Source: Natrarchaeobius halalkaliphilus
Lineage (GTDB): Archaea; Halobacteriota; Halobacteria; Halobacteriales; Natrialbaceae
DNA: 64,000 bases
Direction of reading: 5' to 3'
NCBI RefSeq assembly: GCF_003841485.1
Contig: NZ_REFY01000002.1
Span: 310,001-374,000, forward strand
Shown here: positions 1-64,000 of the stretch, in pieces
Numbering within the stretch: the stretch's first letter is position 1
How the letters are laid out: each line of letters opens with the position of its first letter
Notes under the pieces: model-generated
Told to the model about the DNA's origin: nothing
Databases searched by the model: none
Seen by the model: the letters and a program-made list of their open reading frames with translations, nothing else
Made by a program: the position numbers and the translations under genes

Positions 1-2
1 GT

Positions 3-70
3 ACGTCACTGCACGCTCGTTTGCGAACTGCCGGCTACACGCTCGGTACTGGCCGCTCGAGTTCGAGTGG
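3..70. repeat. Dispersed repeat, copy 1 (left-edge copy)
   Basis: This segment aligns without gaps to 10938-11005, with about three quarters of the bases identical by eye. The conserved cores are CACTGCAC, GCGAACTG and GCTCGGT-CTGG. Neither copy lies in a convincing gene. The copy may continue beyond the left edge of the window. It could be a short dispersed element or the remnant of a longer duplicated sequence. Its function is unknown. Confidence 0.45.
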
Positions 71-171
71 ATCGGGATTTCGACGGTCACGTTCGCTCAC
101 TCGAGTGACGCTAAAGGCTGTGTGACTGACTCAGTGACGACCCGAACTGAAAGTATGAAAACGGCGGTCGA

Positions 172-429
172 CTACTGGATGGAGTAGCCGGCTGCGACGG
201 TGAGCAGGAACACCATAAACACGGCCATCCCCATCATGTAGGTGATCGATCGGGGTTCCTCGATGAGGTGCTGGTAGTAGCCGGCGATGAGGAGGATTTT
301 AGCAACGGCGAGAACGATCGTTGCCGCCAGTGCGATCTCGTACGTGAAGAACTCGAAGAAGGCGAACTTACCCGTACCGAGTGCCAGCAGTACGACGTAA
401 ATTAGCGCGTACGTTCGAACGTCAGCCAT
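172..429 (-). CDS. Cytochrome c oxidase subunit IV-like small membrane protein
   Basis: An 85-residue protein with three predicted membrane spans (about residues 6-24, 30-50 and 63-83), the size and topology of the small subunit IV family (COX4_pro-like) of haem-copper oxidases. The ATG at 427-429 is chosen because the longer open frame upstream reads as basic, non-membrane sequence that does not look coded. It follows the fused oxidase subunit I/III gene on the same strand after about 650 bp, and a decayed gene on the other strand lies between them. It probably helps assemble or stabilise the terminal oxidase in the cytoplasmic membrane. The family call rests on topology and neighbourhood, because the sequence has few diagnostic residues. 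Confidence 0.75.
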   Translation of the reverse strand: MADVRTYALIYVVLLALGTGKFAFFEFFTYEIALAATIVLAVAKILLIAGYYQHLIEEPRSITYMMGMAVFMVFLLTVAAGYSIQ

Positions 430-562
430 TGATCTCCATTCTGAGCGACGACCACTTATACCTTCCTCAATGCGGCTGATGCAGGGGTGATTCGGTCGTG
501 TCGGCAACGGGTTTCTTCCGATCGTAACTCGGGTACTCCCATCGCGTCCGGGATGGCCGCGG

Positions 563-988
563 GTGACGGAATTGCGGGTCGCCGTTTTCGACACGGGCAT
601 CGACGACGATCATCCTGATATCGAACTGTACTCAGAGAACCCGTCGGATCCCACCTATCCCGGTGGATGAACCGAGTTCACCGAGACCGGCGAGCGACTC
701 GAGAGCGCCTGGCATCCCGAAGACGGACCGGACCAGAATCGGTACGAACACGGTATTATCGACGCAGAAACCGCGGCTGAGGAACTCGTCGAGAGCTACG
801 AGGAGTCCGAACCACTCACCGAAGCGAATTCCGACGACGCCGGAGCCAGTCCGGTCTCAAGCGTCGAAGCCAGCGAGCGGGACGAGGAGCCGTCCTGGTG
901 GCTCGATGCCGATCCACTCGTCGTGGCCGTCTATCTGGGTCTGTTCGCCGTCGCCGGTGGAATCGCTGCCATCGCGATTCGAAACTGA
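563..988 (+). pseudogene. Remnant of a membrane-anchored subtilase (S8 serine protease)
   Basis: One reading frame, open from about 491 to 988 apart from a TGA at 668-670, first encodes VAVFDTGIDDDHPDIE. This is the catalytic-Asp motif of subtilases. It then runs through a Gly/Pro-rich stretch to the in-frame stop. Beyond the stop the same frame continues with HPEDGPDQNRYEHGIIDAE, which resembles the end of the S8 catalytic domain. An acidic linker, one membrane helix (about 912-980) and a natural stop at 986-988 follow. The regions that should carry the catalytic His, oxyanion Asn and Ser are missing, and no start codon is evident. The gene has therefore lost its core by deletion and also gained a stop codon. 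It sits opposite to the oxidase genes. Confidence 0.65.
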
Positions 989-1077
989 CTCCCAGGCTTT
1001 CGAACCGGATCGATCACTCTCCTCGAGTCGGCTCGTATTCGGTAGCAAAAGTCGACGAAAAGCGTCGGAGATCGACG

Positions 1078-3552
1078 CTACATCAGGTAGAACAGCGGGA
1101 AGAGAATGACCCAGACGATATCGACGAAGTGCCAGTAGAGTCCGAAGAACTCGACCGGCCGGTGATCCTCGAGATACGCGTCGACGCTTACGATCCGGTA
1201 GATCATGAAGATAGCGATGAGCACGCCGAGGATGACGTGAAGCGCGTGCAGGCCCGTGGTCACGAAGTAGATCGAGTGCTCGATGCTGGTCCACCAATAT
1301 TCACCGATCGCGAACTTGTAGTTGTACTCGTAGGCCTTGACGACCATGAAGGTGAGGGCAAGCGCAAGCGTCGCGCCCATCGCACCGAGCAGCCCCTTCT
1401 TGTTCTTGCGTTCAGCGAAGACGAGCGCCATGATGACCGTGAAACTCGAGGTCAACAGGACGTACGTGTTGAGTAGCCCGGGCCAGGAGGCGAACGGAAC
1501 GGTCGTCCAGTCGGACCAACCAGTGTGCAGACGCATGAAGACGAACGCACCGATCGCAGCACCGAAGACGACGACGTCGGATGCGAGGAACACCCAGACG
1601 CCCATTTTGGTGTTTCCGACGCCGCCGAACGGCCACCGTTCGGCAACTGCCATCTCCGGGACGGTGAACTGCTCGAGACCGAACTTGAAGAGGGTGTATC
1701 CGAGCAGGACGATGCCGAGTGCGACCAGACCCAGATACAAGGCGTTCGGCTCGGCACTGGTCCCGACGACGGAGTGACCGCGATTTTCAGCGAATTCGAC
1801 GAGGTACGGTGTGATTCCCGTCAGTCCGAGGAAAAACACGAAGGTCCCGATACCGATTCCGAGAGGCCAGATACTGGCGTGATCTGGGTGTTCTTCTTCG
1901 TGGCCAGCGACCGTTTCGGAGGCGGTTCCCTCACCGTGGGCAACGCCGCCGTCCGTCGCCGCCGCCGAATCCTCGACGAACTCGAGGTGACCGCTCGCGT
2001 AGCTCGGTCGACCGCCCCAGTTCTCGAGCGGCGGTGGGGACGGAACCGCCCACTCCGCTGTTCGGGAGAACTCCCACGGATTGTCCGGGGCCTTCGGCCC
2101 GTAGAGGAAGCTGTAGATGAACGTCGCGAACATGATGACGAACGACGCGGCGAAGACGAACGCACCGACCGTCGAGAGCTGGTGATAGAACTGGGCGTCT
2201 CCGGTGTAGTGGAAGACACGTCGTGGCGTCTCCCAGGCGATAAACTGCGGGAAGTACAGGAGATTGAATCCGATGAAGTAGACGGCGAAGTTAAGCTTGC
2301 CGAGCGTCTCCGAGTACATCTTCCCGGTGATCTTCGGCCACCAGTAGTAGAGGCCGGCGATCAACGCGGTGACGCCCGAGACCATGACGTAGTGGAAGTG
2401 GGCGACGACCCAGTACGTGCCACGGAACTCGTAGTCGAGGACGACGGCTCCGAGGAACACCCCGGTGATCCCGCCCAGGATGAACAGCACGAGCGCACCG
2501 AGTGAGAACAGGAACGGCGTGGTGAACCGAACCCGTCCCTTGACCATCGTGTAGATGAGCGCGAAGACCATCAGGTCGAACGGCAGCGAGATTCCGATCG
2601 TCGTCGCCATCATCAGCGTCTTGATCTCGAGGTTGATCGTCGTCAGGAACATGTGGTGCATCCAGACGAGGAACGACTGGACGGCCACGAGTACCATCGC
2701 GATGATAACCCACTTTCGGCCGACGAGACGCCGACCACAGAAGGTCTGGAACGTCTCGAACATGATCCCCAGTGCGGGGAAGAAGACGATGTACACCTCC
2801 GGATGGCCGAAGAACCAGAACAGGTGCGCCCACAACAGACTCGAGCCCTGTTCGGCCGCGAAGTACTGCGTCAAGAACAGTCGATCGGTCGCCAGCAACA
2901 ACAGCGCTGCGAGGAGCGCTGCGAACGCGAACAGCATCATCCAGACGGTGAGCAGCCACGACCAGGTGAACATCGGCATGTTCCAGAGGCCGAGCCCTTC
3001 GGCACGCGACCGATGGATCGTGACGAGGAAGTTCACCGTTCCGATGGTGATCGAGATGACGAACAACATCAATCCGAGAATCGTCGCGTTCCCACCGGTA
3101 GTCGCCTCCATCGCGGGCGTGTACGTCGGCACGTTCAGTGGCGCGTACATCGTCCATCCGCCAGCGTAGGCACCGCCCTGGAAGAACGAGAGTACGATGA
3201 GAATTCCCGAGAACAGATAGAACCAGTAACTCAGCGCGTTCATCCGTGGGAACGCGAGGTCTTTGGCACCGATCTGGAGCGGTACGAAGTAGTTCGCAAA
3301 GCCGGCTGCGAACGGTGACAGGAACCAAAAGACCATCAACAGTCCGTGAGCAGTGACGGCCTGGTTGAACTCACCTGCGCTCAACAGACCGGTTCCGCCG
3401 GGTACCCACAGCTGTGCACGGAACGCGAGCGCCATTACCCCACCCAACAGGAGGAAAAACAGCGCCGTTCCGAGATAGAGGATCCCGACGTCCTTGTGAT
3501 TCGTCGTGACGAGCCACCGCTTGACCGACGTCATCGGGGGAAGGTCACTCAT
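1078..3552 (-). CDS. Cytochrome c oxidase, fused subunits I and III
   Basis: An 824-residue terminal oxidase polypeptide. Residues 1 to about 510 are subunit I with twelve membrane spans. The Cu-B site has H250 and Y254 of HPEVY, plus H299 and H300. H385 and H387 of HFHYVM are the expected high- and low-spin haem ligands. An acidic, Gly-rich linker (about 510-590) joins this to a subunit III domain (about 590-824, with MGVWVFLASDVVVFG and a C-terminal helix bundle). I+III fusions are common in haloarchaeal aa3-type oxidases. The ATG overlaps the end of the subunit II gene by 4 bp, so the two are translationally coupled. It reduces O2 to water in the cytoplasmic membrane and pumps protons. Confidence 0.95.
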   Translation of the reverse strand: MSDLPPMTSVKRWLVTTNHKDVGILYLGTALFFLLLGGVMALAFRAQLWVPGGTGLLSAGEFNQAVTAHGLLMVFWFLSPFAAGFANYFVPLQIGAKDLAFPRMNALSYWFYLFSGILIVLSFFQGGAYAGGWTMYAPLNVPTYTPAMEATTGGNATILGLMLFVISITIGTVNFLVTIHRSRAEGLGLWNMPMFTWSWLLTVWMMLFAFAALLAALLLLATDRLFLTQYFAAEQGSSLLWAHLFWFFGHPEVYIVFFPALGIMFETFQTFCGRRLVGRKWVIIAMVLVAVQSFLVWMHHMFLTTINLEIKTLMMATTIGISLPFDLMVFALIYTMVKGRVRFTTPFLFSLGALVLFILGGITGVFLGAVVLDYEFRGTYWVVAHFHYVMVSGVTALIAGLYYWWPKITGKMYSETLGKLNFAVYFIGFNLLYFPQFIAWETPRRVFHYTGDAQFYHQLSTVGAFVFAASFVIMFATFIYSFLYGPKAPDNPWEFSRTAEWAVPSPPPLENWGGRPSYASGHLEFVEDSAAATDGGVAHGEGTASETVAGHEEEHPDHASIWPLGIGIGTFVFFLGLTGITPYLVEFAENRGHSVVGTSAEPNALYLGLVALGIVLLGYTLFKFGLEQFTVPEMAVAERWPFGGVGNTKMGVWVFLASDVVVFGAAIGAFVFMRLHTGWSDWTTVPFASWPGLLNTYVLLTSSFTVIMALVFAERKNKKGLLGAMGATLALALTFMVVKAYEYNYKFAIGEYWWTSIEHSIYFVTTGLHALHVILGVLIAIFMIYRIVSVDAYLEDHRPVEFFGLYWHFVDIVWVILFPLFYLM

Positions 3553-4589
3553 TCGTCATCGCCTCCGCTTCCGTCGTCGGTGGTATCCGAGTCCTCGTCA
3601 TTATCCTCGTCGTCCGCATCCGGATCCTCGAGCGTGTAGGTCTCGTCCGTCGGGCCGGTGAAGTCGATCGTGTCTTCGATCTCTTCGAACTCGCCGTCGG
3701 TCGGAGTTATCACCACGTCGTAACTGCCACCCTGATCGAAGTCGGTGATCTCGACCGTTCCGTCCTCGAAGTCGTCCGGACCGAGCGCGGCAGAGAGATC
3801 CTGCTCGAACTCGTCGTTCTCCTGGTGCTCGATCAAGAGTTCGAAGCCGTCGGTGACGGGTTCGGGCTCCTCTTGGTCGTCCTCGAGAGCGATCGTCAAC
3901 GTTAGCTGGTCGTCCAACCACTGGTCGAAGTCGTCCTCGGCCATGACGGTGACGTCGGAAGTCATGCCGGAGTGGCCGGCTCCACAGAGTTCGAAGCACT
4001 CGAGGAGGTAATCGCCGGGCTCATCGGCCATGAACCAGGTCTGTTCGGTCTCTCCGGGGATCGCGTCAGCTTTGACCCGTAGATCGGAGATCCCGAACGT
4101 ATGCCAGACATCGGTCGATGTCACCTCGATCCAGATCGGCGTATCCGCCGGAATCACCATGCCCTCATCGAATGAAGTCGTTTCGACGCCGTTCTCGTAT
4201 TCGAATCCCCAGTCGAACGCCCAGGCTTCGACGTCTACTTCGATGGCGTCTTCCGTCGGATTGTCGTCTGGGCCGTCCTCGACGTACAGCAACATCCCGT
4301 AGGTCCAGACGACCAGCGAGATGACGATGATCGCGCTCAGTCCGAAGGATACGAACAGTTTCTTTCCGCCCTTTCCACCAGTCGGTAGCTCCCCGAGCGT
4401 TGGCAGATCGTCGTCGTCGCTCGGCTCGCCGCTATCACGATATTTGTACGCGTTGTACAGCGTGTATGCGACGACGACGACGCCTACGAGCGTACCGAGT
4501 GCGAGGAAGACCAGGAAGATGTCCTCGAACACGTCCACGCGCGTCTGCACTTGCATCGGGATCGTAAGTGCGCTGAAGATTGTATTCAC
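3549..4589 (-). CDS. coxB: Cytochrome c oxidase subunit II
   Basis: A 346-residue subunit II with two N-terminal membrane helices (about 24-45 and 75-97) and a cupredoxin domain outside the cell. The binuclear Cu-A site is visible as C198, E200, C202, H206 and M209 in CFELCGAGHSGM, with the earlier His in VWHTF. It accepts electrons from a donor such as halocyanin and passes them to subunit I. A tail of about 110 very acidic residues follows the domain. The listed start is GTG at 4587-4589. An ATG at 4554-4556 (MQVQTR) is a real alternative, because the TATA-like CATATAAG (4605-4612) would place transcription near 4582. First gene of the oxidase operon. Confidence 0.93.
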   Translation of the reverse strand: MNTIFSALTIPMQVQTRVDVFEDIFLVFLALGTLVGVVVVAYTLYNAYKYRDSGEPSDDDDLPTLGELPTGGKGGKKLFVSFGLSAIIVISLVVWTYGMLLYVEDGPDDNPTEDAIEVDVEAWAFDWGFEYENGVETTSFDEGMVIPADTPIWIEVTSTDVWHTFGISDLRVKADAIPGETEQTWFMADEPGDYLLECFELCGAGHSGMTSDVTVMAEDDFDQWLDDQLTLTIALEDDQEEPEPVTDGFELLIEHQENDEFEQDLSAALGPDDFEDGTVEITDFDQGGSYDVVITPTDGEFEEIEDTIDFTGPTDETYTLEDPDADDEDNDEDSDTTDDGSGGDDE

Positions 4590-4604
4590 CTCTATTGAAG
4601 ACCG

Positions 4605-4612
4605 CTTATATG
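4605..4612 (-). promoter_or_regulatory. TATA-like box of the oxidase operon
   Basis: Read on the minus strand this is CATATAAG. It is the only clear TATA-like element before coxB. It predicts transcription from about 4582, which favours the ATG at 4554-4556 over the GTG at 4587-4589. Confidence 0.4.
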
Positions 4613-4744
4613 ACGGACGATGGTTGCCGGGGGCACTTATCTATTTGGAAACGGGCCGACGGCCCCGACGTCATTGACCGTACTTGTGCGGGTCGGTCGT
4701 CCATCATCGAACGATCTGTCAGACCGATACAATAGTCCGACCTG

Positions 4745-4825
4745 ATACGGTCTACTGTAAGTCGTTCCCGGAGCGACCGCAGGACGGTTCGCGGTCGTCC
4801 CGGACAAAGTCACAGTAAACCGTAT
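4745..4825. repeat. Long palindromic repeat, copy A
   Basis: An 81-bp inverted repeat. The outer arms ATACGGTCTACTGT and ACAGTAAACCGTAT pair with one mismatch. The inner arms CCGGAGCGACCGC and GCGGTCGTCCCGG pair with two mismatches around a 10-nt loop. The reverse complement of copy B (14573-14654) matches it closely, including the loop, so the copies descend from one element. It lies in the 445-bp space between coxB and the amphi-Trp gene, where no gene is seen. Confidence 0.8.
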
Positions 4826-5034
4826 GAATCGCTCGTTCTGGCTCGTCACTGAGTCGTAGGATTCGTCAAGCTTCTATCTGTCGCCCGGGAAGCAGCCATC
4901 TCGAGACGTGGTTGCTCACCGCGGCGAACGACCGCACATCGATGTCCCTCGAGTCGACCCCATCGTCGCTTACGAAGAGGTCAGGGTCGGTTTTGGGACG
5001 CAATTTTCTATACCGTCCGGAACGAAAGGCGGGT

Positions 5035-5316
5035 ATGCCGGAAGAAGTGCTCTTCAAATTCGAACGGGAGATGAATCAGGCCGATATTGCGGATTATCTC
5101 CGGGCAGTCGCAGATAACTTAGAGAGCGGGGAAGACCTCACCATAGAGGCTGGTGGCGAATCGGTGACGATGTCGCCGCCGGCCCGGCCGACGTTCGAAA
5201 TCAAGGCCGAACGCGAAACCTCGAGTTCCGGCGGCGCTGGCGAACTCAGCATCGAGTTCGAACTCGAGTGGGACGAAAACGGTGATCGATCGAGCGGCGA
5301 GCTGAACATCGAATAG
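5035..5316 (+). CDS. Amphi-Trp domain protein
   Basis: A 93-residue acidic protein that starts MPEEVLFKFE and carries DIADYLRAVADNLESG and SVTMSPPARPTFEI. I recognise this as the haloarchaeal amphi-Trp domain family. It is predicted to be a small soluble alpha/beta protein, and the molecular role of the family is not known to me. The ATG at 5035 is used because the upstream extension of the open frame looks non-coded. It stands alone, with the convergent hypothetical gene at 5350-5823 next to it. Confidence 0.8.
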   Translation: MPEEVLFKFEREMNQADIADYLRAVADNLESGEDLTIEAGGESVTMSPPARPTFEIKAERETSSSGGAGELSIEFELEWDENGDRSSGELNIE

Positions 5317-5349
5317 CGTCGCCGGTTCGAACGCGAGACGGCGTCGGGT

Positions 5350-5823
5350 TCAGAGTGCAACAACCCAGACGCGGAACTCGGCGGGGAGACCGTAGACTCG
5401 ACGAAACACCGCATCGAGAAACTGGCCGATTCGATTCGGATCCGCTTTCGCGCTCACGTGGGCGTTCGTTCCCGGCGCGTCGTCCGGGCGGGTCAGCTCG
5501 CTGATTTTGAAGGCGGGGAACTCCCCCAGGACGGCCTTGAGTTCCTCGAGTTCGTCGTCAGTACAGTCGAGGTTGATCGTTCCATCGGAGAACTGAATCC
5601 AGGGAGTGCCGAGTTCGGGATCCGGACCGGTCGTCTCCCGACTGTTTCGCTTTCGGTCACCGTCCACGTGATCGGTCTCCTCGGTACCGAGTTCGTCGCC
5701 ACCGAGTTCACTGTCGTCGACCTCGAGCGTCAGAAACGCGCTCCCGCGCTCGCGGTGTGCAGTGATGGCATCGACGTACAGTTTCCGGCGATCGTTCGGC
5801 TCGGTCGCGTCGAAGCGAGTCAT
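5350..5823 (-). CDS. Conserved haloarchaeal protein of unknown function
   Basis: A 157-residue acidic soluble protein without membrane helices or cysteines. The N-terminal half contains a low-complexity acidic insert (about residues 37-65). The C-terminal half has a compact fold ending in a hydrophobic segment (FRVWVVAL). The start is the ATG at 5821-5823, 59 bp from the divergent adenylate kinase start, so the two share a promoter region. I do not recognise a characterised family. The even, haloarchaeal-type codon use argues that it is a real gene. Confidence 0.7.
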
Positions 5824-5882
5824 ACGAAGACCGATACGCGCATTTCTTTAAGCCTTTATGCGACGGGCATGAACGGATCGGT

Positions 5883-6518
5883 ATGGCACAGCCACGAATC
5901 CTGATTCTGGGTGCTCCCGGTGCGGGGAAGGGAACCCAGAGCGCGAAGATTTCCGAGGAGTTCGACGTCGAGCACGTAACGACCGGCGACGCACTCCGCG
6001 CGAACAAGGACATGGACATCTCCGAGATGGATACGGAGTACGACACCGCGCGGGAGTATATGGACCGGGGGGAACTCGTCCCCGACGCGGTCGTCAACGC
6101 CATCGTCGACGAAGCGCTCTCTCAGGCCGACGGGTTCGTACTGGACGGCTACCCCCGAAATATCGAGCAAGCGAAAGAACTCGAAGGAATGACTGACCTC
6201 GACGTCGTGCTCTCGCTCGACGTGAGCGAGGAGGAACTCGTCCACCGGCTGACCGGCCGGCGCATGGATCCCGAGACCGGCGACATCTACCACCTCGAGT
6301 ACAACCCGCCCGAAGACCCAGCGGTCGAAGCTCGCCTCGAACAGCGTGACGACGACACCGAGGAGACGGTCAAAGAACGGCTTCGCGTCTACAGAGAAAA
6401 CACGAAGCCGGTCATCGACCACTACGAGTCCGTCGGCGTCCTCGAGCGAATCGACGGCGAGCAGTCCCCGGACGAGGTCTGGACCGACGTCGAAGCGACT
6501 ATCGAAGACGCCGCGTAG
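5883..6518 (+). CDS. adk: Adenylate kinase
   Basis: A 211-residue bacterial-type nucleoside monophosphate kinase that interconverts ATP + AMP and 2 ADP in the cytoplasm. The P-loop [10 protein letters not shown] is near the N terminus. The AMP-binding segment TTGDALR and the DGYPRN motif follow. GRR marks the start of the LID, which lacks the four zinc cysteines. Length is normal. The start ATG at 5883 is confirmed by the immediate P-loop strand. It is convergent with the beta-propeller gene, leaving only 7 bp. Confidence 0.95.
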
Positions 6519-6525
6519 ATCCGTC

Positions 6526-8001
6526 TCAGTCGTCCGCGACGAGACAGTACGCGTGGCCCGGCTCCTCGAACACCGTCTCTTCGCTGTCGTCCCAGAAGTT
6601 CGAAAACACGCCACGCTCGGCGTAATAGATTCGCCCGCCACGGGGAATCGGTCCGCTGGTGACGTGTCCTCGGTTCTCGACCCGCCAGCGACGGCTTCCG
6701 GTTTCCTTCTCGAGAGCGTAGAGGTGGGTATCGTAGGAGCCGACGAGGACCGCGTCCGCGGTTGCCGTGAGCGACCCGATCACGTGGCCGCGAACGTTCG
6801 TCGACCAGAGTTCGTCGCCGGTCTCCGCGTCGAGCGCGTGGACGTGACGGTCGTCGCCCCCGACGTAGACGACACCTTCGTCGGGGTCGATCGCGGGATT
6901 GGACATGATCACCTGTCCCGTCTCGAACGACCACTCCTCGCTGCCGTCCGCGAGATCGAGTCGGTAAAATCGTCCGTCCCATGAGCCGACGAAGGCCGCG
7001 CCGTCGTAGACCGGCGTCGTTCCCTTGATCTCCGCACCCAGGTTGAACCGACCGCCGGCCATCGACTCGCCGTCCGGTCCGCCCTCGCCGCCCGCCTGAA
7101 ACGACCAGGCGAACTCGAGCGAGGGAAACTCCCAGCAGTAGACGACGCCGTCGTTCGAGCCGGTTACGAGCCGACCGGCGTCGCAGTCGATGGCGGGCGA
7201 TGGGTGGGGCATCCCCCAGATTCGGTCGTCGCTCCAGGTTGGCGTCCCGGTTTCGGCGTCGATCTCCCACAGCGCGCCGCTTGCCGGATCGCTATACTCG
7301 GCCAGCAAGTAGAGCCTGCCGTCGATGTAGGCTGGACTCGAGCCGATCGCGATCGCGCCGTCGAACTCGCGGATGCCCGTTCGCCAGATCAACTCGCCGC
7401 TCTCGACGTCGATCGCATAGAGCACGCCGTCGTAGCCCCCGACGTACGCCACGTCACCGACGATCGCCGGCGTTCCGTGAAAGCCGAGGCTTCGGGAGGC
7501 CCCCGTCTCGAGCCGCCAGCGTTCGTTTCCCTCGGGCGTAAGAGCGCGTATCACGCCCGTATCGGCCGCGACGAGGATCGTCTCGCCGTCGGACGTCGGT
7601 CGCGGTGTCGACTTCGCCGCCGTGTGACCGATGCGGTTGACCGGTGTGGACCAGTCGACGCGAACCTCGTCGGGAACGGTTACGTCCGGGTAGTAGCCGT
7701 ATCGGCGCAGCCCGCGGCGAAACATCGTCACGTCATCGTCGACCGGTCTCGGTACGTGTTCGGGTCCAGCGTCGGCCGCCGCTCGCTCGCAGCCGGGTAT
7801 CGTCCGTCCGACGCGTGCGCTTGAGCCGACGAGCGACAGGCTCCCCACCGCACCGACGCCGGCGAGCAAGCCGCGCCTGGAGATCTCCTCGAGTTCGGTC
7901 CCTGGCCGTTCGGGTTCGACTCGAGATCGATCGGAACCTGTGTTAGGTCCGTTCACGCCCGTTCTCGTTCGTCTACGGTGAGCCGAGGAGAAAAACCCCA
8001 T
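6526..8001 (-). CDS. Tat-exported PQQ-like beta-propeller protein
   Basis: A 491-residue protein. Residues about 38-60 (ISRRGLLAGVGAVGSLSLVG) form a twin-arginine signal with a hydrophobic core. The mature part is a chain of PQQ/PQQ-like blade repeats with motifs such as VAYVGGYDGVLYAIDVESGE and VYVGGDDRHVHALDAETG, predicting a seven- or eight-bladed propeller. It is probably a surface or extracellular protein, either a binding scaffold or a quinoprotein-like enzyme. Obvious dehydrogenase cofactor residues cannot be assigned by eye. It is a single-gene unit between adk and the malic enzyme gene. Confidence 0.8.
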   Translation of the reverse strand: MGFFSSAHRRRTRTGVNGPNTGSDRSRVEPERPGTELEEISRRGLLAGVGAVGSLSLVGSSARVGRTIPGCERAAADAGPEHVPRPVDDDVTMFRRGLRRYGYYPDVTVPDEVRVDWSTPVNRIGHTAAKSTPRPTSDGETILVAADTGVIRALTPEGNERWRLETGASRSLGFHGTPAIVGDVAYVGGYDGVLYAIDVESGELIWRTGIREFDGAIAIGSSPAYIDGRLYLLAEYSDPASGALWEIDAETGTPTWSDDRIWGMPHPSPAIDCDAGRLVTGSNDGVVYCWEFPSLEFAWSFQAGGEGGPDGESMAGGRFNLGAEIKGTTPVYDGAAFVGSWDGRFYRLDLADGSEEWSFETGQVIMSNPAIDPDEGVVYVGGDDRHVHALDAETGDELWSTNVRGHVIGSLTATADAVLVGSYDTHLYALEKETGSRRWRVENRGHVTSGPIPRGGRIYYAERGVFSNFWDDSEETVFEEPGHAYCLVADD

Positions 8002-8057
8002 CCTTTCGGATCGGAGCGCCCGCGGTCAGACGACCGACCGCACCGCCCCTGCCGTGA

Positions 8058-10313
8058 TCACTCCTGCTGGGCGTCGACGACTGCCACGCCAGCCAGGTTT
8101 ACGATGTCTTTGACCTCGTCGCCTCGCTGGAGGACGTGGACCGGTTCGTCCATACCGACGAGCATCGGACCGATCGCGTCCGCGCCACCGAGGCGTTGGA
8201 GAAGCTTGTAGCCGATGTTCCCCGACTCGAGGTTCGGAAAGACGAGCACGTTCGCCGGTTCCTCGAGTTCCGAGAAGCCGTACGTTCCCTCGAGGATGTC
8301 CTCGACGACGGCGGTGTCCGCCTGCATCTCGCCGTCGACGGGAAAGTCGACGTTGGGATCGTTCTGGAGCATTTTCGCCGCCCGGCGAGGTTTGCGCGTG
8401 CTCTCGTTGTTGACGCTGCCGAAGTTCGAGTACGACAGCAACGCAGCGCGCGGTTCGACGTTGAACCGTCGGGCGAGTTTGCCGGTCTGTTTGGTCACTT
8501 CCGCGAGTACTTCCTCGTCGGGCGACTGGTTGACCGTCGCGTCCGCGACGAAGATGACGCGGTTCTTGAACGTCAACATGTAGACGCCTGCCGCGTAATC
8601 AACGTCGTCTGCGGTGCCGATGACCTGTAACGGCGGGCGAAGCGCCGACGGATAGTGGTGTGACAGGCCGGTCATGAGGGCATCTGCGTCCCCCTGTTCG
8701 ACCATGATGCTTCCGAAGTAGTTCGTATCGCGCTCGATGAGTTCGCCCGCCTCGGTCCGGGTGATTCCCTTGCGCTGGCGGAGTTCGTGAAGCCGGTCGG
8801 CGTACTCCTCGTAGTCCCCGACCGTCGGATCGGCCACCTGCGGTTCGAAGTCGAGTCCCAGATTCGCTGCAGTCCGTCGAATGTCACCTTCGTCTCCGAT
8901 GAGGATCGGGACTGCGATCCCCTGTTCTTGAATCTGGTAGGCCGCTCGAATCATCTTCTCGTTTTCGCCCTCCGCCAGCGCGACCGTCTTCGGGTCGCTT
9001 TTGGCCTTGTTGAGGACGACCCGCATCATCTCGCGTGACTTGCCCAGACGAGCCTCGAGTTCGGCTTCGTACTCATCGAGATCGATTTCGGCTCTGGCGG
9101 AACCGGATTCCATCGCCGCCTCGGCAATCGACGGTGCAACTCGGAAGAGAACCCGTGGATCGACGGGTTTGGGGATGATGTAATCCGGACCGAACTGAAT
9201 TGGATCGTCGCCGTAGGCTTTGACCACGGCGTCGGGAACGTCCTGGCGTGCGAGGTCGGCCAGTGCTTCGGCACAGGCGACTTTCATCTCCTCGTTGATC
9301 TCCGTCGCACGCACGTCGAGTGCCCCTCTGAAGATGAATGGGAAGCCGAGGACGTTATTGACCTGGTTCGGATAGTCCGACCGACCCGTAGCCATGATGA
9401 CGGTATCGTCTCGGGCGGCCTTTGCCTCCTCGTATCCGATTTCGGGGTCGGGGTTCGCCATCGCGAAGACGATCGGATCGTCCGCCATCGACCGAATCAT
9501 CTCCTGTGAGACGAGGCCACCGATCGAGAGGCCGACAAAGACGTCTGCACCGTCCATGGCGTCCGCGAGATCCCCCTCCGTAACGTCGCGAGCGAACTGC
9601 TGTTTGTACTCGTTTACTTCATCCGCGTTGGCTCGCTGTTCGGTGATGATTCCCGACGAATCGCACATCGTGATGTTCTCTTTCTCACAGCCGAGAGAGA
9701 CGTAAAACCGAGCCGTTGCGATCGCACTTGCTCCCGCACCGGAGAAGACGATTTCGACCTCCGAGAGATCCTTCCCGGCGATATCCGCGGCGTTGAGCAG
9801 CGCCGCACCAGAGATGATCGCGGTCCCGTGTTGGTCGTCGTGAAACACGGGAATGTCAATTTCCTCGCGCAGGCGTTCTTCAATGGTGAAACACCCCGGT
9901 GCTTTGATATCCTCCAGGTTGACGCCGCCGAAGGTCGGTTCCATCATTTTGACGGCCTCGACGAGTTTGTCGGGATCTTCCTCGTCGAGCTCGATGTCGA
10001 AGACGTCGATGTCCGCGAATCGCTTGAACAGTACTCCTTTCCCTTCCATCACGGGTTTCGACGCCTGCGCACCGATATTTCCGAGGCCCAGGACGGCAGA
10101 ACCGTTCGAGACGACTCCGACGAGATTCCCTTTAGCCGTATACGTGTAGGCCTCCGTTTCGTTTTCATCGATTTCCGTACACGGCGCAGCGACGCCGGGG
10201 GAGTACGCGAGAGACAGGTCCCGTTGTGTGTTCGTCGGTTTCGTCGTCGAGATTTCTATCTTTCCAGGTGGATCCGTTCGGTGGTAATCCAGTGCGTCTT
10301 CATCCAGTCCCAT
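8058..10313 (-). CDS. maeB: Malic enzyme with C-terminal phosphotransacetylase-like domain
   Basis: A 751-residue MaeB-type malic enzyme. Residues 1 to about 430 hold the malic domain ([12 protein letters not shown], then HDDQHGTAI) and an NAD(P)-binding fold ([11 protein letters not shown]). The last 320 residues resemble phosphate acetyltransferase ([27 protein letters not shown]) and are regulatory in characterised homologues. It converts malate to pyruvate and CO2 with reduction of NAD(P). The ATG at 10311-10313 (MGLDED) is chosen because homology starts there; the upstream extension of about 190 codons is antisense to the PPAT gene and is not coding. A divergent PPAT gene lies 132 bp away. 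Confidence 0.93.
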
Positions 10314-10445
10314 ACCACAGCCAGTGTGGGCTAGCACTAAAAACAATGCGAAAGGGGTATTCGACAACTGTCGTAAACCCCGCCGGGATCGACCGTCGTA
10401 TGAGCATTCGACCCTTTTATACGATCTGCACGAATGGTGTGCAGT

Positions 10446-10925
10446 ATGGACGTCGCGGTCGGTGGAACGTTCGATCCCGTTCACGACGGGCACCGCAGAC
10501 TGTTCGAACGGGCGCTCGAACTCGGAGACGTGACGGTCGGACTGACGAGCGACGAGTTCGCACCGAAGACCCGACACACCGACCGACAGATCCGACCCTT
10601 CGAAGCGCGAGCGGAGATTCTCGAGAACGAACTCGAGGAACTCGCAGACGAGTACGCTCGCGAATTCGAGATTCGGCCGCTCGAGAAGCCGACCGGAATC
10701 GCGACCGAGCCACAGTTCGACTATCTCGTCGTCTCCCCCGAGACGCGCGACGGTGGAGAGCGAATCAACGAGATCCGGGTAGAACGCGGGTACGATCCCC
10801 TCGAGGTCGTCGCCGTCCCACACGTCCTCGCAGCGGACGGCGATCTCATCTCGAGTACGAGGATTATCGAGGGGGAAATCGACGAGCACGGAACGGTCCT
10901 GTCGGAGGATTCAGACTGTCCGTGA
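10446..10925 (+). CDS. coaD: Archaeal phosphopantetheine adenylyltransferase
   Basis: A 159-residue nucleotidyltransferase of the archaeal/eukaryotic PPAT type. It makes dephospho-CoA from 4'-phosphopantetheine and ATP in coenzyme A synthesis. The nucleotide-binding motif GGTFDPVHDGH is at residues 6-16, with HDGH as the (T/H)xGH signature. The second signature ISSTRI lies near the C terminus. The ATG at 10446 is preferred over an in-frame start four codons upstream because it puts the first beta strand (MDVAVGG) at the N terminus. Monocistronic and divergent from maeB. Confidence 0.92.
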   Translation: MDVAVGGTFDPVHDGHRRLFERALELGDVTVGLTSDEFAPKTRHTDRQIRPFEARAEILENELEELADEYAREFEIRPLEKPTGIATEPQFDYLVVSPETRDGGERINEIRVERGYDPLEVVAVPHVLAADGDLISSTRIIEGEIDEHGTVLSEDSDCP

Positions 10926-10937
10926 TATAGTCGGTGA

Positions 10938-11005
10938 ACATCACTGCACTCCCGTTCGCGAACTGGCGACCAGTAGGCTCGGTTCTGGCTGCTCGGGTGC
11001 GAGCG
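10938..11005. repeat. Dispersed repeat, copy 2
   Basis: An ungapped, roughly 68-bp match to window positions 3-70. It lies 13 bp after the PPAT stop codon, in a 256-bp stretch without a gene between convergent genes. No internal palindrome or coding frame explains the conservation. Confidence 0.45.
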
Positions 11006-11181
11006 AAACGAACGTCGTTCCGACGGCTACTATCGGCCCACGTCGCGATCGTTTCCACCGGATAACGGACCGCTAACTGGATGAAACGATCACCTATCGC
11101 TGGATTCTCATCGCTGTCCGATACCGTCCGCCGACCGACAGCTCGGAGACGATCCACCGTCGAATTCCGATGATCGACCCC

Positions 11182-11490
11182 TTACCATCTGGGGGGCTCG
11201 AGACCGGCGTCTTCGAGGAGATTCTTCCACCGAGTCTGAATGGAAAGCCGAGAGACGTCCGTCGCCTCCGCGACGGCACCCTGCGTTCGGCCGTCACCAG
11301 CGATCAACGATCCGGCGTAGACACTCGCCGCGAGTACCGCCTGCTTCGATCGGTCGTTCGACGGAACGTCAGCGAGAAAAAGATCGATCGCACACGAGCG
11401 GGCCTCGCTCGACAGCGCCAGCCGATCCGCCGCCGCCTCGAGTTCCTCGAGCCACGGCTCGTATTCGATTCGATCCCGTGCGCTGTGCAT
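11182..11490 (-). CDS. Small TFB-like protein with a single cyclin-type repeat
   Basis: A 102-residue protein resembling one cyclin repeat of archaeal transcription factor B. It has an alpha-helical core with KQAVLAASVYAGSLIAGDGRTQGAVAEATDVSRLSIQTRWKN, and the terminal part matches the helix-turn-helix of TFB repeats. The Zn ribbon, the B-finger and the second repeat are absent, so it cannot serve as a complete TFB. Related short TFB-family proteins are annotated in haloarchaea. It might modulate transcription initiation or bind DNA on its own. Start is ATG at 11488-11490. Monocistronic. Confidence 0.7.
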   Translation of the reverse strand: MHSARDRIEYEPWLEELEAAADRLALSSEARSCAIDLFLADVPSNDRSKQAVLAASVYAGSLIAGDGRTQGAVAEATDVSRLSIQTRWKNLLEDAGLEPPRW

Positions 11491-11794
11491 ACAGCCCCTC
11501 TCGCCGCGATGGTGAATAAACCCAACGCACTCACCACCCTCGCTCGAACGAACTTCGCGCGGACGTCTTCGTCGTCTGATATCTTCGACAGTACTCGACC
11601 GTTTCGATGAATTCGCCCGACTGCACCGAACGTTCGTCGAGCCAATACGGTGCTACCGAGGCCAACGATCAGCTACGAACGCCTAGCGAAACCGGCCGTT
11701 CTCCCTGGGTTTCACTAGGAGACGACTACTTAAGCATGCTGCAGCCCTACCGGTCGATGACGCCCCGGCTCGCGGTCGTCGGGTCCACTTCGTC
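11491..11794. other. Gene-free stretch before the CxxC microprotein gene
   Basis: No supported gene. A 63-codon open frame at 11607-11798 lacks coding character. The sequence CTACTTAAG near 11727-11735 is TATA-like and lies about 60 bp before the next start codon, so it probably drives the small gene at 11795. Confidence 0.4.
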
Positions 11795-11968
11795 ATGAAG
11801 GAACCAACCTGCAAGCTCGTCTGTACCGGTTGTGGCCTCGAGATGCCCTACCGGGATCGATCACTGGCCGAGCAGGCCGCAGAGCTACATCAACTTCGCG
11901 ATCCGGAGCACGTGACGTTTATCGTCCCACCCGATTGGTCACCCGAAGAGCCGGTCAAACACGACTGA
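11795..11968 (+). CDS. CxxC microprotein (57 residues)
   Basis: Encodes MKEPTCKLVCTGCGLEMPYR and a further 37 residues ending EEPVKHD. One CTGC pair, an earlier Cys and a His at LHQL could form a small zinc knuckle, although not every canonical ligand is evident. Haloarchaea have many such short zinc-finger proteins; some are known regulators, but this one cannot be assigned. Acidic composition and haloarchaeal codon use support it as real. The gene is free-standing. Confidence 0.65.
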   Translation: MKEPTCKLVCTGCGLEMPYRDRSLAEQAAELHQLRDPEHVTFIVPPDWSPEEPVKHD

Positions 11969-12120
11969 TCGAGCCGGCTCACGGCCGTAAGCGCTCCCGT
12001 TGACTTGCCGAAATCCCACCAACTCGAGACGCCACGGGTTCGATCCGTGAAGTAACGCTTTCGGGGCTCGGTCACGTCGGATCCGACTATGACCACGCAA
12101 TCTCGACTGGAGGGGGACCG

Positions 12121-12675
12121 ATGACGACCGAGGGCGACTCACCGACGAACGACCCGGTCTGGGCGGAGGTCGTCGCGGACGCAGGAGCGATCACCGAAGA
12201 GTACCGCGACCGCGACTGGGACGTCGTGGTCCTCGAACCGGCCGACATCTCACCGGTCGAAGACGGCGATCGAACCGGTTTCGACGTCGTCGTCTCGGAT
12301 GCCGAGTACGACCTCGTCGAAACGCTCGTCGAGGGAGACGACGGTTCCTTTACTGACGCGGACGTCTACTACCGTCCGTCCGACGGCTCCGATCGACGAT
12401 TTGCGCTCGTCTTAGAGCGCGACGAAGCGAGCGAAACGGCCGTCTGCATTCCGCTCACGTACTCGATTTCATCGGCTCGCTCCGTCCTCGAGGGAGCGTT
12501 GCTCGACGAGGAGTTGCTCGTTCACGTTCGAACCCTCCGATCGGACACTGACGACGATGACCACGAGGACCGTTCGAAACAGTGGGTTACGTTCTCGCAC
12601 GACGATCCATCGCTCTTCCTCGAGGAATCGGATGTCCGAGACTGGGACGAAAGCGAGACCGAAGACGACACGTAG
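12121..12675 (+). CDS. Conserved acidic haloarchaeal protein of unknown function
   Basis: A 184-residue, strongly acidic soluble protein beginning MTTEGDSPTNDPVWAEVVAD. The fold has alternating strands and helices (YDLVETLVEG, CIPLTYSISSARSVLEGALL), without cysteines or membrane segments. The start is supported by a strong Shine-Dalgarno-like GGAGGGGGA just upstream. It is convergent with the DUF5806-like gene, 5 bp away. I recognise it only as a haloarchaeal conserved hypothetical. Confidence 0.75.
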   Translation: MTTEGDSPTNDPVWAEVVADAGAITEEYRDRDWDVVVLEPADISPVEDGDRTGFDVVVSDAEYDLVETLVEGDDGSFTDADVYYRPSDGSDRRFALVLERDEASETAVCIPLTYSISSARSVLEGALLDEELLVHVRTLRSDTDDDDHEDRSKQWVTFSHDDPSLFLEESDVRDWDESETEDDT

Positions 12676-12680
12676 CCGGT

Positions 12681-13226
12681 TCAATCCTCGTCTTGCTCTC
12701 GCAACTCTTCGCTCGCTTCTCTGACCTCTCGCATCACGCTCGAGATTCGCTCTTCTGCCTCGAGTTCCTCGTCGACCGAGAGATCGACCCCTTCGACCTC
12801 GAGGAGGAACTTTGCGACCTCGGTCGACTCGTACATCACGTCGTCGAGTTCCTCGGCGGTGAAAAAGTCACACATCGCTCCGTAAAGGAAGGTCGCACCG
12901 GCTTTTCTGACCTTGTCTTCGAACGAAGATCTGGCCTGATTGACCGCCTGGGGCGTGTACGTGTCGGTCATGAACGGAACGAGCTCGGGCAGGTTCTCTC
13001 CGATCTTCGTCATTTCGACGCCGGTCTCGGTCCGAAAATCCGAACAGAGCCGGGCAATCGCCCACTCCCTGGCTGTCACGTACGTTCGGTCGCGAAGGAA
13101 CTCGTTTACCCGGTCGTACTGTGCACCGTCCATCTTCGTAAACCGTGCGTACTTCTCGACGTCTTCGGGAACGTCGCTCTTCGATGGTTCGGGGTCCGGA
13201 ACGTCCGGCATGGGCTCGTCATTCAT
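12681..13226 (-). CDS. DUF5806-like protein
   Basis: A 181-residue, mostly helical soluble protein. The central part (KMDGAQYDRVNEFLRDRTYVTAREWAIARLCSDFRTETGVEMTKIGENLPELVPFM) is of a type I associate with the haloarchaeal DUF5806 family, and its strong sequence regularity suggests conserved function. The C terminus is a charged helix that may form a coiled coil. No catalytic motif is seen. The ATG at 13224-13226 lies 142 bp from the divergent thiolase gene. Confidence 0.75.
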   Translation of the reverse strand: MNDEPMPDVPDPEPSKSDVPEDVEKYARFTKMDGAQYDRVNEFLRDRTYVTAREWAIARLCSDFRTETGVEMTKIGENLPELVPFMTDTYTPQAVNQARSSFEDKVRKAGATFLYGAMCDFFTAEELDDVMYESTEVAKFLLEVEGVDLSVDEELEAEERISSVMREVREASEELREQDED

Positions 13227-13367
13227 GGCCGCCTATTCCGAGACACACGGGATAAGGATTGTTCTCGAAACCGACGCTCGCTCGACGCGATCGAGTAAAC
13301 GATAAACTCGAGCTTTGTTTTGGACAGTTCGACCGGATTTAAGTCCGTAAGGACCGTCCGGTACTGC

Positions 13368-14501
13368 ATGTCACAGACGCCAGTCGTGGTCGAGGCCGTA
13401 CGGACGCCACAGGGCAAAGAGGGCGGTGTATTCGCGGATCTCCGAAGCGAGGAGCTTTCGATTCCACTGGTCGACGAGCTTCTCGACCGGACGGGGCTCA
13501 CAGGGGAGGATATCGACGACCTGATGTGGGGCTGTGCACAGCAACGCGACGAGCAGGGGAACAACGTGGCTCGCGTCATCGCGTTGCTCTCGGAACTCGG
13601 CGAGAGCGTCCCCGCAACGACGATCAATCGCTGGTGTGCGTCTTCGATGCAGGCCGTCATGTCGGCGTCGGACGCGATCGCAGCCGGAAATCGCGACGTC
13701 ATCATCGCCGGCGGCGTCGAGAACATGTCTCGTATCGCGATGGGTGAAAACACGCCGAACGTCCACCCCGGAATGGCCGAACGCTACAACATCGGGGAAC
13801 TCCAGATGGGGATGACCGCCGAAACGGTCGCCGAGGAGTACGATATCAGCCGAGAAAAACAGGACGAATACGCAGCTAAAAGCCAACAACGTGCAGTCGA
13901 GGCGACCGAAGACGGACGGTTCGACGACGAAACCGTTCCGATCGAGACCGACGACGGCGTCGTCGACGAGGACGAAGGACTTCGTCCCGGAACGACCGCG
14001 TCGAAGCTGGCCGAACTGCCGAGCGTATTCAAAGCCGACGGCACCGTCACGCCCGGCAACGCCTCTCAGATCTCCGACGGCGCAGCCGCGTTACTCGTCA
14101 CCAGCGAATCCTTCGCTAACGACCACGATCTCGAGATAGTGGCCCACGTCGGGATGAACAACGTCGCCGGCGTCGACCCGACCGTAATGGGGATCGGTCC
14201 CGTGCCCGCGACTCGAGGACTTCTCGAGCGCAACGGCCGCGATATCGACGACTACGACCTCGTGGAGCTCAACGAAGCGTTCGCCAGCCAGGCGGTCTAC
14301 TCGCGCGACGAACTCGGCGTCGATCCCGACCTGTTCAACGTCAACGGTGGTGCGATCGCCATCGGACACCCGCTCGGTGCCTCGGGTGCCCGGCTCCCAG
14401 TGACACTCATTCACGAACTCCAAAAACGCGGCGGCGGTCTCGGTCTCGCGACGCTCTGTGTTGGTTTCGGACAGGGTGCAGCCATCGAGTTCGACGTTTG
14501 A
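13368..14501 (+). CDS. Acetyl-CoA acyltransferase (thiolase)
   Basis: A 377-residue thiolase that catalyses reversible Claisen condensation or cleavage of 3-ketoacyl-CoA. Nucleophile C90 lies in [11 protein letters not shown]334 in GHPLGASG, and C364 in CVGFGQG, so the full catalytic triad is present. The short loop and the sequence GGVENMSRI are typical of FadA/acetyl-CoA acetyltransferase members. The ATG at 13368 is chosen because homology begins at [11 protein letters not shown]; an upstream extension of 16 codons is unsupported. In haloarchaea such enzymes serve beta-oxidation or the first step of polyhydroxyalkanoate or mevalonate synthesis. The context does not decide which. Confidence 0.92.
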
Positions 14502-14572
14502 GGATATCGAGAGACGTGACACCGGAGCGGTCCACCGACGTCACGCGTGTCTCTCTGATTTGCGAACGCGTG

Positions 14573-14654
14573 ATACGGTTTACTGTGACTTTTTTCCGGG
14601 GCGACCGCGAGCCGTCCTGCGGTCGCTCCGGTAACGACTTACAGTAGACCGTAT
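14573..14654. repeat. Long palindromic repeat, copy B
   Basis: An 82-bp inverted repeat 71 bp after the thiolase stop. The outer arms start ATACGGTTTACTGTGA and end TTACAGTAGACCGTAT. The inner arms CCGGGGCGACCGC and GCGGTCGCTCCGG pair with one mismatch. In the opposite orientation it matches copy A through the loop. A run of six T lies in the left arm. Confidence 0.8.
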
Positions 14655-14819
14655 GAGACTCGAGCGCGGTGAAGACAAAACGGCGCTCGAGTGCAACGAC
14701 GGAAGCAGTGCGATCTCCGGTATCAATCGCGGCTTCCCTACTGGCTCGCACTGGCCCCATCGAACGGTGATCTGGGTGGCAACTGGTCACACCGTACATC
14801 GCTCGTGACGTGTCCAGTG

Positions 14820-14899
14820 ATACGGTCTGTTATGATTCGGTACCGGTGATGGCTCGGATGGGGCTGCGATCACCGGTAAAACGGTATAACGACCCGTAT
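14820..14899. repeat. Palindromic repeat, diverged copy C
   Basis: An 80-bp nested palindrome. ATACGG/CCGTAT are the ends, GTTAT/ATAAC follow inside, and a 9-bp perfect inner arm ACCGGTGAT/ATCACCGGT surrounds the loop. The ends and overall size match copies A, B and D, but the interior differs. It is 165 bp from copy B and precedes the small membrane protein gene at 14941. Confidence 0.65.
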
Positions 14900-14940
14900 G
14901 AGAGCCTGCCAGTTTAGTATCCTCGGCACCGAGATATCGC

Positions 14941-15249
14941 ATGGACACAGTATTGCTCGCGATAATCGTAGGCATCCCGCTCGCCTGGCATCTCGTCCTT
15001 ACGGTGGTGACCTACTACGACGCCGGACGGGTCGGCCTCGAGCCGCCGAGAAAATGGGCGGTGATCACGTTCGCCGTTCCGATCTTCGGCTTTTTCATCT
15101 ATTTATTCGAACGGAGCGAGCTCTCGTACGACCCCGAGACCGATCCGTATCGCGGAAACACGATCAACGTCCACCCCTCTCGAGCGGACGAGGTTCCCCT
15201 GTCATCCCGCAGTGACGAGCGACCGTCTTCGACTCGAGATGACGAGTAG
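14941..15249 (+). CDS. Small two-helix membrane protein
   Basis: A 102-residue protein with two membrane helices (about 4-24 and 39-58) and a hydrophilic acidic tail. The second helix region PRKWAVITFAVPIFGFFIYLFERSE resembles the W...P..G...Y pattern of PLDc_N-type domains, so it may be a distant member. No enzymatic residues are present. It ends 46 bp before the tRNA-Trp gene on the same strand. Confidence 0.65.
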   Translation: MDTVLLAIIVGIPLAWHLVLTVVTYYDAGRVGLEPPRKWAVITFAVPIFGFFIYLFERSELSYDPETDPYRGNTINVHPSRADEVPLSSRSDERPSSTRDDE

Positions 15250-15295
15250 CCTGAATCGAAACCACTTTAGGTAACTTCGACCAACGTCTCATCGC

Positions 15296-15470
15296 GGGGT
15301 CGTGGCCAAGCCAGGGATGGCGACTGACTCCAGAGGTCCCGCGCCCGGGACGACACTCCAGACTGATATACTGATCGGACACCTGATCAGTGTCCGTGTG
15401 ATGACCCTCTGGAGTTCCGAGGCGCACCGGAGATATCAGTCGATCGGGGGTTCAAATCCCTCCGACCCCA
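15296..15470 (+). tRNA. tRNA-Trp (CCA), with intron
   Basis: The acceptor stem GGGGTCG (15296-15302) pairs with CGACCCC (15463-15469), with discriminator A15470 and no encoded CCA. The D stem is GCCA/TGGC. The anticodon stem ACTGA (15323-15327) pairs with TCAGT (15436-15440). The loop carries anticodon CCA at 15330-15332. The TTCAAAT T-loop is intact. An intron occupies 15334-15434, after position 37, as in the known haloarchaeal tRNA-Trp. The spliced anticodon loop reads CTCCAGA. The 3' end is the apparent left border of the island that follows. Confidence 0.95.
15334..15434 (+). ncRNA. tRNA-Trp intron with box C/D-like guide RNA features
   Basis: A 101-nt intron. A box C sequence GTGATGA (15398-15404) and CTGA boxes at 15363-15366 and 15371-15374 are visible. 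A perfect hairpin CGGACAC/GTGTCCG lies directly between one CTGA and box C, the geometry of a kink-turn. In Haloferax the corresponding intron guides 2'-O-methylation of the tRNA-Trp itself (established). The same role here is inferred from position and boxes. Confidence 0.8.
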
Positions 15471-15498
15471 TTCTGAGCTTAATACTATCTTAAGACTA

Positions 15499-15733
15499 CA
15501 GAGACGTCTTCTCTGGACAAAACTCGAAATACCTGTTACCGTATTTCCGGCCGTTTTTGGCAGGAATAATCTGATTTCTGATATACTTCTTTCCCTCCGG
15601 CGGTTCCTATCGTGTAGCGGTGAGCGGTCAGCATCGACGGAGCGCCGCGAGTGCCGGATGGGTGAAAGCCCGGCAATCCCGCCCGGACGAGCTGGCGCAA
15701 GCGAAGCGAGCGACCAGCCTCGTTCCGGCGAGG
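15499..15733. promoter_or_regulatory. Hairpin-rich region, candidate replication origin or rep leader
   Basis: Four hairpins follow each other: CAGAGA/TCTCTG (15499-15515, enclosing AGACGTCT), GCCGG/CCGGC (15653-15674), GCTGG/CCAGC (15691-15718) and CCTCG/CGAGG (15718-15733). They lie upstream of, or inside the doubtful 5' end of, the first gene of the rep operon. Double-strand origins of rolling-circle replicons are often hairpins next to rep. No nick-site consensus could be confirmed. Confidence 0.35.
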
Positions 15734-16149
15734 GAGCGGCGCGAAGGAGTTCTCAAACGACTGGTTCGCCTTCGTCAAAGCGGCTACTGACCGATGGGGG
15801 TCGTGTCGAGAGTGAACCGTCTCTCATTCGCTATCCACCAGTTAAGCCACCGACGATCTCCGAAACCGGCCAGGGTCACCGATACGTTCGCTGTACTCGC
15901 GGTGATAACGACGATACGGTCTATATTCACCAGCTCTGTGCGATCGCTGCTGGCGCTGATCCGTACGATGTCTTCGGTAAACAGTACGACGTCCGTCACG
16001 TCGTACCGACCGAGTGGCTCGGTCCTGACGCCAAGACTGCGAAGGGAACTCCAATTCTCAACACTACAGAGACGGTCGCTCTTGCGCCGATCTGGGCACG
16101 TTGTAGTGATCGGTTTGGGGAAATCGACAGATCGGAGGACGAAGCATGA
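15658..16149 (+). CDS. HNH-like protein, first gene of the rep operon
   Basis: The frame encodes up to 163 residues. The C-terminal part reads YVRCTRGDNDDTVYIHQLCAIAAG, then DVRHVVPTEWLG and GTPILNTTETV. This resembles the HNH endonuclease-like proteins of haloarchaeal plasmids and viruses, with one His of the usual pair replaced. About 45 N-terminal residues are low-complexity and overlap hairpins, so the true start may lie further in; no better ATG or GTG is available in frame. Its stop overlaps the next ATG (ATGA), implying translational coupling. Nuclease activity is uncertain. Confidence 0.55.
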   Translation: MGESPAIPPGRAGASEASDQPRSGEGAARRSSQTTGSPSSKRLLTDGGRVESEPSLIRYPPVKPPTISETGQGHRYVRCTRGDNDDTVYIHQLCAIAAGADPYDVFGKQYDVRHVVPTEWLGPDAKTAKGTPILNTTETVALAPIWARCSDRFGEIDRSEDEA

Positions 16150-16271
16150 CGGTCGTTTGTCGTCACTGCGGCAGGGTGATTCAAGAGCACGGAACAGCCG
16201 TGCTCGAGGATCGCTTTGTTCTTCGGATCTGTCCCGTTGCGAGTCGAACGCCCATCGTCGACGCACGGTGA
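16146..16271 (+). CDS. CxxC microprotein of the rep operon (41 residues)
   Basis: Encodes MTVVCRHCGRVIQEHGTAVL and a further 21 residues containing one more Cys. CRHCG is a zinc-knuckle half site and a His follows at position 15. The start codon overlaps the previous stop (ATGA), and the stop codon is followed immediately by the Rep ATG. This packing shows an operon and supports the gene despite its size. Small accessory genes before repA are known in the SNJ1/pHH205 replicon and are needed there for replication. Equivalence here is inference. Confidence 0.65.
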   Translation: MTVVCRHCGRVIQEHGTAVLEDRFVLRICPVASRTPIVDAR

Positions 16272-18299
16272 ATGGGGGCGCTTTCGGGCACACAGCAAGG
16301 TTGTAACAGATCCAGTTTAGTCCAGTACCTTGCTGACTGCGGCCTGATGGCTTACGGTCAACGTGACTCGAACGCGCTGACCGACCGAAACAGCGACCGC
16401 GTTCGAATTCTCAAGTTCCTTGCACGGCACCCAGAAGGCGTTTCCCAGACTGCGCTCTGTCACTTTGTGCTGAAAGGTGTTGCTCCTAGCGATTACTCGG
16501 GCCTCTACGATCTCTCAGGCGATGCCTACGAACGTCACGATGCTGCTGCTCAGTATTTTTACACCGGTAACGACTGGGTAGCGCTCGATGGCTCCGATGA
16601 TGACTACCAGTTCCTCAATCGATTCGTCAACGATCTCCAGGAGTGTACCGATCTCGTCCGTCTCGAGCACGTCGATCGCGACGACGAGCGGGGACGATGG
16701 GTCTACCCGACCCACCGCCTCCTTGACTTGATTTCGGAAGGCATTCGTGAAACACCGACCGCTTCGAACGAACTCGTCTACGACCGCGAGTTCGTACAGA
16801 ACATGCTCAAGACCTGTAGGAACAGCAGTTTCGACCTTACTGATTCCCAGAAAAACTTTGCAGCTCACGCACTTCGTCGTTACATCCAACGCACGCAGGA
16901 TTACCGATTACTCTTCGATGTGCACCTCGCTAACCGAAGCGGTTACGACCGTCGTCGTATGGAAAAGTCCTACAAAACCCGGTTTACTGACGAAGGGCGC
17001 GTGAACAAGGCTTTCGCGCGGCTTCAGTCAGCACTCGAATACGGCTACGAACGAGCTAAGAACGCCGTGTTCGTGACGCTCACGACTGATCCCGCGAAAC
17101 ATGATTCGCTGTGGGACGCTATACAGGCGATAAATCCGGCTTTTCACAACCTCACGCAGTTTTTCAAAACCGACCCTTCCACGGTCAAGGATACTCGAGA
17201 ATCCGTGGTTCCGTACTGGCGACCTGGACTCGACTCGTCGAACTTTCACTTCGGCCAAGAAGGTGTCGTGTCGGGCAGACCACGTGAACGTCTCGAGTAC
17301 GTCAAAGTGCTCGAATTTGACGGTGGCGGGAAACCACATCTACACTGTCTCTTTTTCGATGTTCCAACCCGTGAGAGCGACGGAATGCCGTGGTTGATCG
17401 ACAAAGACGAACTCTCACATCGCTGGGATCAGTACGGGCAAGGTCGAATCGGCGATCTGTACCCGCTTGCGTATCGTGACGATCTCGACGAAGTCGGTGA
17501 CTTCGGAGATCGCGTCGTCCGTGATGAGGACGGGACTCGTCTCAAAGATGAGGACGGCGAGTTTGTCACGGAACCCGTCGACGAAGGCTTCGTCTCCTGG
17601 TATCGATACGGCGATCACGATCACTCGCAGGAGTGGGTCGATGAGCACGTTCGGTATCACAAAGGAACGGACGGCCTGATCGATATGGACGGTGACGACG
17701 ACGTTCTACAGGAGAAAACTGCTGGTGCATACATCGGGAAGTACATCTCTGAGATGTACGGAACGCTCCTGGATCACAACGCTGCCGACGTCCCGGAGGA
17801 CTTCGATCCGGAACTCGATGCTGACGATGACGATGCGGCGTACTGGAAGCTCGCACTCTACTGGGCGACACAGCGCCAGTTTTGGAGTCCATCAAACGGG
17901 ATTCGCGATGCCATACGGCTCGACGATGATCGCACTGACATTCGTCGCGGTGTCGCTGATGCTACCAGAACATCACTCCTCGTTTCCGCTGAAGCACATC
18001 ACGAGCCTCATGCATCCTATCCCGATCTCGATTCGTCACGAACTGAGTCGCTGTTCCACGATCTCGTTCGTGACCTTCTCGCTGAACGCGAGCTCGAGGA
18101 AACTCGAGCGTCGGTCACGTCGACTACGCTTGCCCGAATCGATTACCTCGGTGCGTACCACTATTCGGACGTTCCCGACAGCGGTGATCGACGCGTGGAC
18201 GCTGCTGTGGTTGAGCAGGCGATACACGATCCGAACGAACCTGTTGTTCTTGCATCTTCTGGCGATAATCCACCACCTGTTGAAGACGTGTGGTCATAG
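16272..18299 (+). CDS. HUH-superfamily rolling-circle replication initiator
   Basis: Up to 675 residues. The N-terminal region has a winged-helix segment (RVRILKFLARHPEGVSQTALC). The HUH endonuclease motifs are in order. Motif 1 is VFVTLTTDP near residue 266. Motif 2 is PHLHCLFF with H356 and H358. Motif 3 is AYIGKYISEMYG with candidate nucleophiles Y487 and Y491. An acidic C terminus follows. Such proteins nick the origin and start rolling-circle replication; the SNJ1 RepA group is related to IS91 transposases. The ATG at 16272 directly follows the preceding stop. An ATG at 16347 is an alternative if the first 25 residues are not translated. Confidence 0.82.
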   Translation: MGALSGTQQGCNRSSLVQYLADCGLMAYGQRDSNALTDRNSDRVRILKFLARHPEGVSQTALCHFVLKGVAPSDYSGLYDLSGDAYERHDAAAQYFYTGNDWVALDGSDDDYQFLNRFVNDLQECTDLVRLEHVDRDDERGRWVYPTHRLLDLISEGIRETPTASNELVYDREFVQNMLKTCRNSSFDLTDSQKNFAAHALRRYIQRTQDYRLLFDVHLANRSGYDRRRMEKSYKTRFTDEGRVNKAFARLQSALEYGYERAKNAVFVTLTTDPAKHDSLWDAIQAINPAFHNLTQFFKTDPSTVKDTRESVVPYWRPGLDSSNFHFGQEGVVSGRPRERLEYVKVLEFDGGGKPHLHCLFFDVPTRESDGMPWLIDKDELSHRWDQYGQGRIGDLYPLAYRDDLDEVGDFGDRVVRDEDGTRLKDEDGEFVTEPVDEGFVSWYRYGDHDHSQEWVDEHVRYHKGTDGLIDMDGDDDVLQEKTAGAYIGKYISEMYGTLLDHNAADVPEDFDPELDADDDDAAYWKLALYWATQRQFWSPSNGIRDAIRLDDDRTDIRRGVADATRTSLLVSAEAHHEPHASYPDLDSSRTESLFHDLVRDLLAERELEETRASVTSTTLARIDYLGAYHYSDVPDSGDRRVDAAVVEQAIHDPNEPVVLASSGDNPPPVEDVWS

Positions 18300-18557
18300 A
18301 CATGACTCCAGGTCTACTAGTTGCTAGAGGGTGTTATAGAACAGCTTGCCACCCTTTGCGGCTACCGACGAACGGTAAGTACAGTACATTGGTTGACCAA
18401 TACAGAGCGAGGTGAAGCAGAATTCAGTCATACTCACTGCCTGTCAGAGGTGGCATTCGGCGTCGGTAGTTTCTCGCGAGCGGAATAGTCCTCCTCTCCG
18501 ACACTGTCGCCGATTCTGGTCACTGGTTTATTAGTATCTCCAGTATTTGTTGTCCGT

Positions 18558-18959
18558 ATGGCATCAATTCCAACAGAGTCTCGTGATTTGTTCAAGAAGA
18601 AGAAGACGTTCGCTCACCTGGCAACGCTCTTGCCGGATGGCGCACCTCATGTCGTTCCAGTTTGGGTGGAGTACGATGCCGATGCTGACCGTCTCTTGGT
18701 GAATACCCAACGTGGCCGCCGGAAGGAAAAAAATGTCCGCCAACAGTCACGAGTTGCCATCAGTATGACTGACCCAGATAACCCTTACCGGATGCTCTCG
18801 GTACGAGGTGAGGTCGACGACATCACTTCAGAAGGGGCACACGAGCAAGTCAACAGGATGGCGGAGCGCTATCTGGGAGACGGGGACTACGCTGACCCTC
18901 AGACAGAACGTGTTATCATCTCAATCAGACCTGAGCAAGTCAGCTACTCTGACTCGTAG
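18558..18959 (+). CDS. PPOX-class F420-dependent oxidoreductase-like protein
   Basis: A 133-residue split-barrel flavin-type protein of the pyridoxamine-phosphate-oxidase-like superfamily. Visible features are FAHLATLLPDGAPHVVPVWVEYD, NTQRGRRKEKNVRQQSRVAIS and MLSVRGEVDDIT, which fit the short F420-binding subgroup. It probably reduces a small substrate with F420H2; the substrate is unknown. It has its own promoter (TTTATTAG near 18527) and may be cargo of the island. The 258 bp before it hold no gene, only a short palindrome TTGGTTGACCAAT. Confidence 0.8.
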   Translation: MASIPTESRDLFKKKKTFAHLATLLPDGAPHVVPVWVEYDADADRLLVNTQRGRRKEKNVRQQSRVAISMTDPDNPYRMLSVRGEVDDITSEGAHEQVNRMAERYLGDGDYADPQTERVIISIRPEQVSYSDS

Positions 18960-19227
18960 GAAGAGAACCGAGTCCAGACAAAGCTGGGAGAAACTATGAG
19001 TCCGCTGGCCGGGTGAGCGCCCGTTCGTCCTCCCTCAGCAGTGGTACAGCGAATAGTAGGCGCGTGGAGTGAACGGATAGTTCAGTCTATCGGAGACGAA
19101 AAGAATTCTATTGAAATCGTTCTATGACTCCCACAGTTAGCTACGCCACTTTCGGTCCCGCCACTGTACGTACAAGACCACGTTTCCCACTTCTAGCTAT
19201 TACTATCACTCTAGTATTTAGATATGC

Positions 19228-19599
19228 ATGGCAACTAGTGATAGTTCTGGAGACGGGTTCCAGACAGCGACGGTATCGAGCGGGAACTACGATGGCGACG
19301 ATGCTGAATGGATTCCTCTCCCGGACGAAGGCGAAGTGATTCAGGGAATCATCCTTGCGATGACTCCAAACAGCGGAGACTACGATCAGCTGCGCGTCCG
19401 GTTCAAGTCGACCGACGGCGACGATGAAGGCGAGATTCGGCTCGCTCACTTCAACCAGACGCTCGAGGACACCGTTCACGAGAATGGAATCTCGGAAGGG
19501 TACGAGTTCCGCCTCGAAGGTGTCGACTCGTACGAGTGGACGGACGACGACGGCAACGAGCGCGAAGGAACCGAACGCGAGCTGGAGTACCGCGCCTGA
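19228..19599 (+). CDS. Acidic protein of unknown function in the tRNA-Trp island
   Basis: A 123-residue soluble protein. The N terminus is disordered (Ser/Gly/Asp). A beta-rich core follows (VIQGIILAMTPNSGDYDQLRVRFKS, EIRLAHFNQTLEDTV, YEFRLEGVDSYEWTD). The shape is compatible with an OB-fold-like or small beta-barrel protein, but I do not recognise the family. It lies 37 bp before the membrane protein gene on the same strand, so the two are probably one unit. A TATA-like TAGTATTTAG precedes it. The 268 bp upstream hold no gene. Confidence 0.6.
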   Translation: MATSDSSGDGFQTATVSSGNYDGDDAEWIPLPDEGEVIQGIILAMTPNSGDYDQLRVRFKSTDGDDEGEIRLAHFNQTLEDTVHENGISEGYEFRLEGVDSYEWTDDDGNEREGTERELEYRA

Positions 19600-19636
19600 G
19601 CAGTAACGCGACGACGTTTTCTCACACACGATTACT

Positions 19637-20560
19637 ATGGCAAATCACAGAAACGGATTCGATCTGGGCGGAATGGCAAACGACTACGCAAACCTTCGAA
19701 CAGTCCCTGCGCTCCTGTCAATCGTCTTCGCGATGGCGTCGCTATACCAGTTCGGCGCTGTCGACGAAATTCACATCCAGTGGTTCGACTACACGCTGTC
19801 GAACACGCACGCTATCGGTGGCTCGCTCGGCGTGTACGTAATCGCGTTCATGTCGAGCCAGACCAAGAGCTTCGAGCACTACCAGGACTGGGAAAAGGTC
19901 ACGATTGCAGCCGGACCGATTCTCATACTCGGGTACGAATACTTGCCGTACCTGCCGTCGGTGATCGAATACCACGATCTCGCACTGTTCGGCCTGGTCG
20001 TCCTCACGCTTGCGGTCGTAGGCTTTTCGATCGCGCTCGTCGGCACTGCCGCTGCCGAAGAAACCTCCGCTGACGATCTCGAGGTCGAACACAACGACAC
20101 TGTCGTTGTCAACGCGACCTTCGCGGAAGACGGTGCGACTGCCGATCTCAACGTGACGATCGTCGCTGACGACAACGAGATTCTAGACGAGTCGACGCAC
20201 ACGCTCGAGGGCGACGAAAACGAGTCCGACGAGTGTCACGGGTTCTTCGATCGACTCGACGACGGCGACGGCGTCCTCGAACTCACGTTCCAGTCGGTAC
20301 GACGGGGCGTCGCCGCTTTCGCCGCGTCCCCGTCGGTCGAACGTGTATACGGTATAGTGCGCCTCGAGGCCGGAGCGAACCGGTCCCCACCTGGAGTGAT
20401 CCGCTGTCGTTCCGTGTACCAGTACGACTGGTGGGCCGCTCCCGGTCCGTTCGTACGCGATCGACGTGCCGTCTGCAGATTTGGCCGTCTTCATTGTCTT
20501 TTGACTTGCCGTTTATACCCTCAGCGAGACAACCAGTTCTATTCGCGTGACTCGTTGTGA
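19637..20560 (+). CDS. Membrane protein running into flanking DNA at the island edge
   Basis: The open frame has 307 codons, but only the first 195 or so look natural. They show three or four membrane helices (about 22-40, 54-72, 88-108 and 116-138). An acidic extracellular-type domain follows, with VVVNATFAEDGATADLNVTIVADDNEI. From about codon 197 (position 20226) the reading is antisense to the truncated hydrolase gene and becomes Arg-rich and unlikely. The native C terminus has therefore probably been replaced at the junction. The family is not recognised. It may be a structural or envelope-associated gene of the integrated element, which is speculation. Confidence 0.5.
   Translation: MANHRNGFDLGGMANDYANLRTVPALLSIVFAMASLYQFGAVDEIHIQWFDYTLSNTHAIGGSLGVYVIAFMSSQTKSFEHYQDWEKVTIAAGPILILGYEYLPYLPSVIEYHDLALFGLVVLTLAVVGFSIALVGTAAAEETSADDLEVEHNDTVVVNATFAEDGATADLNVTIVADDNEILDESTHTLEGDENESDECHGFFDRLDDGDGVLELTFQSVRRGVAAFAASPSVERVYGIVRLEAGANRSPPGVIRCRSVYQYDWWAAPGPFVRDRRAVCRFGRLHCLLTCRLYPQRDNQFYSRDSL
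20183..20494 (-). pseudogene. Truncated alpha/beta hydrolase
   Basis: The frame starts as a normal alpha/beta hydrolase: MKTAKSADGTSIAYERTGSG, PPVVLVHG (oxyanion HG), then FDRRGRGES and EEPVTLVG, which should lead into the nucleophile elbow GHSxGG. Instead, after VTLVG (20226) the sequence turns into antisense of the island membrane gene and soon ends. The nucleophile Ser, the acid and the His are all lost. About two thirds of a typical 260-280-residue enzyme is missing. This marks the right edge of the island, or of a deletion connected with it. Confidence 0.75.
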
Positions 20561-21054
20561 AGTGGACGGTCGCCGCGGCTCTGGGCGTTCCCGAGTAACG
20601 TTTCCGCCTCACCCCGGTAGTCATAGCCGGGGATGATTCCCTGTGCGAAGGTTCCCTCGACGTATTCGATGAGGGCTTTCGCGTCCTCGACGCCATCTCT
20701 CGCGTTCCCGGCGACGTACTCCAGCGTTACTCGCACGTCGGTGGCGTCACGGTCGACGGTGGGCTTCTCGTGCGTGTCGGTGTGAGAAACGGTGAAGGCG
20801 TCCTCGAGTCGACGCTCGAGGGTTTCGAACCACCCGTCTTCGACGACAGGAGCGACGGTTTCGTTCGCGACGGCGGCATCGAGTGTCGGCAGGGTAACGG
20901 TGATGAGAAATCGACTGCCGCGTCCGCTGTTCGTATCGACGGCTGTCACGGTCGTGTCGAAGACGGTCGTCGTGAGCGTATAGTCTTCGTCCGACTGGTC
21001 GAACGCGTCGTGGGATTCGAGTTCCTGTTCGATGGCTGGCGGAACTGTGGTCAT
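20539..21054 (-). CDS. DUF5813-like protein
   Basis: A 171-residue acidic protein I associate with the haloarchaeal DUF5813 family: YTLTTTVFDTTVTAV, LPTLDAAVANETVAPVVEDGWFETLERRLEDAF, and the C-terminal EYVEGTFAQGIIPGYDYRGEAETLLG. It is cytosolic with no known function. It lies 44 bp upstream of the truncated hydrolase on the same strand, so the two may once have been an operon. Start is ATG at 21052-21054. Confidence 0.8.
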   Translation of the reverse strand: MTTVPPAIEQELESHDAFDQSDEDYTLTTTVFDTTVTAVDTNSGRGSRFLITVTLPTLDAAVANETVAPVVEDGWFETLERRLEDAFTVSHTDTHEKPTVDRDATDVRVTLEYVAGNARDGVEDAKALIEYVEGTFAQGIIPGYDYRGEAETLLGNAQSRGDRPLHNESRE

Positions 21055-21233
21055 CGTAGAGTGAAACGGCCGTCATGAAAAAGGGTGTTACGTTGTCCTA
21101 CCGATCGGACAGTGAGACGAGGGAACAACCACCACGACATCGTAATCCGTCCGATCGTTTCGACTCGGTAGGGATCCGTTTCCGATGCAAACGCCATGCA
21201 TAACTACAACGGATATCGACGTTTCTCGCTGGC

Positions 21234-21446
21234 ATGTCCATCGATAGACACGCAGCCGAACGCCGCCGTTTTGCTCGACTTCTCGGAACCGACGGGGAGG
21301 TCGGTTCTGGACTCCCAATCGGCTCTCGCTCGAGTTCGGTTTCCAAATCGGCCCGCGAGGAGCGACGGACGGACGGGGCCGATGACGAACGCGTAACCGA
21401 CTTCGGAAGCGAGGGGGCTGTCGGAGCCGATCCGAGATCAGAATAG
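21234..21446 (+). CDS. Possible small Arg/Asp-rich protein
   Basis: A 70-codon frame beginning MSIDRHAAERRRFARLLGTDGE with a disordered charged remainder. Codon choice (GAC, GAG, CGC) is compatible with coding and there is no competing gene on the other strand. No family is recognised and no clear ribosome-binding site is seen. It may be spurious. It is the only candidate in the 420 bp between the DUF5813 gene and the gene at 21476. Confidence 0.3.
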   Translation: MSIDRHAAERRRFARLLGTDGEVGSGLPIGSRSSSVSKSAREERRTDGADDERVTDFGSEGAVGADPRSE

Positions 21447-21475
21447 TCCGAGGCGGCCAGAATCGTCCGACGAGA

Positions 21476-21865
21476 TCAGGACAGTTGGCGGGTTTCGAGA
21501 AACGAACTGAGCGCGGTCGCGACTTCTTCGAAGTCCTTGACCGTGAGTCCGTCCGTCGTGGCGAAAACGCCCTCGCTGTCGTTGGTCACGCGAATCAAAA
21601 AGCCGTTATCGAAGACGCGAATGGTGTAGTTGTACTCACCAAGTTCCGAGTTTTCGTAGGCTGTTTGTGCGGTTTTGAACCCTCGCCACTCGTGACCGAT
21701 GAACGTCGAGAGGTCGGCATCGCGTTCGAGGTCTTCTCGCAGATAGACCTGTTCGTAGTCGTCACGCGTAAAGTAGGTGACCGAGCGGAGGCTGTCCCCG
21801 ATCGCCGTTCGACAGGTCGTTTCGATCTGCTCCGTCGCCTCGTCGGTGAGTAGGCCTGTGGCCAT
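21476..21865 (-). CDS. Conserved haloarchaeal DUF7522-like protein
   Basis: A 129-residue soluble protein with the conserved run RSVTYFTRDDYEQVYLREDLE, then STFIGHEWRGFKTAQ and LGEYNYTIRVFDNGFLIRVT. I associate it with a haloarchaeal family (DUF7522) of unknown function, though the number is from memory. The ATG at 21863-21865 (MATGLLTDE) is chosen over one eight codons upstream because the helical homology region begins there. Monocistronic, with the metY gene downstream on the same strand direction. Confidence 0.75.
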   Translation of the reverse strand: MATGLLTDEATEQIETTCRTAIGDSLRSVTYFTRDDYEQVYLREDLERDADLSTFIGHEWRGFKTAQTAYENSELGEYNYTIRVFDNGFLIRVTNDSEGVFATTDGLTVKDFEEVATALSSFLETRQLS

Positions 21866-21947
21866 ACCTGAGTGGTCGAACTCAGCCACCTTAACGACGG
21901 GGGGACTTATCGACCTATTGATACTGAAGGATTGACTTCGAGGCGAT

Positions 21948-23234
21948 TCACGCGCTCGAGATTGCCTGATCGAGATCTGCGATCACGTCGTCGACGTCTT
22001 CGATACCGATCGAGAGTCGGACGAGGTCGTCGGTAACACCGCCTGCGAGCTTTTCTTCCTCGGTGAGTTGCTGGTGAGTGGTGCTTGCGGGATGGATTAT
22101 CAACGATTTCGCGTCTCCGACGTTCGCCAGCAGACTCATGAGGTCGACTTCGTTGCAGACCGTCTCGGCGGCGTCGTAGCCTCCCTCGAGACCGAACGTG
22201 ATCATGCCGCCGTAGCCACCCTCTAAGTACTCGCTGGCTTCGTCGTGGGTTTCGTGACTTTCGAGGCCCGGGTAGTTGACCCACGAAACCGACGAGTGGT
22301 CTTCGAGGTACTCTGCGACGGCCATCGCGTTCTCGCAGTGTTTCTCCATCCGGAGCGGGAGCGACTCGAGTTTCTGGAGAGTGACCCAGGCGTCGAACGG
22401 CGATTGCTGGTTGCCGAGGTCGCGCAATCCACGCGTTCGGGCGGCGATCGCGAACGCCTGCTCGCCAAACGTTTCGTGGAAGTTAATCCCGTGATACGCC
22501 GGATTCGGCTCGGTAAGTTCGGGATACTCACCCTCGTCCCACGGGAACGAGCCGCCATCGACGAGAATTCCACCGACCGTCGACCCGGCACCGTGGATCC
22601 ACTTGGTCGTCGAGTTCCAGACCAGATCGGCCCCGTGTTCGAGCGGGCGACAGAGATACGGCGTCGCGAACGTGTTGTCCACGAACAGCGGAACGTCGTG
22701 TTCGTGTGCGATATCAGCGATGCGTCCGATATCGGGCGTGACCAGGGCGGGGTTACCGATCGTCTCGAGGTGGACGAACGCGGTGTCGTCGTCGATCGCC
22801 TCGGCGTAGGCGTCGTAGTCGAGAGTGTCGACGAACTTCGTCTCGATCCCGCGTTTCGAGACGGTGTGGGTGAGATAGGTGTAGGTCCCGCCGTAGAGCG
22901 AAGACGAGGACACGATGTTGTCGCCCACGTCCGCCAGAATAAACGTCGCGAGATCGAACGACGCCATTCCAGAGGACGTCGCAAGCGCGCCGACGCCACC
23001 CTCGAGGGTGGCGATCCGCTCTTCTAACATCGCGTTCGTCGGGTTCATGATTCGCGAGTAGATGTTTCCGAACTCCTGTAACCCGAAGAGTGCAGCGGCG
23101 TGTTCCGTGTCGTCGAACGCGTAGGACGTCGTCTGATAGAGCGGGGGTGCTCGAGCGCCGGTCGTCGGATCGGGGTCCTGTCCGGCGTGGATGCTGTCGG
23201 TCGCGAACTGGTGGTCGTGGCTGTCGTCGCTCAT
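21948..23234 (-). CDS. metY: O-acetylhomoserine sulfhydrylase (MetY type)
   Basis: A 428-residue PLP enzyme of the Cys/Met metabolism family. It makes homocysteine (or cysteine) from O-acetyl-homoserine/serine and sulfide. The N-terminal signature [27 protein letters not shown] is typical. The PLP lysine is K211 in [11 protein letters not shown], and [15 protein letters not shown] supplies the conserved Asp and Thr. The length exceeds cystathionine gamma-synthases (about 380-400) and fits MetY. ATG at 23232-23234 (MSDDSHDH) is selected because the upstream 18 codons look uncoded. Confidence 0.92.
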
Positions 23235-23284
23235 ACTGGTAGACACACAGGGCTGATAGTAAAACGTTGTTACGATCGCCGGTC

Positions 23285-25042
23285 TCACGACCGATCTCGG
23301 AGGGGACCAACCGATCGAGTGAGGTCGTGAGACCGGCGATCGGTTTCGTTCTGACTGATCCTGAACTCGAATCGTGCCCCACCCGAGTCGGCGGAGCCGG
23401 CCGTCACCGTCCAGCCGTGTGCGTCGGCGACGGCCGCGACGATCGAAAGACCGAGCCCGGTCCCGTCCCCGCTCGAATGCCCCTCCTGAAAGACTCGATC
23501 GCGTCGTTCGGAAGGAATTCCGGGACCGTCGTCCTCGACGGCAAATCCTCGTTCCGTTTCCAGGACACGGACTGTAACCGACGGTCCGGCGTGTTCGACA
23601 GCGTTTCGAAAGAGGTTCTCGAACGCCTGTTGAAGCCGACTCCGATTACCGTCGACGGGTCCGATGGATCCCGTTTCGAGTTTCGATTGCTCTGTTTCGA
23701 CCGCGTTCCAGGCAGCTCGAACCGTCTCTTCGAGATCGACCGTGTCGGGTTCGCGGACGTCCTCGTCCTGACGGGCAAGCGTCAGGAGATCGTCGATCAT
23801 CGTCTCCATGCGCTCGGCTGCAACGACGACGTCAGTTGCGTGGGACGGATCACCGGTTTCTTCGATCAGATCGGCATAGCCTCGAAGGATGTTGAGCGGG
23901 TTCCTGAGATCGTGGCTGATGACCGAGATGAATCGCTCGAGACGTTCGTTCTTGCGAGCCAGTTCCCGTCGACGACGATCACGATCGTGCGTGTAGCCAA
24001 CGAGTTCACCGACCGTCTGAACCTGCTGGCGAAGCGATCGCGGCCACGGTCGCTTGGTTCGCTGTTCGATAAGGAGTATTCCCTCGAGTTCCCAGTCGAC
24101 GACGATGGGTGTCGCGAGTATGGACTCGAGACCGCGCGCTCGAAAGTACGGATGTTCGATCGGGTCTTGTCCGTCGATCTCGTCGTTTCGACTACCGTCG
24201 ACGCCGAGGCTACCGACGAAATCGTCGGGAACTTCGATATCGAACTCGTCGTCCATCTCCGGTGGAACGGCGTACGGATCGAACGACTGAGACAGCGTGT
24301 CGAACCCGGGAAACGATTCGGCATCGATCGCCGGAACGTCCACGGACGGCTCGTCGACGACGGCGATACCGACGGGTCGAGGCTCGCCACTGCTGGCCCC
24401 ATCGTCATCGGCGTCTCTCGAGGGGGCATCCCAGCAGTATGTTGGCTCGAGAACGCCCTCGTCGTACTCGAATACCAGACACCGATCCGCGTCGAGCTGT
24501 CGTCCGACCAGTTGGAGTCCCCACTCGATCTCGATATCGGTCTCGTCCGATGCTGCGCCCATTAGCGACCGCGAAACCTCCAGAACGACCTCCCGAACGT
24601 CCGAAATCGACCGGTGGTACTGTTCGTCGAGACACGCCTGCAGTCGCTTAACATCTGTACGAGTCAGCGAGTCGGCTCCGTCCTTCGAGACGATCTCGGC
24701 GCGTTCGATCTCGAGCAGGGCGCGGCCGATCGCCGGATCGAGCGACGAGGAAACGTAAATAACGGGGGGCGATGACCGCGACTCGTGTACGTCCTCGAGG
24801 ACGGAACACGCCTCGTCCGTGGCGAGTCCATCGCCGACGACGAGGCAGTCGACACCGTCCTCGAGTTCCTCCTCGATCGAACTCGGTGAGGTGACGTGCT
24901 GGAACCTGTAGCGCGACTCGAACGCTTCGGTGATCCGCGTACGGGTTTCGGGACCATCGACGGAGAGGACGTCAAACGATCGTTCGCACCGCTTCTGATC
25001 GGTGGCTTCGGGTTCAGTTGCCCGTCTAGAATCCCGGTTCAT
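23285..25042 (-). CDS. Sensor histidine kinase with REC-like and GAF domains
   Basis: A 585-residue soluble kinase. Residues about 25-135 resemble a receiver fold (FDVLSVDGPE...VDCLVVGDGL), but an intact phospho-acceptor pocket is not obvious. A GAF-like domain spans about 150-345, interrupted by an acidic insertion. HisKA has ISHDLRNPL with H377. The ATPase domain shows FRNAVEHA (N box), DDGPGIP (G1) and GTGLGLSIV (G2). ATG at 25040-25042 is preferred to a GTG 13 codons upstream. There is no partner regulator beside it. Haloarchaeal kinases of this layout are thought to sense intracellular signals; the ligand is unknown. Confidence 0.88.
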   Translation of the reverse strand: MNRDSRRATEPEATDQKRCERSFDVLSVDGPETRTRITEAFESRYRFQHVTSPSSIEEELEDGVDCLVVGDGLATDEACSVLEDVHESRSSPPVIYVSSSLDPAIGRALLEIERAEIVSKDGADSLTRTDVKRLQACLDEQYHRSISDVREVVLEVSRSLMGAASDETDIEIEWGLQLVGRQLDADRCLVFEYDEGVLEPTYCWDAPSRDADDDGASSGEPRPVGIAVVDEPSVDVPAIDAESFPGFDTLSQSFDPYAVPPEMDDEFDIEVPDDFVGSLGVDGSRNDEIDGQDPIEHPYFRARGLESILATPIVVDWELEGILLIEQRTKRPWPRSLRQQVQTVGELVGYTHDRDRRRRELARKNERLERFISVISHDLRNPLNILRGYADLIEETGDPSHATDVVVAAERMETMIDDLLTLARQDEDVREPDTVDLEETVRAAWNAVETEQSKLETGSIGPVDGNRSRLQQAFENLFRNAVEHAGPSVTVRVLETERGFAVEDDGPGIPSERRDRVFQEGHSSGDGTGLGLSIVAAVADAHGWTVTAGSADSGGARFEFRISQNETDRRSHDLTRSVGPLRDRS

Positions 25043-25340
25043 GTCGTCTTTTAGAGTGTTGATGTCTCGCTCCGACCTCACGGCGTCTGGGATACGTGAC
25101 CTCGAGGTCCCGTGCGTACTATCAGGCCTATGGTTTGGCGTTCGTGTCGTACTGGACAGACTACTGCGTTGCCGGTGCGAACGTTACTATGTTCCGCCAT
25201 GTGCGTTCAGATAAACATTCTGGCCGAACAATTCGAGTCGTGTGACATGATCGAGCGAGTTCCCGAGCAAACGCGAAACGGAGGAGTTCCTCGGTGCTCT
25301 GGACGGGGGACAGCCACAGTCGCCGCCCACGTCAACGACG

Positions 25341-25508
25341 CTACAGGCCGGCTCCCGCGAAAGCGAACAGTCCGGCGAACGGATCTCGAAGTAACACCAG
25401 TGCGACTCCGGCAATGACGGTAACGATCAGCCAGACGGCCATAATCGACAGCACCCGACGAATAAACTCCTCGTCCTCGTCGGCCATCAGGGATCCATCG
25501 GCACTCAT
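25341..25508 (-). CDS. Single-helix membrane microprotein
   Basis: A 55-residue protein, MSADGSLMADEDEEFIRRVL, then a hydrophobic segment (SIMAVWLIVTVIAGVALVLL) and a short hydrophobic tail that may form a second, partial helix. It lies just downstream (65 bp) of gpmI on the same strand. ATG at 25506-25508 is chosen because the longer frame overlaps the gpmI-proximal spacer. The function is unknown. The 298 bp upstream of the histidine kinase (25043-25340) hold no gene. Confidence 0.6.
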   Translation of the reverse strand: MSADGSLMADEDEEFIRRVLSIMAVWLIVTVIAGVALVLLRDPFAGLFAFAGAGL

Positions 25509-25573
25509 ATCGAAGCGTTCTGTCCCCGCGACCATAATAGTAGCGAACGGGGCCGAAGCCGTCGGCGACGAGA

Positions 25574-27097
25574 TCACTCGAGCAACGGTTCGCCGGTCAT
25601 CTCCGGCGGGCGCTCGAGACCGATCAATTCGAGCAAGGTCGGCGCGAGATCCGCGAGCGTGCCGCCGTCGCGAACTGATCGATCGTCGTCCGTTCCGTCG
25701 GGAGAGAGAAAGACGACCGGCACGTCGTTGTACGTGTGTGCGGTGTGTGGGTCGTCTTCGGTTCCCATCTCGTCTGCGTTTCCGTGATCCGCGGTGATGA
25801 GAACGTGTGCGCCGGCGTCCTCGAGACAGTCGACGAGCCGACCGAGCTGGCTATCGACGGCCTCGACGGCCTCGATCGCGGCTTCGTAATCGCCGGTGTG
25901 TCCGACCATGTCGGGGTTCGCGTAGTTGAGTACGAGCACGTCGGGATCGTCGGATCGAATCGTATCGATCGCGGTCTCTGTGACCTCGGGTGCGCTCATC
26001 TCGGGCTGTACGTCGTAGGTCGGAACGTCCGGGCTTTCCACGATCTTTCTGGTTTCGCCGTCGAATTCGACCTCGCGACCGCCGTTCAGGAAGTAGGTGA
26101 CGTGGGCGTACTTTTCGGACTCGGCGATCCGAAGCTGCGTCTTGCCGTCGGTCGCGAGCGCTTCACCGAGGACGTTTTCCGGCCGGTTCGGAGGGTACGC
26201 GACCGGCAGGTCGAACGTCGCGTCGTACTGGGTCATCATCACGACCGTCGTATCGGGGGGGCTGGTTTCGAACTCGGTGGCCCAGTCTTCGCGGCGGATA
26301 TCCGCGAGCATCCGAGTGAGCTGGCGAGCCCGGTCCGACCGGAAGTTGAACCAGATGACCGAGTCGCCGTCTCGAAGACGCGGACCGTTCCGGATCAGCG
26401 TCGGCTCGACGAACTCGTCGGTCTCGCCGCGATCGTACGATTCCTCGACCGCCTCGACCGCGGAATCGGCGGTCCAGTTTGCGTCTCGAGCTACGATCGC
26501 GTCGTACGCCCGTTTCGTCCGATCCCAGTTCTGATCCCGATCCATCGCGTAGTATCGGCCGGAAACGGTGGCGACGTCACCCGTCCCCTGCTCGCCGATC
26601 ACGTCTTCGAGTGTCGAGAGATAGTCCCGCCCACCGGTCGGGGAGGTGTCTCGACCGTCGGTGATGGCGTGAGTGACGGCGGAAACGTCTCGGTCGGCGG
26701 CCAGTTCGATCAGTGCGTGGAGGTGTTCGTGGTCGGAGTGAACGCCGCCGTCGCTCACCAGACCCACGAAGTGGGCGCGTCCGCCGTTCTCGCGAGTCGC
26801 GTCCAGCGCCGCGGTGATCGCCTCGTTCTCCCGGAAGGAGCCGTCGTCGATCGAATCCGAAATCCGGGTATACTCCTGATAGACGACCCGTCCCGCGCCG
26901 ATGTTGAGGTGACCGACCTCGCTGTTTCCCATCTGTCCCGCCGGCAGGCCGACGCGTCGTCCGGAGACTTCGAGTCTGCCGTCAGCCCCGGTTCTCGTGA
27001 GACGATCGAACGTCGGTGTCTCGGCCGCTTCGACGGCGTCCCGTGCCTCGCCGGTTCCGAGCCCCCAACCGTCGAGAACGATCAGCGCTGCATCCAT
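25574..27097 (-). CDS. gpmI: 2,3-bisphosphoglycerate-independent phosphoglycerate mutase
   Basis: A 507-residue member of the alkaline phosphatase superfamily that interconverts 3- and 2-phosphoglycerate in glycolysis/gluconeogenesis. The metal-binding start ALIVLDGWGLG is followed by the phospho-serine S59 in GQMGNSEVGHL. HSDHEHLHAL, TDGRDTSPTGG and, near the C terminus, VLITADHGNADEM with H(T)AH complete the two-manganese site. Length matches the bacterial-type family. The ATG at 27095-27097 is directly before the first strand. A short divergent spacer separates it from nurA. Confidence 0.95.
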   Translation of the reverse strand: MDAALIVLDGWGLGTGEARDAVEAAETPTFDRLTRTGADGRLEVSGRRVGLPAGQMGNSEVGHLNIGAGRVVYQEYTRISDSIDDGSFRENEAITAALDATRENGGRAHFVGLVSDGGVHSDHEHLHALIELAADRDVSAVTHAITDGRDTSPTGGRDYLSTLEDVIGEQGTGDVATVSGRYYAMDRDQNWDRTKRAYDAIVARDANWTADSAVEAVEESYDRGETDEFVEPTLIRNGPRLRDGDSVIWFNFRSDRARQLTRMLADIRREDWATEFETSPPDTTVVMMTQYDATFDLPVAYPPNRPENVLGEALATDGKTQLRIAESEKYAHVTYFLNGGREVEFDGETRKIVESPDVPTYDVQPEMSAPEVTETAIDTIRSDDPDVLVLNYANPDMVGHTGDYEAAIEAVEAVDSQLGRLVDCLEDAGAHVLITADHGNADEMGTEDDPHTAHTYNDVPVVFLSPDGTDDDRSVRDGGTLADLAPTLLELIGLERPPEMTGEPLLE

Positions 27098-27254
27098 ATT
27101 CGAGCGATGCCGGGCCTGGCGTAACTACCTATCGTTGTCGGCTCGAGGGAGATCCGATACACCCGGCCGGTCACGCGTTCTCGAGTTTCCATGGGCGACC
27201 GGCGTTTCGGTTCCGATCACTGGCTTTTTGCAAGTGGACTTCGAGTCAACGGCA

Positions 27255-28526
27255 ATGACACTCGATCCGGTCCACTACGACGGCATCGCGAAACTCGCGA
27301 GGCGGATCGATCACGGTGCCAGCGAACGGGACCGCCGCGAATTTGCCGAGACCGTCTGGGAAAACTTTCTCGACCCCCTCCGATCGGACGCTCGAACGGT
27401 GATGGAGCCGGTCGACGAGCAGGGCCGTCGAGTCGTCGACTGCGAGGACGTCGCACTGTGTGACCGAAAGTTCCCGACCCAGCACGGTCTCGACGCGGGG
27501 ACGATCAATCCGACGGCGTTCAAAAACGGCCTCGTCATCGACATTGCCCAGGCCGCGATGAGCACGACGCCGAGTGACCTCGAGATACACCGGTCGCGGA
27601 CGACGGTCATGACGGTTCACTCGAACGACGAGACGATGACGGTGGACGAGAACTGGGGAGCGTTCGACGAGGGGTACAGTCGAAGTCGAGCGGTGAAGAT
27701 CCCGCCACTGCCCCGGTTTGCCGAGGGAGTCGTCCACGCGCTCGCGCTCTATCTCGCAGAGAGCAAACACGCACTCGAGCACGCGGCCGACGTCAGCGAC
27801 CTTCTCGTCCTCGATGGACCGCTGTACCCGCGAGGGCTGCTCAGATGGGCCGATCAACACCCCGATCTGTCCGATTTTCTGCTCGAGGATCCGCGGCCGA
27901 CGACGGTGCTCGAGAACTACGTTCGGCTGGTCGAGACGCTCGTCGAACGCGAGATACCTCTCGTGGGATTCGTCAAGAACCCGGCGACTCGGCTCATCAC
28001 GCGGACCGTAACGAACAGACGGGACGTCGACGTCAGCGTGCCGTGGGCCGACGACACGGCGTTGTTCACTCGGCTGCTGGAGCGCGGGGAGTACGTCGAC
28101 GACGTCGACGGCGAACGCTGGGAGCGCGACACCGATGCGCTGTCGTACACGAACTGGTTTCGCTCACGCGGTGGCGTCGATCGGCCGCTGTCGATCGATG
28201 GCGACGCGCTGGGAGTCGATCGCCATCTCGAGTCCGATCGGTACGAGGTGACGTTCTTCGTCGTGTACGATCCCCGAGACGATCTCATCTACCGGGTCGA
28301 GGCGCCGTACGCGTTCACTCGAGATCCCGATACTCGAGAGCGACTGACGATGCAACTGCTCCAGGACGTCGCGGTCGCCCACGGCCCGCCGACTATCATC
28401 GAAAAGGCGGACGAACTCGCACGGATCAGTCGAGCCGAAAAACGGTCCCTTCGGGAGACACTCGAAACGCAGTTCGACACGAGCCGAACGCGCAACTACG
28501 ACGATCATCGCTGGGAGGAGCTGTAG
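27255..28526 (+). CDS. nurA: NurA-domain nuclease
   Basis: A 423-residue protein containing the NurA fold. The N-terminal strand with GLVIDIAQAAMS follows a helix that carries aspartates. LLVLDGPLYPRG and VGFVKNPATR are conserved NurA landmarks, and the C terminus has YRVEAPYAF and the helix LLQDVAVAHGPPTIIEKAD. NurA is a 5'-to-3' nuclease that works with the HerA translocase in DNA end resection (established in archaea). A HerA-like ATPase gene begins 1.5 kb downstream on the same strand. ATG at 27255 is used; the longer frame antisense to gpmI is not coding. Confidence 0.88.
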   Translation: MTLDPVHYDGIAKLARRIDHGASERDRREFAETVWENFLDPLRSDARTVMEPVDEQGRRVVDCEDVALCDRKFPTQHGLDAGTINPTAFKNGLVIDIAQAAMSTTPSDLEIHRSRTTVMTVHSNDETMTVDENWGAFDEGYSRSRAVKIPPLPRFAEGVVHALALYLAESKHALEHAADVSDLLVLDGPLYPRGLLRWADQHPDLSDFLLEDPRPTTVLENYVRLVETLVEREIPLVGFVKNPATRLITRTVTNRRDVDVSVPWADDTALFTRLLERGEYVDDVDGERWERDTDALSYTNWFRSRGGVDRPLSIDGDALGVDRHLESDRYEVTFFVVYDPRDDLIYRVEAPYAFTRDPDTRERLTMQLLQDVAVAHGPPTIIEKADELARISRAEKRSLRETLETQFDTSRTRNYDDHRWEEL

Positions 28527-28534
28527 TACCACTC

Positions 28535-28617
28535 ATACGGTCTGCTGTAACTGTTTACCGACGCACCCGGCACCCGGTCTCCGGATACGGCCGGTACTGA
28601 CTTACAGCAGACCGTAT
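28535..28617. repeat. Long palindromic repeat, copy D (perfect 16-bp arms)
   Basis: An 83-bp element whose outer 16 bp, ATACGGTCTGCTGTAA, are perfectly complementary to the other end. The interior is GC-rich with further CCGG pairs. It begins 9 bp after the nurA stop codon and lies between convergent genes, so it could end transcription from both sides. Confidence 0.8.
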
Positions 28618-28668
28618 CAGTTCATCACGTCCGGTTCGGACACCGTTCGGTCCATGAACTCCTGTCCG

Positions 28669-29013
28669 TCACTCTTCGGAGTCGATCTCGCTCTTTTCGA
28701 CGTCGAATTCGACGTCTGCCGGGTCCATTCCGATGCGGGCGAACTGCGTTCGAACGTGTTCTTTGGCACACTCGATGGCCTGCGGTCGCGTATCGAAGCC
28801 GCGTGGCATGGGGGACTCGAACGCGAGGTGGACTTCGCGTCCGTCGACGAGCTGCGTGGTCCCTCCGCTGTCGACCTCGTAGAATTCGTCACAGACCCAG
28901 ACGTACGCGGCGTCTTCGTCCGGGGCACCGCGGAACGACGGGGCCTGTTCACCACGCTCGTAGAGCGTGCCAGTGAGCTCGGTCCCACCCGCCGATCCGC
29001 GAACGATGAGCAT
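28669..29013 (-). CDS. Conserved haloarchaeal protein (DUF7113-like)
   Basis: A 114-residue beta-rich acidic protein: MLIVRGSAGGTELTGTLYERG, APSFRGAPDEDAAYVWVCDEFYEVDSGG, then FESPMPRGFDTR and a helix ending FARIGMDPADVEF. I recall it as a conserved haloarchaeal hypothetical (DUF7113) but know no function. The ATG at 29011-29013 is chosen because conservation begins at MLIVRG. Convergent with nurA, with copy D of the palindrome between. Confidence 0.75.
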   Translation of the reverse strand: MLIVRGSAGGTELTGTLYERGEQAPSFRGAPDEDAAYVWVCDEFYEVDSGGTTQLVDGREVHLAFESPMPRGFDTRPQAIECAKEHVRTQFARIGMDPADVEFDVEKSEIDSEE

Positions 29014-29196
29014 GCCACACCTACGTCTCGCGGGTGCAAAAAGGGAGTGACTTGCAGACGGCCGAACCTCATCACGTTCTCGACACTTGTCATCTCCCGT
29101 GACCCGATCGAATACGCGAGGTCCGGATGTGATGTGTCCCCCTCCCAAATTCTTTTGGAGATGGGCTTATCCGCGGCACGCTGATCTGTACTGGTA

Positions 29197-29793
29197 ATGA
29201 GTTCGGACGTAACTCCCGGTAGCAGCGCTGGCCGGAGTCTACTGAACGACGTCCCCGTGGACCACTACGAGATTCTTCGACATCCCCGGCGTGTCCGATT
29301 GCTCGAAATCATCGAAGATCGGCCTCGAGTAACGCTCGAGGAGCTCACGACGACGCTCATCGAGCGAGGGGGGACCGACGTTCCGGTCGGAACGGCGCGT
29401 CGGGAGGTGCACCTCTCCCTCGTTCACAACCACCTTCCGCGTCTCGTCGACGCCGGAATCGTCGAGTGGGATGACGAACGCGGCGTTGCCCTCGTCGAAA
29501 ACCCGCCCGTCTGTCCGGAGAGGCTCTCGAGGGTACTGAAAAACGACACGCAGCGTCTCGAGTGTCTCACCGATCCCGTTCGACTGCGTCTGCTCGACGT
29601 CCTGAATGGGCACGCTGGTTCGCTCTCACTCGAGGCACTCGCCTCGACGCTCGCAGCAAACGGGATTATCGAACGTTCGGACGCCGACACGGTCACGGCC
29701 GCCCTACACCACTCGCATCTCCCCGCGCTCGATGACGCCGGCCTCCTCGAGTACGATCCCGAGTCGGGGCTGGTCCGTTCGATCGAGTCCTGA
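29197..29793 (+). CDS. Tandem winged-helix transcriptional regulator (DUF7344 type)
   Basis: A 198-residue protein with two similar winged-helix domains. Domain 1 (about 23-105) has YEILRHPRRVRLLEIIEDRP and VHLSLVHNHLPRLVDAGIVEWDD. Domain 2 (about 118-195) has LECLTDPVRLRLLDVLNGH and ALHHSHLPALDDAGLLEYDPESG. This arrangement is common among haloarchaeal regulators related to ArsR-type proteins. No metal-binding cysteines are evident. It lies just before the herA-like gene, which it could regulate. Confidence 0.85.
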   Translation: MSSDVTPGSSAGRSLLNDVPVDHYEILRHPRRVRLLEIIEDRPRVTLEELTTTLIERGGTDVPVGTARREVHLSLVHNHLPRLVDAGIVEWDDERGVALVENPPVCPERLSRVLKNDTQRLECLTDPVRLRLLDVLNGHAGSLSLEALASTLAANGIIERSDADTVTAALHHSHLPALDDAGLLEYDPESGLVRSIES

Positions 29794-29989
29794 GACGAGA
29801 TCCTGTAAATCAGTACCGATTCGATCGGTGACGGTTTTCGATTGCACCGGAACATCGGTACGACAATCCGTCCGATCTGTTACCGGAAACCCCCTGGGCG
29901 AACGCCTTCACCCCCGAGTAACGCGTTTACGGCCGTGACGCCCATACCGGATCGGGAGGGAAACGGGTTTCAGGAACCAGTCGGATGGA

Positions 29990-31858
29990 ATGAGTATGAC
30001 CGATCTGGGCGACTTCGGTGATTACAGCGCAGCGTCCGGCGACGGAGCCGGGGATTCGGGTTCCGACGCTGGAACCGGCTCCGACTCGAGCAGTCCCAGC
30101 GAGACCGACATCGGGTCCGGAGACGGCCCATCGGAACGGTCGCGTTCGGACGATGCGTTCGAATCGACGGCCGTCGAACCCCGCGGAGAGGACGTCGGCA
30201 TCGGTGCGGTCTGTGTCTCACAGGGCCTTCGCGTCGCTGAGGACGGCGACGACACCACGCTCCGAGCCTACATCACTCGCGGCAACCGGTCGTCGATCCG
30301 TCTCGGCAGCTACCTGCTCGCACCCTATCCCGACGGTGAAACGCTGTTCTGTCGGATCACCGGACTCGAGTATGCCCAGCAGTATCACGCGGACGACGCG
30401 ACGGAGATCCACGCCCGTCGGGCGATGCGGGCCGACGACATCGAGGAAGCCGACTACAAGTTCGTCGCCGGACTGGAGCCGGTCGCCGTGCTCTACGACG
30501 ACGACGGCGAGTTGAAACGACGGATGACCGACCGCGTCCCCAAGCCACAGACGATCGTCCGAACGGCCGACGACACCGAAGCGATCAAAACCGGACTAAA
30601 GATGCCCGAAGACGGGGTCTTCCTCGGCCACCTCTCGGTCGGCGGCGAGAAAGTCAGAACGGCGGCGTCGCCGCCGACGATCGACTACCGCCTGAAAGAC
30701 GATTACGAGGCGGGCGACCCACTCGTCTTTCGTCACACGTTGATCGCTGGCGGCACCGGTTCGGGCAAGACCCACGGCGCGAAGAACGTCCTCCGGCAAT
30801 TCCTCGCGGACGAACGAACCTATCCGATGGCCGACGGCCGGACGGTCAGCCCCGCGGTCGTCCAGTTCGATCCCCAGGACGAGTACGCTCAGATGCACGA
30901 CGACAACCCGGACCTCGACGACGCCTTCGCTCGCCGTCTCGAGCGCGAGGGAATCGCCCACGGCGGCGTTTCGGAGACGACGGCCTTTATTCCGCGAGTG
31001 GGTTCGGCGGCGTACTCGGCGGGCCACCACCGCGCCGAGCAGATCGAGTTCACAGTTCCCTTTTCGATGTGCAAACGCCGCCCGTGGCTCGTCTCCGGTG
31101 GCTCGCTCAACGACAATCAGTACGGCGCGCTGACGTTCCTGATCGACCGGTTCTTCTCGGAGTACGGAAACGACGGGACGTACACGCAGTTCAAAACCTT
31201 CCTCGACGATCCGGCGTTGCGCGAAGAACTCGACGAGTCGGGACGCGTCCACGAGGCGACGTACGATGCCGTCCGCCGTCGCGTGTTCGGATTCGACGAC
31301 GTCTTCGATCAGGACGCACGGCCGATCACCGACCTCGTTCACGACCTCGTCCGTCCCGGCGAGCTAAGCGTCGTTCCGACCTACCATATCAACGACACTC
31401 GAGCGACGGAGGCCGTCGTCCTCGCACTCTCGTCGCTGCTGATCGACGAGAAGCTCTCGAACGATCCGACCTACGATCGGATCAAGGAGACGCCGCTCGT
31501 CCTCGGAATGGACGAAGCGCACAACTTCCTCACGGACGCCGACAGCGTTCAGGCCCGGAAGGTCATCAACAAGTTCACCGAGGCGGCAAAACAGGGTCGA
31601 AAGGAACGGCTCGGTCTCTTTCTCATCACCCAGGACCCACAGGATATCGACGACGCCGTCTTCAAGCAGATCAACACCACCGTCGTGTTGAACCTCGGTG
31701 ACGAGGACGCCATCAAGAGCGTCAACATTCCCAGCAACCTCGAGTCGAAAGTGCCCTACATGGAGAAAGGACAGATGGTGGTCTACTCGCCGGACAATTC
31801 CGAACCCGTCGAACTGATCGGCCTCTCGAAGTGCCTGACTCGCCACGGCCGCGATTGA
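29990..31858 (+). CDS. HerA-like hexameric DNA translocase/ATPase
   Basis: A 622-residue ATPase of the FtsK/HerA superfamily (DUF87 type). The first 70 residues are a Gly/Ser/Asp-rich disordered leader. A HAS-barrel-like beta domain follows (about 75-230). Walker A is GGTGSGKTH at about residues 254-262. Walker B is VLGMDEAHNFL, followed by QARKVINKFTEAAKQGRKERLGLFLITQDPQDI (sensor and arginine-rich helix). It probably drives DNA translocation, working with NurA encoded upstream. The ATG at 29990 is followed by another two codons later; either could be used. Confidence 0.85.
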   Translation: MSMTDLGDFGDYSAASGDGAGDSGSDAGTGSDSSSPSETDIGSGDGPSERSRSDDAFESTAVEPRGEDVGIGAVCVSQGLRVAEDGDDTTLRAYITRGNRSSIRLGSYLLAPYPDGETLFCRITGLEYAQQYHADDATEIHARRAMRADDIEEADYKFVAGLEPVAVLYDDDGELKRRMTDRVPKPQTIVRTADDTEAIKTGLKMPEDGVFLGHLSVGGEKVRTAASPPTIDYRLKDDYEAGDPLVFRHTLIAGGTGSGKTHGAKNVLRQFLADERTYPMADGRTVSPAVVQFDPQDEYAQMHDDNPDLDDAFARRLEREGIAHGGVSETTAFIPRVGSAAYSAGHHRAEQIEFTVPFSMCKRRPWLVSGGSLNDNQYGALTFLIDRFFSEYGNDGTYTQFKTFLDDPALREELDESGRVHEATYDAVRRRVFGFDDVFDQDARPITDLVHDLVRPGELSVVPTYHINDTRATEAVVLALSSLLIDEKLSNDPTYDRIKETPLVLGMDEAHNFLTDADSVQARKVINKFTEAAKQGRKERLGLFLITQDPQDIDDAVFKQINTTVVLNLGDEDAIKSVNIPSNLESKVPYMEKGQMVVYSPDNSEPVELIGLSKCLTRHGRD

Positions 31859-31907
31859 GATCGGAGCCACCGAGCGGAGTGTTCGATCGAACCCGCCGTC
31901 GCCGTCG

Positions 31908-32552
31908 CTACGACTGGCGTGACGGTGCGCCCTCGAGGATTTCGACGCCGCTCGAGGTGCCGATCCGTTCGGCCCCTGCCTCGAGCATCGCGAGCGCTTC
32001 CTCGTAGCTCCCGATTCCGCCGCTTGCTTTGACCGGGAGGTAGCCGCTCATCAACTCGACGTCAGCGAGCGTTGCGCCGGCGTCGGCAAAGCCGGTCGAG
32101 GTCTTGACCATCGCCGCGTCAGCAGCCACCGCGGCCTCGCACGCTCGCTCCGTTTCGGCCTCCGTCAGTAGGGCGGTCTCGACGATCACTTTCACCGGGA
32201 CCGGAACCGCGGCGACGACTTCCGCCAGTTCGGCCCGAACGGCGTCGTCCTCCCCCGCTTTCAGTCGACCGACGTTGATCACGACGTCGAGTTCGTCCGC
32301 GCCGGCCTTCCAGGCGAGAACGCCCTCGCGACGCTTGACGTCGTGGTCGTTCTGGCCGTGGGGAAACCCGATGACGGTCGCGATCGTCACGTCAGAAGCG
32401 TCGCTGGTCGCGTCCTCGAGTGCGTACGGCGGAATACAGGCGTTCATCCCGAACGCTCGTGCGTCCTCGAGCACCGATCGAACGTCGGTGGGCGTCGTCT
32501 CAGGTCCGAGAACGGTGTGATCGATTAGCGGCGCGAGTTCGTTGCGCTCCAT
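31908..32552 (-). CDS. deoC: Deoxyribose-phosphate aldolase
   Basis: A 214-residue class I aldolase that splits 2-deoxyribose 5-phosphate into acetaldehyde and glyceraldehyde 3-phosphate. [12 protein letters not shown] is at the N terminus and ELDVVINVG carries the active-site acid. The catalytic lysines are in [11 protein letters not shown] and in the Schiff-base motif [10 protein letters not shown]. The first gene of a nucleoside-catabolism region, divergent (71 bp) from the ribose-1,5-bisphosphate isomerase gene, so one promoter region may serve both. Confidence 0.93.
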
Positions 32553-32623
32553 AGCGGACCGACTCGCCGGACGGTCAAAAAGCCGACCGATCGCTTTTGT
32601 TCCGTGCCATCGTTTCGTTACGC

Positions 32624-33604
32624 ATGGGAAACGAAGCGCCTGCCGTCGATCCGGTCGTTGAATCGACCGCCGCCGATATCGCCGCGATGCGGATACGCGG
32701 TGCGGCAGCGATCGCTGATGCGGCTGCGGCTGCGCTTGCGATACAGGCCGAGCGATCCGACGCCGTGACTCCGGGGGCGTTTCGAACCCAGCTCCGCGTG
32801 GCGGCCAGAACGCTCTACGAGACGCGCCCGACCGCTGTGAGCCTGCCGAACGCCCTCAGGTACGTTCTTCGAGGAACGGACGGGGATAGCGTCGACGAGT
32901 TACGGTCGTCGACGATCGACAGGGCCGAAACGTTCCGAGAGGATCTGGAGGACGCACAGACGACGCTAGGAAAGATCGGATCCAACCGCCTGCGGGATGG
33001 CGACGTCGTCATGACTCACTGTCACTCGACCGACGCGCTGGCGTGTATCGAGGCCGCGCTCGATGACGGAAAACGGATCGAAGCGATCGTCACGGAGACC
33101 CGGCCGAGAAAGCAGGGCCACATCACGGCCCGAGAGCTCCGCGAGTGGGGTGTGCCCGTGACTCTGATCGTCGACAACGCGGCCAGACGGTATCTCGACG
33201 ACGCCGATCACGTTCTGGTCGGAGCGGACAGCATCGCCGCCGACGGCGGAGTCATCAACAAGATCGGAACGAGCGGCCTCGCGGTCAACGCACGCGAACG
33301 GGGCGTTCCGGTGATGGTTGCGGCTCAGACGATCAAACTTCACCCGGGGACGATGACCGGCCACACCGTCGCGATCGAGATGCGAGACGAAACGGAAGTA
33401 CTCACATCGTCCGAACGGAGCGAGATAACCGATCTCGAGGACGGTGACGACGGATTCACGGTCGAAAACCCGGCGTTCGACGTCACGCCCCCGAGACACG
33501 TCGACGCGATCGTCACCGAACACGGCCAGTTCCCGCCGGAAAGCGTCGTGACGCTCATGCGGGAGCTGTTCGGTGAGACGACCACCGAGCCGTGGGAAAC
33601 GTAG
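32624..33604 (+). CDS. Ribose-1,5-bisphosphate isomerase
   Basis: A 326-residue protein of the eIF2B-related isomerase family. It converts ribose 1,5-bisphosphate to ribulose 1,5-bisphosphate. The catalytic residues known in the Thermococcus enzyme, Cys133 and Asp202, fall at exactly these numbers here: C133 in THCHST and D202 in [18 protein letters not shown]. That argues against the translation-factor and methylthioribose-phosphate-isomerase relatives. The ATG at 32624 is selected. In haloarchaea this enzyme belongs to the non-carboxylating pentose bisphosphate pathway. The neighbouring PfkB kinase and nucleoside phosphorylase provide the preceding steps. Confidence 0.93.
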
Positions 33605-33710
33605 CAGTGTACACCGACCTCGAGTGTCCGCTCACGACACGAGTACGTATTCTGTCGGTGATTCGGAGATAACCGCAACATGTTAGTTACTTGCATGTGC
33701 CTGTAGGCGT

Positions 33711-34532
33711 ATGGTCTTACCAGAGGGGTTCGTGGTTCCGCCGTGGTACCTCCTCGTTCCGCTCCTCGTGGTATTTCTCAGCGCCGTCTCACTCCTGTGG
33801 ACGCTCGAGCCACCGGTGACCGATCGGACGGTACTCGCGTTCGCGCCGTGGATGATGATCGGTGCCGCCGCGCACGTCCTCTACAGACTCGAGGTCTATC
33901 CGGACGCAATCGCGGTGTTGTTCGCCTCGCCGGGCGTCTATCTGGTGACGGCAACCGTCGGTGGTCTCGTCTGGATTCTCGGAACCTTTCTCGAGGCCGC
34001 CGGCCTCCAGCGGACGGCGGAGCGATTTCTGGGCAGCGTCGGCGTCGTCGTCTTCGCGGTATCGGTGATCGTTGTGCTCGTCGTCGGCTGGGAACACGGA
34101 GCGGTCCAGCCGTTCTGGCCCGTCGTCGCCGTCGTCGTCTCGGGACTGGTCACGGCTCTTGCTTGGCTCGTTCTCGGTCTCTGGTTCACCGACGTCGCCG
34201 CGACCACGGGTGCGACCGGCGCACTCGTCGTCTTCGGTCACGCGCTCGACGGCATCTCGACCGCCATCGGCTACGACGTGCTCGGAGCCAGCGAAGAGGT
34301 TCCGGTCTCGCGCATGATCCTGGAGGCCGGTGGATCCCTCCCGACGGCGGAGTACATCGGCGCTGGCTGGCTGTTCGTGGCGGTGAAAATCGCGCTGGCG
34401 ATGGTCGTCCTCGGACTCTTCAGGGAGTACGTCGACGCCGATCCGTCCCAGGGACGATTTCTCCTCGCTCTGATCGCTGCGCTCGGTCTCGGACCGGGAG
34501 TTCACAACGTCCTCCTGTTCGCCGTCGCCTAG
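33711..34532 (+). CDS. DUF63 family membrane protein
   Basis: A 273-residue integral membrane protein with seven or eight helices, of the archaeal DUF63 family. Typical features are the early LPEGFVVPPWYLL and GAAAHVLYRLEVYPD, later HALDGISTAIGYD and the C-terminal LGPGVHNVLLFAVA. Conserved polar residues inside helices (H, D, R) suggest a transporter or enzyme, but nothing is known to me. It lies between the isomerase and the PfkB kinase (36 bp before the latter), so it is probably cotranscribed with the kinase. Confidence 0.88.
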   Translation: MVLPEGFVVPPWYLLVPLLVVFLSAVSLLWTLEPPVTDRTVLAFAPWMMIGAAAHVLYRLEVYPDAIAVLFASPGVYLVTATVGGLVWILGTFLEAAGLQRTAERFLGSVGVVVFAVSVIVVLVVGWEHGAVQPFWPVVAVVVSGLVTALAWLVLGLWFTDVAATTGATGALVVFGHALDGISTAIGYDVLGASEEVPVSRMILEAGGSLPTAEYIGAGWLFVAVKIALAMVVLGLFREYVDADPSQGRFLLALIAALGLGPGVHNVLLFAVA

Positions 34533-34568
34533 ACTTTTCTCGTCGGCCATCGACGTTCCGATAATCGA

Positions 34569-35450
34569 ATGGTTAGGGTGGTTACTGCCGGCCACATCAA
34601 CTGGGACGTGACGCTCCGAGTCGACAGCTTTCCCGTTGCGGACGGTGAAGCCGTTATTCGTTCACAACGACAGTCCGGCGGCGGAAGCGCGGGCAACGTC
34701 GCCGCTTCGCTGGCCGGGTTCGGAATCGAGACGGGACTGATCGGAAGCGTCGGCGACGACGACAACGGTTTGCTCGCCCGCCAGGAGCTCGAGGACGCCG
34801 GCGTCTCCCTGGACCGGGTGTGTGTCGTCGACGGTGCGGACACCGCCGTCAAGTACCTGCTCGTCGACGACGAAGGCGAAGTCGCGATCCTCGGAAACGA
34901 CGGCGTCAACGAGGCTATCGGCCCCGACGACGTCGACGAGTCGGGGATACGAACGGCCGAGCACGTCCATATAACGGGACAGCGTCCCGAGACGGCCGCG
35001 GCGATCGCGACCGCCGCACACGAGAGCGACACCACCGTCAGCGTCGATCCCGGGCGTCGAATTGCGGACCGGAACTTCACACGGACGCTCGAGGTGGCAG
35101 ATATCGTCTTTGCAAACGACAGGGAGAGCGCGGTACTGCTCGAAGACCACTTCGGACAGTCGATCGGAATCGACCGTTTCGTTGTCGTCAAACACGGTGA
35201 GGACGGTGCCGTTGTCCACGCTCCCAACGGCTCGTACACACACGCCGGATTCGACGTCGATCCCGTCGATACCGCTGGCGCGGGTGACGCGTTCGCAGCC
35301 GGCTTCATCGCGAGACTGCTCGAGGGAGACGACGTCGAACGCGCACTCGAGTACGGAAACGCTTGCGGTGCACTGACGGCGAGCGCTCACGGTGCTCGAA
35401 ACGCGCCGTCGACCGAGGAGATATCGGCCTTTCTCGGGTCACGGTTCTGA
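34569..35450 (+). CDS. PfkB-family sugar kinase, probable ribose-1-phosphate kinase
   Basis: A 293-residue ribokinase-fold enzyme. The substrate-side glycine pair is in QSGGGSAGNVAASLAGFG. The C-terminal signature DTAGAGDAFAAGF carries catalytic base D240. PfkB kinases in haloarchaea include a ribose-1-phosphate kinase that supplies ribose 1,5-bisphosphate (established for Halopiger). Its place between the R15P isomerase gene and a nucleoside phosphorylase gene suggests that role here. Ribokinase or another sugar kinase cannot be excluded by sequence alone. Confidence 0.82.
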   Translation: MVRVVTAGHINWDVTLRVDSFPVADGEAVIRSQRQSGGGSAGNVAASLAGFGIETGLIGSVGDDDNGLLARQELEDAGVSLDRVCVVDGADTAVKYLLVDDEGEVAILGNDGVNEAIGPDDVDESGIRTAEHVHITGQRPETAAAIATAAHESDTTVSVDPGRRIADRNFTRTLEVADIVFANDRESAVLLEDHFGQSIGIDRFVVVKHGEDGAVVHAPNGSYTHAGFDVDPVDTAGAGDAFAAGFIARLLEGDDVERALEYGNACGALTASAHGARNAPSTEEISAFLGSRF

Positions 35451-35622
35451 GCGGTGGAGTCTTATCGGCCGCCGGTGAGGACGGAATGCTGTCGAACCCA
35501 CACGAGCGAGCGACTTCCAGTACGCCTCTATGTGCTTTTCAGCTGCTGGTGTCTGACGGTAGCTATATGTGATGAGCCGTTGGCCACTCGAGTACATTGT
35601 CACGGAAACGTGATGGAGAGAC

Positions 35623-35928
35623 ATGACGGAACGAAGGATATGCGAGTCCGACGGATACCTGCTCGATCGATGCCTAACGTACGACCGAGGGGTTGACGAA
35701 TCGCCCAGTGTCGCCGTCGTAACCGCCCTTGCACGATATCACGGTGAAAGCGTCACCGAAACGAGTACGAACCTCTACGAGTACGTCGATCCCGAAGCGC
35801 TGGATGCGCTGTTTACCGACACACGACGCGGCGTCGAGCGCTCGGCCGATCGCGTGGAGTTCGAGGTCGAGGATGTGACCGTCGTCGTCACCTCGACACG
35901 TGTCGAGGTGTCCCCGACGGCGTCGTGA
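35623..35928 (+). CDS. HalOD1 output-domain protein
   Basis: A 101-residue single-domain protein. The pattern PSVAVVTALARYHGESVTE, LYEYVDPEALDALF and VEFEVEDVTVVVTSTRVEV is the HalOD1 family, an output module found alone or at the end of haloarchaeal sensory proteins. Its mechanism is unknown. It separates the kinase from the phosphorylase gene in the salvage region, by chance or for regulation. The 172 bp upstream of it show no gene. Confidence 0.85.
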   Translation: MTERRICESDGYLLDRCLTYDRGVDESPSVAVVTALARYHGESVTETSTNLYEYVDPEALDALFTDTRRGVERSADRVEFEVEDVTVVVTSTRVEVSPTAS

Positions 35929-35990
35929 TCCGGCGATCGAACCGTCCCCTTCTCGAACCTTTTTTCTCGTCACCCGGGGAACGCGATGGT

Positions 35991-36770
35991 ATGGGTACCC
36001 AGCCACACCTGCTCGTCGAGGACGGTGACCTGACCGATATCGCGCTCGTTCCGGGTGATCCCGGTCGAGTCGATCGAATCGCGAGCCACTGCGACGAATC
36101 CGAAACGGTCGCAAGCAACCGCGAGTACAAGGTCGTCAACGCGAGCTACGAGGGATGCGAGCTCACGATCTGTTCGACGGGGATCGGCTGTCCCTCCGCC
36201 GCAATTGCCCTCGAGGAACTCGCGAACGTCGGCGTCGAAACCGTGCTTCGGGTGGGGACGACCGGCGCGTTGCAGTCGGGAATCGAGATCGGTGATATGA
36301 TCGTTGCCACCGGTGCTGCGAAAAACGAGGGGACCTCGAAACGGTACGAACGCGCCGAATACCCCGCCGTTCCGGACTACGAGGTGCTCTCTGCGCTCGT
36401 CGAGACCGCAAACGAACGCGAAGGAAACCGAACGGTCCGAGCGTCGAACGGAGAGGACGCGGCGGGACAGGTGCACGTCGGTCCGATCGCCTCGGACGAC
36501 GCTTACTACGCCGAAACTGAAGAATACGTTGCGGACTGGGAAGAAGCCGGTTTGCTCTCGGTCGAAATGGAAGCCGCCGCGCTCTTTACGCTCGCTCGAC
36601 GGCGCGGGCTTCGCGCCGGAGCGATCTGTACCGTCGACGGTAATCTCGTCGATGGGACACAGAAGGGAACGGATACGGAAGACGACGAACTCCCTGAGAA
36701 GGCAAAGAACAACGTCGGCCGTGCGATCGACATCGCTCTCGAAGCCGCGACCGAGCTGTCCCATCACTGA
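35991..36770 (+). CDS. Nucleoside phosphorylase (uridine phosphorylase-like)
   Basis: A 259-residue NP-I family enzyme that splits nucleosides with phosphate to give a base and (deoxy)ribose 1-phosphate. The phosphate-binding start is IALVPGDPGRVDRIA. STGIGCPSAAIALEELANVG, RVGTTGALQ and SVEMEAAALFTLA (ribose-contacting Glu) follow the uridine-phosphorylase pattern. ATG at 35991 is used. The product ribose 1-phosphate would be the substrate of the PfkB kinase encoded upstream; deoxyribose 1-phosphate leads to the DeoC substrate after isomerisation. Confidence 0.9.
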   Translation: MGTQPHLLVEDGDLTDIALVPGDPGRVDRIASHCDESETVASNREYKVVNASYEGCELTICSTGIGCPSAAIALEELANVGVETVLRVGTTGALQSGIEIGDMIVATGAAKNEGTSKRYERAEYPAVPDYEVLSALVETANEREGNRTVRASNGEDAAGQVHVGPIASDDAYYAETEEYVADWEEAGLLSVEMEAAALFTLARRRGLRAGAICTVDGNLVDGTQKGTDTEDDELPEKAKNNVGRAIDIALEAATELSHH

Positions 36771-36863
36771 GCGCACCGCCGAGAAACAGATTCGCCACAC
36801 CCGCGAAGATGGGGAACCGGAAACGGTCGTCTGAAGCGGGAGCGGCCGTCTAAAGTGCCAGTA

Positions 36864-37541
36864 TCAGCGAGCGGTCGGCGGAGTAGCCGACCGATCTCGA
36901 TCGCGAACATCCGAGAGAAAGTTCTCGATCACGTCGTGGCCGACCGCCGTGAGCACGCTTTCGGGATGGAACTGTACGCACTCGATCGGATGTTCGCGGT
37001 GGCGAACGCCCATGACCAGTTCCGTACCGTCGTGGTCGGCGGTCGCCGTCACCTCGAGACAGTCCGGGACCTCGGTGGCGACCAACGAGTGATACCGTCC
37101 GGCACGAAATCCCCGCTCGAGGCCGTCGAAGACGCCCTCGCCGTCGTGATCCACTGCGGAGGCCTTGCCGTGAATCGGGTCGGGCGCTCGTCCGACGGAG
37201 CCGCCGTAGGCGTAGACGGTCGCCTCGAGACCGAGACAGACGCCGAGAGTCGGTACGTCGGGGCTCAGCTCGCGGAGAACGTCCATCGTAACGCCGACGT
37301 CGCGGTCGTTTTTCGGATGTCCCGGTCCGGGACTGATGACGATCGCGTCGGGGTCGACCGCACGGACGTCCGCGAGCGACGCCGTATTCTTCCGTACCTC
37401 GGTTTCCGTCCCCGGCAACTGACTGACGTACTCGACGAGGTTGTAGGTGAACGAATCGTAGTTATCGACGAACAGCACGCGGAGCGTCGCCGTCTCAGCC
37501 CCCGTCACCGGTTCGCCGTTCGACGATGAGTTCGGGCTCAT
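36864..37541 (-). CDS. trpG: Anthranilate synthase component II
   Basis: A 225-residue class I glutamine amidotransferase that gives ammonia to TrpE for anthranilate formation. The signature VLFVDNYDSFTYNLVEY is near residue 30, the oxyanion region VISPGPGHP follows, the nucleophile Cys is in LGVCLGLEA, and CVQFHPESVL carries the His-Glu pair. Its start overlaps the trpE stop by 4 bp. It is last in the trpDFEG operon. A 27-residue N-terminal extension before the domain is Asn/Ser-rich. Confidence 0.93.
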   Translation of the reverse strand: MSPNSSSNGEPVTGAETATLRVLFVDNYDSFTYNLVEYVSQLPGTETEVRKNTASLADVRAVDPDAIVISPGPGHPKNDRDVGVTMDVLRELSPDVPTLGVCLGLEATVYAYGGSVGRAPDPIHGKASAVDHDGEGVFDGLERGFRAGRYHSLVATEVPDCLEVTATADHDGTELVMGVRHREHPIECVQFHPESVLTAVGHDVIENFLSDVRDRDRSATPPTAR

Positions 37542-39244
37542 CGCCTCGCCTCCGGGGTCGTCTCGAGGTTGGCAGTCGCGTCGTCACCGTCGGATATCTC
37601 CGCGCGGGTTTCGATCGCCTCGAGCGCCGTGAGAACGCCGCCCATCTTCTGTTCGGTCTCTTCGTACTCCGATTCCGGATCGCTGTCAGCGACCAGCCCG
37701 GCTCCCGCCTGAACCGTGATTCGATCGTGATCTCCCTCGTCTTCGACCGTCGCCGTCCGGATCACGATCGCGAAGTCGGCGTCGCCGGTCCAGGAGTAGT
37801 AGCCGACGCCGCCGCCGTACAGCCCTCGGGCGTCGACCTCGAGGTCGTCGATGATCTCCATCGCTCGGACCTTCGGCGCACCGGACAGCGTCCCCGCCGG
37901 AAAGGCTGCGCGGGTCGCGTCGAACGCGTCGGCGTCGGCCGCGAGTTTCCCCGTCACCGTCGACTCGATGTGCTGGACGTGGCTGTATTTGAGAACGTTC
38001 ATAAACTCGTCGACGCGAACCGATCCGGCCTCCGAAACGCGTCTGACGTCGTTTCGCGCGAGATCGACGAGCATCGTGTGTTCTGCGCGCTCTTTTCCGT
38101 CCGCGAGCATCTCGCCGGCCAACCGCCGATCCTCGACCGGACTCGATCCCCGGTCGCAGGTTCCGGCGATCGGGTTCGACATGACCTCGCGACCGCGGAC
38201 GGAAATCAGCGTTTCGGGGCTCGCACCGACGACCGTCAGATCGTCGTGATCGAGCAGATACATGTACGGCGACGGATTGACCTCTCGCATCGCCTCGTAG
38301 AAACCGAGCGTATCGATCTCGCCGGAGAGTTCCCGTGTTCTCGAGATGACGCCCTGATAGATGTCGCCGTCCAGAACGTGCTCTTTCGCTCGGCGGACGT
38401 TCGCTTCGTACTCCGCTTTCGGACCCGCGACCTCGTCGTGACGAACGAATCCGTTCGTCTCCGGTCGGTCGGCTTCTCGTAGTACTCGCTCGACCATGGC
38501 GACTTCCGCGAGCAGTCCGTCGTACACCTCGTCCGGATCGTCGTCATCGGTGAGAACAGGCGTACAGACGATCGACACCGTCCCGTCGTGCTCGTCGAAC
38601 GCGATCGTTTTCGTCGTCAACACGAACTGCGCGTCCGGAAAACGCGAGTCGGGGCGCTCACAGCCGACCTCCTCGAGCCAGAGATCATAGACGGCGTCGT
38701 AGGCGAGAAAGCCGACGAGCCCGCCCTCGAGATGTTGTCGATCGTGGTCGGGAAAGTTCGCCAGCCGCGCGTCCGGCATCGCAGCCCGCAGGGCATCGAC
38801 GGTGTCGCCGTCGCTGTCGGTTTCGATCGACTCGACCGGCGCGCCCTCCGAGAGCGCTTCGACCGTCGTCCCCGTCGGATCGACCGTGACGACCGCTTCC
38901 GGGTCGTAGCCGACGTACGAAAAGCGCGCGTGGCGCTGTGCACCGACCGAACTCGGCCGAAACGCGCCGTCGGGATCGCTCGAGGCGGTCTTCTCGGCGC
39001 TCTCGAGCAAGAACGCGTACGGCGATCGGTCGCGGTCGCTTTCCGTCGAACGACCCGTGAGGGCCGCGTAGGCTGTCAGCGGTGTCGTTTCGACGGGAAT
39101 CGGCGCCACGGTCCGGACGACCGTCGTCCCCTCGCCGCTTGCGTGCTCGCGAAACGCCGTTCGATCGAGGTCGAGCGAGGGCGACTCGTCTCCCGGCCCG
39201 TCGCTTCGTTCGGTCTCCGCTGTGGTAGAGTTGGCGTCGTTCAT
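37538..39244 (-). CDS. trpE: Anthranilate synthase component I
   Basis: A 568-residue chorismate-utilising enzyme that forms anthranilate from chorismate with ammonia from TrpG. The C-terminal catalytic domain contains PSPYMYLLDHDDLTVVGASPETLI, PIAGTCDRG, ELARNDVRR-type (VDLARNDV) and PAGTLSGAPKVRAMEIIDDLE. The N-terminal domain is likely the tryptophan-feedback site. The ATG at 39242-39244 overlaps the trpF stop codon (ATGA). The acidic N-terminal extension is common in haloarchaeal members. Confidence 0.95.
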   Translation of the reverse strand: MNDANSTTAETERSDGPGDESPSLDLDRTAFREHASGEGTTVVRTVAPIPVETTPLTAYAALTGRSTESDRDRSPYAFLLESAEKTASSDPDGAFRPSSVGAQRHARFSYVGYDPEAVVTVDPTGTTVEALSEGAPVESIETDSDGDTVDALRAAMPDARLANFPDHDRQHLEGGLVGFLAYDAVYDLWLEEVGCERPDSRFPDAQFVLTTKTIAFDEHDGTVSIVCTPVLTDDDDPDEVYDGLLAEVAMVERVLREADRPETNGFVRHDEVAGPKAEYEANVRRAKEHVLDGDIYQGVISRTRELSGEIDTLGFYEAMREVNPSPYMYLLDHDDLTVVGASPETLISVRGREVMSNPIAGTCDRGSSPVEDRRLAGEMLADGKERAEHTMLVDLARNDVRRVSEAGSVRVDEFMNVLKYSHVQHIESTVTGKLAADADAFDATRAAFPAGTLSGAPKVRAMEIIDDLEVDARGLYGGGVGYYSWTGDADFAIVIRTATVEDEGDHDRITVQAGAGLVADSDPESEYEETEQKMGGVLTALEAIETRAEISDGDDATANLETTPEARR

Positions 39245-39903
39245 GAGGAGTGTGGCGTCGGTTCCGCGCCGTGGGCGCGTCGTGCGCACTCGACGAACGA
39301 TCGCACCGCATTCGGATCCTTGACGCCACCGTCGGCCTCGACGCCGCTTGCGACGTCGACGGCGAAGGGATCGGCGGCCCTCACCGCCTCGGCGACGTTC
39401 GCCGGCGTGAGCCCGCCCGCGAGGATCACCGGCGACTCGAGGTCTGCGATGGCCGTCCGGGTGCGGTTCCAGTCGTGCGTTCGCCCCGTCCCACCGCCGC
39501 CGTCCTCGGCGGGCGTATCGACGAGGAAGGCGTCAACGTCGCCGTCGTGGCGTTGGGCGCTCGAGACGTCGTCGGTGTCGACGGCGAGGACGAGCTGACT
39601 GTCGACGCAGTCGGTCACCGCCGCGATATCGATCGTCTCGGGATCGGCGTGGAGCTGGAGGACGTCCGGCTCGACCCGTTCGACCAGATCGGCCGCGTGC
39701 TCGAGTCCCCGATCCATCGTAACGAGGACCGTCGTCACGAACGGCGGCGCTGTCGCCACGAGGTCCGCGGCCCGGTCGGCCGTGATCTCTCGAGGAGTGT
39801 TCACGGGAACGTCGACGATGACGCCGACCGCGTCCGCACCCGCGTCGACGACCGTCTCGAGGTCGTTGCGGCCGGTCAACCCGCAGATCTTCACTCGCGT
39901 CAT
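39241..39903 (-). CDS. trpF: Phosphoribosylanthranilate isomerase
   Basis: A 220-residue TIM-barrel isomerase, third step of tryptophan synthesis. Visible motifs: the N-terminal VKICGLTGRNDLE with catalytic Cys, DVLQLHAD, and the phosphate-binding C terminus ILAGGLTPANVAEAVRA followed by VDVASGVEADGGVKDPNAVRSF. It overlaps trpD by 4 bp upstream and trpE by 4 bp downstream. Confidence 0.95.
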   Translation of the reverse strand: MTRVKICGLTGRNDLETVVDAGADAVGVIVDVPVNTPREITADRAADLVATAPPFVTTVLVTMDRGLEHAADLVERVEPDVLQLHADPETIDIAAVTDCVDSQLVLAVDTDDVSSAQRHDGDVDAFLVDTPAEDGGGGTGRTHDWNRTRTAIADLESPVILAGGLTPANVAEAVRAADPFAVDVASGVEADGGVKDPNAVRSFVECARRAHGAEPTPHSS

Positions 39904-40916
39904 CGTCCACCCAGTCCGGGAACCGCACTCCGGAGCTGCTCGAGCTTCGTCGCCGCACCGCCGGAGTCGATCGCCTCGCGAGCGACCGCCGCCCCTTCCT
40001 CGAGCGAATCGGCTTCGCCCGCGAGGTAGATGGCAGCGCCGGCGTTCGCGAGGATGACGTCGCGTTTTGCGCCCGTCACGTCGCCCTCGACGATGCCGCG
40101 GAGATCGGCCGCGTTGGCCTCGGGTGAACCGCCCGCAATGGCCGATATCGCGTGTTCGTCGAGGCCGATATCGGTCGGTTCGACGGTGTACGCTTCGACC
40201 CGGTCCCCCTGGACTTCGGCGACGGTCGTCTCGCCGTGAACGGCGATCTCGTCGGTGCCCGAGCCGTGGACGACGAGCGCACGATCGGTATCCATCCGGG
40301 CGAGTGCGTCCGCGAGGACGGGAACGAGATCTGCATCGTAGACGCCGATGACCTGTGCGTTCGCGCCCGCGGGATTGGTAAGCGGCCCCAGGACGTTGAA
40401 GATGGTTCGCATGCCGAGTTCCTTGCGGGGGCCGATGACGGCTTTCATCGCCGGGTGAAAGACCGGTGCGAGCATGAACCCGATTCCATCACGGTCGATG
40501 GCCGTCTCGACGGCCGGCGGCTCCGCCTCGACGTTCACGCCGACTTCCTCGAGGACATCCGCGCTGCCCGAGGACGACGAGACCGAGTAGTTGCCGTGTT
40601 TCGCGATCGGAACGCCCGCGCCGGCGGCGACGATCGCGCTGGTCGTCGAAACGTTGATCGTGTCGTAGTCGTCACCACCGGTTCCGCAGGTGTCGACCAG
40701 CGGTTCTCGGTCCGGCGAGATCGTACGCGCCACATCGCGCATTCCCTCCGCAAAGCCCGCGATCTCGGCTTCCATTTCTCCTTTCGCGCGCAACGCCGCG
40801 AGCAACGCGCCGATCTGTGCCTCCGTCGCATCCTCGAAGACGGCCGTCGAGGCCGCCCGAGCGTCGGCTTGTGTGAGGTCGGTTCCGTCAGCCACCCGTT
40901 CGATGTATTCCTTCAT
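39900..40916 (-). CDS. trpD: Anthranilate phosphoribosyltransferase
   Basis: A 338-residue enzyme that joins anthranilate to PRPP. The glycine-rich loop LVDTCGTGGDDYDTINVST is intact, as are KHGNYSVSSSSGSADVLEEVG and FNVLGPLTNPAG. First gene of the trpDFEG operon. trpC, trpB and trpA are not in the window; in haloarchaea they usually form a separate cluster. ATG at 40914-40916 is chosen over one 13 codons upstream, which would fall on or before the predicted transcription start. Confidence 0.95.
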   Translation of the reverse strand: MKEYIERVADGTDLTQADARAASTAVFEDATEAQIGALLAALRAKGEMEAEIAGFAEGMRDVARTISPDREPLVDTCGTGGDDYDTINVSTTSAIVAAGAGVPIAKHGNYSVSSSSGSADVLEEVGVNVEAEPPAVETAIDRDGIGFMLAPVFHPAMKAVIGPRKELGMRTIFNVLGPLTNPAGANAQVIGVYDADLVPVLADALARMDTDRALVVHGSGTDEIAVHGETTVAEVQGDRVEAYTVEPTDIGLDEHAISAIAGGSPEANAADLRGIVEGDVTGAKRDVILANAGAAIYLAGEADSLEEGAAVAREAIDSGGAATKLEQLRSAVPGLGGR

Positions 40917-40975
40917 AGTGGACACCAATGTACGTAGTTGTCTTACAATGTCCAAATGAGTGCATCAATTTAAGC
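40917..40975 (-). promoter_or_regulatory. Promoter of trpDFEG with a possible operator
   Basis: On the minus strand a TATA-like TTAAATTG (about 40965-40972) predicts transcription near 40945. An imperfect inverted repeat bounded by GGACA and TGTCC (40919-40952) overlaps that start and the 5' leader, in a position where a repressor could act. No known regulator motif is recognised. Confidence 0.4.
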
Positions 40976-41097
40976 GTATCGGAGGTCCGCGTGGTTCGGT
41001 GTCGCGTACGGCGATCGATTCGAAACCTTCAATTACGGTGGCGGGCAACCGTTGAGTGCAGGTGAAGGTGGCCTCGAGCCACGGACGAAAGCCAGGC

Positions 41098-41172
41098 GGG
41101 TTGGTGGTCTAGTCTGGTTATGACACCTCCTTGACATGGAGGAGACCGGCAGTTCAAATCTGCCCCAACCCA
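41098..41172 (+). tRNA. tRNA-Val (GAC)
   Basis: A 75-nt cloverleaf without intron. The acceptor stem GGGTTGG pairs with CCAACCC. The anticodon stem CCTCC pairs with GGAGG around loop TTGACAT, giving anticodon GAC. The T-loop is TTCAAAT. The discriminator is A41172 and CCA is not encoded. Confidence 0.95.
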
Positions 41173-41176
41173 CTAT

Positions 41177-41208
41177 TTTTGCGCCGAACAAATCCGTGAG
41201 GCGCAAAA
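41177..41208. terminator. Inverted repeat after tRNA-Val
   Basis: TTTTGCGCC and GGCGCAAAA are perfectly complementary (9 bp) around a 14-nt loop, starting 5 nt after the tRNA. It probably ends or processes the tRNA transcript. Confidence 0.5.
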
Positions 41209-41567
41209 TCGTCACGTTGAGCAGTTTGAACCAGACAAGTCCAAGCCCGGGAAACAAACGAAGAGGGCGACTCGGACGGTCTTGGTGAGGTTCAAACCCA
41301 TCTCACCCGACTCGATCCCCGCCGAACGATCGCGTGAGAACCCACTCCGATGGATCGAAAGGGGACCATCCGATGTGCCAGTTGTTCGGACGCGGGGCGA
41401 CGCTCGAGTCGTACTCGAGGCGTCCACATCGAGCTCGCCGCGCGTACTTGAGTACCGCCGATCACGAAACCGATGGTGGCCACGGCCGCCGATACCCATA
41501 CATTGTCGGGTTTTGGAGATCCGCTTCAAGAAACCGTCACAGAGATCGATCGGAACGTCGGAGGTGA
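41209..41567. other. Gene-free stretch after tRNA-Val
   Basis: Open frames here lack coding character on both strands. A short reading with an internal stop (HIELAART, stop, then PPITKPMVATAADTHTLSGFG, ending about 41572) looks slightly protein-like and could be a decayed gene next to the tRNA. I cannot identify it. No direct repeat of the tRNA end was seen. Confidence 0.3.
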
Positions 41568-41750
41568 TTAGCCTGACCATTCGCCGGCGAGATCTCCAGC
41601 GATGTTCTCTCGCCAATGATCGAATCCGCGTTCGCAGTCGCCGTTCTCGTCGATATGATCGACGAATCCAGCACCGGGAGAGGCGAGTTCGTCGCCGCAG
41701 AACGGACAGGTAACCGGGTCGACCCAGTTCATGGTCGTGTTCACCGACAT
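41568..41750 (-). CDS. Haloarchaeal zinc-finger-like microprotein
   Basis: A 60-residue protein with PVTCPFCGDELASPGAG, then VDHIDENGDCERGFDHW. The CPFC pair followed by H and C or H forms a likely single zinc site. It belongs to the abundant haloarchaeal small zinc-finger class (a DUF7501-like family, from memory). The ATG at 41748-41750 is favoured because a TATA-like CTTATATT on the minus strand (41772-41779) predicts a leaderless start there; an ATG at 41730-41732 is the alternative. Confidence 0.7.
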   Translation of the reverse strand: MSVNTTMNWVDPVTCPFCGDELASPGAGFVDHIDENGDCERGFDHWRENIAGDLAGEWSG

Positions 41751-41977
41751 GGAGAAATCCGTGCTATTCAACAATATAAGCCTAGTCGATTAACATCTAA
41801 TATATATCCTATGTGTTAATATGCCCCTAGTATCGAACGCGCCTCACCGTAGCCGCTACCGACTGAACCAGTCGAACACCGTCGAACCGGCCGCAGGAGA
41901 CGAACGAGGGGTCTACCCGCCGTCCTCGTGGCCGATGCGTGAGAACGAGGCGAGCCGACGTACTATGAGGGTCGTCG

Positions 41978-44515
41978 CTACGAGTCGTCGGGGTTACCGG
42001 CGTCGTCGTCGAACTCGAAGACGTTCTCCGTCTCCCCTACGGAGTCGCCCACCTGCCGTTCGTCGGAGTCGACGCGCTCGTCGGGACCGTTTTCTTCGTC
42101 AGAATCGACGGTATCGTCCGATCGGTCGTCGGTTCGATCCGGGGATGTCGCTGCGGACATCGCTCGAGTCGTTTTCGCCTCCGAATCGACCGTTTCCTCC
42201 TCCGGATCGGCCAGATCATTCTCCCGATCGTCGCCCACCGGACCGTCGGTGTCCCCACCGGACTCGTCGACGTCGGTTTCGAAGTGATCCAGTGCCTCAG
42301 AGAGCCTGGTCGCCTGCCCGGTGAGTTGCGACGCCGAGGTCGACACTTCGGTCAACGCCGTCGTCTGCTCTTCGGTCGCCGCGGCGACGCTTTCGGCCTC
42401 GGCGGTCGTCTCCTCGCTGATCGTCGCGGCCTCGTCGACGATCGCGACGACCTCCTGTGTGGTCGCAGCCTGTTCTTCGGTCGCCGCAGAGATCTCCTGA
42501 ACCCCGACGTTCGTCTCGTCTGCGTACGCTGCGATCTCCTCGAGCGCCGTGACTGCCCGGTCGACCTGCTCGTGTGCCGCCTCGAGTCGCGCGCTCGTCG
42601 CTTCGACCTCCTCGGCCGATCGAACCGTTTGCCCACGGATACTCTCCAGTCGGTTCTCGATCTGGTTCGCGGCCGCTTTCGCGTCGCTGGACAGCTCCTT
42701 TATCTCCTGGGCGACGGCGCCGAACCCGTCTCCGTCCCGACCGCTCGCGGATCGAGAGGCCTCGATGTTGGCGTTGAGCGCGAGCATGTTCGTCTGCTCT
42801 GCGATCTGCTGAATTCGATCGATCAGGTCGTCGATCTGGCCAACTTCGGACTCGAGCGTTCGAATCTCCTCGACGGCCTGTCGCGCCTCGGTTTCCGTCT
42901 CGGACATGCTCTCGAGGGCCTCTTGGGCGGCCTCCTGTCCCGTCTGCCCAGTGTTCGCCGTTCGTGCCGCGAGATCGGCGACCTCGTTCGAGGAGGCGGC
43001 GATCTCTTCGGTCGTCGTCGACAGGGTGGACATTTCGCCGGTCGCCTGCTGGAGCGATGCGTTCTGTCGCTCTGCTCCGGCCGAGATTTCCTGGATCGAT
43101 TCGCTGACTCGCTCGCTCGCGGAACGCACTTCCTCGCTCGAAGCGGTCACCTGTTCGCTGGCGATCGCGACCTGCGTTGCGAACGTCTGGAGATCTGCGA
43201 CGGTGGTTTCGATGTCGTCGAGCATGTCGTTGAACTCGTCACCGATCGTTCGCATGGACTCGTTGTCCGTTTCGATGTCGGCTCGGACGGCGAGGTCGCC
43301 GGCAGCGGCGGCTTCCATCACCGCACAGTACTCCGTGGCGGCGTCCTCGAGTCGATCGTTGAGTTGCTGGACGCGTTCGCGTTCGGCTTCGGACTCCTGA
43401 CGCGCGTCCTGTGCCGCTCGTATCTGTTCTCGAAGTGAAGTGCGCATCGTCCCGAAACTATGGTAGAGCGACCCGATTTCGTCGATTCGACCGGTCTCGA
43501 GATCGACAGAGAGGTCTCCCTCTTCCATCCGCTGTGCGCGATCTCGGAGACGATTTAGATCCGCCGAAACGCTCCGACCGCCGACGAGGCCGACGGCGAC
43601 GAACACGAGCCCGGTCAACACGATCGTGACCACGAAACTCGTCTGTACCTCGTCTCGCACCGCGAAGGCGGCGTCAGTCGGCGTCGTCGTCACCACGTAC
43701 AGAGTCTCGCCCGCAGCGGACGAGTACTGGTAGCTCGGCAGATAAGAATAGACTTGCTCGTCGTCGACGCTCTCGGCGATTCCGTCGACGCCGGGCTCGA
43801 TAACGGCCGAGCCGACGCCGCCGGCACCGATAACTGGCTCACCGTCTTGAGTGACGACAACGGTATTCGCCCCGTCAACCGCTTGGGGAAGGTCCGGTCC
43901 TGCCCTCTCAGGGGGGAACTCAGCGACGAGTATCCGATCGCCCATAACGACGCGCTGTCTCCCAATAGCGACCACCTCGTCGTCGTCGAAGTTGGTGTAT
44001 CGCTCCGCCGTGATGAACGAAGACGACCGCGTGGCCGTCTCCTCGGGGATGTGTTCGAACATGTTCTGGCCAACGGCGTCCCGATTCGAACTCCCGACCA
44101 CCTCACCCGTTCCCTCCTCGACGAGATGTAGCTCGGAAAAACTGTTCGTGTACGCCTGATTCTCGAGGTGTGTCGATATTCGATCCGAATCGTCCATCGT
44201 CAGGACGTCCGCCTGCGAAATCTCGGTCAGATCGTCCTCACGATCCGTGAACCACTGATCGAGGACGCTCGCGTGGAGTTCGGTCGTCTGTTCGGCCTGG
44301 TCGTCGACCTGTCCCTCGAGCTGGTCGCTGATCCCGAAGTAAAAGACCGTGCTGATCGCTGCGGTCAACAGGAGAATCGCACAGACTGCGACGAGAACCT
44401 TCGTAATGAGCCGTCGTCTGAGTATATCGGGGACGAGCCTCGACGCGATCGATGGGTTTCCGTTCGTTTCAGCTGGCCGTTCCGACGTTTGCCGTGGTTC
44501 TGACACATCACTCAT
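41978..44515 (-). CDS. Methyl-accepting chemotaxis transducer (Htr)
   Basis: An 845-residue transducer. An N-terminal membrane helix (about 34-56) is followed by an extracellular sensor domain of about 240 residues (Cache-like, with DREDDLTEISQADVL), a second helix (about 290-311), HAMP (GRSVSADLNRLRDRAQRMEEGDLSVD) and a cytoplasmic coiled coil. The kinase-control tip IAEQTNMLALNANIEASRSASGRDGDGFGAVAQEIKELS is intact. Glu/Gln-rich methylation helices flank it. The last 90 residues are acidic and disordered. It should signal to CheA/CheW to control archaellum rotation. The ligand is unknown. Confidence 0.93.
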   Translation of the reverse strand: MSDVSEPRQTSERPAETNGNPSIASRLVPDILRRRLITKVLVAVCAILLLTAAISTVFYFGISDQLEGQVDDQAEQTTELHASVLDQWFTDREDDLTEISQADVLTMDDSDRISTHLENQAYTNSFSELHLVEEGTGEVVGSSNRDAVGQNMFEHIPEETATRSSSFITAERYTNFDDDEVVAIGRQRVVMGDRILVAEFPPERAGPDLPQAVDGANTVVVTQDGEPVIGAGGVGSAVIEPGVDGIAESVDDEQVYSYLPSYQYSSAAGETLYVVTTTPTDAAFAVRDEVQTSFVVTIVLTGLVFVAVGLVGGRSVSADLNRLRDRAQRMEEGDLSVDLETGRIDEIGSLYHSFGTMRTSLREQIRAAQDARQESEAERERVQQLNDRLEDAATEYCAVMEAAAAGDLAVRADIETDNESMRTIGDEFNDMLDDIETTVADLQTFATQVAIASEQVTASSEEVRSASERVSESIQEISAGAERQNASLQQATGEMSTLSTTTEEIAASSNEVADLAARTANTGQTGQEAAQEALESMSETETEARQAVEEIRTLESEVGQIDDLIDRIQQIAEQTNMLALNANIEASRSASGRDGDGFGAVAQEIKELSSDAKAAANQIENRLESIRGQTVRSAEEVEATSARLEAAHEQVDRAVTALEEIAAYADETNVGVQEISAATEEQAATTQEVVAIVDEAATISEETTAEAESVAAATEEQTTALTEVSTSASQLTGQATRLSEALDHFETDVDESGGDTDGPVGDDRENDLADPEEETVDSEAKTTRAMSAATSPDRTDDRSDDTVDSDEENGPDERVDSDERQVGDSVGETENVFEFDDDAGNPDDS

Positions 44516-44772
44516 GGATTATACCTACCGGTTATCGACCGCGTTCCGCGCCGGTGATTGGCGCAACTGCCTGCCTACGCGCAGATGCGTATCACTGATG
44601 ACGATTATCTCGTTATCAGTATTACTAATAAAGATTGCTAATTACCTGTATTTATTTCAACGCTGCAGTGTCAACGAAAACAGACTTCCGGTCGAGTGTA
44701 ACGGGTCGAAACCTCCGCTGTGTCGACACCGATCCGAGTCGGCGAGACTCGTTTCGTCGACACAGCGAACAG

Positions 44773-44778
44773 TATATA
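44773..44778 (+). promoter_or_regulatory. TATA box of the HEWD gene
   Basis: TATATA lies 25-30 bp before the ATG at 44803, so the transcript is predicted to be leaderless. Confidence 0.6.
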
Positions 44779-44802
44779 TGGGTGCAGTTCTCACACCCGC
44801 CA

Positions 44803-44988
44803 ATGAGTACGGACCTCCGAACACCGACTGCCCGCGTCTGCGAGCGGTGCGGTCGGGCCGAGTACTGGGACGACGAACTCGAGGCCTGGCAGATCGACCA
44901 CGAAGACGGTGAAAAGCAGGTCGGAAACCCGCACTGCCTCCACGAGTGGGATATCAACGGAACGTTCAATCCCGTCCTCGAGGAGTGA
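44803..44988 (+). CDS. HEWD family small protein
   Basis: A 61-residue haloarchaeal protein that contains the eponymous HEWD tetrapeptide (HCLHEWDING) and a CERCGRAEYWDDE zinc-knuckle half. Cysteines at CERC and HC-type ligands near HCLHEW suggest a small zinc fold. The ATG at 44803 is set by the TATA box 25-30 bp upstream. No function is known. It lies 19 bp before cutA and is probably cotranscribed with it. Confidence 0.82.
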   Translation: MSTDLRTPTARVCERCGRAEYWDDELEAWQIDHEDGEKQVGNPHCLHEWDINGTFNPVLEE

Positions 44989-45007
44989 GGGGACGCCCAT
45001 CAGGTCG

Positions 45008-45331
45008 ATGACGACGGTCTACATCACGGCTCCGCCCGAGGAGGCCGAGCGCATCGCACGGGTACTCGTAGAAGAACGACTCGCAGCTTGCGTCAACAGG
45101 ATACCGACGACCTCCACGTACCGCTGGGACGGTGAGATACACCACGACGACGAGGTCGTGTTACTCGCGAAAACGACTGACACGGTCTACGCCGAACTCG
45201 AGAACCGCGTCCTCGAGATCCACCCACACGAGGTTCCGTGTATCGAGCGCTTCGACGAGAGTCACGCCCTCGAGTCGTTCGCTGAGTGGCGAGGCGAGGT
45301 CACCCAGCCGAGCAGCGGTGAGAGTGACTGA
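45008..45331 (+). CDS. cutA: Divalent-cation tolerance protein CutA
   Basis: A 107-residue ferredoxin-like CutA1 protein, typically trimeric. The sequence shows VYITAPPEEAERIARVLVEERLAACVNRIP, the loop STYRWDGEIHHDDEVVLLAKT, and HPHEVPCIERFD, all CutA landmarks. It is linked to copper and other cation tolerance in bacteria; the biochemical role is unsettled. Length is normal. Confidence 0.92.
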   Translation: MTTVYITAPPEEAERIARVLVEERLAACVNRIPTTSTYRWDGEIHHDDEVVLLAKTTDTVYAELENRVLEIHPHEVPCIERFDESHALESFAEWRGEVTQPSSGESD

Positions 45332-45421
45332 CTCGAGACCTGTTTCCATTCGGTGACCGTGAGTGATCACTTCGAAGTGCGTCAGGGAGTCACAGACGGT
45401 GTCTACCCGAAAAAGCAACCC

Positions 45422-45427
45422 TTAAAA
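45422..45427 (+). promoter_or_regulatory. TATA box of rpl11
   Basis: TTAAAA sits 24-29 bp before the ATG at 45451, predicting a leaderless or nearly leaderless L11 mRNA. L11 is transcribed separately from L1-L10-L12 in Halobacterium. Confidence 0.6.
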
Positions 45428-45450
45428 CTCGCGCACGGGTTGTGACGGAT

Positions 45451-45924
45451 ATGGCTGGAACCATCGAAGTGCTCGTTCCGGGTGGCCAGGCCAACCCTGG
45501 CCCACCGCTCGGTCCCGAGCTCGGACCCACACCCGTCGACGTACAGGCGGTCGTACAGCAGATCAACGACCAGACAGCGGCGTTCGACGGAACCGAAGTG
45601 CCGGTAACCGTCGAGTACGACGACGACGGCTCGTTCGATATCGACGTCGGCGTTCCCCCGACGGCCGCACTCGTCAAGGACGAAGCGGACTTCGAGACCG
45701 GAAGCGGTGAGCCCCAGAAGGATTTCGTCGCGGATCTGTCCGTCGATCAGGTGAAAACGATCGCAGAACAAAAACACCCCGACCTGCTCGCTTACGACAC
45801 GAAAAACGCTGCAAAGGAAGTCGTCGGTACCTGTGCCTCGATGGGAGTTACCATCGAAGGCGACGATGCTCGCGAGTTCAAAGCAAAGGTCGACGCGGGC
45901 GAGTACGACGAGACGCTCGCATAA
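45451..45924 (+). CDS. rpl11: Ribosomal protein uL11
   Basis: A 157-residue protein of the 50S stalk base, which binds the GTPase-associated centre of 23S rRNA. The N-terminal proline-rich PGGQANPGPPLGPELGPTPVDV is diagnostic. The C-terminal rRNA-binding domain follows (KTIAEQKHPDLLAYDTKNAAKEVVGTCASMGVTIEG). ATG at 45451 is used; a GTG three codons earlier is unlikely. It is separated from rpl1 by a convergent membrane-protein gene, which is unusual given the usual near-adjacency. Confidence 0.96.
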   Translation: MAGTIEVLVPGGQANPGPPLGPELGPTPVDVQAVVQQINDQTAAFDGTEVPVTVEYDDDGSFDIDVGVPPTAALVKDEADFETGSGEPQKDFVADLSVDQVKTIAEQKHPDLLAYDTKNAAKEVVGTCASMGVTIEGDDAREFKAKVDAGEYDETLA

Positions 45925-45977
45925 GACGACAACGAATTTTCGGATCGCTTCGGACCGACGAGCGCGTCGTCCGCCAC

Positions 45978-46559
45978 TCAGATCTTGTTCGCTGGCGGAA
46001 CGCTCCGGTCTTCGGGACTGGTCGTTCCGCCTGGCCCGAGCAGAATCCGAACGAGAGTGCCCAGACCGAGAGTCGTTGCCGTCCCGACCAGAACGACGGT
46101 CACAGCGAGCGACAGCCCGGCGAGCCCGCAAACGAGACTGCCACATAGAACGCCGAACCAGAGCGTATCGCGTCCGAACCGCGCCGCCATCGACTGACCG
46201 ATGGCGACGAGACCGACGACGGCGGCTACCGGGATCACCGTTATTCCGAACACGACGAAGATGACCCCGAAAAACGTCCCCAGACTCGAGCCGAGAATCA
46301 GATATCCGGTGCTCGATATGGTGAGGACGACGAGGAGTGATGGAAATCCGAGACAGCTCGATATTATCGGACTCCGGCGGGATTTTGCGATCGCGCGCGA
46401 ACTGTGCTCCTGAACCAGCCCGAGCAGTACGACCGCGGCGACGAGCGCTCCGACGAACTGTCCGCCAATCCGTTCGACCGGTGTGAGCGACCGGTACGTC
46501 TCGAGGACCCACACGTGGGCGAACTGGCCGGTCGGCTCGAGACCCGCGTTCCAACCCAT
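45978..46559 (-). CDS. Predicted membrane protein between L11 and L1 genes
   Basis: A 193-residue protein with about five membrane helices (roughly 31-49, 65-84, 86-115, 122-140 and 145-167). The first 25 residues and the Pro/Ser-rich tail are hydrophilic. The early part (LTPVERIGGQFVGALVAAVVLLGLV) resembles the membrane halves seen in some haloarchaeal DUF8173-type proteins, but I cannot assign a function. ATG at 46557-46559 is chosen because the upstream extension reads into the L1 promoter region. It is transcribed against rpl11 and away from rpl1. Confidence 0.6.
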   Translation of the reverse strand: MGWNAGLEPTGQFAHVWVLETYRSLTPVERIGGQFVGALVAAVVLLGLVQEHSSRAIAKSRRSPIISSCLGFPSLLVVLTISSTGYLILGSSLGTFFGVIFVVFGITVIPVAAVVGLVAIGQSMAARFGRDTLWFGVLCGSLVCGLAGLSLAVTVVLVGTATTLGLGTLVRILLGPGGTTSPEDRSVPPANKI

Positions 46560-46734
46560 ACCCGATAAATCTATTGGCCACATGCACGAACGATACACTG
46601 TCATTGGAGATATTACTTTCGGAAGAACGGTCTCGATCAAAAACGTCGGATGAGTATCGTGTTGATGGATAACAGACCGCTCTGGGGCCACGTATCGCCC
46701 TCTCGGCCGGATACACTGACCGTGGTTCGACGGG

Positions 46735-46740
46735 TTTAAG
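46735..46740 (+). promoter_or_regulatory. TATA box of rpl1-rpl10-rpl12
   Basis: TTTAAG predicts transcription near 46762, giving a leader of about 66 nt. In Halobacterium the L1 leader is 74 nt. Confidence 0.55.
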
Positions 46741-46762
46741 TTTGCCATGACACTTTGCTCAA

Positions 46763-46793
46763 GGGAGACAGGCATTGCCTGTTTCACTGACCC
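46763..46793 (+). promoter_or_regulatory. L1-binding-like leader structure
   Basis: The leader of rpl1 begins with GGG that can pair with CCC at 46791-46793. Inside is a perfect hairpin ACAGGC-ATT-GCCTGT (46768-46782), with an asymmetric internal loop. This is the shape of the L1 site on 23S rRNA. Autogenous control of L1-L10-L12 through such a leader was described for Halobacterium. A further AGGAG/CTCCT stem and the Shine-Dalgarno GGAGGTGA precede the ATG. Confidence 0.7.
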
Positions 46794-46827
46794 GTAGGAG
46801 CACTCCTGCGTACTACGGAGGTGAACG

Positions 46828-47460
46828 ATGGCAGATTCGGATATCGAAACCGCAGTGGCTCGCGCACTCGAGGATTCGCCGGACCGGAACTTTACCGAGA
46901 CGGTCGACCTCGCGATCAATCTGCGCGACCTTGATTTGAACGAACCGTCGAATCGTGTTGACGAGTCCGTCGTCCTACCGGGTGGAACCGGTCAGGACAC
47001 GCGGATCGTCGTGATTGCCGAGGGAGAAACCGGAGTCCGCGCCGAAGAGGCTGCGGACGACGTGCTCTCGGAGAGCGATGTGGCAGATCTCGACGACGAC
47101 GAGGCCAAGGATATGGCCGACGAGACGGACTTCTTCATCGCTGAAGAGGCGATGATGCAAGACATCGCCCGGCACCTGGGTACCATTCTCGGTCCCCGGG
47201 GGAAGATGCCGGATCCGCTCTCGCCCGACGACGACGTCGTCGAGACCGTCAACCGGCTCAAAAGTACCGTGCAGATTCGCTCCGGCGACCGACGAACGTT
47301 CCACACGCTCGTCGGTGCCGAGGATATGAACGCTGAGGACATAGCCGACAACATCGACGTCATCCTGCGTCGTCTGCACGCTGACCTCGAGAAGGGGCCA
47401 CAGAACATCGACGGCGTCTTCGTCAAGACGACGATGGGGCCGTCCGTAGAGGTGGTCTAA
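46828..47460 (+). CDS. rpl1: Ribosomal protein uL1
   Basis: A 210-residue protein of the L1 stalk. It shows the archaeal start [33 protein letters not shown] and the conserved [10 protein letters not shown], with [22 protein letters not shown]. It helps release deacylated tRNA and in archaea represses its own operon. The stop codon is followed one base later by the L10 ATG. Confidence 0.96.
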
Positions 47461-47461
47461 C

Positions 47462-48511
47462 ATGAGCGCACAGGCTGAACGCAAGACCGAAAACCTTCCA
47501 CAGTGGAAAAAAGAGGAGGTCGAGGAGCTTCAGAACCTCATCGACGACTACGAGAGCGTCGGCGTCGTCGGAATCACCGGTATCCCCTCGAAGCAGCTTC
47601 AGGACATGCGCCGTGGACTCCACGGAACCGCCGTGGTACGAGTCAGTCGTAACACGCTGCAGGTCCACGCGCTCGAGGACGCCGGCCTCGACGACCTCGT
47701 CACGCACGTCGAGGGACAGGTCGGACTCGTCGCGACCGACGACAACCCCTTCACGCTCTATAAGGAACTCGAGGCGTCGAAGACGCCCGCTCCGATCAAC
47801 GAGGGCGAAGTCGCTCCGAACGACATCGTCATCCCCGAGGGTGACACGGGCGTCGATCCGGGGCCGTTCGTCGGTGACCTTCAGGGAATCGGTGCGAACG
47901 CACGCATCGAGGACGGTTCGATTCAGGTCATGGAGGATTCGACGGTCCTGGAGGCCGGCGGAGAAGTCTCTGTCGACCTGGCGAACGTCCTCAACGAACT
48001 CGGTATCGAGCCCAAGGAAGTCGGACTCGATCTTCGCGCCGTCATCGCTGACGGCGTGCTCTTCGATCCCGATGATCTCGACATCGACGTCGAGGCCTAC
48101 GAAAGCGACGTTTCGACGGCTGTTGCCCGCGCTCGGAACCTCTCGGTCAACGCGAGTTACCCGACCGCGACGACGGCTTCGACGCTCATCGCCAAGGCGA
48201 CGGGCGAGGCCAAGAGCCTCGGCCTGCACGCGGCGATCGAAGACGAAGAGCTCATGCCCGACCTCGTCAGCAAGGCCGACGCACAGCTTCGTGCGCTTGC
48301 GGCCCAGATCGACGACGAGGAGGCGCTCCCCGAAGAGCTCCAGAACCTCGAGGCACCCGTCCCGGCGGCGGGAGACGCCGACGAGGTCGAAGACGAATCG
48401 GCTGACGACCAAGACGAAGCAGAGGCCGACGAAGCCGACGAAACCGATGACGAAGACGATGACGAAGACGACGGCGACGGCGCGGAAGGTCTCGGTGCGA
48501 TGTTCGGATAA
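47462..48511 (+). CDS. rpl10: Ribosomal stalk protein uL10 (P0)
   Basis: A 349-residue archaeal P0-type protein. The rRNA-binding N domain has [30 protein letters not shown] long helical spine that binds P1/L12 dimers follows ([18 protein letters not shown]). The last 65 residues are almost only Asp/Glu/Ala, ending [10 protein letters not shown], the conserved factor-binding tail shared with L12. It begins one base after the rpl1 stop. Confidence 0.96.
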
Positions 48512-48529
48512 CGAACGGAGGATTCAACA

Positions 48530-48877
48530 ATGGAATACGTTTACGCTGCACTCATCCTGAACGAAACGGGCGAAGAGATCAACGAAGACAACCTGACGGA
48601 CGTACTGGACGCTGCTGGCGTCGACGTCGAAGAGTCCCGAGTCAAGGCGCTCGTCGCCGCACTCGAGGACGTCGACATCGACGAGGCAGTCTCCGAGGCC
48701 GCCGCCGTCCCTGCCGCTGGAGCCGCTGCAGGCGGTGCTGCCGCCGCAGCCGACGACGGCGAAGACGACGACGGCGACGCAGAGGAGACGAGCGACGTCC
48801 CGGACACGACGGACGACGACGAAGACGACGAAGACGACGATGCCGGCGGCGAGGGCCTCGGCGAGCTCTTCGGCTAA
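48530..48877 (+). CDS. rpl12: Ribosomal protein P1 (archaeal L12)
   Basis: A 115-residue acidic stalk protein. The N-terminal dimerisation helices start [37 protein letters not shown]. An Ala/Gly hinge leads to an acidic tail ending EGLGELFG, which recruits translation GTPases. It lies 18 bp after rpl10. Confidence 0.96.
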
Positions 48878-48914
48878 GTCGCGACGCGACGAATTCACGA
48901 AATCAATTTTCTTT
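48878..48914 (+). terminator. Likely terminator of the L1-L10-L12 operon
   Basis: A short hairpin GTCGC-GAC-GCGAC (48878-48890) starts directly after the rpl12 stop region. A T-rich run (TTTTCTTT) near 48906-48914 follows. T-tract termination is usual in archaea. Confidence 0.5.
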
Positions 48915-49118
48915 GGTCACACCCACCAGCGACTGCGATCTGCTGGCTATCTACCACCACCGTGACCCTCCACGGCCGAGAGTCGACCACTACCAGGTCC
49001 GGTAAGGGGTTCGAGAGCGTGATACCGAGCGTCGTCCCTGGTCGCTTCCGTCGTCCGTTCGCGTGACGGTTCGAGTCCATCCTCGAGTTTACAAAGCAGG
49101 ACGAACCCAGAGGGAGCG

Positions 49119-50360
49119 ATGGCCGTCGCTCCAGTCGAGTTCGTCGTCGACCCGACGCTCTCGATTCAGTTGCTCGCCTGGATACTTGCCGGTTCGTTCC
49201 TCGGAAGTCTAAGCGGCCTCGTGCCGGGGCTCCACGCCAACAACTTCGCGCTCTTGCTCGCGGGGTTTGCCGTATCGATCCCCGGACCGCCGCTTTTCGT
49301 CGGCTGTGGGATGCTCGCAGCCGGCGTCGTTCACACCTTTCTCAACGCCGTTCCGGCCATGGCGCTTGGCGTTCCCGACGCCGAGATGGCCGTCACGGCG
49401 CTTCCGGGCCACCGGATGGTACTCGAGGGGCGTGGCTACGAGGCGATCCGGCTTTCGGCGCTGGGTAGCATTCTCGCCGTCCTCGCCGCCGTTCCGCTCG
49501 CCGTCCCGGTCACGTGGGCCGTTACGACGGCGTATCCCACGATCAGATCGAACCTTCCGCTCGTACTGGCGGTGGTCGTCGTCGCACTCGTGGCCTCGGA
49601 GCAGACGTGGCGCGGTCGGTTCGGTGGGCTGCTCTCGTTCGGACTCGCGGCCGTACTGGGCGCGCTGACGCTCGATCTCTCGCCCGACGCACCGCTCGAG
49701 GCGGGCGGGATGTTGGCCCCGCTGTTCGCCGGACTGTTCGGCGCGCCGGTGTTGATCGACGCGATGGTCGGAAACGGCATTCCGCGACAGGATGGCGACG
49801 CGATCACGGTATCCCGTCGTCTCGTCGGTGCCACGGCGCTGGCCGGTGCGCTCGCCGGAGCGGTCGTCGGGTACATTCCGGGAATCTCCGCCGCGATCGC
49901 CGCCGTTGCGGTCCTCGTCTTCGTACCGGGTGACTCCGGCGATCGCGGATACATCGTCGCGACCAGCGGCGTCGACACGGCCAATACGATTTTTGCCCTG
50001 TTCGCGCTGGTAGCCATCGGGCAGCCACGAACTGGAGTGATGGTCGCGTTCGAAAGCGTTAACGCACCGCTCGAGATTCCGATCTTGCTCGTCGGCGTGA
50101 TAGTCGCCGGTCTCATCGGATTCGCGCTGGTGATCGTGGTCGGGGAAACGTATCTCGAACTCGTCGGAAAAACGTCGTACTGGAAGATTTCGATCGTCGT
50201 TCTCGGACTGTTGTTCGGACTTTCGTATCTGTTCACCGGAGCGCTCGGAATCGCCGTGTTCGTCGCTGCAGCCACGATCGGCATGGTTCCGGTTCGATTG
50301 CGAGCGAGACGCGTGCATCTGATGGGCGTGCTGATCGGTCCGTTGATGTTCGGGCTGTGA
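49119..50360 (+). CDS. TctA/DUF112-like transporter permease
   Basis: A 413-residue membrane protein with about ten or eleven helices. The signature GSFLGSLSGLVPGLHANNFALLLAG resembles the large permease (TctA) of tripartite tricarboxylate transporters, and the repeat-like VGYIPGISAAIAAVAVLVFVPG supports this. There is no periplasmic binding protein or small subunit gene beside it. Archaeal single-gene members of this family exist; the substrate is unknown. The 240 bp before it carry only the ribosomal terminator. Confidence 0.82.
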   Translation: MAVAPVEFVVDPTLSIQLLAWILAGSFLGSLSGLVPGLHANNFALLLAGFAVSIPGPPLFVGCGMLAAGVVHTFLNAVPAMALGVPDAEMAVTALPGHRMVLEGRGYEAIRLSALGSILAVLAAVPLAVPVTWAVTTAYPTIRSNLPLVLAVVVVALVASEQTWRGRFGGLLSFGLAAVLGALTLDLSPDAPLEAGGMLAPLFAGLFGAPVLIDAMVGNGIPRQDGDAITVSRRLVGATALAGALAGAVVGYIPGISAAIAAVAVLVFVPGDSGDRGYIVATSGVDTANTIFALFALVAIGQPRTGVMVAFESVNAPLEIPILLVGVIVAGLIGFALVIVVGETYLELVGKTSYWKISIVVLGLLFGLSYLFTGALGIAVFVAAATIGMVPVRLRARRVHLMGVLIGPLMFGL

Positions 50361-50489
50361 TCGATCGTCCGCACGACGATCACGTTCGGGCCTATATATT
50401 ATATTGGTGCGAACATGTTCGCCTCCGTCCCATCCGCTGGGAATCGACGGGCATTTCAATGACGTTCTGTGCGAACAGAGAGATAGGAC

Positions 50490-50963
50490 ATGACCACATT
50501 CAATGGTAACCGACGAACGTTTCTGAAGGCAGCAGGTGCAGCGACCGCGACCGCACTCGTCGCTGGCTGTAGCGACAACGGGAACGGCAACGGGAACGGC
50601 AACGGGAACGGCAATGGGGACGGCGAGGGCGTCGAGATCGAGCCCGGTACGGAGATCCTCTTCGACGGGCAAATGTCCGGCTGGGAAGGCCTCGAGCCGG
50701 CCGAAATCGAAGGCGACGTGAATCCGACGCTGATCCTTCAGGAGGGCGAAAGCTACGAGATCGGCTGGACGGAAGGCGACGACAACTTCCACAACATCGA
50801 GATCCGCGACGACGGCGGCGACGTGGTCGACGACCTCGAAACCGAAGAGGTCGACGACCCCGACGACGACCAGATCCTCGAGTTCGAAGCCAGCGGCGAG
50901 ATGGCCGAGTACGTCTGCGATCCGCACCCGAACTCGATGGTCGGCGAGCTCATCGTCGAGTAA
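50490..50963 (+). CDS. Halocyanin-like blue-copper lipoprotein
   Basis: A 157-residue cupredoxin. The Tat signal RRTFLKAAGAATATALVAGC ends in a lipobox (LVAGC), so it should be lipid-anchored outside the cell. A low-complexity NG repeat follows. The copper ligands are the His in FHNIEI and C, H and M in YVCDPHPNSM. It could carry electrons between the membrane chain and the terminal oxidase, or act in other redox reactions. Shorter than many halocyanins. Confidence 0.85.
   Translation: MTTFNGNRRTFLKAAGAATATALVAGCSDNGNGNGNGNGNGNGDGEGVEIEPGTEILFDGQMSGWEGLEPAEIEGDVNPTLILQEGESYEIGWTEGDDNFHNIEIRDDGGDVVDDLETEEVDDPDDDQILEFEASGEMAEYVCDPHPNSMVGELIVE
50579..50630 (+). repeat. Short tandem repeat within the halocyanin-like gene
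   Basis: Repeats of a 6-bp unit (GGCAAC or GGGAAC) encode a run of Asn-Gly dipeptides after the lipobox cysteine. Such repeats change length easily; here they set the spacer between the lipid anchor and the copper domain. Confidence 0.7.
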
Positions 50964-50990
50964 TCGATTCGGCCCGCAGACCGTTTTCGG

Positions 50991-51554
50991 CTACTCCTCC
51001 GACCACTTGATCGAACAGCCCTGCGAGGGCTGCCACTCGAGATCGACGTTCTCGCCGGCGAGGATTGCGTCGATCGCTTCGCGGACGTGATATCGAGTGG
51101 GTTCGTCGTCGGGATTGAGAGCGTCGTCCAGTCGGCCCTGATAGACGAGTCGGAACTGTCCGTCGTCGTTGGCGAACAAGAACGGATCGGGCGTACACAC
51201 CGCGCCGTACTCGCGCGCGACCGATTGGCTCTCGTCCCGGAGATAGACGTCGAAGGCGATCGTTCCGTCGTCGACGAGGTCTCGCATCCGTTCTATGGAA
51301 TCGTCCGGCTTCTCCGTCGCGTCGTTCGGATTGATACCGACGACCGAGACGTCGTCGTACTCGGCTGCGAGTTCGTTCATGAGGTCGAACTTGGCTTTCG
51401 CGTAGGGACAGTGATTGCACGTAAAGACGAGCAAGAGAGCCTCGTCGTTCGCGAAGTCCACGAGCGTATAGGTTCGTTCGTCGGTGCCCTCGAGTTCGAA
51501 CGCCGGCGGCGCATCTCCCTCATCCAGTACTGTGTCGGACTCTTTGAGTACCAT
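50991..51554 (-). CDS. Thioredoxin-family redox protein
   Basis: A 187-residue AhpC/TSA-Redoxin-like protein. FTCNHCPYAKAKFDLM carries the CxxC site (CNHC). DEGDAPPAFELEGTDERTYTL at the N terminus and AREYGAVCTPDPFLF (cis-Pro region with one more Cys) are typical. It likely reduces disulfides or peroxides in the cytosol. No signal peptide. It is convergent with the halocyanin-like gene, 27 bp apart. Confidence 0.88.
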   Translation of the reverse strand: MVLKESDTVLDEGDAPPAFELEGTDERTYTLVDFANDEALLLVFTCNHCPYAKAKFDLMNELAAEYDDVSVVGINPNDATEKPDDSIERMRDLVDDGTIAFDVYLRDESQSVAREYGAVCTPDPFLFANDDGQFRLVYQGRLDDALNPDDEPTRYHVREAIDAILAGENVDLEWQPSQGCSIKWSEE

Positions 51555-51685
51555 GTCGATACGGTTCGGGTATGTGGTGTTAAATCGTTCGGGGATGCGG
51601 ACGGTGTTTCCGTCATCGATTCGCGTGTTCCGGACGTTCCCGGTGACGGCCTACATATTTGTACTTGCCACCGTATCGGTGAAAT

Positions 51686-52210
51686 ATGGAGACGCTCGAG
51701 ATCACCGACGAACAGTACGAGGTTATCCAACAGCTTCGCGAGGAGATGTCGGAATCGGTCGTCGGCAAATACGGATTCGTTCGCGAACAGGACGTCGTCC
51801 AGTTTCTGCTCGATAACCTCGACGAGGAGACCCAGCTGGCCGACGAAGTCGACCTCGCACCCGACGACAGTACGGCCGCCGTCGACGCCGACGGACCCGT
51901 CGAATCCGGCTCGAGCGAGCGCGAGGAAGTGACGTTCGACGAGACGGCGAGAGCCGCGACGGATTCCAGTTCCGATTCGTCCTCGGATAACGAGGACGAA
52001 AACGCGGGCGACGAGGACGCAGACGACGGTGGTAACGCGGATGACGACGATTTGTTGAACGAGATGATGAGCTTACTCGAGACGCACGATGACAAGTGGG
52101 AGGAGTCGTCGTCTGCCGATTATCGTTACACGGTGACGCTTCCGGACGGCTCGAGCGAGGACGTCCAGACCAAAGACGACGTGCGGGCGCTCCTGTTCAA
52201 AAATTACTGA
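51686..52210 (+). CDS. Acidic haloarchaeal protein with a helical N terminus
   Basis: A 174-residue protein. The first 45 residues look like a folded helical domain (LEITDEQYEVIQQLREEMSESVVGKYGFVREQDVVQFLLDNL), possibly DNA- or protein-binding. A disordered Asp/Glu/Ser segment (about 55-120) follows. The C terminus is a short beta element (YRYTVTLPDGSSEDVQTKDDVRALLFKNY). A TATA-like CATATTTG precedes the start by about 31 bp. Family not recognised beyond haloarchaeal conserved hypothetical. Confidence 0.7.
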   Translation: METLEITDEQYEVIQQLREEMSESVVGKYGFVREQDVVQFLLDNLDEETQLADEVDLAPDDSTAAVDADGPVESGSSEREEVTFDETARAATDSSSDSSSDNEDENAGDEDADDGGNADDDDLLNEMMSLLETHDDKWEESSSADYRYTVTLPDGSSEDVQTKDDVRALLFKNY

Positions 52211-52562
52211 ACTTAGGGTCCGCGCGCGAGCGAACCACGGCAGTGCAAGCCGAACGTTTAGGTCGATTCTCCGGTTGTATGTGTTGTGATACCAGGCTCC
52301 GTTCTATTGTCGTGGTATATATTGCCTGTAATAATATTCTGGTAAATACCTTTTGGGGCTAACTTTAAGTATCTGGATTACTCACTCATTAAATACTATC
52401 GGTATCGGCCCAGCGAACCGATCCGGTTTACGCCGGTCCCCAGCGTACGACTTCGGGACGTCATTCGAGTCTCGAACAGTGCGAGGAGATGCGTGCCCAT
52501 TCAACCATGATCCAGCAAACCGCTGCCGTCCGATCCGGAGACAAACAACCCGCAGTGATAGC
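52211..52562. other. AT-rich promoter and leader of the prkA operon
   Basis: No gene. The stretch 52300-52400 is unusually AT-rich. TATA-like TTTAAG (52364-52369) and TTAAATA (near 52388) would give leaders of about 140-170 nt, long for a haloarchaeon. This leaves room for post-transcriptional control. No riboswitch fold is recognised. Confidence 0.45.
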
Positions 52563-54635
52563 ATGAACGGTGACATCGAGACGCTCGAGACGCTCAGTAC
52601 GGAGTACAAAGAATCGATACCCGCCGACTTGCGAGAATCCAAGTCGTTCGACTGGTACCTCTCGGAGTGCTACGAGGATCCGATGATCACCCGCAACGCC
52701 CACCAGCGGGTTGCGGACATGTTCGATTACTACGGAACGCGCTACGACGAGACGGAGGGTGTCGTCGAGTATCAACTCGCCAGCGAGGACCCTCTCGGTG
52801 ACGGCGAGAACACGTTCTACGGAAGGGTGATTCACCAGTCGATCCACGAGTTCGTCAACAAGGTCAAATCGGGTGCCCGTCGACTCGGCCCCGAGCGCCG
52901 AATCAAGCTCCTGCTCGGCCCGGTCGGTTCCGGCAAGTCCCACTTCGACAAGCAGGTTCGCACGTACTTCGAAGACTACACGTTGCGTGATGAAGGTCGG
53001 ATGTACACCTTCCGATGGACCAACCTCTGTGACGTCATCGCCGATCAGGATCCCGCGGACGATACCGTTCGGTCGCCCATGAACCAGGATCCGCTCGTGC
53101 TCCTCCCCGTAGAGCAACGCCAGCGAGTCATCGAGGACTTAAACGAACGGCTCGAGGCACCGTACACGATCCAGAACGAGCAGGCGCTCGATCCCGAAAG
53201 CGAGTTCTACATGGATCGACTGCTCGCGTACTACGACGACGACCTCCAGGCGGTCCTCGAGAACCACGTCGAGGTCGTTCGACTCGTCGCCGACGAGAAC
53301 AAGCGCCAGTGTCTCGAGACGTTCGAGCCGAAAGACAAGAAAAACCAGGACGAGACCGAACTGACCGGCGACGTCAACTACTCGAAGATCGCCATCTACG
53401 GCGAGTCCGACCCGCGGGCGTTCGATTACTCCGGAGCGTTCTGTAACGCAAACCGCGGCGTCTTCTCGGGCGAGGAGTTGCTCAAGCTCCAGCGGGAGTT
53501 CCTCTATGACTTCCTGCACGCGACCCAGGAACAGACGATCAAGCCGAAGAACAACCCGCGAATCGACATCGACCAGGTGATCGTCGGGCGAACGAACATG
53601 CCCGAGTACAAGGACAAGAAAGGCGACGAGAAGATGGAGGCGTTCAACGACCGCACGAAGCGAATCGACTTCCCGTACGTGCTGTCCTACGAGGACGAAT
53701 CCCACATCTACCAGAAGATGCTGAACAACGCCGACGTGCCGGACATCAACGTCGAGCCACACACCTTGGAGATGGCCGGGCTGTTCGGCGTGCTCACGCG
53801 GATCGAAGAGCCGGACGCGGAGACGGTCGATCTGCTATCGAAGGTGAAAGCCTACAACGGCGAGATCGACGAGGGCGACGACATCGACGTCAAAAAGCTC
53901 CGCGAAGAGGCCGAGCGGAAAGCCGAGATCGGGGAGGGGATGGTCGGCATCTCGCCTCGCTTCATCGGGGACGAGATCGCCGAAGCGATCATGGACTCGA
54001 AACATCGCAGCCGCGGCTTCCTCTCGCCGCTTACGGTGTTCAACTTCTTCGAGGAGAACCTAGAACACCACGGCTCGGTTCCCGAAGAAAACTTCGAGCG
54101 GTACTACCGCTACCTCGAGACGGTTCGTGAGGAGTACAAAGAACGCGCCATCGAGGACGTTCGCCACGCGCTGGCGTACGACATCGACGAGATCCGTCGA
54201 CAGGGCGAGAAGTACATGGATCACGTCATGGCCTACATCGACGACGATACGATCGAGGACGAACTGACCGGCCGTGAACAGGAGCCGGACGAGACGTTCC
54301 TTCGGTCCGTCGAGGAGAAGCTCGACATTCCCGAGGATCGCAAAGAGGACTTCCGACAGGAGGTTTCGAACTGGGTCTCCCGTCGTGCCCGCGAGGGCGA
54401 GGCGTTTAGCCCCCAGGACAACGAGCGACTCCGCCGCGCTCTGGAGCGCAAGCTCTGGGAGGACAAAAAACACAACATCAACTTCTCCGCGCTGGTGTCG
54501 GCCAACGAGTTCGACGACGACGAGCGATCGGCCTGGATCGACGCGTTGATCGAACAGGGCTACTCCGAATCCGGTGCCAAGGAGGTGCTCGAGTTCGCCG
54601 GCGCGGAGGTCGCCAAAGCAGAGATGGAAGATTGA
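52563..54635 (+). CDS. prkA: PrkA-type serine protein kinase 1
   Basis: A 690-residue PrkA protein. An AAA+-like N-terminal domain has Walker A GPVGSGKS at residues 119-126, and NPRIDIDQVIVGRTNMPEYK and the fold's later Asp/Arg motifs follow. The C-terminal part is the PrkA kinase-like region (GISPRFIGDEIAEAIMDSKHR, FLSPLTVFNFFEEN). In bacteria PrkA/YeaG is cotranscribed with the DUF444 protein YeaH and acts in stress and starvation responses; both kinase and ATPase/Lon-like activities have been reported. First gene of a four-gene operon. ATG at 52563. Confidence 0.92.
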   Translation: MNGDIETLETLSTEYKESIPADLRESKSFDWYLSECYEDPMITRNAHQRVADMFDYYGTRYDETEGVVEYQLASEDPLGDGENTFYGRVIHQSIHEFVNKVKSGARRLGPERRIKLLLGPVGSGKSHFDKQVRTYFEDYTLRDEGRMYTFRWTNLCDVIADQDPADDTVRSPMNQDPLVLLPVEQRQRVIEDLNERLEAPYTIQNEQALDPESEFYMDRLLAYYDDDLQAVLENHVEVVRLVADENKRQCLETFEPKDKKNQDETELTGDVNYSKIAIYGESDPRAFDYSGAFCNANRGVFSGEELLKLQREFLYDFLHATQEQTIKPKNNPRIDIDQVIVGRTNMPEYKDKKGDEKMEAFNDRTKRIDFPYVLSYEDESHIYQKMLNNADVPDINVEPHTLEMAGLFGVLTRIEEPDAETVDLLSKVKAYNGEIDEGDDIDVKKLREEAERKAEIGEGMVGISPRFIGDEIAEAIMDSKHRSRGFLSPLTVFNFFEENLEHHGSVPEENFERYYRYLETVREEYKERAIEDVRHALAYDIDEIRRQGEKYMDHVMAYIDDDTIEDELTGREQEPDETFLRSVEEKLDIPEDRKEDFRQEVSNWVSRRAREGEAFSPQDNERLRRALERKLWEDKKHNINFSALVSANEFDDDERSAWIDALIEQGYSESGAKEVLEFAGAEVAKAEMED

Positions 54636-54636
54636 T

Positions 54637-56922
54637 ATGACCGGCAACGACTACGTCACCGAGGCCGACCGCGCACTCGAGGAAACGTACGAGGAGCCGA
54701 TGACCCTCGCGGCGTACGTCGACCGGATCTTCGAGAACCCGACCATTGCATCCCACGCTTCGAAGTACTTACTCGAGGCGATCGAATCGACGGGAACGCG
54801 GACGGTCGTCGAGGAGGGCGAGGAGAAAGAGCGCTACCGCTTTTTCGACGATCCGCACAACGACGGCGAGCACGCGATCCTCGGGAATACGGAGGTCTTG
54901 AACGGGTTCGTCGACGACCTCCGCTCGATCGCTGCGGGCCGGGCGAAAGACGAGAAGATCGTCTGGTTCGAAGGACCAACGGCGACGGGAAAGTCGGAGC
55001 TCAAACGCTGTCTGGTCAACGGCCTCCGGGAGTACTCCAAAACGCCGGAGGGACGTCGGTACACCGTCGAGTGGAACGTCACGACAGCGCAAGCCGAAGA
55101 GCGCGGCCTGAGCTACGGCGGCGATCCGACGGCATCGGACGATCAACACTGGTACGAGAGTCCGGTCCAGACCCATCCCCTGTCGGTCTTTCCGGACGAA
55201 GTCCGCAAACGGATCCTCGCAGATCTCAACGACGGTCTCGAAGAGCACGTTCCCATCAGAGTCGAGACGGAACTCGATCCGTTCTCGCGTGAGGCCTACG
55301 ACTTCCTCGAAAAGCGCTACCGCCGGGAGGGGAAGTCGGACCTCTTCTCGACGATTACGGACGAGCACCATCTCCGCGTGAAAAACTACGTGATCGACGT
55401 CGGCCAGGGCGTCGGCGTCCTGCACTCCGAAGACGACGGCCGTCCCAAAGAGCGCCTCGTCGGGTCCTGGATGCACGGCATGCTTCAAGAACTCGACTCT
55501 CGGGGCCGAAAGAATCCGCAGGCGTTTTCCTACGACGGCGTCGTTTCGCAGGGAAACGGCGTTCTCACCGTCGTCGAGGACGCAGCCCAGCACGCCGATT
55601 TGCTCCAGAAGCTGCTGAACGTTCCCGACGAACAGTCGGTGAAACTCGACAAGGGAATCGGGATGGACGTCGACACGCAGCTGCTGATAATCTCGAACCC
55701 GGATCTCGAGGCCCAGCTCAACCAGCACGCCGACCGAAACGGGATGGACCCGCTGAAGGCGCTCAAGCGTCGACTGGACAAACACCGCTTTGGCTACCTG
55801 ACGAATCTGAGTCTCGAGTGCGAACTCATTCGTCGCGAGCTGACCAACGAGACGGCGGTCTGGGAGGGGGAGAGCTACGATACGCTGGCAGAACGTATCC
55901 GTGAACCAGTTTCGGTGACGATCACGCACTCGCCCGGCGAAACGCGGACCCAGGAGTTTGCCCCGCACGCGATCGAGGCGGCCGCGCTGTATGCGGTCGT
56001 CACCCGTCTGGACGAAGAGGACCTGCCGAACGGTCTCGATCTGGTCGACAAGGCGCTGATCTACGACCAGGGATACCTTCAGGAGGGGGATACGAGGCGG
56101 GAGAAAGACGAGTTCGAGTTCGACGACGACGGCCACGACGGCGAACACGGCATCCCGGTGACGTACACCCGCGACACGTTGGCGGAGTTGCTCCAGGCGG
56201 ACCGCGACCGCCACCACTCCGAGCTTCCGGTCGAAGACGTCGTCATGCCGCGAGACGTGCTGAACGCGATGGCGGAGGGGATGGCCGACGCACCGGTTTT
56301 TTCGACCGGCGAGCGCTCCGAGTTCGAAAACCGCGTGGTTGCCGTCAAGAACTACGTCTTCGACCAACAGGAGTCGGACGTCATCGAAGCGATCATGCAC
56401 GAAAAACGAGTCGACGAGGAGACGGTCGCTGAGTACGTCGAACACGTCTACGCCTGGGAGACCGACGAGCCACTGTACAACGACCGCGGCGAGCGTATCG
56501 AGCCCGATCCGTTGAAGATGAAGCTCTTCGAGATCGAACACCTCGGACGATTCTCCGAGGACGAGTACCAGGACAACCTCCCCAGAGAGAGCGTCAGAAA
56601 CTTCCGCCGGGAGAAGGTGATCACCTCGTTGAACCGCCACGCATGGGAACACCGCGACGAGGACTTCGCCGTCGAAGACGTCGATCTCACCGCGATTCCG
56701 GTGATCAAATCCGTCCTCGAGAGCCACGACTGGGACGACGTCAGTCGCGTCTTCGAGGACTTCGATCCGCGCCAGTGGGACGATCCGCCGAGTGGAACGG
56801 AGACGGAAGCCGTCAAGGAACGAACGATCGAGACGATGATCGATCGGTTCGACTACTCCGGGGCGTCGGCCGAACTGACCAGCAGACACGTCATGGGGCA
56901 GGTGAGCTACCGATGGGACTGA
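54637..56922 (+). CDS. PrkA-type serine protein kinase 2
   Basis: A 761-residue divergent PrkA paralogue that begins one base after the first kinase stop. Walker A is GPTATGKS at residues 113-120; the later [32 protein letters not shown] and [19 protein letters not shown] correspond to the AAA+ core. The C-terminal region is longer than in paralogue 1. Haloarchaea commonly encode two such proteins side by side. They may form a hetero-oligomer or act on different partners; nothing in the sequence decides this. Confidence 0.9.
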
Positions 56923-56938
56923 CCAGCGAGGGACGATC

Positions 56939-58258
56939 ATGGGACTAAGAGACGATCTAGAGCGGTTCCGTGAAGTGGGAGAACAGCGCCGAGAGGACCT
57001 GGCAGAGTTCATCCAGTACGGCGAACTCGGCTCGAGCCGACCGGGAGAGATCAAGATCCCGGTGAAGATCGTCTCCCTTCCGGAGTTCGAGTACGACCAG
57101 CGCGACAAAGGCGGCGTCGGCCAGGGGGACGGAGACACGCCCGACGTCGGCCAGCCCGTCGGTCAGCCACGGCCGGGAGACGGCGACGAAGACGGCGAGC
57201 CGGGCGAGGAAGGCGGCGACCACGAGTACTACGAGATGGATCCCGAGGAGTTCGCTCAGGAGCTGGACGAGGAACTCGGGCTCGATCTCGATCCGAAGGG
57301 AAAGACGGTCGTCGAGGAAAAAGAGGGCCCGTTTACGGACCTCACGCGAAGCGGTCCGGACAGCACGCTCGACTTCGAGCGGATGTTCAAAGAGGGGCTC
57401 AAACGCAAGCTCGCGATGGATTTCGACGAGGAGTTCGTTCGCGAAGTCTGTAAGGTCGACGGGATCACCCCCCGCGACGTCTTCGAGTGGGCTCGAGGTG
57501 AGAACCTTCCGGTGTCGATGGCCTGGATAGAGACGACCTACGCCGAGATTCCCGACGGCGAGCGGGGAACCTGGTCCTCGATCGAGGACGTCGAACGGAA
57601 CGTCGACCGCGAGAGCGTCCAACAGAAGATCCGCCGCGAGGGGATCAAGCACGTCCCCTTCCGTCGTGAGGACGAGCGCTACCGCTACCCCGAGATCATC
57701 GAGGAAAAAGAGAAGAACGTCGTCGTCGTCAACATCCGCGACGTTTCGGGCTCGATGCGCGAGAAGAAGCGCGAACTCGTCGAGCGTACGTTCACCCCGC
57801 TCGATTGGTACCTGACGGGGAAATACGACAACGCGGAGTTCATCTACATCGCCCACGACGCCGACGCCTGGGAGGTCGAACGCGAGGAATTCTTCGGCAT
57901 CCGGTCCGGCGGCGGCACGAAGATCTCGAGCGCCTACGAACTCGCGTCCGAGTTGCTCGAGGCGTATCCCTGGTCGGACTGGAACCGATACGTCTTCGCG
58001 GCGGGCGATTCGGAGAACTCCTCGAACGACACCGAAAAGCGCGTGATTCCGATGATGGAGGAGATCGACGCCAATCTCCACGCCTACGTCGAGACCCAGC
58101 CCTCGGGGAACGCGATCAACGCGACGCACGCAGAAGAGCTCGAGCGCTATTTCGGGACCGATACCGACGACGTCGCGGTGGCGTACGTCAACGGCGAATC
58201 GGACGTGACCGACGCGATCTACGAGACCCTCAGCACAGAGGGTGAAACCGATGAGTGA
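56939..58258 (+). CDS. YeaH/YhbH-type DUF444 protein with a vWA fold
   Basis: A 439-residue protein. After an N-terminal helical region ([26 protein letters not shown]) and an acidic Gly/Asp linker comes a von Willebrand A fold. Its metal-ion-dependent adhesion motif DVSGS starts at D268, and the later GGTKIS supplies the Thr. vWA proteins of this type usually partner MoxR- or PrkA-like AAA+ ATPases, which are encoded directly upstream (16 bp). The stop overlaps the spoVR start (ATGAGTGA). Confidence 0.92.
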
Positions 58259-60380
58259 CACCACCGAGAACACGCCCGCGAACGACACCGAGCGCACGGA
58301 CGAAAGCGCCGGTGTCGACGGGAACGAAAGCGGTACCGATCACGGAAACGTCAACACGAACCTGAGCCCGAACGCCGACCGATTCCGAAAGCAGGCGATC
58401 GCCAGCGAGCTTCGCGAACCGGTCACCGAGGCGCGGAACCTGGCCGAGAAACTAGGTCTCGAGCCGTATCCGGTCAACTACTGGATCATCGATTACGACG
58501 AGATGAACGAACTCATCGCCTACGGTGGGTTCCAGTCGCGCTATCCACACTGGCGCTGGGGGATGCAGTACGACCGCCAGCAAAAACAGGGCCAGTACGG
58601 CGGTGGGAAGGCCTTCGAGATCGTCAACAACGACAATCCAGCCCACGCCTTCTTGCAAGAGTCGAACGCGCTTGCCGACCAGAAAGCGGTCATCACCCAC
58701 GTCGAAGCGCATTCGGACTTCTTCGCGAACAACGAGTGGTTCGGTCTCTTCACCAACGGCCGTGCCGACCAGACGCAGGTCAACGCCGCCGCCATGCTCG
58801 AACGCCACGCGCGTGCGATCGACGAGTACATGTCCGATCCCGAGATCGACCGTGCTGACGTCGAAAAGTGGATCGATCACTGCCTCTCGCTCGAGGACAA
58901 CATCGACCAACACCGGGTGTTCGAACGGCGCTACGACGTCGACGGGCCGAACGGAGAGATCGACGACGACCTCGCACAGAAAGTGGGCGAACTCGACCTC
59001 TCCGAGGAGATCAAAGGCGAAGTGTTCGACGAGGAGTGGCTCGAGAAACTCGAAGAAACCGATCGAGCGGCGACGTTCCCGGAACACCCCCAGAAGGACG
59101 TACTCGCGTTCGTCAGAGAACACGGCAAACAGTACGACGAGGAGACGGATCGGGCCGTCGAGATGACGGAGTGGCAACGCGACGTCCTCGATATGATGCG
59201 TGCGGAGGGGTACTACTTCGCCGCACAGAAGATGACCAAGGTGATGAACGAGGGGTGGGCCGCCTACTGGGAATCGACGATGATGACCGACGAGGGATTC
59301 GCCGGCGACGACGAGTTTCTCAACTACGCAGATCACATGGCGAAGGTCCTCGCTTCCGGAGGACTCAACCCCTACAGTCTGGGGATGGAGCTCTGGGAGT
59401 ACGTCGAGAATACGACCAACCGCCGCGAGGTCATCGAGCGGATACTTCGCGTCGAAGGGATCACCTGGCACAACTTCGCCGACGTCGTCGACGTCGACGA
59501 CGTACTCGAATCCCTCGAACCCCCAGACGCGATCGACGAGATCGCATCCGAGACGCTCGAGTCGCTAGCGGAGGTCCCGTCCGAGTGGGTCGACCACGAC
59601 GCACTCGAGGCGGCTCGTGCGGGCGAAATCGACGTCGAGCGCTACCCCTGGAAAGTCCTTCGCTACGAGGGACTGGCCCGTCGACACTACTCGCTGGTCA
59701 AGCGCCAACACCGCGGGTTCCTATCCAGGATTACACAAAACGAACTCGAGCGGATCGGGCGATACCTCTTCGACGACGCCCGCTACGCATCGGTCGACGA
59801 AGCGCTGGCTGACGTCGAGTTCACTGCCGGCTGGGATCGGATGTACGACGTCAGGGAGAGTCACAACGACGTGACGTTTCTGGACGAGTTCCTCACCAGG
59901 GAGTTCATCACGGAGAACGACTACTTCACGTACGAACACTCCCGAGCAACCGGCCAGTTCCACGTCGCGAGCGACGCTACGTCGGACGTCAAAAAGAAGC
60001 TGTTGTTGCAGTTCACCAACTTCGGGAAGCCGACCATCGCGGTCTATGACGGCAACTACAACAACGCCAACGAACTCCTGCTCGGTCACCAGTACAACGG
60101 CGTCGTCTTGGACATCGGACAGGCTCGAGAAACGCTGAAACGCACCTTCGAACTGTGGGGACGCCCGGTGAATTTGCTGACGATCGTCAAAGAGATCGAC
60201 GAACACGATGTCGAGGTAGCAAAGCGTCGTAACCGAGAACCCGAAGCCGAAGAACGAGGGAAACTGATCCGCTACGACGGGGAGTCGGTTACGACCGAGG
60301 ACGTCCCGTGGGAAGACGTCGAGCATCTCGCAGCCGAGGACGTCGATTACGATACGAAACCCGACGAATGGCTCGCGTGA
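58251..60380 (+). CDS. SpoVR family protein
   Basis: A 709-residue cytosolic SpoVR/YcgB protein. After an acidic leader of 45 residues, the typical core reads [41 protein letters not shown], then [15 protein letters not shown] and [14 protein letters not shown]. Conserved His, Glu and Cys positions have been suggested to bind metal, but the function is open. The ATG at 58251 lies within the DUF444 stop region, overlapping by 8 bp. It completes the prkA1-prkA2-DUF444-spoVR unit. Confidence 0.93.
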
Positions 60381-60455
60381 CTATCGTTTCTTCGTGAACG
60401 TTTCGAAGTAAACTGCCGGAAGGCTTTTCCCTTCTATCAAACATGGAGAGGTACG

Positions 60456-61091
60456 ATGTATGGGGATGGGGATGGAGCGGGGAGTGTCGACCAACGAGAG
60501 GGGAGTGATCCAGTCGACCTTCCATCAATTCTCGCACAGCTCGACGAGCAGACGCGCGCGACCCAGCGTGACGCCGTCAGAACCGTCCGTCGAAACGTCC
60601 GTGAGCAACCGGAACGCTGTATGCCAACGGTCCCGAAACTGCGTCAACTGCTCGAGGAACCGTCGGTCGATTTCAACGACGAGATCGCCTTCTGTCTCGC
60701 GGAGCTTGCCGAGGAGTCCGTAAACGACGTCGTTCCATCAGTCGATGGGATCGTTTCGTTCGTCGCGGAGAACCCTTCCAGCGCTGCCGTTCCGGATCTG
60801 CTTCGATCGCTCGAGACCGTTTCGAGCGAGCATCCGGGCGCGATCACGGAGCACCTCGAATCGATCGTTCCGGCACTCGAAGTCGACGATACAAGGACAC
60901 GTGCCACCGCTGTAGTCGTGATCGGGCGCGCAGCATCCGAGGTCGATACGGCTGCTGGCGAGACCGTCGACGAGATTCGAAGCTCGCTCGAGGAACGAAC
61001 GAGAGACGATCCCGACTCGAGCGTTCGCGACCGGGCCGAGTGGGCGCTCGAGCAGCTTCCGTGCTCGCCGCCCTGTCGAGTCGACTCCTGA
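60456..61091 (+). CDS. HEAT-repeat protein
   Basis: A 211-residue all-helical protein made of about four HEAT-like repeats, for example LPSILAQLDEQTRATQRDAVRTVRRNVREQP, PSVDGIVSFVAENPSSAAVPDLLRSLE and VPALEVDDTRTRATAVVVIGRAAS. It probably acts as a binding scaffold. It lies 75 bp after spoVR and may belong to the same transcription unit, but there is room for its own promoter. An unusual Gly/Asp start (MYGDGDG) precedes the fold. Confidence 0.78.
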   Translation: MYGDGDGAGSVDQREGSDPVDLPSILAQLDEQTRATQRDAVRTVRRNVREQPERCMPTVPKLRQLLEEPSVDFNDEIAFCLAELAEESVNDVVPSVDGIVSFVAENPSSAAVPDLLRSLETVSSEHPGAITEHLESIVPALEVDDTRTRATAVVVIGRAASEVDTAAGETVDEIRSSLEERTRDDPDSSVRDRAEWALEQLPCSPPCRVDS

Positions 61092-61156
61092 CCGTTGTCC
61101 AGCGGACTTCCGTCCGACAGCATATTTACCCACGGCGGGCCAACGTGGTAGCAGCG

Positions 61157-61777
61157 ATGTACCACGACGTTCTCATTCCGACGGACGGGAGCGACGGCAC
61201 TCGACGGTCGATCGTTCACGGGCTGACGATCGCAGAGCGGTTCGATGCGACGGTTCACGCGCTGTCGGTCGTTCCCGAGGGACCACTCGGAACGCTCGAG
61301 AGCGAAGAAGCGACACCAGCAGCCCACCGTGCGGTCGATCACGTCGCCGCGACAGCAAAACGCTCGGGGCTCGAAGCAGTTACTGCCGTAGATCACGGTG
61401 TTCCCCACGAGGAGATACTCTCGTATGCGGACGAACACGGGATCGACATGATCGTCATGGGAACTCAGGGTCGGACCGGGCTCGATCGCGTGCTGGTCGG
61501 GAGCGTGACGGAGCGCGTCGTTCGGATGGCCGACGTACCGATCGTGACCGTCCGGTTGACCGACGACCGACGGATCGAAACCTCGGAAGAAGCCGAAGCG
61601 ATCGCGCGCGAGTCACTCGAAGAATCGGTGACCGATTCCGGCGACGAAGCCAAAACGCGGGACAGCTATCGTATCAGCGCGACCTGGTACGTCGAGTTCG
61701 GGACTTCATCCGGTCCCATCCAGGTTCAGGTCGACGCCGTCTCGGGCGAAACGAGGCGCTCGAACGTCGACGAGTGA
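61157..61777 (+). CDS. UspA-type universal stress protein
   Basis: A 206-residue protein. Residues 1-140 are a UspA domain: MYHDVLIPTDGSDGTRRSIVHGL at the start, and the ATP-binding tail MGTQGRTGLDRVLVGSVTERVVRMADVPIVTV with the GxxG(9)GS pattern. The 60-residue extension ends in a beta-like SYRISATWYVEFGTSSGPIQVQVDAVSG, reminiscent of a PepSY-like strand pair, which is uncommon for Usp proteins. Probably a nucleotide-binding stress protein. Confidence 0.88.
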   Translation: MYHDVLIPTDGSDGTRRSIVHGLTIAERFDATVHALSVVPEGPLGTLESEEATPAAHRAVDHVAATAKRSGLEAVTAVDHGVPHEEILSYADEHGIDMIVMGTQGRTGLDRVLVGSVTERVVRMADVPIVTVRLTDDRRIETSEEAEAIARESLEESVTDSGDEAKTRDSYRISATWYVEFGTSSGPIQVQVDAVSGETRRSNVDE

Positions 61778-61870
61778 CGGCGAACGTTGCGATCGACCGA
61801 ATCGCGCTCATCTATCCGTTCATGTTCCGTTGTTGATCGGCGTCTGGTCGCTGACGGACAGCAGTTCCCC

Positions 61871-62791
61871 TCACAGGATTTGCTTTCCGAACGCGCTGGC
61901 GGCGAGTTCGGCCGCCACCGTTGCGGTCTCGTTTCGTTCGTCGAGGATCGGATTTACCTCGACGACGTCCATCGACCGAATGAGTCCGTCAGCGTCGTGG
62001 CGTCTCGAGACGGTCTCGAGTGCCGAATGGGCCTCGCGGTAGGTGACGCCGCCGCGAACCGGCGTTCCCACGCCCGGTGCAGTCGTCGGATCCAGCCAGT
62101 CGAGGTCGAGACTGACGTGGATTCCGTCGGTGCCGTCCGTGGCCACTGAGAGAGCGTCCTCGACGACTGCGGTTATTCCTCGCTCGTCGATATCGGACAT
62201 CGTGAACGCGGTCAGTTCGCTCTCGCGAACTCGTTTGCGCTCCCGTTCGTCGATACTCCGGAGACCGACGTACGCGATCGCGTCCTCTCGAACGCCCGAT
62301 GCGTTCGCCCACTCCATTTCGCCGAACATTCCGCGTCCGAGCGTCGCGCTGAGTGGCATTCCGTGGACGTTTCCGCTGGGGGAGGTCTCGGGAGTGTTCA
62401 GGTCGGCGTGAGCGTCGAACCAGATCACCCCGAGGTCGGCGTCCCGAGACGAACCGCGCAACGATCCGATCGAAACGGAGTGATCGCCGCCCAGAACGAG
62501 CGGAAACTCGCCGTTTCCGATCGCATCGGCGACGCGGTCGGAGAGCCGCGTACAGACGTCTTCGATCTCCCGAAGGAACTTCGCGTTTCCACGCCTCGGG
62601 GACCCCGCATCGGGGTCTCGTTCTTCGGCTCGAGGGACGAACAGATCGCCACCGTCGACCGGCTCGACGCCGGCGTCCTCGAGTTCCGTTCCGAGTCCCC
62701 CGTATCGTATCGCGGACGGTCCCATGTCGACGCCGCGTCGATCGGCACCGTAGTCCATCGGGACACCGATGATTCGAACGGTCGAATCCAT
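61871..62791 (-). CDS. rocF: Arginase
   Basis: A 306-residue ureohydrolase that converts arginine to ornithine and urea. The two-manganese centre motifs are complete: LVLGGDHSVSIG, VIWFDAHADLNTPETSPSGNVHGMPL, and VSLDLDWLDPTTAPGVGTP. SMDVVEVNPILDE provides the final acid. NVHGMPL favours arginase over agmatinase. In haloarchaea it supports use of arginine as a nitrogen or energy source. The divergent DtxR-family gene begins 96 bp away. Confidence 0.92.
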   Translation of the reverse strand: MDSTVRIIGVPMDYGADRRGVDMGPSAIRYGGLGTELEDAGVEPVDGGDLFVPRAEERDPDAGSPRRGNAKFLREIEDVCTRLSDRVADAIGNGEFPLVLGGDHSVSIGSLRGSSRDADLGVIWFDAHADLNTPETSPSGNVHGMPLSATLGRGMFGEMEWANASGVREDAIAYVGLRSIDERERKRVRESELTAFTMSDIDERGITAVVEDALSVATDGTDGIHVSLDLDWLDPTTAPGVGTPVRGGVTYREAHSALETVSRRHDADGLIRSMDVVEVNPILDERNETATVAAELAASAFGKQIL

Positions 62792-62853
62792 ACGTAGCCA
62801 CTGGTGCTCCAGGCGCTTTGTCGTACTGGGTGATGCGCCGAATCACGCCGACA

Positions 62854-62879
62854 GATTTAGGGTTAGACACGGCTAAATC
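62854..62879. promoter_or_regulatory. DtxR-type operator upstream of the regulator gene
   Basis: A perfect 7-bp inverted repeat GATTTAG/CTAAATC. Within it lies TTAGACACGGCTAA, which on the minus strand reads TTAG-N5-TCTAA. The same pattern recurs before the ZIP gene. It is about 10-34 bp before the regulator start, overlapping the expected TATA position, so the regulator probably controls itself. Confidence 0.7.
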
Positions 62880-62887
62880 GATATAGG

Positions 62888-63568
62888 ATGATGCTGAGCG
62901 ACGTGATGGAAGACTATCTCAAAGTGATCTACCAGCTCCAGCAACAGACGGACGATCGGATCAAAACCTCCGAAATAGCCGACGAGCTGGACGTCACGTC
63001 GCCGACCGTCACCAGTATGCTCGAGAAACTCGAGGATCGAAGTCTCATCGACCGAGAGAAATACCGCGGAGTAACGCTTACCACGGAGGGTGAGACCGTC
63101 GCCCTCGAGATCGTTCGCCATCACCGACTGCTGGAGGCCTACCTTACCGAACACCTCGACTACGACTGGTCCGAGGTTCACGCCGAAGCCGATCGACTCG
63201 AACACCACATCAGCGAAGTCTTCGAAGCGCGCGTCGCGGAATCCCTCGACGACCCGGAGGTCGATCCTCACGGCTCACCGATCCCGAGTCCCGACCTCGA
63301 GCCACCCGACCGACCCGACGGCGACTCCGTCGTGGAGTGTGCGGAAGGCGAGACCGTCGTCGTCGAGGAAGTCGCTGACCACGATCCGGACATCCTCTCG
63401 TATCTCTCCGATCACGGCGTCGAGCCCGGACTCGAACTCGAAATTCTCGAGATTGCGCCGTTCGGGATGGTCACCGCCCGCTCGAGTGAGAGCGACGAAT
63501 CCGTCTCGCTTCCCGACGACGTCGCTCGTCACGTTCGCGTCGCTCGGACGGCCGAACCCGAGCAGTGA
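62888..63568 (+). CDS. DtxR/MntR-family metal-dependent regulator
   Basis: A 226-residue repressor. The winged helix has YLKVIYQLQQQTDDRIKTSEIADELDVTSPTVTSMLEKLEDRSLI. The metal-binding/dimerisation domain includes VRHHRLLEAYLTEHLDYDWSEVHAEADRLEHHIS with the expected His/Glu/Cys-region ligands. The C-terminal FeoA/SH3-like domain ends with FGMVTARSS. Haloarchaeal relatives (SirR, Idr) control Mn or Fe genes. An inverted repeat in its own promoter and two boxes before the ZIP transporter gene suggest local targets. ATG 62888, with a second ATG following immediately. Confidence 0.92.
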   Translation: MMLSDVMEDYLKVIYQLQQQTDDRIKTSEIADELDVTSPTVTSMLEKLEDRSLIDREKYRGVTLTTEGETVALEIVRHHRLLEAYLTEHLDYDWSEVHAEADRLEHHISEVFEARVAESLDDPEVDPHGSPIPSPDLEPPDRPDGDSVVECAEGETVVVEEVADHDPDILSYLSDHGVEPGLELEILEIAPFGMVTARSSESDESVSLPDDVARHVRVARTAEPEQ

Positions 63569-63640
63569 CCGCCAGATAGCACGCTACCGATCGGAATCCG
63601 ATTCACCCCTGGGCCGTACAGCCGGACGCTGTTGGGTAAA

Positions 63641-63655
63641 TTAGAGTAGGTCTAG
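63641..63655. promoter_or_regulatory. Second DtxR-type box before the ZIP gene
   Basis: TTAG-AGTAGG-TCTAG, a variant with a 6-bp spacer and one changed end base, 43 bp upstream of the better box. It may permit cooperative binding. Confidence 0.4.
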
Positions 63656-63674
63656 CGGTGCGGTTCACAAAAGA

Positions 63675-63697
63675 AATATATGTTTAGGGCGGTCTAA
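63675..63697 (+). promoter_or_regulatory. TATA box and overlapping DtxR-type box of the ZIP gene
   Basis: AATATAT (63675-63681) is a clear TATA box predicting transcription near 63705-63707. TTAGGGCGGTCTAA (63684-63697) fits TTAG-N5-TCTAA and lies between TATA box and start, where a bound repressor would block transcription. Confidence 0.65.
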
Positions 63698-63706
63698 GAA
63701 TAAGTA

Positions 63707-63751
63707 ATGGAGCAACTATCTGTGACGAACAACGGTGATCCCGGGGAATGA
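63707..63751 (+). other. Upstream ORF (14 codons) overlapping the ZIP start
   Basis: MEQLSVTNNGDPGE, stop. The ATG sits where the TATA box predicts the first transcript base, and the stop overlaps the ZIP ATG as ATGA. Translation of the transporter may thus depend on reading this leader ORF first. Whether the peptide matters is unknown. Confidence 0.4.
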
Positions 63752-64000
63752 GTTGGAGGTGTCTCTCAGATCTACCCCGAAGCCTCCTCGCGATCGGTCC
63801 GATCGTCGTTCTGGGTGCGATATTCGGCGTGTTGTATCTAACCTCACCCTTCGGTGATCTCGGCTCAGTCGACGACGCGAGCACGCTCGAAATTATCTGG
63901 ATGCTGACCGTTATCGGCGCTCTCGCCGGGGTCGTTCCCGTCGCTATCGGCATGCTCTGGTTCCCGTTTATCCGCGATCTCGACCCGCGCTATCTTCACG
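63748..64000 (+). CDS. ZIP-family metal transporter (5' part; runs off the window)
   Basis: The first 84 residues: MSWRCLSDLPRSLLAIGPIV with a first membrane helix (about 10-33) and a second (about 49-72). The stretch GVVPVAIGMLWFPFIRDLDPRYLH matches haloarchaeal ZIP/ZupT-like transporters, whose remaining helices lie beyond the right edge. It should import Zn, Mn or Fe. The promoter carries DtxR-type boxes, so expression probably falls when the metal is plentiful. Confidence 0.78.
   Translation, partial: MSWRCLSDLPRSLLAIGPIVVLGAIFGVLYLTSPFGDLGSVDDASTLEIIWMLTVIGALAGVVPVAIGMLWFPFIRDLDPRYLH

Follow-up and report, generated by a model that had tools for sequence, protein, structure and literature searches.

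The genome of Natrarchaeobius halalkaliphilus carries a gene for an HUH rolling-circle replication initiator (Rep) directly behind its tRNA-Trp gene, in a segment that ends in a truncated hydrolase gene. This raises the question of what the element is, how it entered the chromosome and what its two edges represent. With a probability of about 0.93, an alphapleolipovirus-type provirus integrated at tRNA-Trp and was then half-deleted and relocated, and the locus is its attL-proximal half. Pleolipoviruses are archaeal viruses that resemble membrane vesicles.

Layout of the locus

Coordinates are positions in the window, the whole stretch of 64,000 nt that was analysed; C2 marks positions on the host contig. 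The following features were recognised.

15253-15295, plus strand: conserved tRNA-Trp leader (GAATCGAAACCACTTTAGG...), relocated along with the tRNA
15296-15470, plus strand: tRNA-Trp with intron (Rfam RF00005)
15458-15470, plus strand: attL core CCCTCCGACCCCA, the last 13 bases of tRNA-Trp, identical to attL and attR of relatives
15477-15492, plus strand: left-end motif of the element, consensus CTTAATTATTTCTTAA, conserved in relatives
15658-16149, plus strand: p1, an HNH-endonuclease-like ORF, stop TGA at 16147-16149
16146-16271, plus strand: CxxC mini-ORF, 41 aa, one CxxC motif, overlapping p1 by 4 nt (ATGA)
16272-18299, plus strand: rep, HUH rolling-circle replication initiator of alphapleolipovirus type, intact, 675 aa
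18558-18959, plus strand: F420-dependent PPOX-class oxidoreductase gene, host-type, in the variable rep-ORF2 slot
19228-19599, plus strand: ORF2 of the viral core region (phrog_6009), 68% to the gene of the G011 provirus
19637-20235, plus strand: gene for a VP3-type internal membrane protein, joined in frame with the ectodomain of the viral gene that follows
20225-20235, no strand: right junction TCCGACGAGTG, common to viral gene and hydrolase (microhomology)
20225-20494, minus strand: N-terminal 90 codons of an alpha/beta hydrolase, a pseudogene fragment of the flank

The tRNA scores 45.4 bits against RF00005, with an intron of ~104 nt; ARAGORN in bacterial mode did not call it. The rep ATG at 16272 abuts the end of the mini-ORF at 16271, so that p1, the CxxC ORF and rep are coupled. 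An earlier note on this DNA had described a rolling-circle replicon remnant beside tRNA-Trp, with the HUH Rep gene in a three-gene coupled operon straight after the tRNA 3' end. Both points hold, and the coordinates given there are correct to the base.

The GC content is 53-58% across the element and ~60% outside it. A search for inverted repeats flanking the element returned just short, chance-like pairs, and an Rfam match to BjrC68 at 15645-15720 was dismissed because its score of 22.5 lies below the gathering score of 39. The PPOX gene is of a type widely kept on haloarchaeal chromosomes, and the only close copy in this genome is the one inside the remnant; the rep-ORF2 gap has different content in relatives.

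Viral identity

In a phage collection search, the Rep matched HRPV-2 and HRPV-6 at 46% over 99% of its length; the value for Halfgib1 is 40%. It further matches phrog_12863 (E 1.9e-193). In a tree of 20 Reps, the window sequence falls in a six-member clade (support 100/99) that is sister to HRPV-2/6 (99/99), and the motif HLH (H356, H358) and the tyrosines Y487/Y491 are invariant among the eight Reps aligned. The ORF from 19637 matches phrog_5900 (E 4e-42) and the VP3 of many pleolipoviruses. Searching IMG/VR with the Rep gave matches only to HRPV-1, -2 and -6 and one further contig, and the plasmid collection gave no Rep match.

The earlier note had left open whether the element is a plasmid, a pleolipovirus relative or SNJ1-like. 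The Rep at 46%, ORF2, VP3 and complete att-flanked relatives with integrase settle this in favour of an alphapleolipovirus-type provirus. An SNJ1-like virus or plasmid is not supported, as the matches in the phage collection are all pleolipoviruses and the plasmid collection gave no match.

A small integrative plasmid, with Rep and integrase and devoid of virion genes, as near tRNA-Pro in Haloarcula, would likewise account for an HUH Rep beside a tRNA. Elements with Rep and integrase ~1.5-4 kb apart, in which VP3 and NTPase were not detected, do exist. However, homologues of ORF2 and VP3 follow one another in the window as they do in the viruses, and the window Rep lies in the clade of proviruses bearing virion genes, outside that of the mini-elements. 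A plasmid origin is accordingly hardly credible.

Judged against the alphapleolipovirus gene set, the locus has a Rep of the HRPV-2/6 kind (RCRE) and, downstream of rep, a VP3-type membrane protein, here fused to the gene behind it; the window contains no spike, ORF6, ORF7 or NTPase. As ORF7, NTPase and others are absent here and present in complete relatives, the locus is a remnant and not a whole member.

Parts of the remnant may still function. Since the Rep is intact and retains its catalytic residues, it may remain able to nick a matching origin and replicate from it, and the lack of stops in rep, ORF2 and p1 could reflect some maintained use. For rep, dN is ~0.2-0.28 with dS saturated (~1.5-2.2), values that indicate past purifying selection and have no bearing on the present state of the gene.

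Complete relatives and route of entry

Complete proviruses of the same kind occur at the 3' end of tRNA-Trp in G008, G104 and Natrinema altunense AJ2 (G011). They are flanked on both sides by the core CCCTCCGACCCCA, contain virion genes and have a tyrosine integrase next to attR. The G008 provirus (16.6 kb) runs from tRNA-Trp through p1, Rep (65%), ORF2, VP3, a large TAT-signal protein in the spike position, ORF6, ORF7 and NTPase to the integrase and then the core, and that of G104 (14.1 kb) follows the same plan. In G011 the element spans a contig break: one contig stops exactly at the tRNA 3' end, and the element is on a second, of 10.5 kb, whose integrase end carries the core. The integrases of these relatives are 75-91% alike and match Phage_integrase. 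The window shares gene order and left-end motif with them. This motif lies 6 nt inside attL in G001, G008, G011, G019 and G104, and in G001 (same genus) and G019 it is present without a Rep. Of the 18 genome loci outside the family that carry this Rep type, most have a tRNA gene ~0.4-1.7 kb upstream of rep.

In the G008 spike position (locus L075 oriented, +4851 to +7769 after tRNA-Trp), the protein has 972 aa, a TAT-like signal and repeats that, by eye, resemble a beta-propeller.

The window itself retains the 3' tRNA end as attL core. No second core was found in the window or in the whole genome, which agrees with the earlier report of a missing attR, and a low-stringency search of 20-25 kb for the tRNA-Trp fragment that the same note had proposed to look for gave only one second match (25068, two mismatches), which is at chance level. 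Further, the integrase, the NTPase, ORF7 and the 260-aa gene have no orthologue in the window genome. Without attR and integrase, the remnant is unable to excise by the site-specific route. The earlier note had weighed two explanations for this state, loss of the integrase and entry by an IS91-like rolling-circle route. Loss is upheld, since the integrase is absent from this genome and present in relatives. Because the complete relatives have an att core at both ends and a tyrosine integrase next to attR, entry was most probably by ordinary integrase-mediated tRNA integration, and the IS91-like route finds no support.

Dyall-Smith et al. (PMC7911831) reported that the attP of integrative pleolipoviruses falls within a coding sequence that extends from the integrase as far as the CxxC gene. 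The p1 frame in the window is open from inside the tRNA (15367) through attL to 16149, as expected of a coding sequence that bridges attP. The joined ends of the G008 provirus give a single open frame of 256 codons over attP, p1 included; the corresponding frames of G104 and G011 stay open for just 57 and 51 codons. Homologues of p1 are HNH-like (phrog_7545, 1e-6), and direct reading of the window p1 places Arg at the first His of the HH motif.

The right junction

In relatives, VP3 has a stop of its own, and the gene behind it codes for a membrane protein with a signal. The window lacks the last helix of VP3, its stop and the next start, and the two genes are fused in frame. The fused gene tracks the G020 sequence through AAACGAGTCCGACGAGTG with one mismatch, and the hydrolase starts with TCCGACGAGTGTCAC on the same bases as the end of the fused viral gene. 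The two genes thus overlap by 11 nt (20225-20235), a mark of illegitimate recombination. The right edge is an illegitimate junction inside the virus and not an element end.

The hydrolase (minus strand, 20494 to 20225) matches Abhydrolase_6 at profile positions 1-72 of 217 only. Its similarity to the family ends at residue 90 (20225), one residue short of the GHSxG elbow. Of 125 family genomes, 124 contain a match to the hydrolase, and most of the closer matches are open frames of 260-300 aa; an intact paralogue lies at C2:124591. The earlier description of the gene as cut right before the nucleophile elbow holds. That it marks the far end of the element does not, in view of the later junction inside the virus with 11 shared bp. 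The lost viral half was searched for elsewhere in the genome and not found. The hydrolase C-terminus was not found either, which would fit a simple deletion as well as a more complex rearrangement. Loss of the spike is deduced from relatives and from its absence downstream, spikes being too divergent for a sure genome-wide search.

Rearranged surroundings

All three congeners, and the majority of the other family genomes that were examined, have a DUF5794 gene immediately before the tRNA-Trp leader. In the window genome the two are apart: moaA stands behind DUF5794 (C2:110471), and tRNA-Trp (C2:325296) stands behind PLDc_N. In G001, moaA comes after the tRNA and a virus remnant. tRNA-Trp and the provirus fragment are ~214 kb from the family-typical place beside DUF5794. 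The left breakpoint lies just upstream of the leader at GTAGCC (15246-15251), and this hexamer stands at both the old and the new left junctions. PLDc_N normally has other genes after it, DUF5813 normally has TrkA and Lrp genes next (now at C2:554882), and in relatives the hydrolase adjoins neither the PLDc_N nor the DUF5813 block. The hydrolase, DUF5813 and PLDc_N are not the usual neighbours of tRNA-Trp in the family. Given the displacement of tRNA and fragment by ~214 kb, both edges of the locus are rearrangement breakpoints and not element ends. A simple 224-kb inversion from the TrkA position was considered for the DUF5813 side and set aside, as the local gene order gave no clean two-breakpoint solution.

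New junctions at both edges, a moved tRNA and virus fragment, an HUH Rep and the lack of an att copy are also what a one-ended rolling-circle element (IS91/ISCR-like or Helitron-like) would leave, had its Rep moved a segment that includes the tRNA and ends in the hydrolase. However, integration in the complete relatives relies on a tyrosine integrase and on 13-bp att sites in the tRNA, and the junction falls within a viral gene, where 11 bp overlap, instead of at an ori/ter-like end. Further, neither terminal ori/ter nor recurring ends were found, the right end being unique, and the Rep is nearest to pleolipovirus Reps, with a weak Helitron_like_N match (E 0.058) below cut-off. Rolling-circle transposition is therefore very improbable.

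The relocation may have come about in two ways. Instead of chromosome inversions, an aberrant excision circle that carried tRNA-Trp could have reinserted 214 kb away. This would fit the movement of only the tRNA, its leader and the left part of the virus, the present adjacency of DUF5794 and moaA at the old site and the GTAGCC at both left junctions. Six bases are, however, weak evidence, and no reciprocal product was identified. The DUF5813 and TrkA blocks are displaced too, which points to general rearrangement. It is thus rather unlikely that the provirus mobilised the host's single tRNA-Trp, with tRNA, leader and viral left arm moving as one unit; if it did, a pleolipovirus relocated an essential tRNA gene of its host.

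Proposed history

For the half-deleted provirus, we infer the following history from its observed end states. First, a tyrosine integrase encoded by the virus would have recombined the circular viral genome with the last 13 bp of tRNA-Trp; the tRNA would thereby be kept intact at attL, in line with the paired att cores and the integrase beside attR in relatives. Three further steps are listed with no order implied. An in-frame internal deletion, evident from comparison with relatives, would have fused VP3 to the next gene. Illegitimate recombination at 11 shared bp would have joined the virus, just past VP3, to the hydrolase gene, at the cost of spike, ORF6, ORF7, NTPase, integrase and attR. 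Chromosome rearrangements would have placed tRNA-Trp and the virus fragment ~214 kb from the place after DUF5794. Among the genomes available, none from a strain-level relative shows the complete virus or an uninterrupted hydrolase at this site, and the deletion may have come before or after the relocation.

Comparison with known viruses

HRPV-2 and HRPV-6 (Pleolipoviridae) share with the window a Rep homologous over its full length (46%), followed in the same order by a small ORF, an ORF3-like gene and a VP3-type membrane protein. Both were isolated as viruses, and the annotated genes in their records include no integrase, whereas the window copy is chromosomal and half deleted and its complete relatives have an integrase. 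Haloferax virus Halfgib1 (PMC7911831) is integrative, with Rep, VP3, spike, NTPase, an integrase next to att, a CxxC gene before rep and a 13-bp annotated att. It differs in being a tRNA-Arg provirus, in its Rep (40%) and in its integrase (~28% to that of the window's relatives). The proviruses of G008, G104 and Natrinema altunense AJ2 are alike in tRNA, att core, left-end motif, gene order and Rep (63-73%), and differ in being complete, with integrase and attR, and in their rep-ORF2 gap content.

Alarcon-Schumacher et al. (PMC10599561) name RCRE as a hallmark of alphapleolipoviruses and link the integrase to genome size. S9 Fig of that paper presents a Halobaculum provirus with RCRE, VP3, spike, ORF5/6-like genes, ATPase and integrase at tRNA-Trp; it is complete according to the figure legend, on which its likeness to the window is based. 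As a pleolipovirus-like provirus at tRNA-Trp has thus been published, the window locus is a decayed new member of a described kind. The sections of the pleolipovirus literature consulted (including PMC7911831 and PMC10599561) contained no description of the Natrialbaceae clade, of its integrase family with the att core, of attL-side conservation or of the decay path.

The loci described here present alphapleolipovirus-type viruses as integrative elements with a common tRNA-Trp target in Natrialbaceae, apparently complete proviruses included. They also suggest a pattern of decay in which attL, Rep and VP3 are kept while integrase and attR are lost via illegitimate recombination.

Other elements at tRNA genes

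In G108 (C1:945007, L203) and G110 (C1:782012, L208), the left-end motif of a second element begins immediately past the att core that lies behind the integrase, so that tandem proviruses appear to occupy such a site. The second integrase of G110 is broken (1 stop). A second integrase group (~37% identical) lies 17-20 kb downstream of tRNA-Trp in G002, G007, G021 and G027 (L204-L207), and the same 13-bp core was found behind it in the first three. At least two groups of elements have tRNA-Trp as a hot spot.

In L071, L073, L076 and L088, degenerate copies of the tRNA-Trp 3' end lie ~85-100 bp past tRNA-Trp, preceded by an inverted T-arm sequence, so that a hairpin could form; these copies are perhaps scars of lost elements. 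Halostagnicola sp. A56 (G072; L106, L107, L108) holds another broken element, its Rep being in pieces, with the 5' part after tRNA-Arg and the middle and 3' parts elsewhere. Finally, the mini-elements with this Rep type and an integrase ~1.5-4 kb away (L157, L159, L161, L162 and L164, in Haloarcula, Halolamina, Halovenus and others) lie mostly beside a tRNA, and their Reps group together.

Follow-up and report, generated by a model that had tools for sequence, protein, structure and literature searches.

A candidate cis-acting folded leader upstream of the rep operon in an apparent alphapleolipovirus-like provirus remnant of Natrarchaeobius halalkaliphilus

Beside a tRNA gene of the haloarchaeon Natrarchaeobius halalkaliphilus, a folded leader, a variable set of small genes (HNH-like and CxxC) and a Rep gene are found in this order on one strand. 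On balance, an alphapleolipovirus-like provirus probably inserted at tRNA-Trp and later lost its right part, leaving this replication module, with a leader that acts in cis (most likely as a single-strand origin) and small genes that are accessory, the whole module being stranded. The operon was studied within a 64,000-nucleotide window, the whole stretch of DNA analyzed, which is part of a 667-kb contig (G000:C2). Relatives of Rep were matched in 50 of 391 genomes of the class and 8 of 125 genomes of the family. The comparisons below use 43 loci, namely the window and 42 of the stronger Rep matches; outside this set are G016:C6 (331 bits, two stops), G160, G301, further pieces of G393, and all weaker or shorter matches. 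The start of each rep gene was taken as the furthest ATG or GTG within 60 nt of the match.

The rep operon and its proviral surroundings

The operon consists of three genes on the forward strand. The first is an HNH-like ORF of 163 aa (15658..16149) with a conserved domain at 15784-16146, the second encodes a 41-aa microprotein with one CxxC motif (16146..16271), and the third encodes Rep, a putative HUH-type rolling-circle initiator of 675 aa (16272..18299). The HNH-like ORF and the microprotein gene overlap as ATGA at 16146-16149, and the latter abuts rep, its TGA being directly followed by ATG at 16269-16274. The first-pass annotation had described these as three fully coupled genes of one replication operon, and genes, junctions and coupling were all confirmed. 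Codon-position and pN/pS tests show purifying selection, so that all three ORFs are regarded as coding. Against relatives, pN/pS was 0.21-0.41 for the HNH core, 0.18-0.39 for Rep and 0.42-0.74 for the 41-aa gene, the last value coming from three sequences only and making the weakest of the three coding cases. The true start of the HNH-like protein is uncertain, because codons 1-32 overlap a conserved folded element, and loci that lack an HNH gene have this element too.

The presumed integration site (attL side) is a tRNA-Trp gene with a 105-nt intron at 15296..15470 on the forward strand (Rfam RF00005, 45.4 bits), which ARAGORN missed. An intron-bearing tRNA-Trp, recognized by the shared intron sequence, also precedes rep in two further genomes (G045 and G028), and a tRNA on the same strand was found upstream of rep in 37 of the 43 loci. 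Downstream of rep, the forward strand carries a pyridoxamine 5'-phosphate oxidase-like gene (18558..18959; Pfam PF01243, 4.5e-16) as cargo between rep and the virion genes. This is followed by an ORF2-like gene (19228..19599; phrog_6009), whose pleolipovirus homologs are small genes lying between rep and VP3, and by a homolog of the pleolipovirus VP3/VP4-type internal membrane protein (19637..20050; phrog_5900, 4.1e-42), whose ORF reads on to 20560 beyond the homology. The VP3 homolog matches HRPV-2 VP4 and Halfgib1 VP3 at 49% (tblastn). On the reverse strand lies an alpha/beta-hydrolase-like host gene (20183..20494) cut to 103 aa, the open frames of its best relatives being 277-297 aa long; the truncated gene appears to mark the right breakpoint of the remnant. 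No tblastn match at E ≤ 0.01 to a spike, NTPase or integrase was obtained in positions 5001-35000, and neither a second copy of the tRNA end nor a duplicated att site was found in the window. Because these parts are absent, the locus is read as a truncated pleolipovirus-like provirus remnant and not as a whole one. In this reading the operon forms the left end of the remnant, next to tRNA-Trp, and the right part (spike, ATPase, integrase and attR) has been lost along with part of the host gene.

Known pleolipoviral elements share part of this layout. In HRPV-2 and HRPV-6 (Alphapleolipovirus), the Rep homolog ORF1 (46-47% identity) is followed in the same order by a small ORF and a VP3/VP4-type membrane protein; these are, however, complete isolated viruses, whose ORF1 is not directly preceded by an HNH-like or CxxC gene and in which the leader has no significant match. 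The Haloferax provirus Halfgib1 (MW344766) is likewise a tRNA-adjacent pleolipovirus provirus with a CxxC gene, rep, a small ORF and VP3, but its CxxC protein has 131 aa and two CxxC motifs, its leader is of a different type, an HNH-like gene is lacking, and spike, NTPase and integrase are present. As a separate observation, the lack of an integrase or a second att site in the window counts against the best explanation.

Rep and the small genes upstream

Rep matched phrog_12863 at 1.9e-193 and, over nearly its whole length, ORF1 of HRPV-2 and HRPV-6 at 46% identity (tblastn), with 47% to HRPV-2 by blastp. Its motif residues are T269/T271/P274, H356/H358 and Y487/K490/Y491. Of these, T269, T271, H356, H358, Y487, K490 and Y491 are invariant across 28 aligned sequences; they make up the HUH motifs. 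Pfam REP_ORF2-G2P was matched by 25 of the 28 sequences at E ≤ 0.01. The predicted structure (pLDDT 62.4) had no significant match in PDB, where the Helitron transposase and geminivirus Rep appeared weakly, and a profile search of PDB sequences gave nothing. The case for an HUH protein is accordingly built on the motifs, sub-threshold Pfam matches and viral homology. On this evidence, Rep is assigned as an alphapleolipovirus ORF1-type rolling-circle initiator. Pattern scans of genome contigs and viral contigs with the single Rep gave no relatives, and there was no tblastn match to it in PLSDB. Membership in the Rep-Arvir family of SNJ2 was ruled out, since this Rep has HUH motifs and matches HUH-type families; Rep-Arvir is described as distinct from HUH in the SNJ2 report (PMC13107129).

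The HNH-like gene was found in 8 of the 43 rep loci, seven by the HNH profile plus one stop-bearing copy in the L081 region. All eight profile matches above 130 bits in the 391 genomes adjoin this Rep family, seven of them being training sequences. In one genome (G393) only ~36 nt lie between the HNH gene and rep, and in another (G045) the gene is accompanied by two other small CxxC proteins, one abutting rep. All eight family members match phrog_7545 'HNH endonuclease' (best 6.8e-7), although the score of the window member by itself is only E 0.46. HRTV-4 holds a relative (E 1e-3) with an HNH annotation; a Pfam search gave nothing. The predicted fold (pLDDT 67.7) shows a strand-strand-helix order at the motif, and its best solved match is I-HmuI (E 0.042). 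Two histidines of I-HmuI-type HNH endonucleases, the first of the His pair and the later one, are missing from the window copy. Among the eight members, the pair is H-H in five, Y-H in one and R-H in two (the window and L035), and the later His, which follows an invariant Trp, is lost only in the window and the G064 copy, the same two that carry R-H. A changed His pair and a non-catalytic protein had been proposed beforehand. The change was confirmed as R-H, and with the later His gone as well the window copy is unlikely to be catalytic, which need not hold for most relatives. An IscB-associated omega RNA (HEARO) was also considered and rejected, as no such Rfam match was obtained and most copies of the folded element precede rep without an HNH gene.

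The 41-aa gene was found in three of the 43 loci (the window, G028 and G064), by tblastn over part of the loci and by ORF listing for the rest. All three copies have the same length of 41 residues and the same distance to rep, and the earlier suggestion of a real gene that annotation easily misses was upheld. In the closest relative (G004, Rep 74%), neither the HNH-like nor the 41-aa gene lies within the 531 bp that its contig holds upstream. When ORFs were taken within about 1.1 kb upstream of rep (only 531 bp in L032), small ORFs with two CxxC motifs were found in 29 of the 43 loci, and an ORF with one CxxC adjoins rep in four more. Control counts of two-CxxC ORFs were 70 at 2077 random anchors and 9 at 147 starts of other large ORFs (3-6%). 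The first-pass annotation had staked its reading on the constancy of both small genes. This did not stand for the exact genes, both of which are missing from most related loci; it did stand for a class of small CxxC genes, of which most loci have a member ahead of rep. The small genes, though real, vary between loci, and genes so tightly coupled can belong to an accessory set that changes, as opposed to being fixed partners of Rep. A CxxC gene adjoining attP in pleolipoproviruses has already been published (PMC7911831).

The layout had also been likened to SNJ1/pHH205 (NC_003158), where two small overlapping genes (gp9 and gp10) stand directly before RepA. Comparison by blastp, however, gave no match better than E about 1 between Rep and RepA, and none better than E about 2 between either small gene and gp9/gp10, so that kinship was not borne out and identity with that replicon was rejected. 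With no meaningful similarity in any of the three proteins and with pleolipovirus genes as neighbors, a replicon of the SNJ1/pHH205 type, with a conserved pair of partner genes, is highly improbable here.

The operon of SNJ2 (Betapleolipovirus) is similar in arrangement. According to PMC13107129, small coupled genes precede its rep and adjoin attP, and excision rebuilds the operon of small genes and rep, which is joined to the integrase gene only then. There, every gene of the operon was reportedly required for the rise in copy number, and a plasmid with Rep alone was unstable. In contrast to the operon described here, SNJ2 has Rep-Arvir and not an HUH protein. The hairpin proposed as its origin is on the downstream side of rep instead of the upstream side, which counts against the best explanation. 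It is by analogy with SNJ2 that a single transcription unit and an accessory role for the HNH-like and CxxC proteins are suggested.

Structure and distribution of the folded leader

In the window, the leader (type R2) extends over 15635..15753 on the forward strand, where it overlaps codons 1-32 of the HNH ORF; it was delimited from alignments (A2/A4) and covariation. Leaders are about 120-190 nt long. The window copy scores 109 bits against model R2, of which it is a training member. It lacks about 50 nt present in relatives, including one strand of a long-range helix, and its folding relative to shuffles is modest (z -1.78); this copy is damaged and may be dead. The missing helix strand and the modest folding count against the best explanation. 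In other clades an element of about 169 nt (type R1) precedes rep, and it ends 57-58 nt from the chosen rep start in 17 of 21 loci. A third type (CCACCGC...GCGGTG, the Halfgib1 kind) was also aligned. It is linked to R1 by weak matches in L042, L043 and L046 (E 0.005-0.007), with L143 as a possible bridge. Rfam gave only BjrC68 on the leader (22.5 bits, below the gathering score of 39), which was taken as chance, and no leader family on seven related loci.

Compensatory changes were counted in two alignments. In the R1 alignment (A3, 17 distinct sequences), 11 of 50 pairs changed on both sides; the shuffle mean was 6.3, the observed count was reached by 1 of 500 shuffles, and slid controls gave at most 2. 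In the R2 alignment (A4, 12 sequences), the same was found for 9 of 23 pairs (shuffle mean 4.9, 0 of 500; slid controls at most 5), and each of the three pairs of the long-range helix showed compensatory variation. A measure of further pair types in A4 was not above shuffles (242/500). Since the structures were drawn from the same alignments and the sequences are related, these counts serve as support and not as probabilities. Cells with G-U outnumbered those with A-C (19:5 and 14:2), which favors function of the leader on the rep-sense strand. As judged from these alignments, what is conserved in the leader is the fold of a nucleic acid, with base pairs that change by compensation.

Conservation as coding sequence only, for a low-complexity tail of the HNH and CxxC proteins, is improbable. 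One frame does stay open across indels in the loci that carry HNH genes, and haloarchaeal DNA is GC-rich and prone to structure. However, the compensatory changes exceed the slid controls, and a frame used by CxxC genes elsewhere is interrupted by a stop in L057, L062, L069 and L080. Moreover, the leader is conserved as DNA; G004 has it although no HNH gene is seen there, and the plasmid pHLAJ5II has it with a different frame.

Strong R1 or R2 matches were found in 27 of the 43 loci, 24 of these being training members; the other 16 loci have none or weak ones. In the 391 class genomes, R1 was matched at E ≤ 1e-3 in 33. All 27 R1 matches at E ≤ 4.2e-7 lie upstream of a rep gene or overlap its 5' end: 21 (18 training) at this Rep family and six (L138-L143) at a kind related to the pHLAJ5II protein. 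The Rep proteins of L139, L141 and L143, the three that were scanned, all match Pfam DUF1424 'putative rep protein'. R2 was found in 12 of 125 family genomes at 13 places, of which six are before this Rep, three in pHLAJ5II-like plasmids, two before DUF1424 reps (G338) and two without a recognized rep nearby (G407 and G390). Two weaker R1 matches (L150 and L151) also have no recognized rep nearby. The plasmid pHLAJ5II itself (NZ_CP019287, from Halobiforma lacisalsi AJ5) has a leader of the window type in front of a Rep-like gene (90% over 79 nt, E 2e-19, blastn). The 603-aa product of that gene shows no meaningful similarity to the window Rep by blastp and resembles DUF1424-type Reps. Two different Rep families are directly preceded by the leader, which occurs both in proviruses and in small plasmids. 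No significant leader match was obtained in HRPV-1, -2 and -6 (R1 in HRPV-2 at 15.9 bits, E 0.07, is not claimed), and these viruses have no upstream CxxC gene. Both absences, like the non-significant structure search with Rep, count against the best explanation.

Many rolling-circle origins adjoin rep, and the leader is folded, upstream of rep and near att; it might then hold the double-strand origin nicked by Rep. This is unlikely, as the leader is common to Reps without meaningful similarity, which would be expected to use different nick sites.

Possible function of the leader

A single-strand origin is a folded, strand-specific element carried by different replicons, and the leader shows each of these features. 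The leader is read as a cis element of rolling-circle replicons. Given these features, its occurrence with more than one Rep family and the rolling-circle mode of the replicons, a single-strand origin is favored, with a rep-leader RNA nearly as likely. Taken by itself, a structured 5' RNA of the rep transcript (an attenuator or antisense-RNA target) that sets Rep synthesis, and so copy number, and is not an origin, is a tentative possibility. It would account for the constant rep-sense orientation, the spacing of R1 to rep, the tolerance of G-U pairs and the translated frames that overlap the leader. Against it stand the leaders of G390, G407, L150 and L151, which adjoin no recognized rep, and the sharing of the leader by different Rep families. 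We lean somewhat towards regarding the leader superfamily (R1, R2 and relatives) as a portable cis module of haloarchaeal rolling-circle replicons, a single-strand origin or a copy-number RNA, that moves between Rep families, viruses and plasmids and doubles as coding sequence for the tails of CxxC and HNH proteins.

With the leader taken as a single-strand origin, the following sequence of events can be proposed. In the intact virus, excision would bring the rep and integrase ends together, and a single transcription unit would then run through the leader, the small genes and rep, as in SNJ2. Rep would nick the circle and start rolling-circle replication, and the small zinc and HNH-like proteins would serve as accessory stability or regulatory factors, again as in SNJ2. 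On the rep-sense strand the leader would have a cis role, most likely that of a single-strand origin for the strand displaced in replication, a rep-leader RNA being the main alternative. In the present genome, the module is stranded and its leader damaged.

No earlier account of such a leader was found in a literature search of titles and opening abstracts; subscription journals were mostly outside its coverage, so absence from print is unproven. Passage searches of PMC13107129, PMC7911831 and PMC5867852 showed no such element for alphapleolipoviruses. The change of accessory genes at this locus is a warning against building models of a complex on a single genome. For second-strand synthesis and copy-number control in alphapleolipoviruses and small haloarchaeal plasmids, a folded element that is conserved alongside rep genes offers a short target for mutation, and its covariance model a means of finding new replicons.

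Genes flanking rep in the window and in a related genome

At the left end of the provirus remnant lies a tRNA-Trp gene (15296-15470) containing a 105-nt intron, which was detected by Rfam only and was overlooked by ARAGORN. Downstream of rep, the gene for the HUH-type rolling-circle initiator (16272-18299), a pyridoxamine-phosphate-oxidase-like gene (18558-18959) is found between rep and the virion genes and appears to be cargo. The right end of the remnant carries a 103-aa fragment of an alpha/beta-hydrolase (20183-20494), whose relatives are 277-297 aa long. In genome G045 (locus L033, 11754-12187 region), two further tiny CxxC proteins of 41 and 54 aa are encoded between the HNH-like gene and rep, and the second of the two genes runs directly up to the rep ATG.

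Settings of the leader copies

The leader, a conserved folded element (DNA or RNA) upstream of rep, was also found in pHLAJ5II (NZ_CP019287), a 3760-bp haloarchaeal plasmid. Here a copy of the window type, R2, (L094 906-1050) lies upstream of the Rep-like gene of the plasmid, which is unannotated. In G266, the leader type named for the Haloferax provirus Halfgib1 is tandemly duplicated upstream of rep (L043 9826-9958 and 10037-10169). Other copies were found without a recognised rep: L150 2991-3115 and L151 2991-3115 combine features of R2 and of R1, the type of other clades, and in G407 an RNase H gene comes after a copy (L144 3052-3197) that has no adjacent rep.

A recurrent stem in the variable helix

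The variable helix of the L033, L034, L138, L140, and L142 leaders contains a stem ending in GCGACC-TTTA-GGAGCG or a close variant, which occurs in leaders of both the R1 and R2 types. Such a stem is also present in HRPV-2 and HRPV-6 upstream of ORF1, the counterpart of rep in these viruses.
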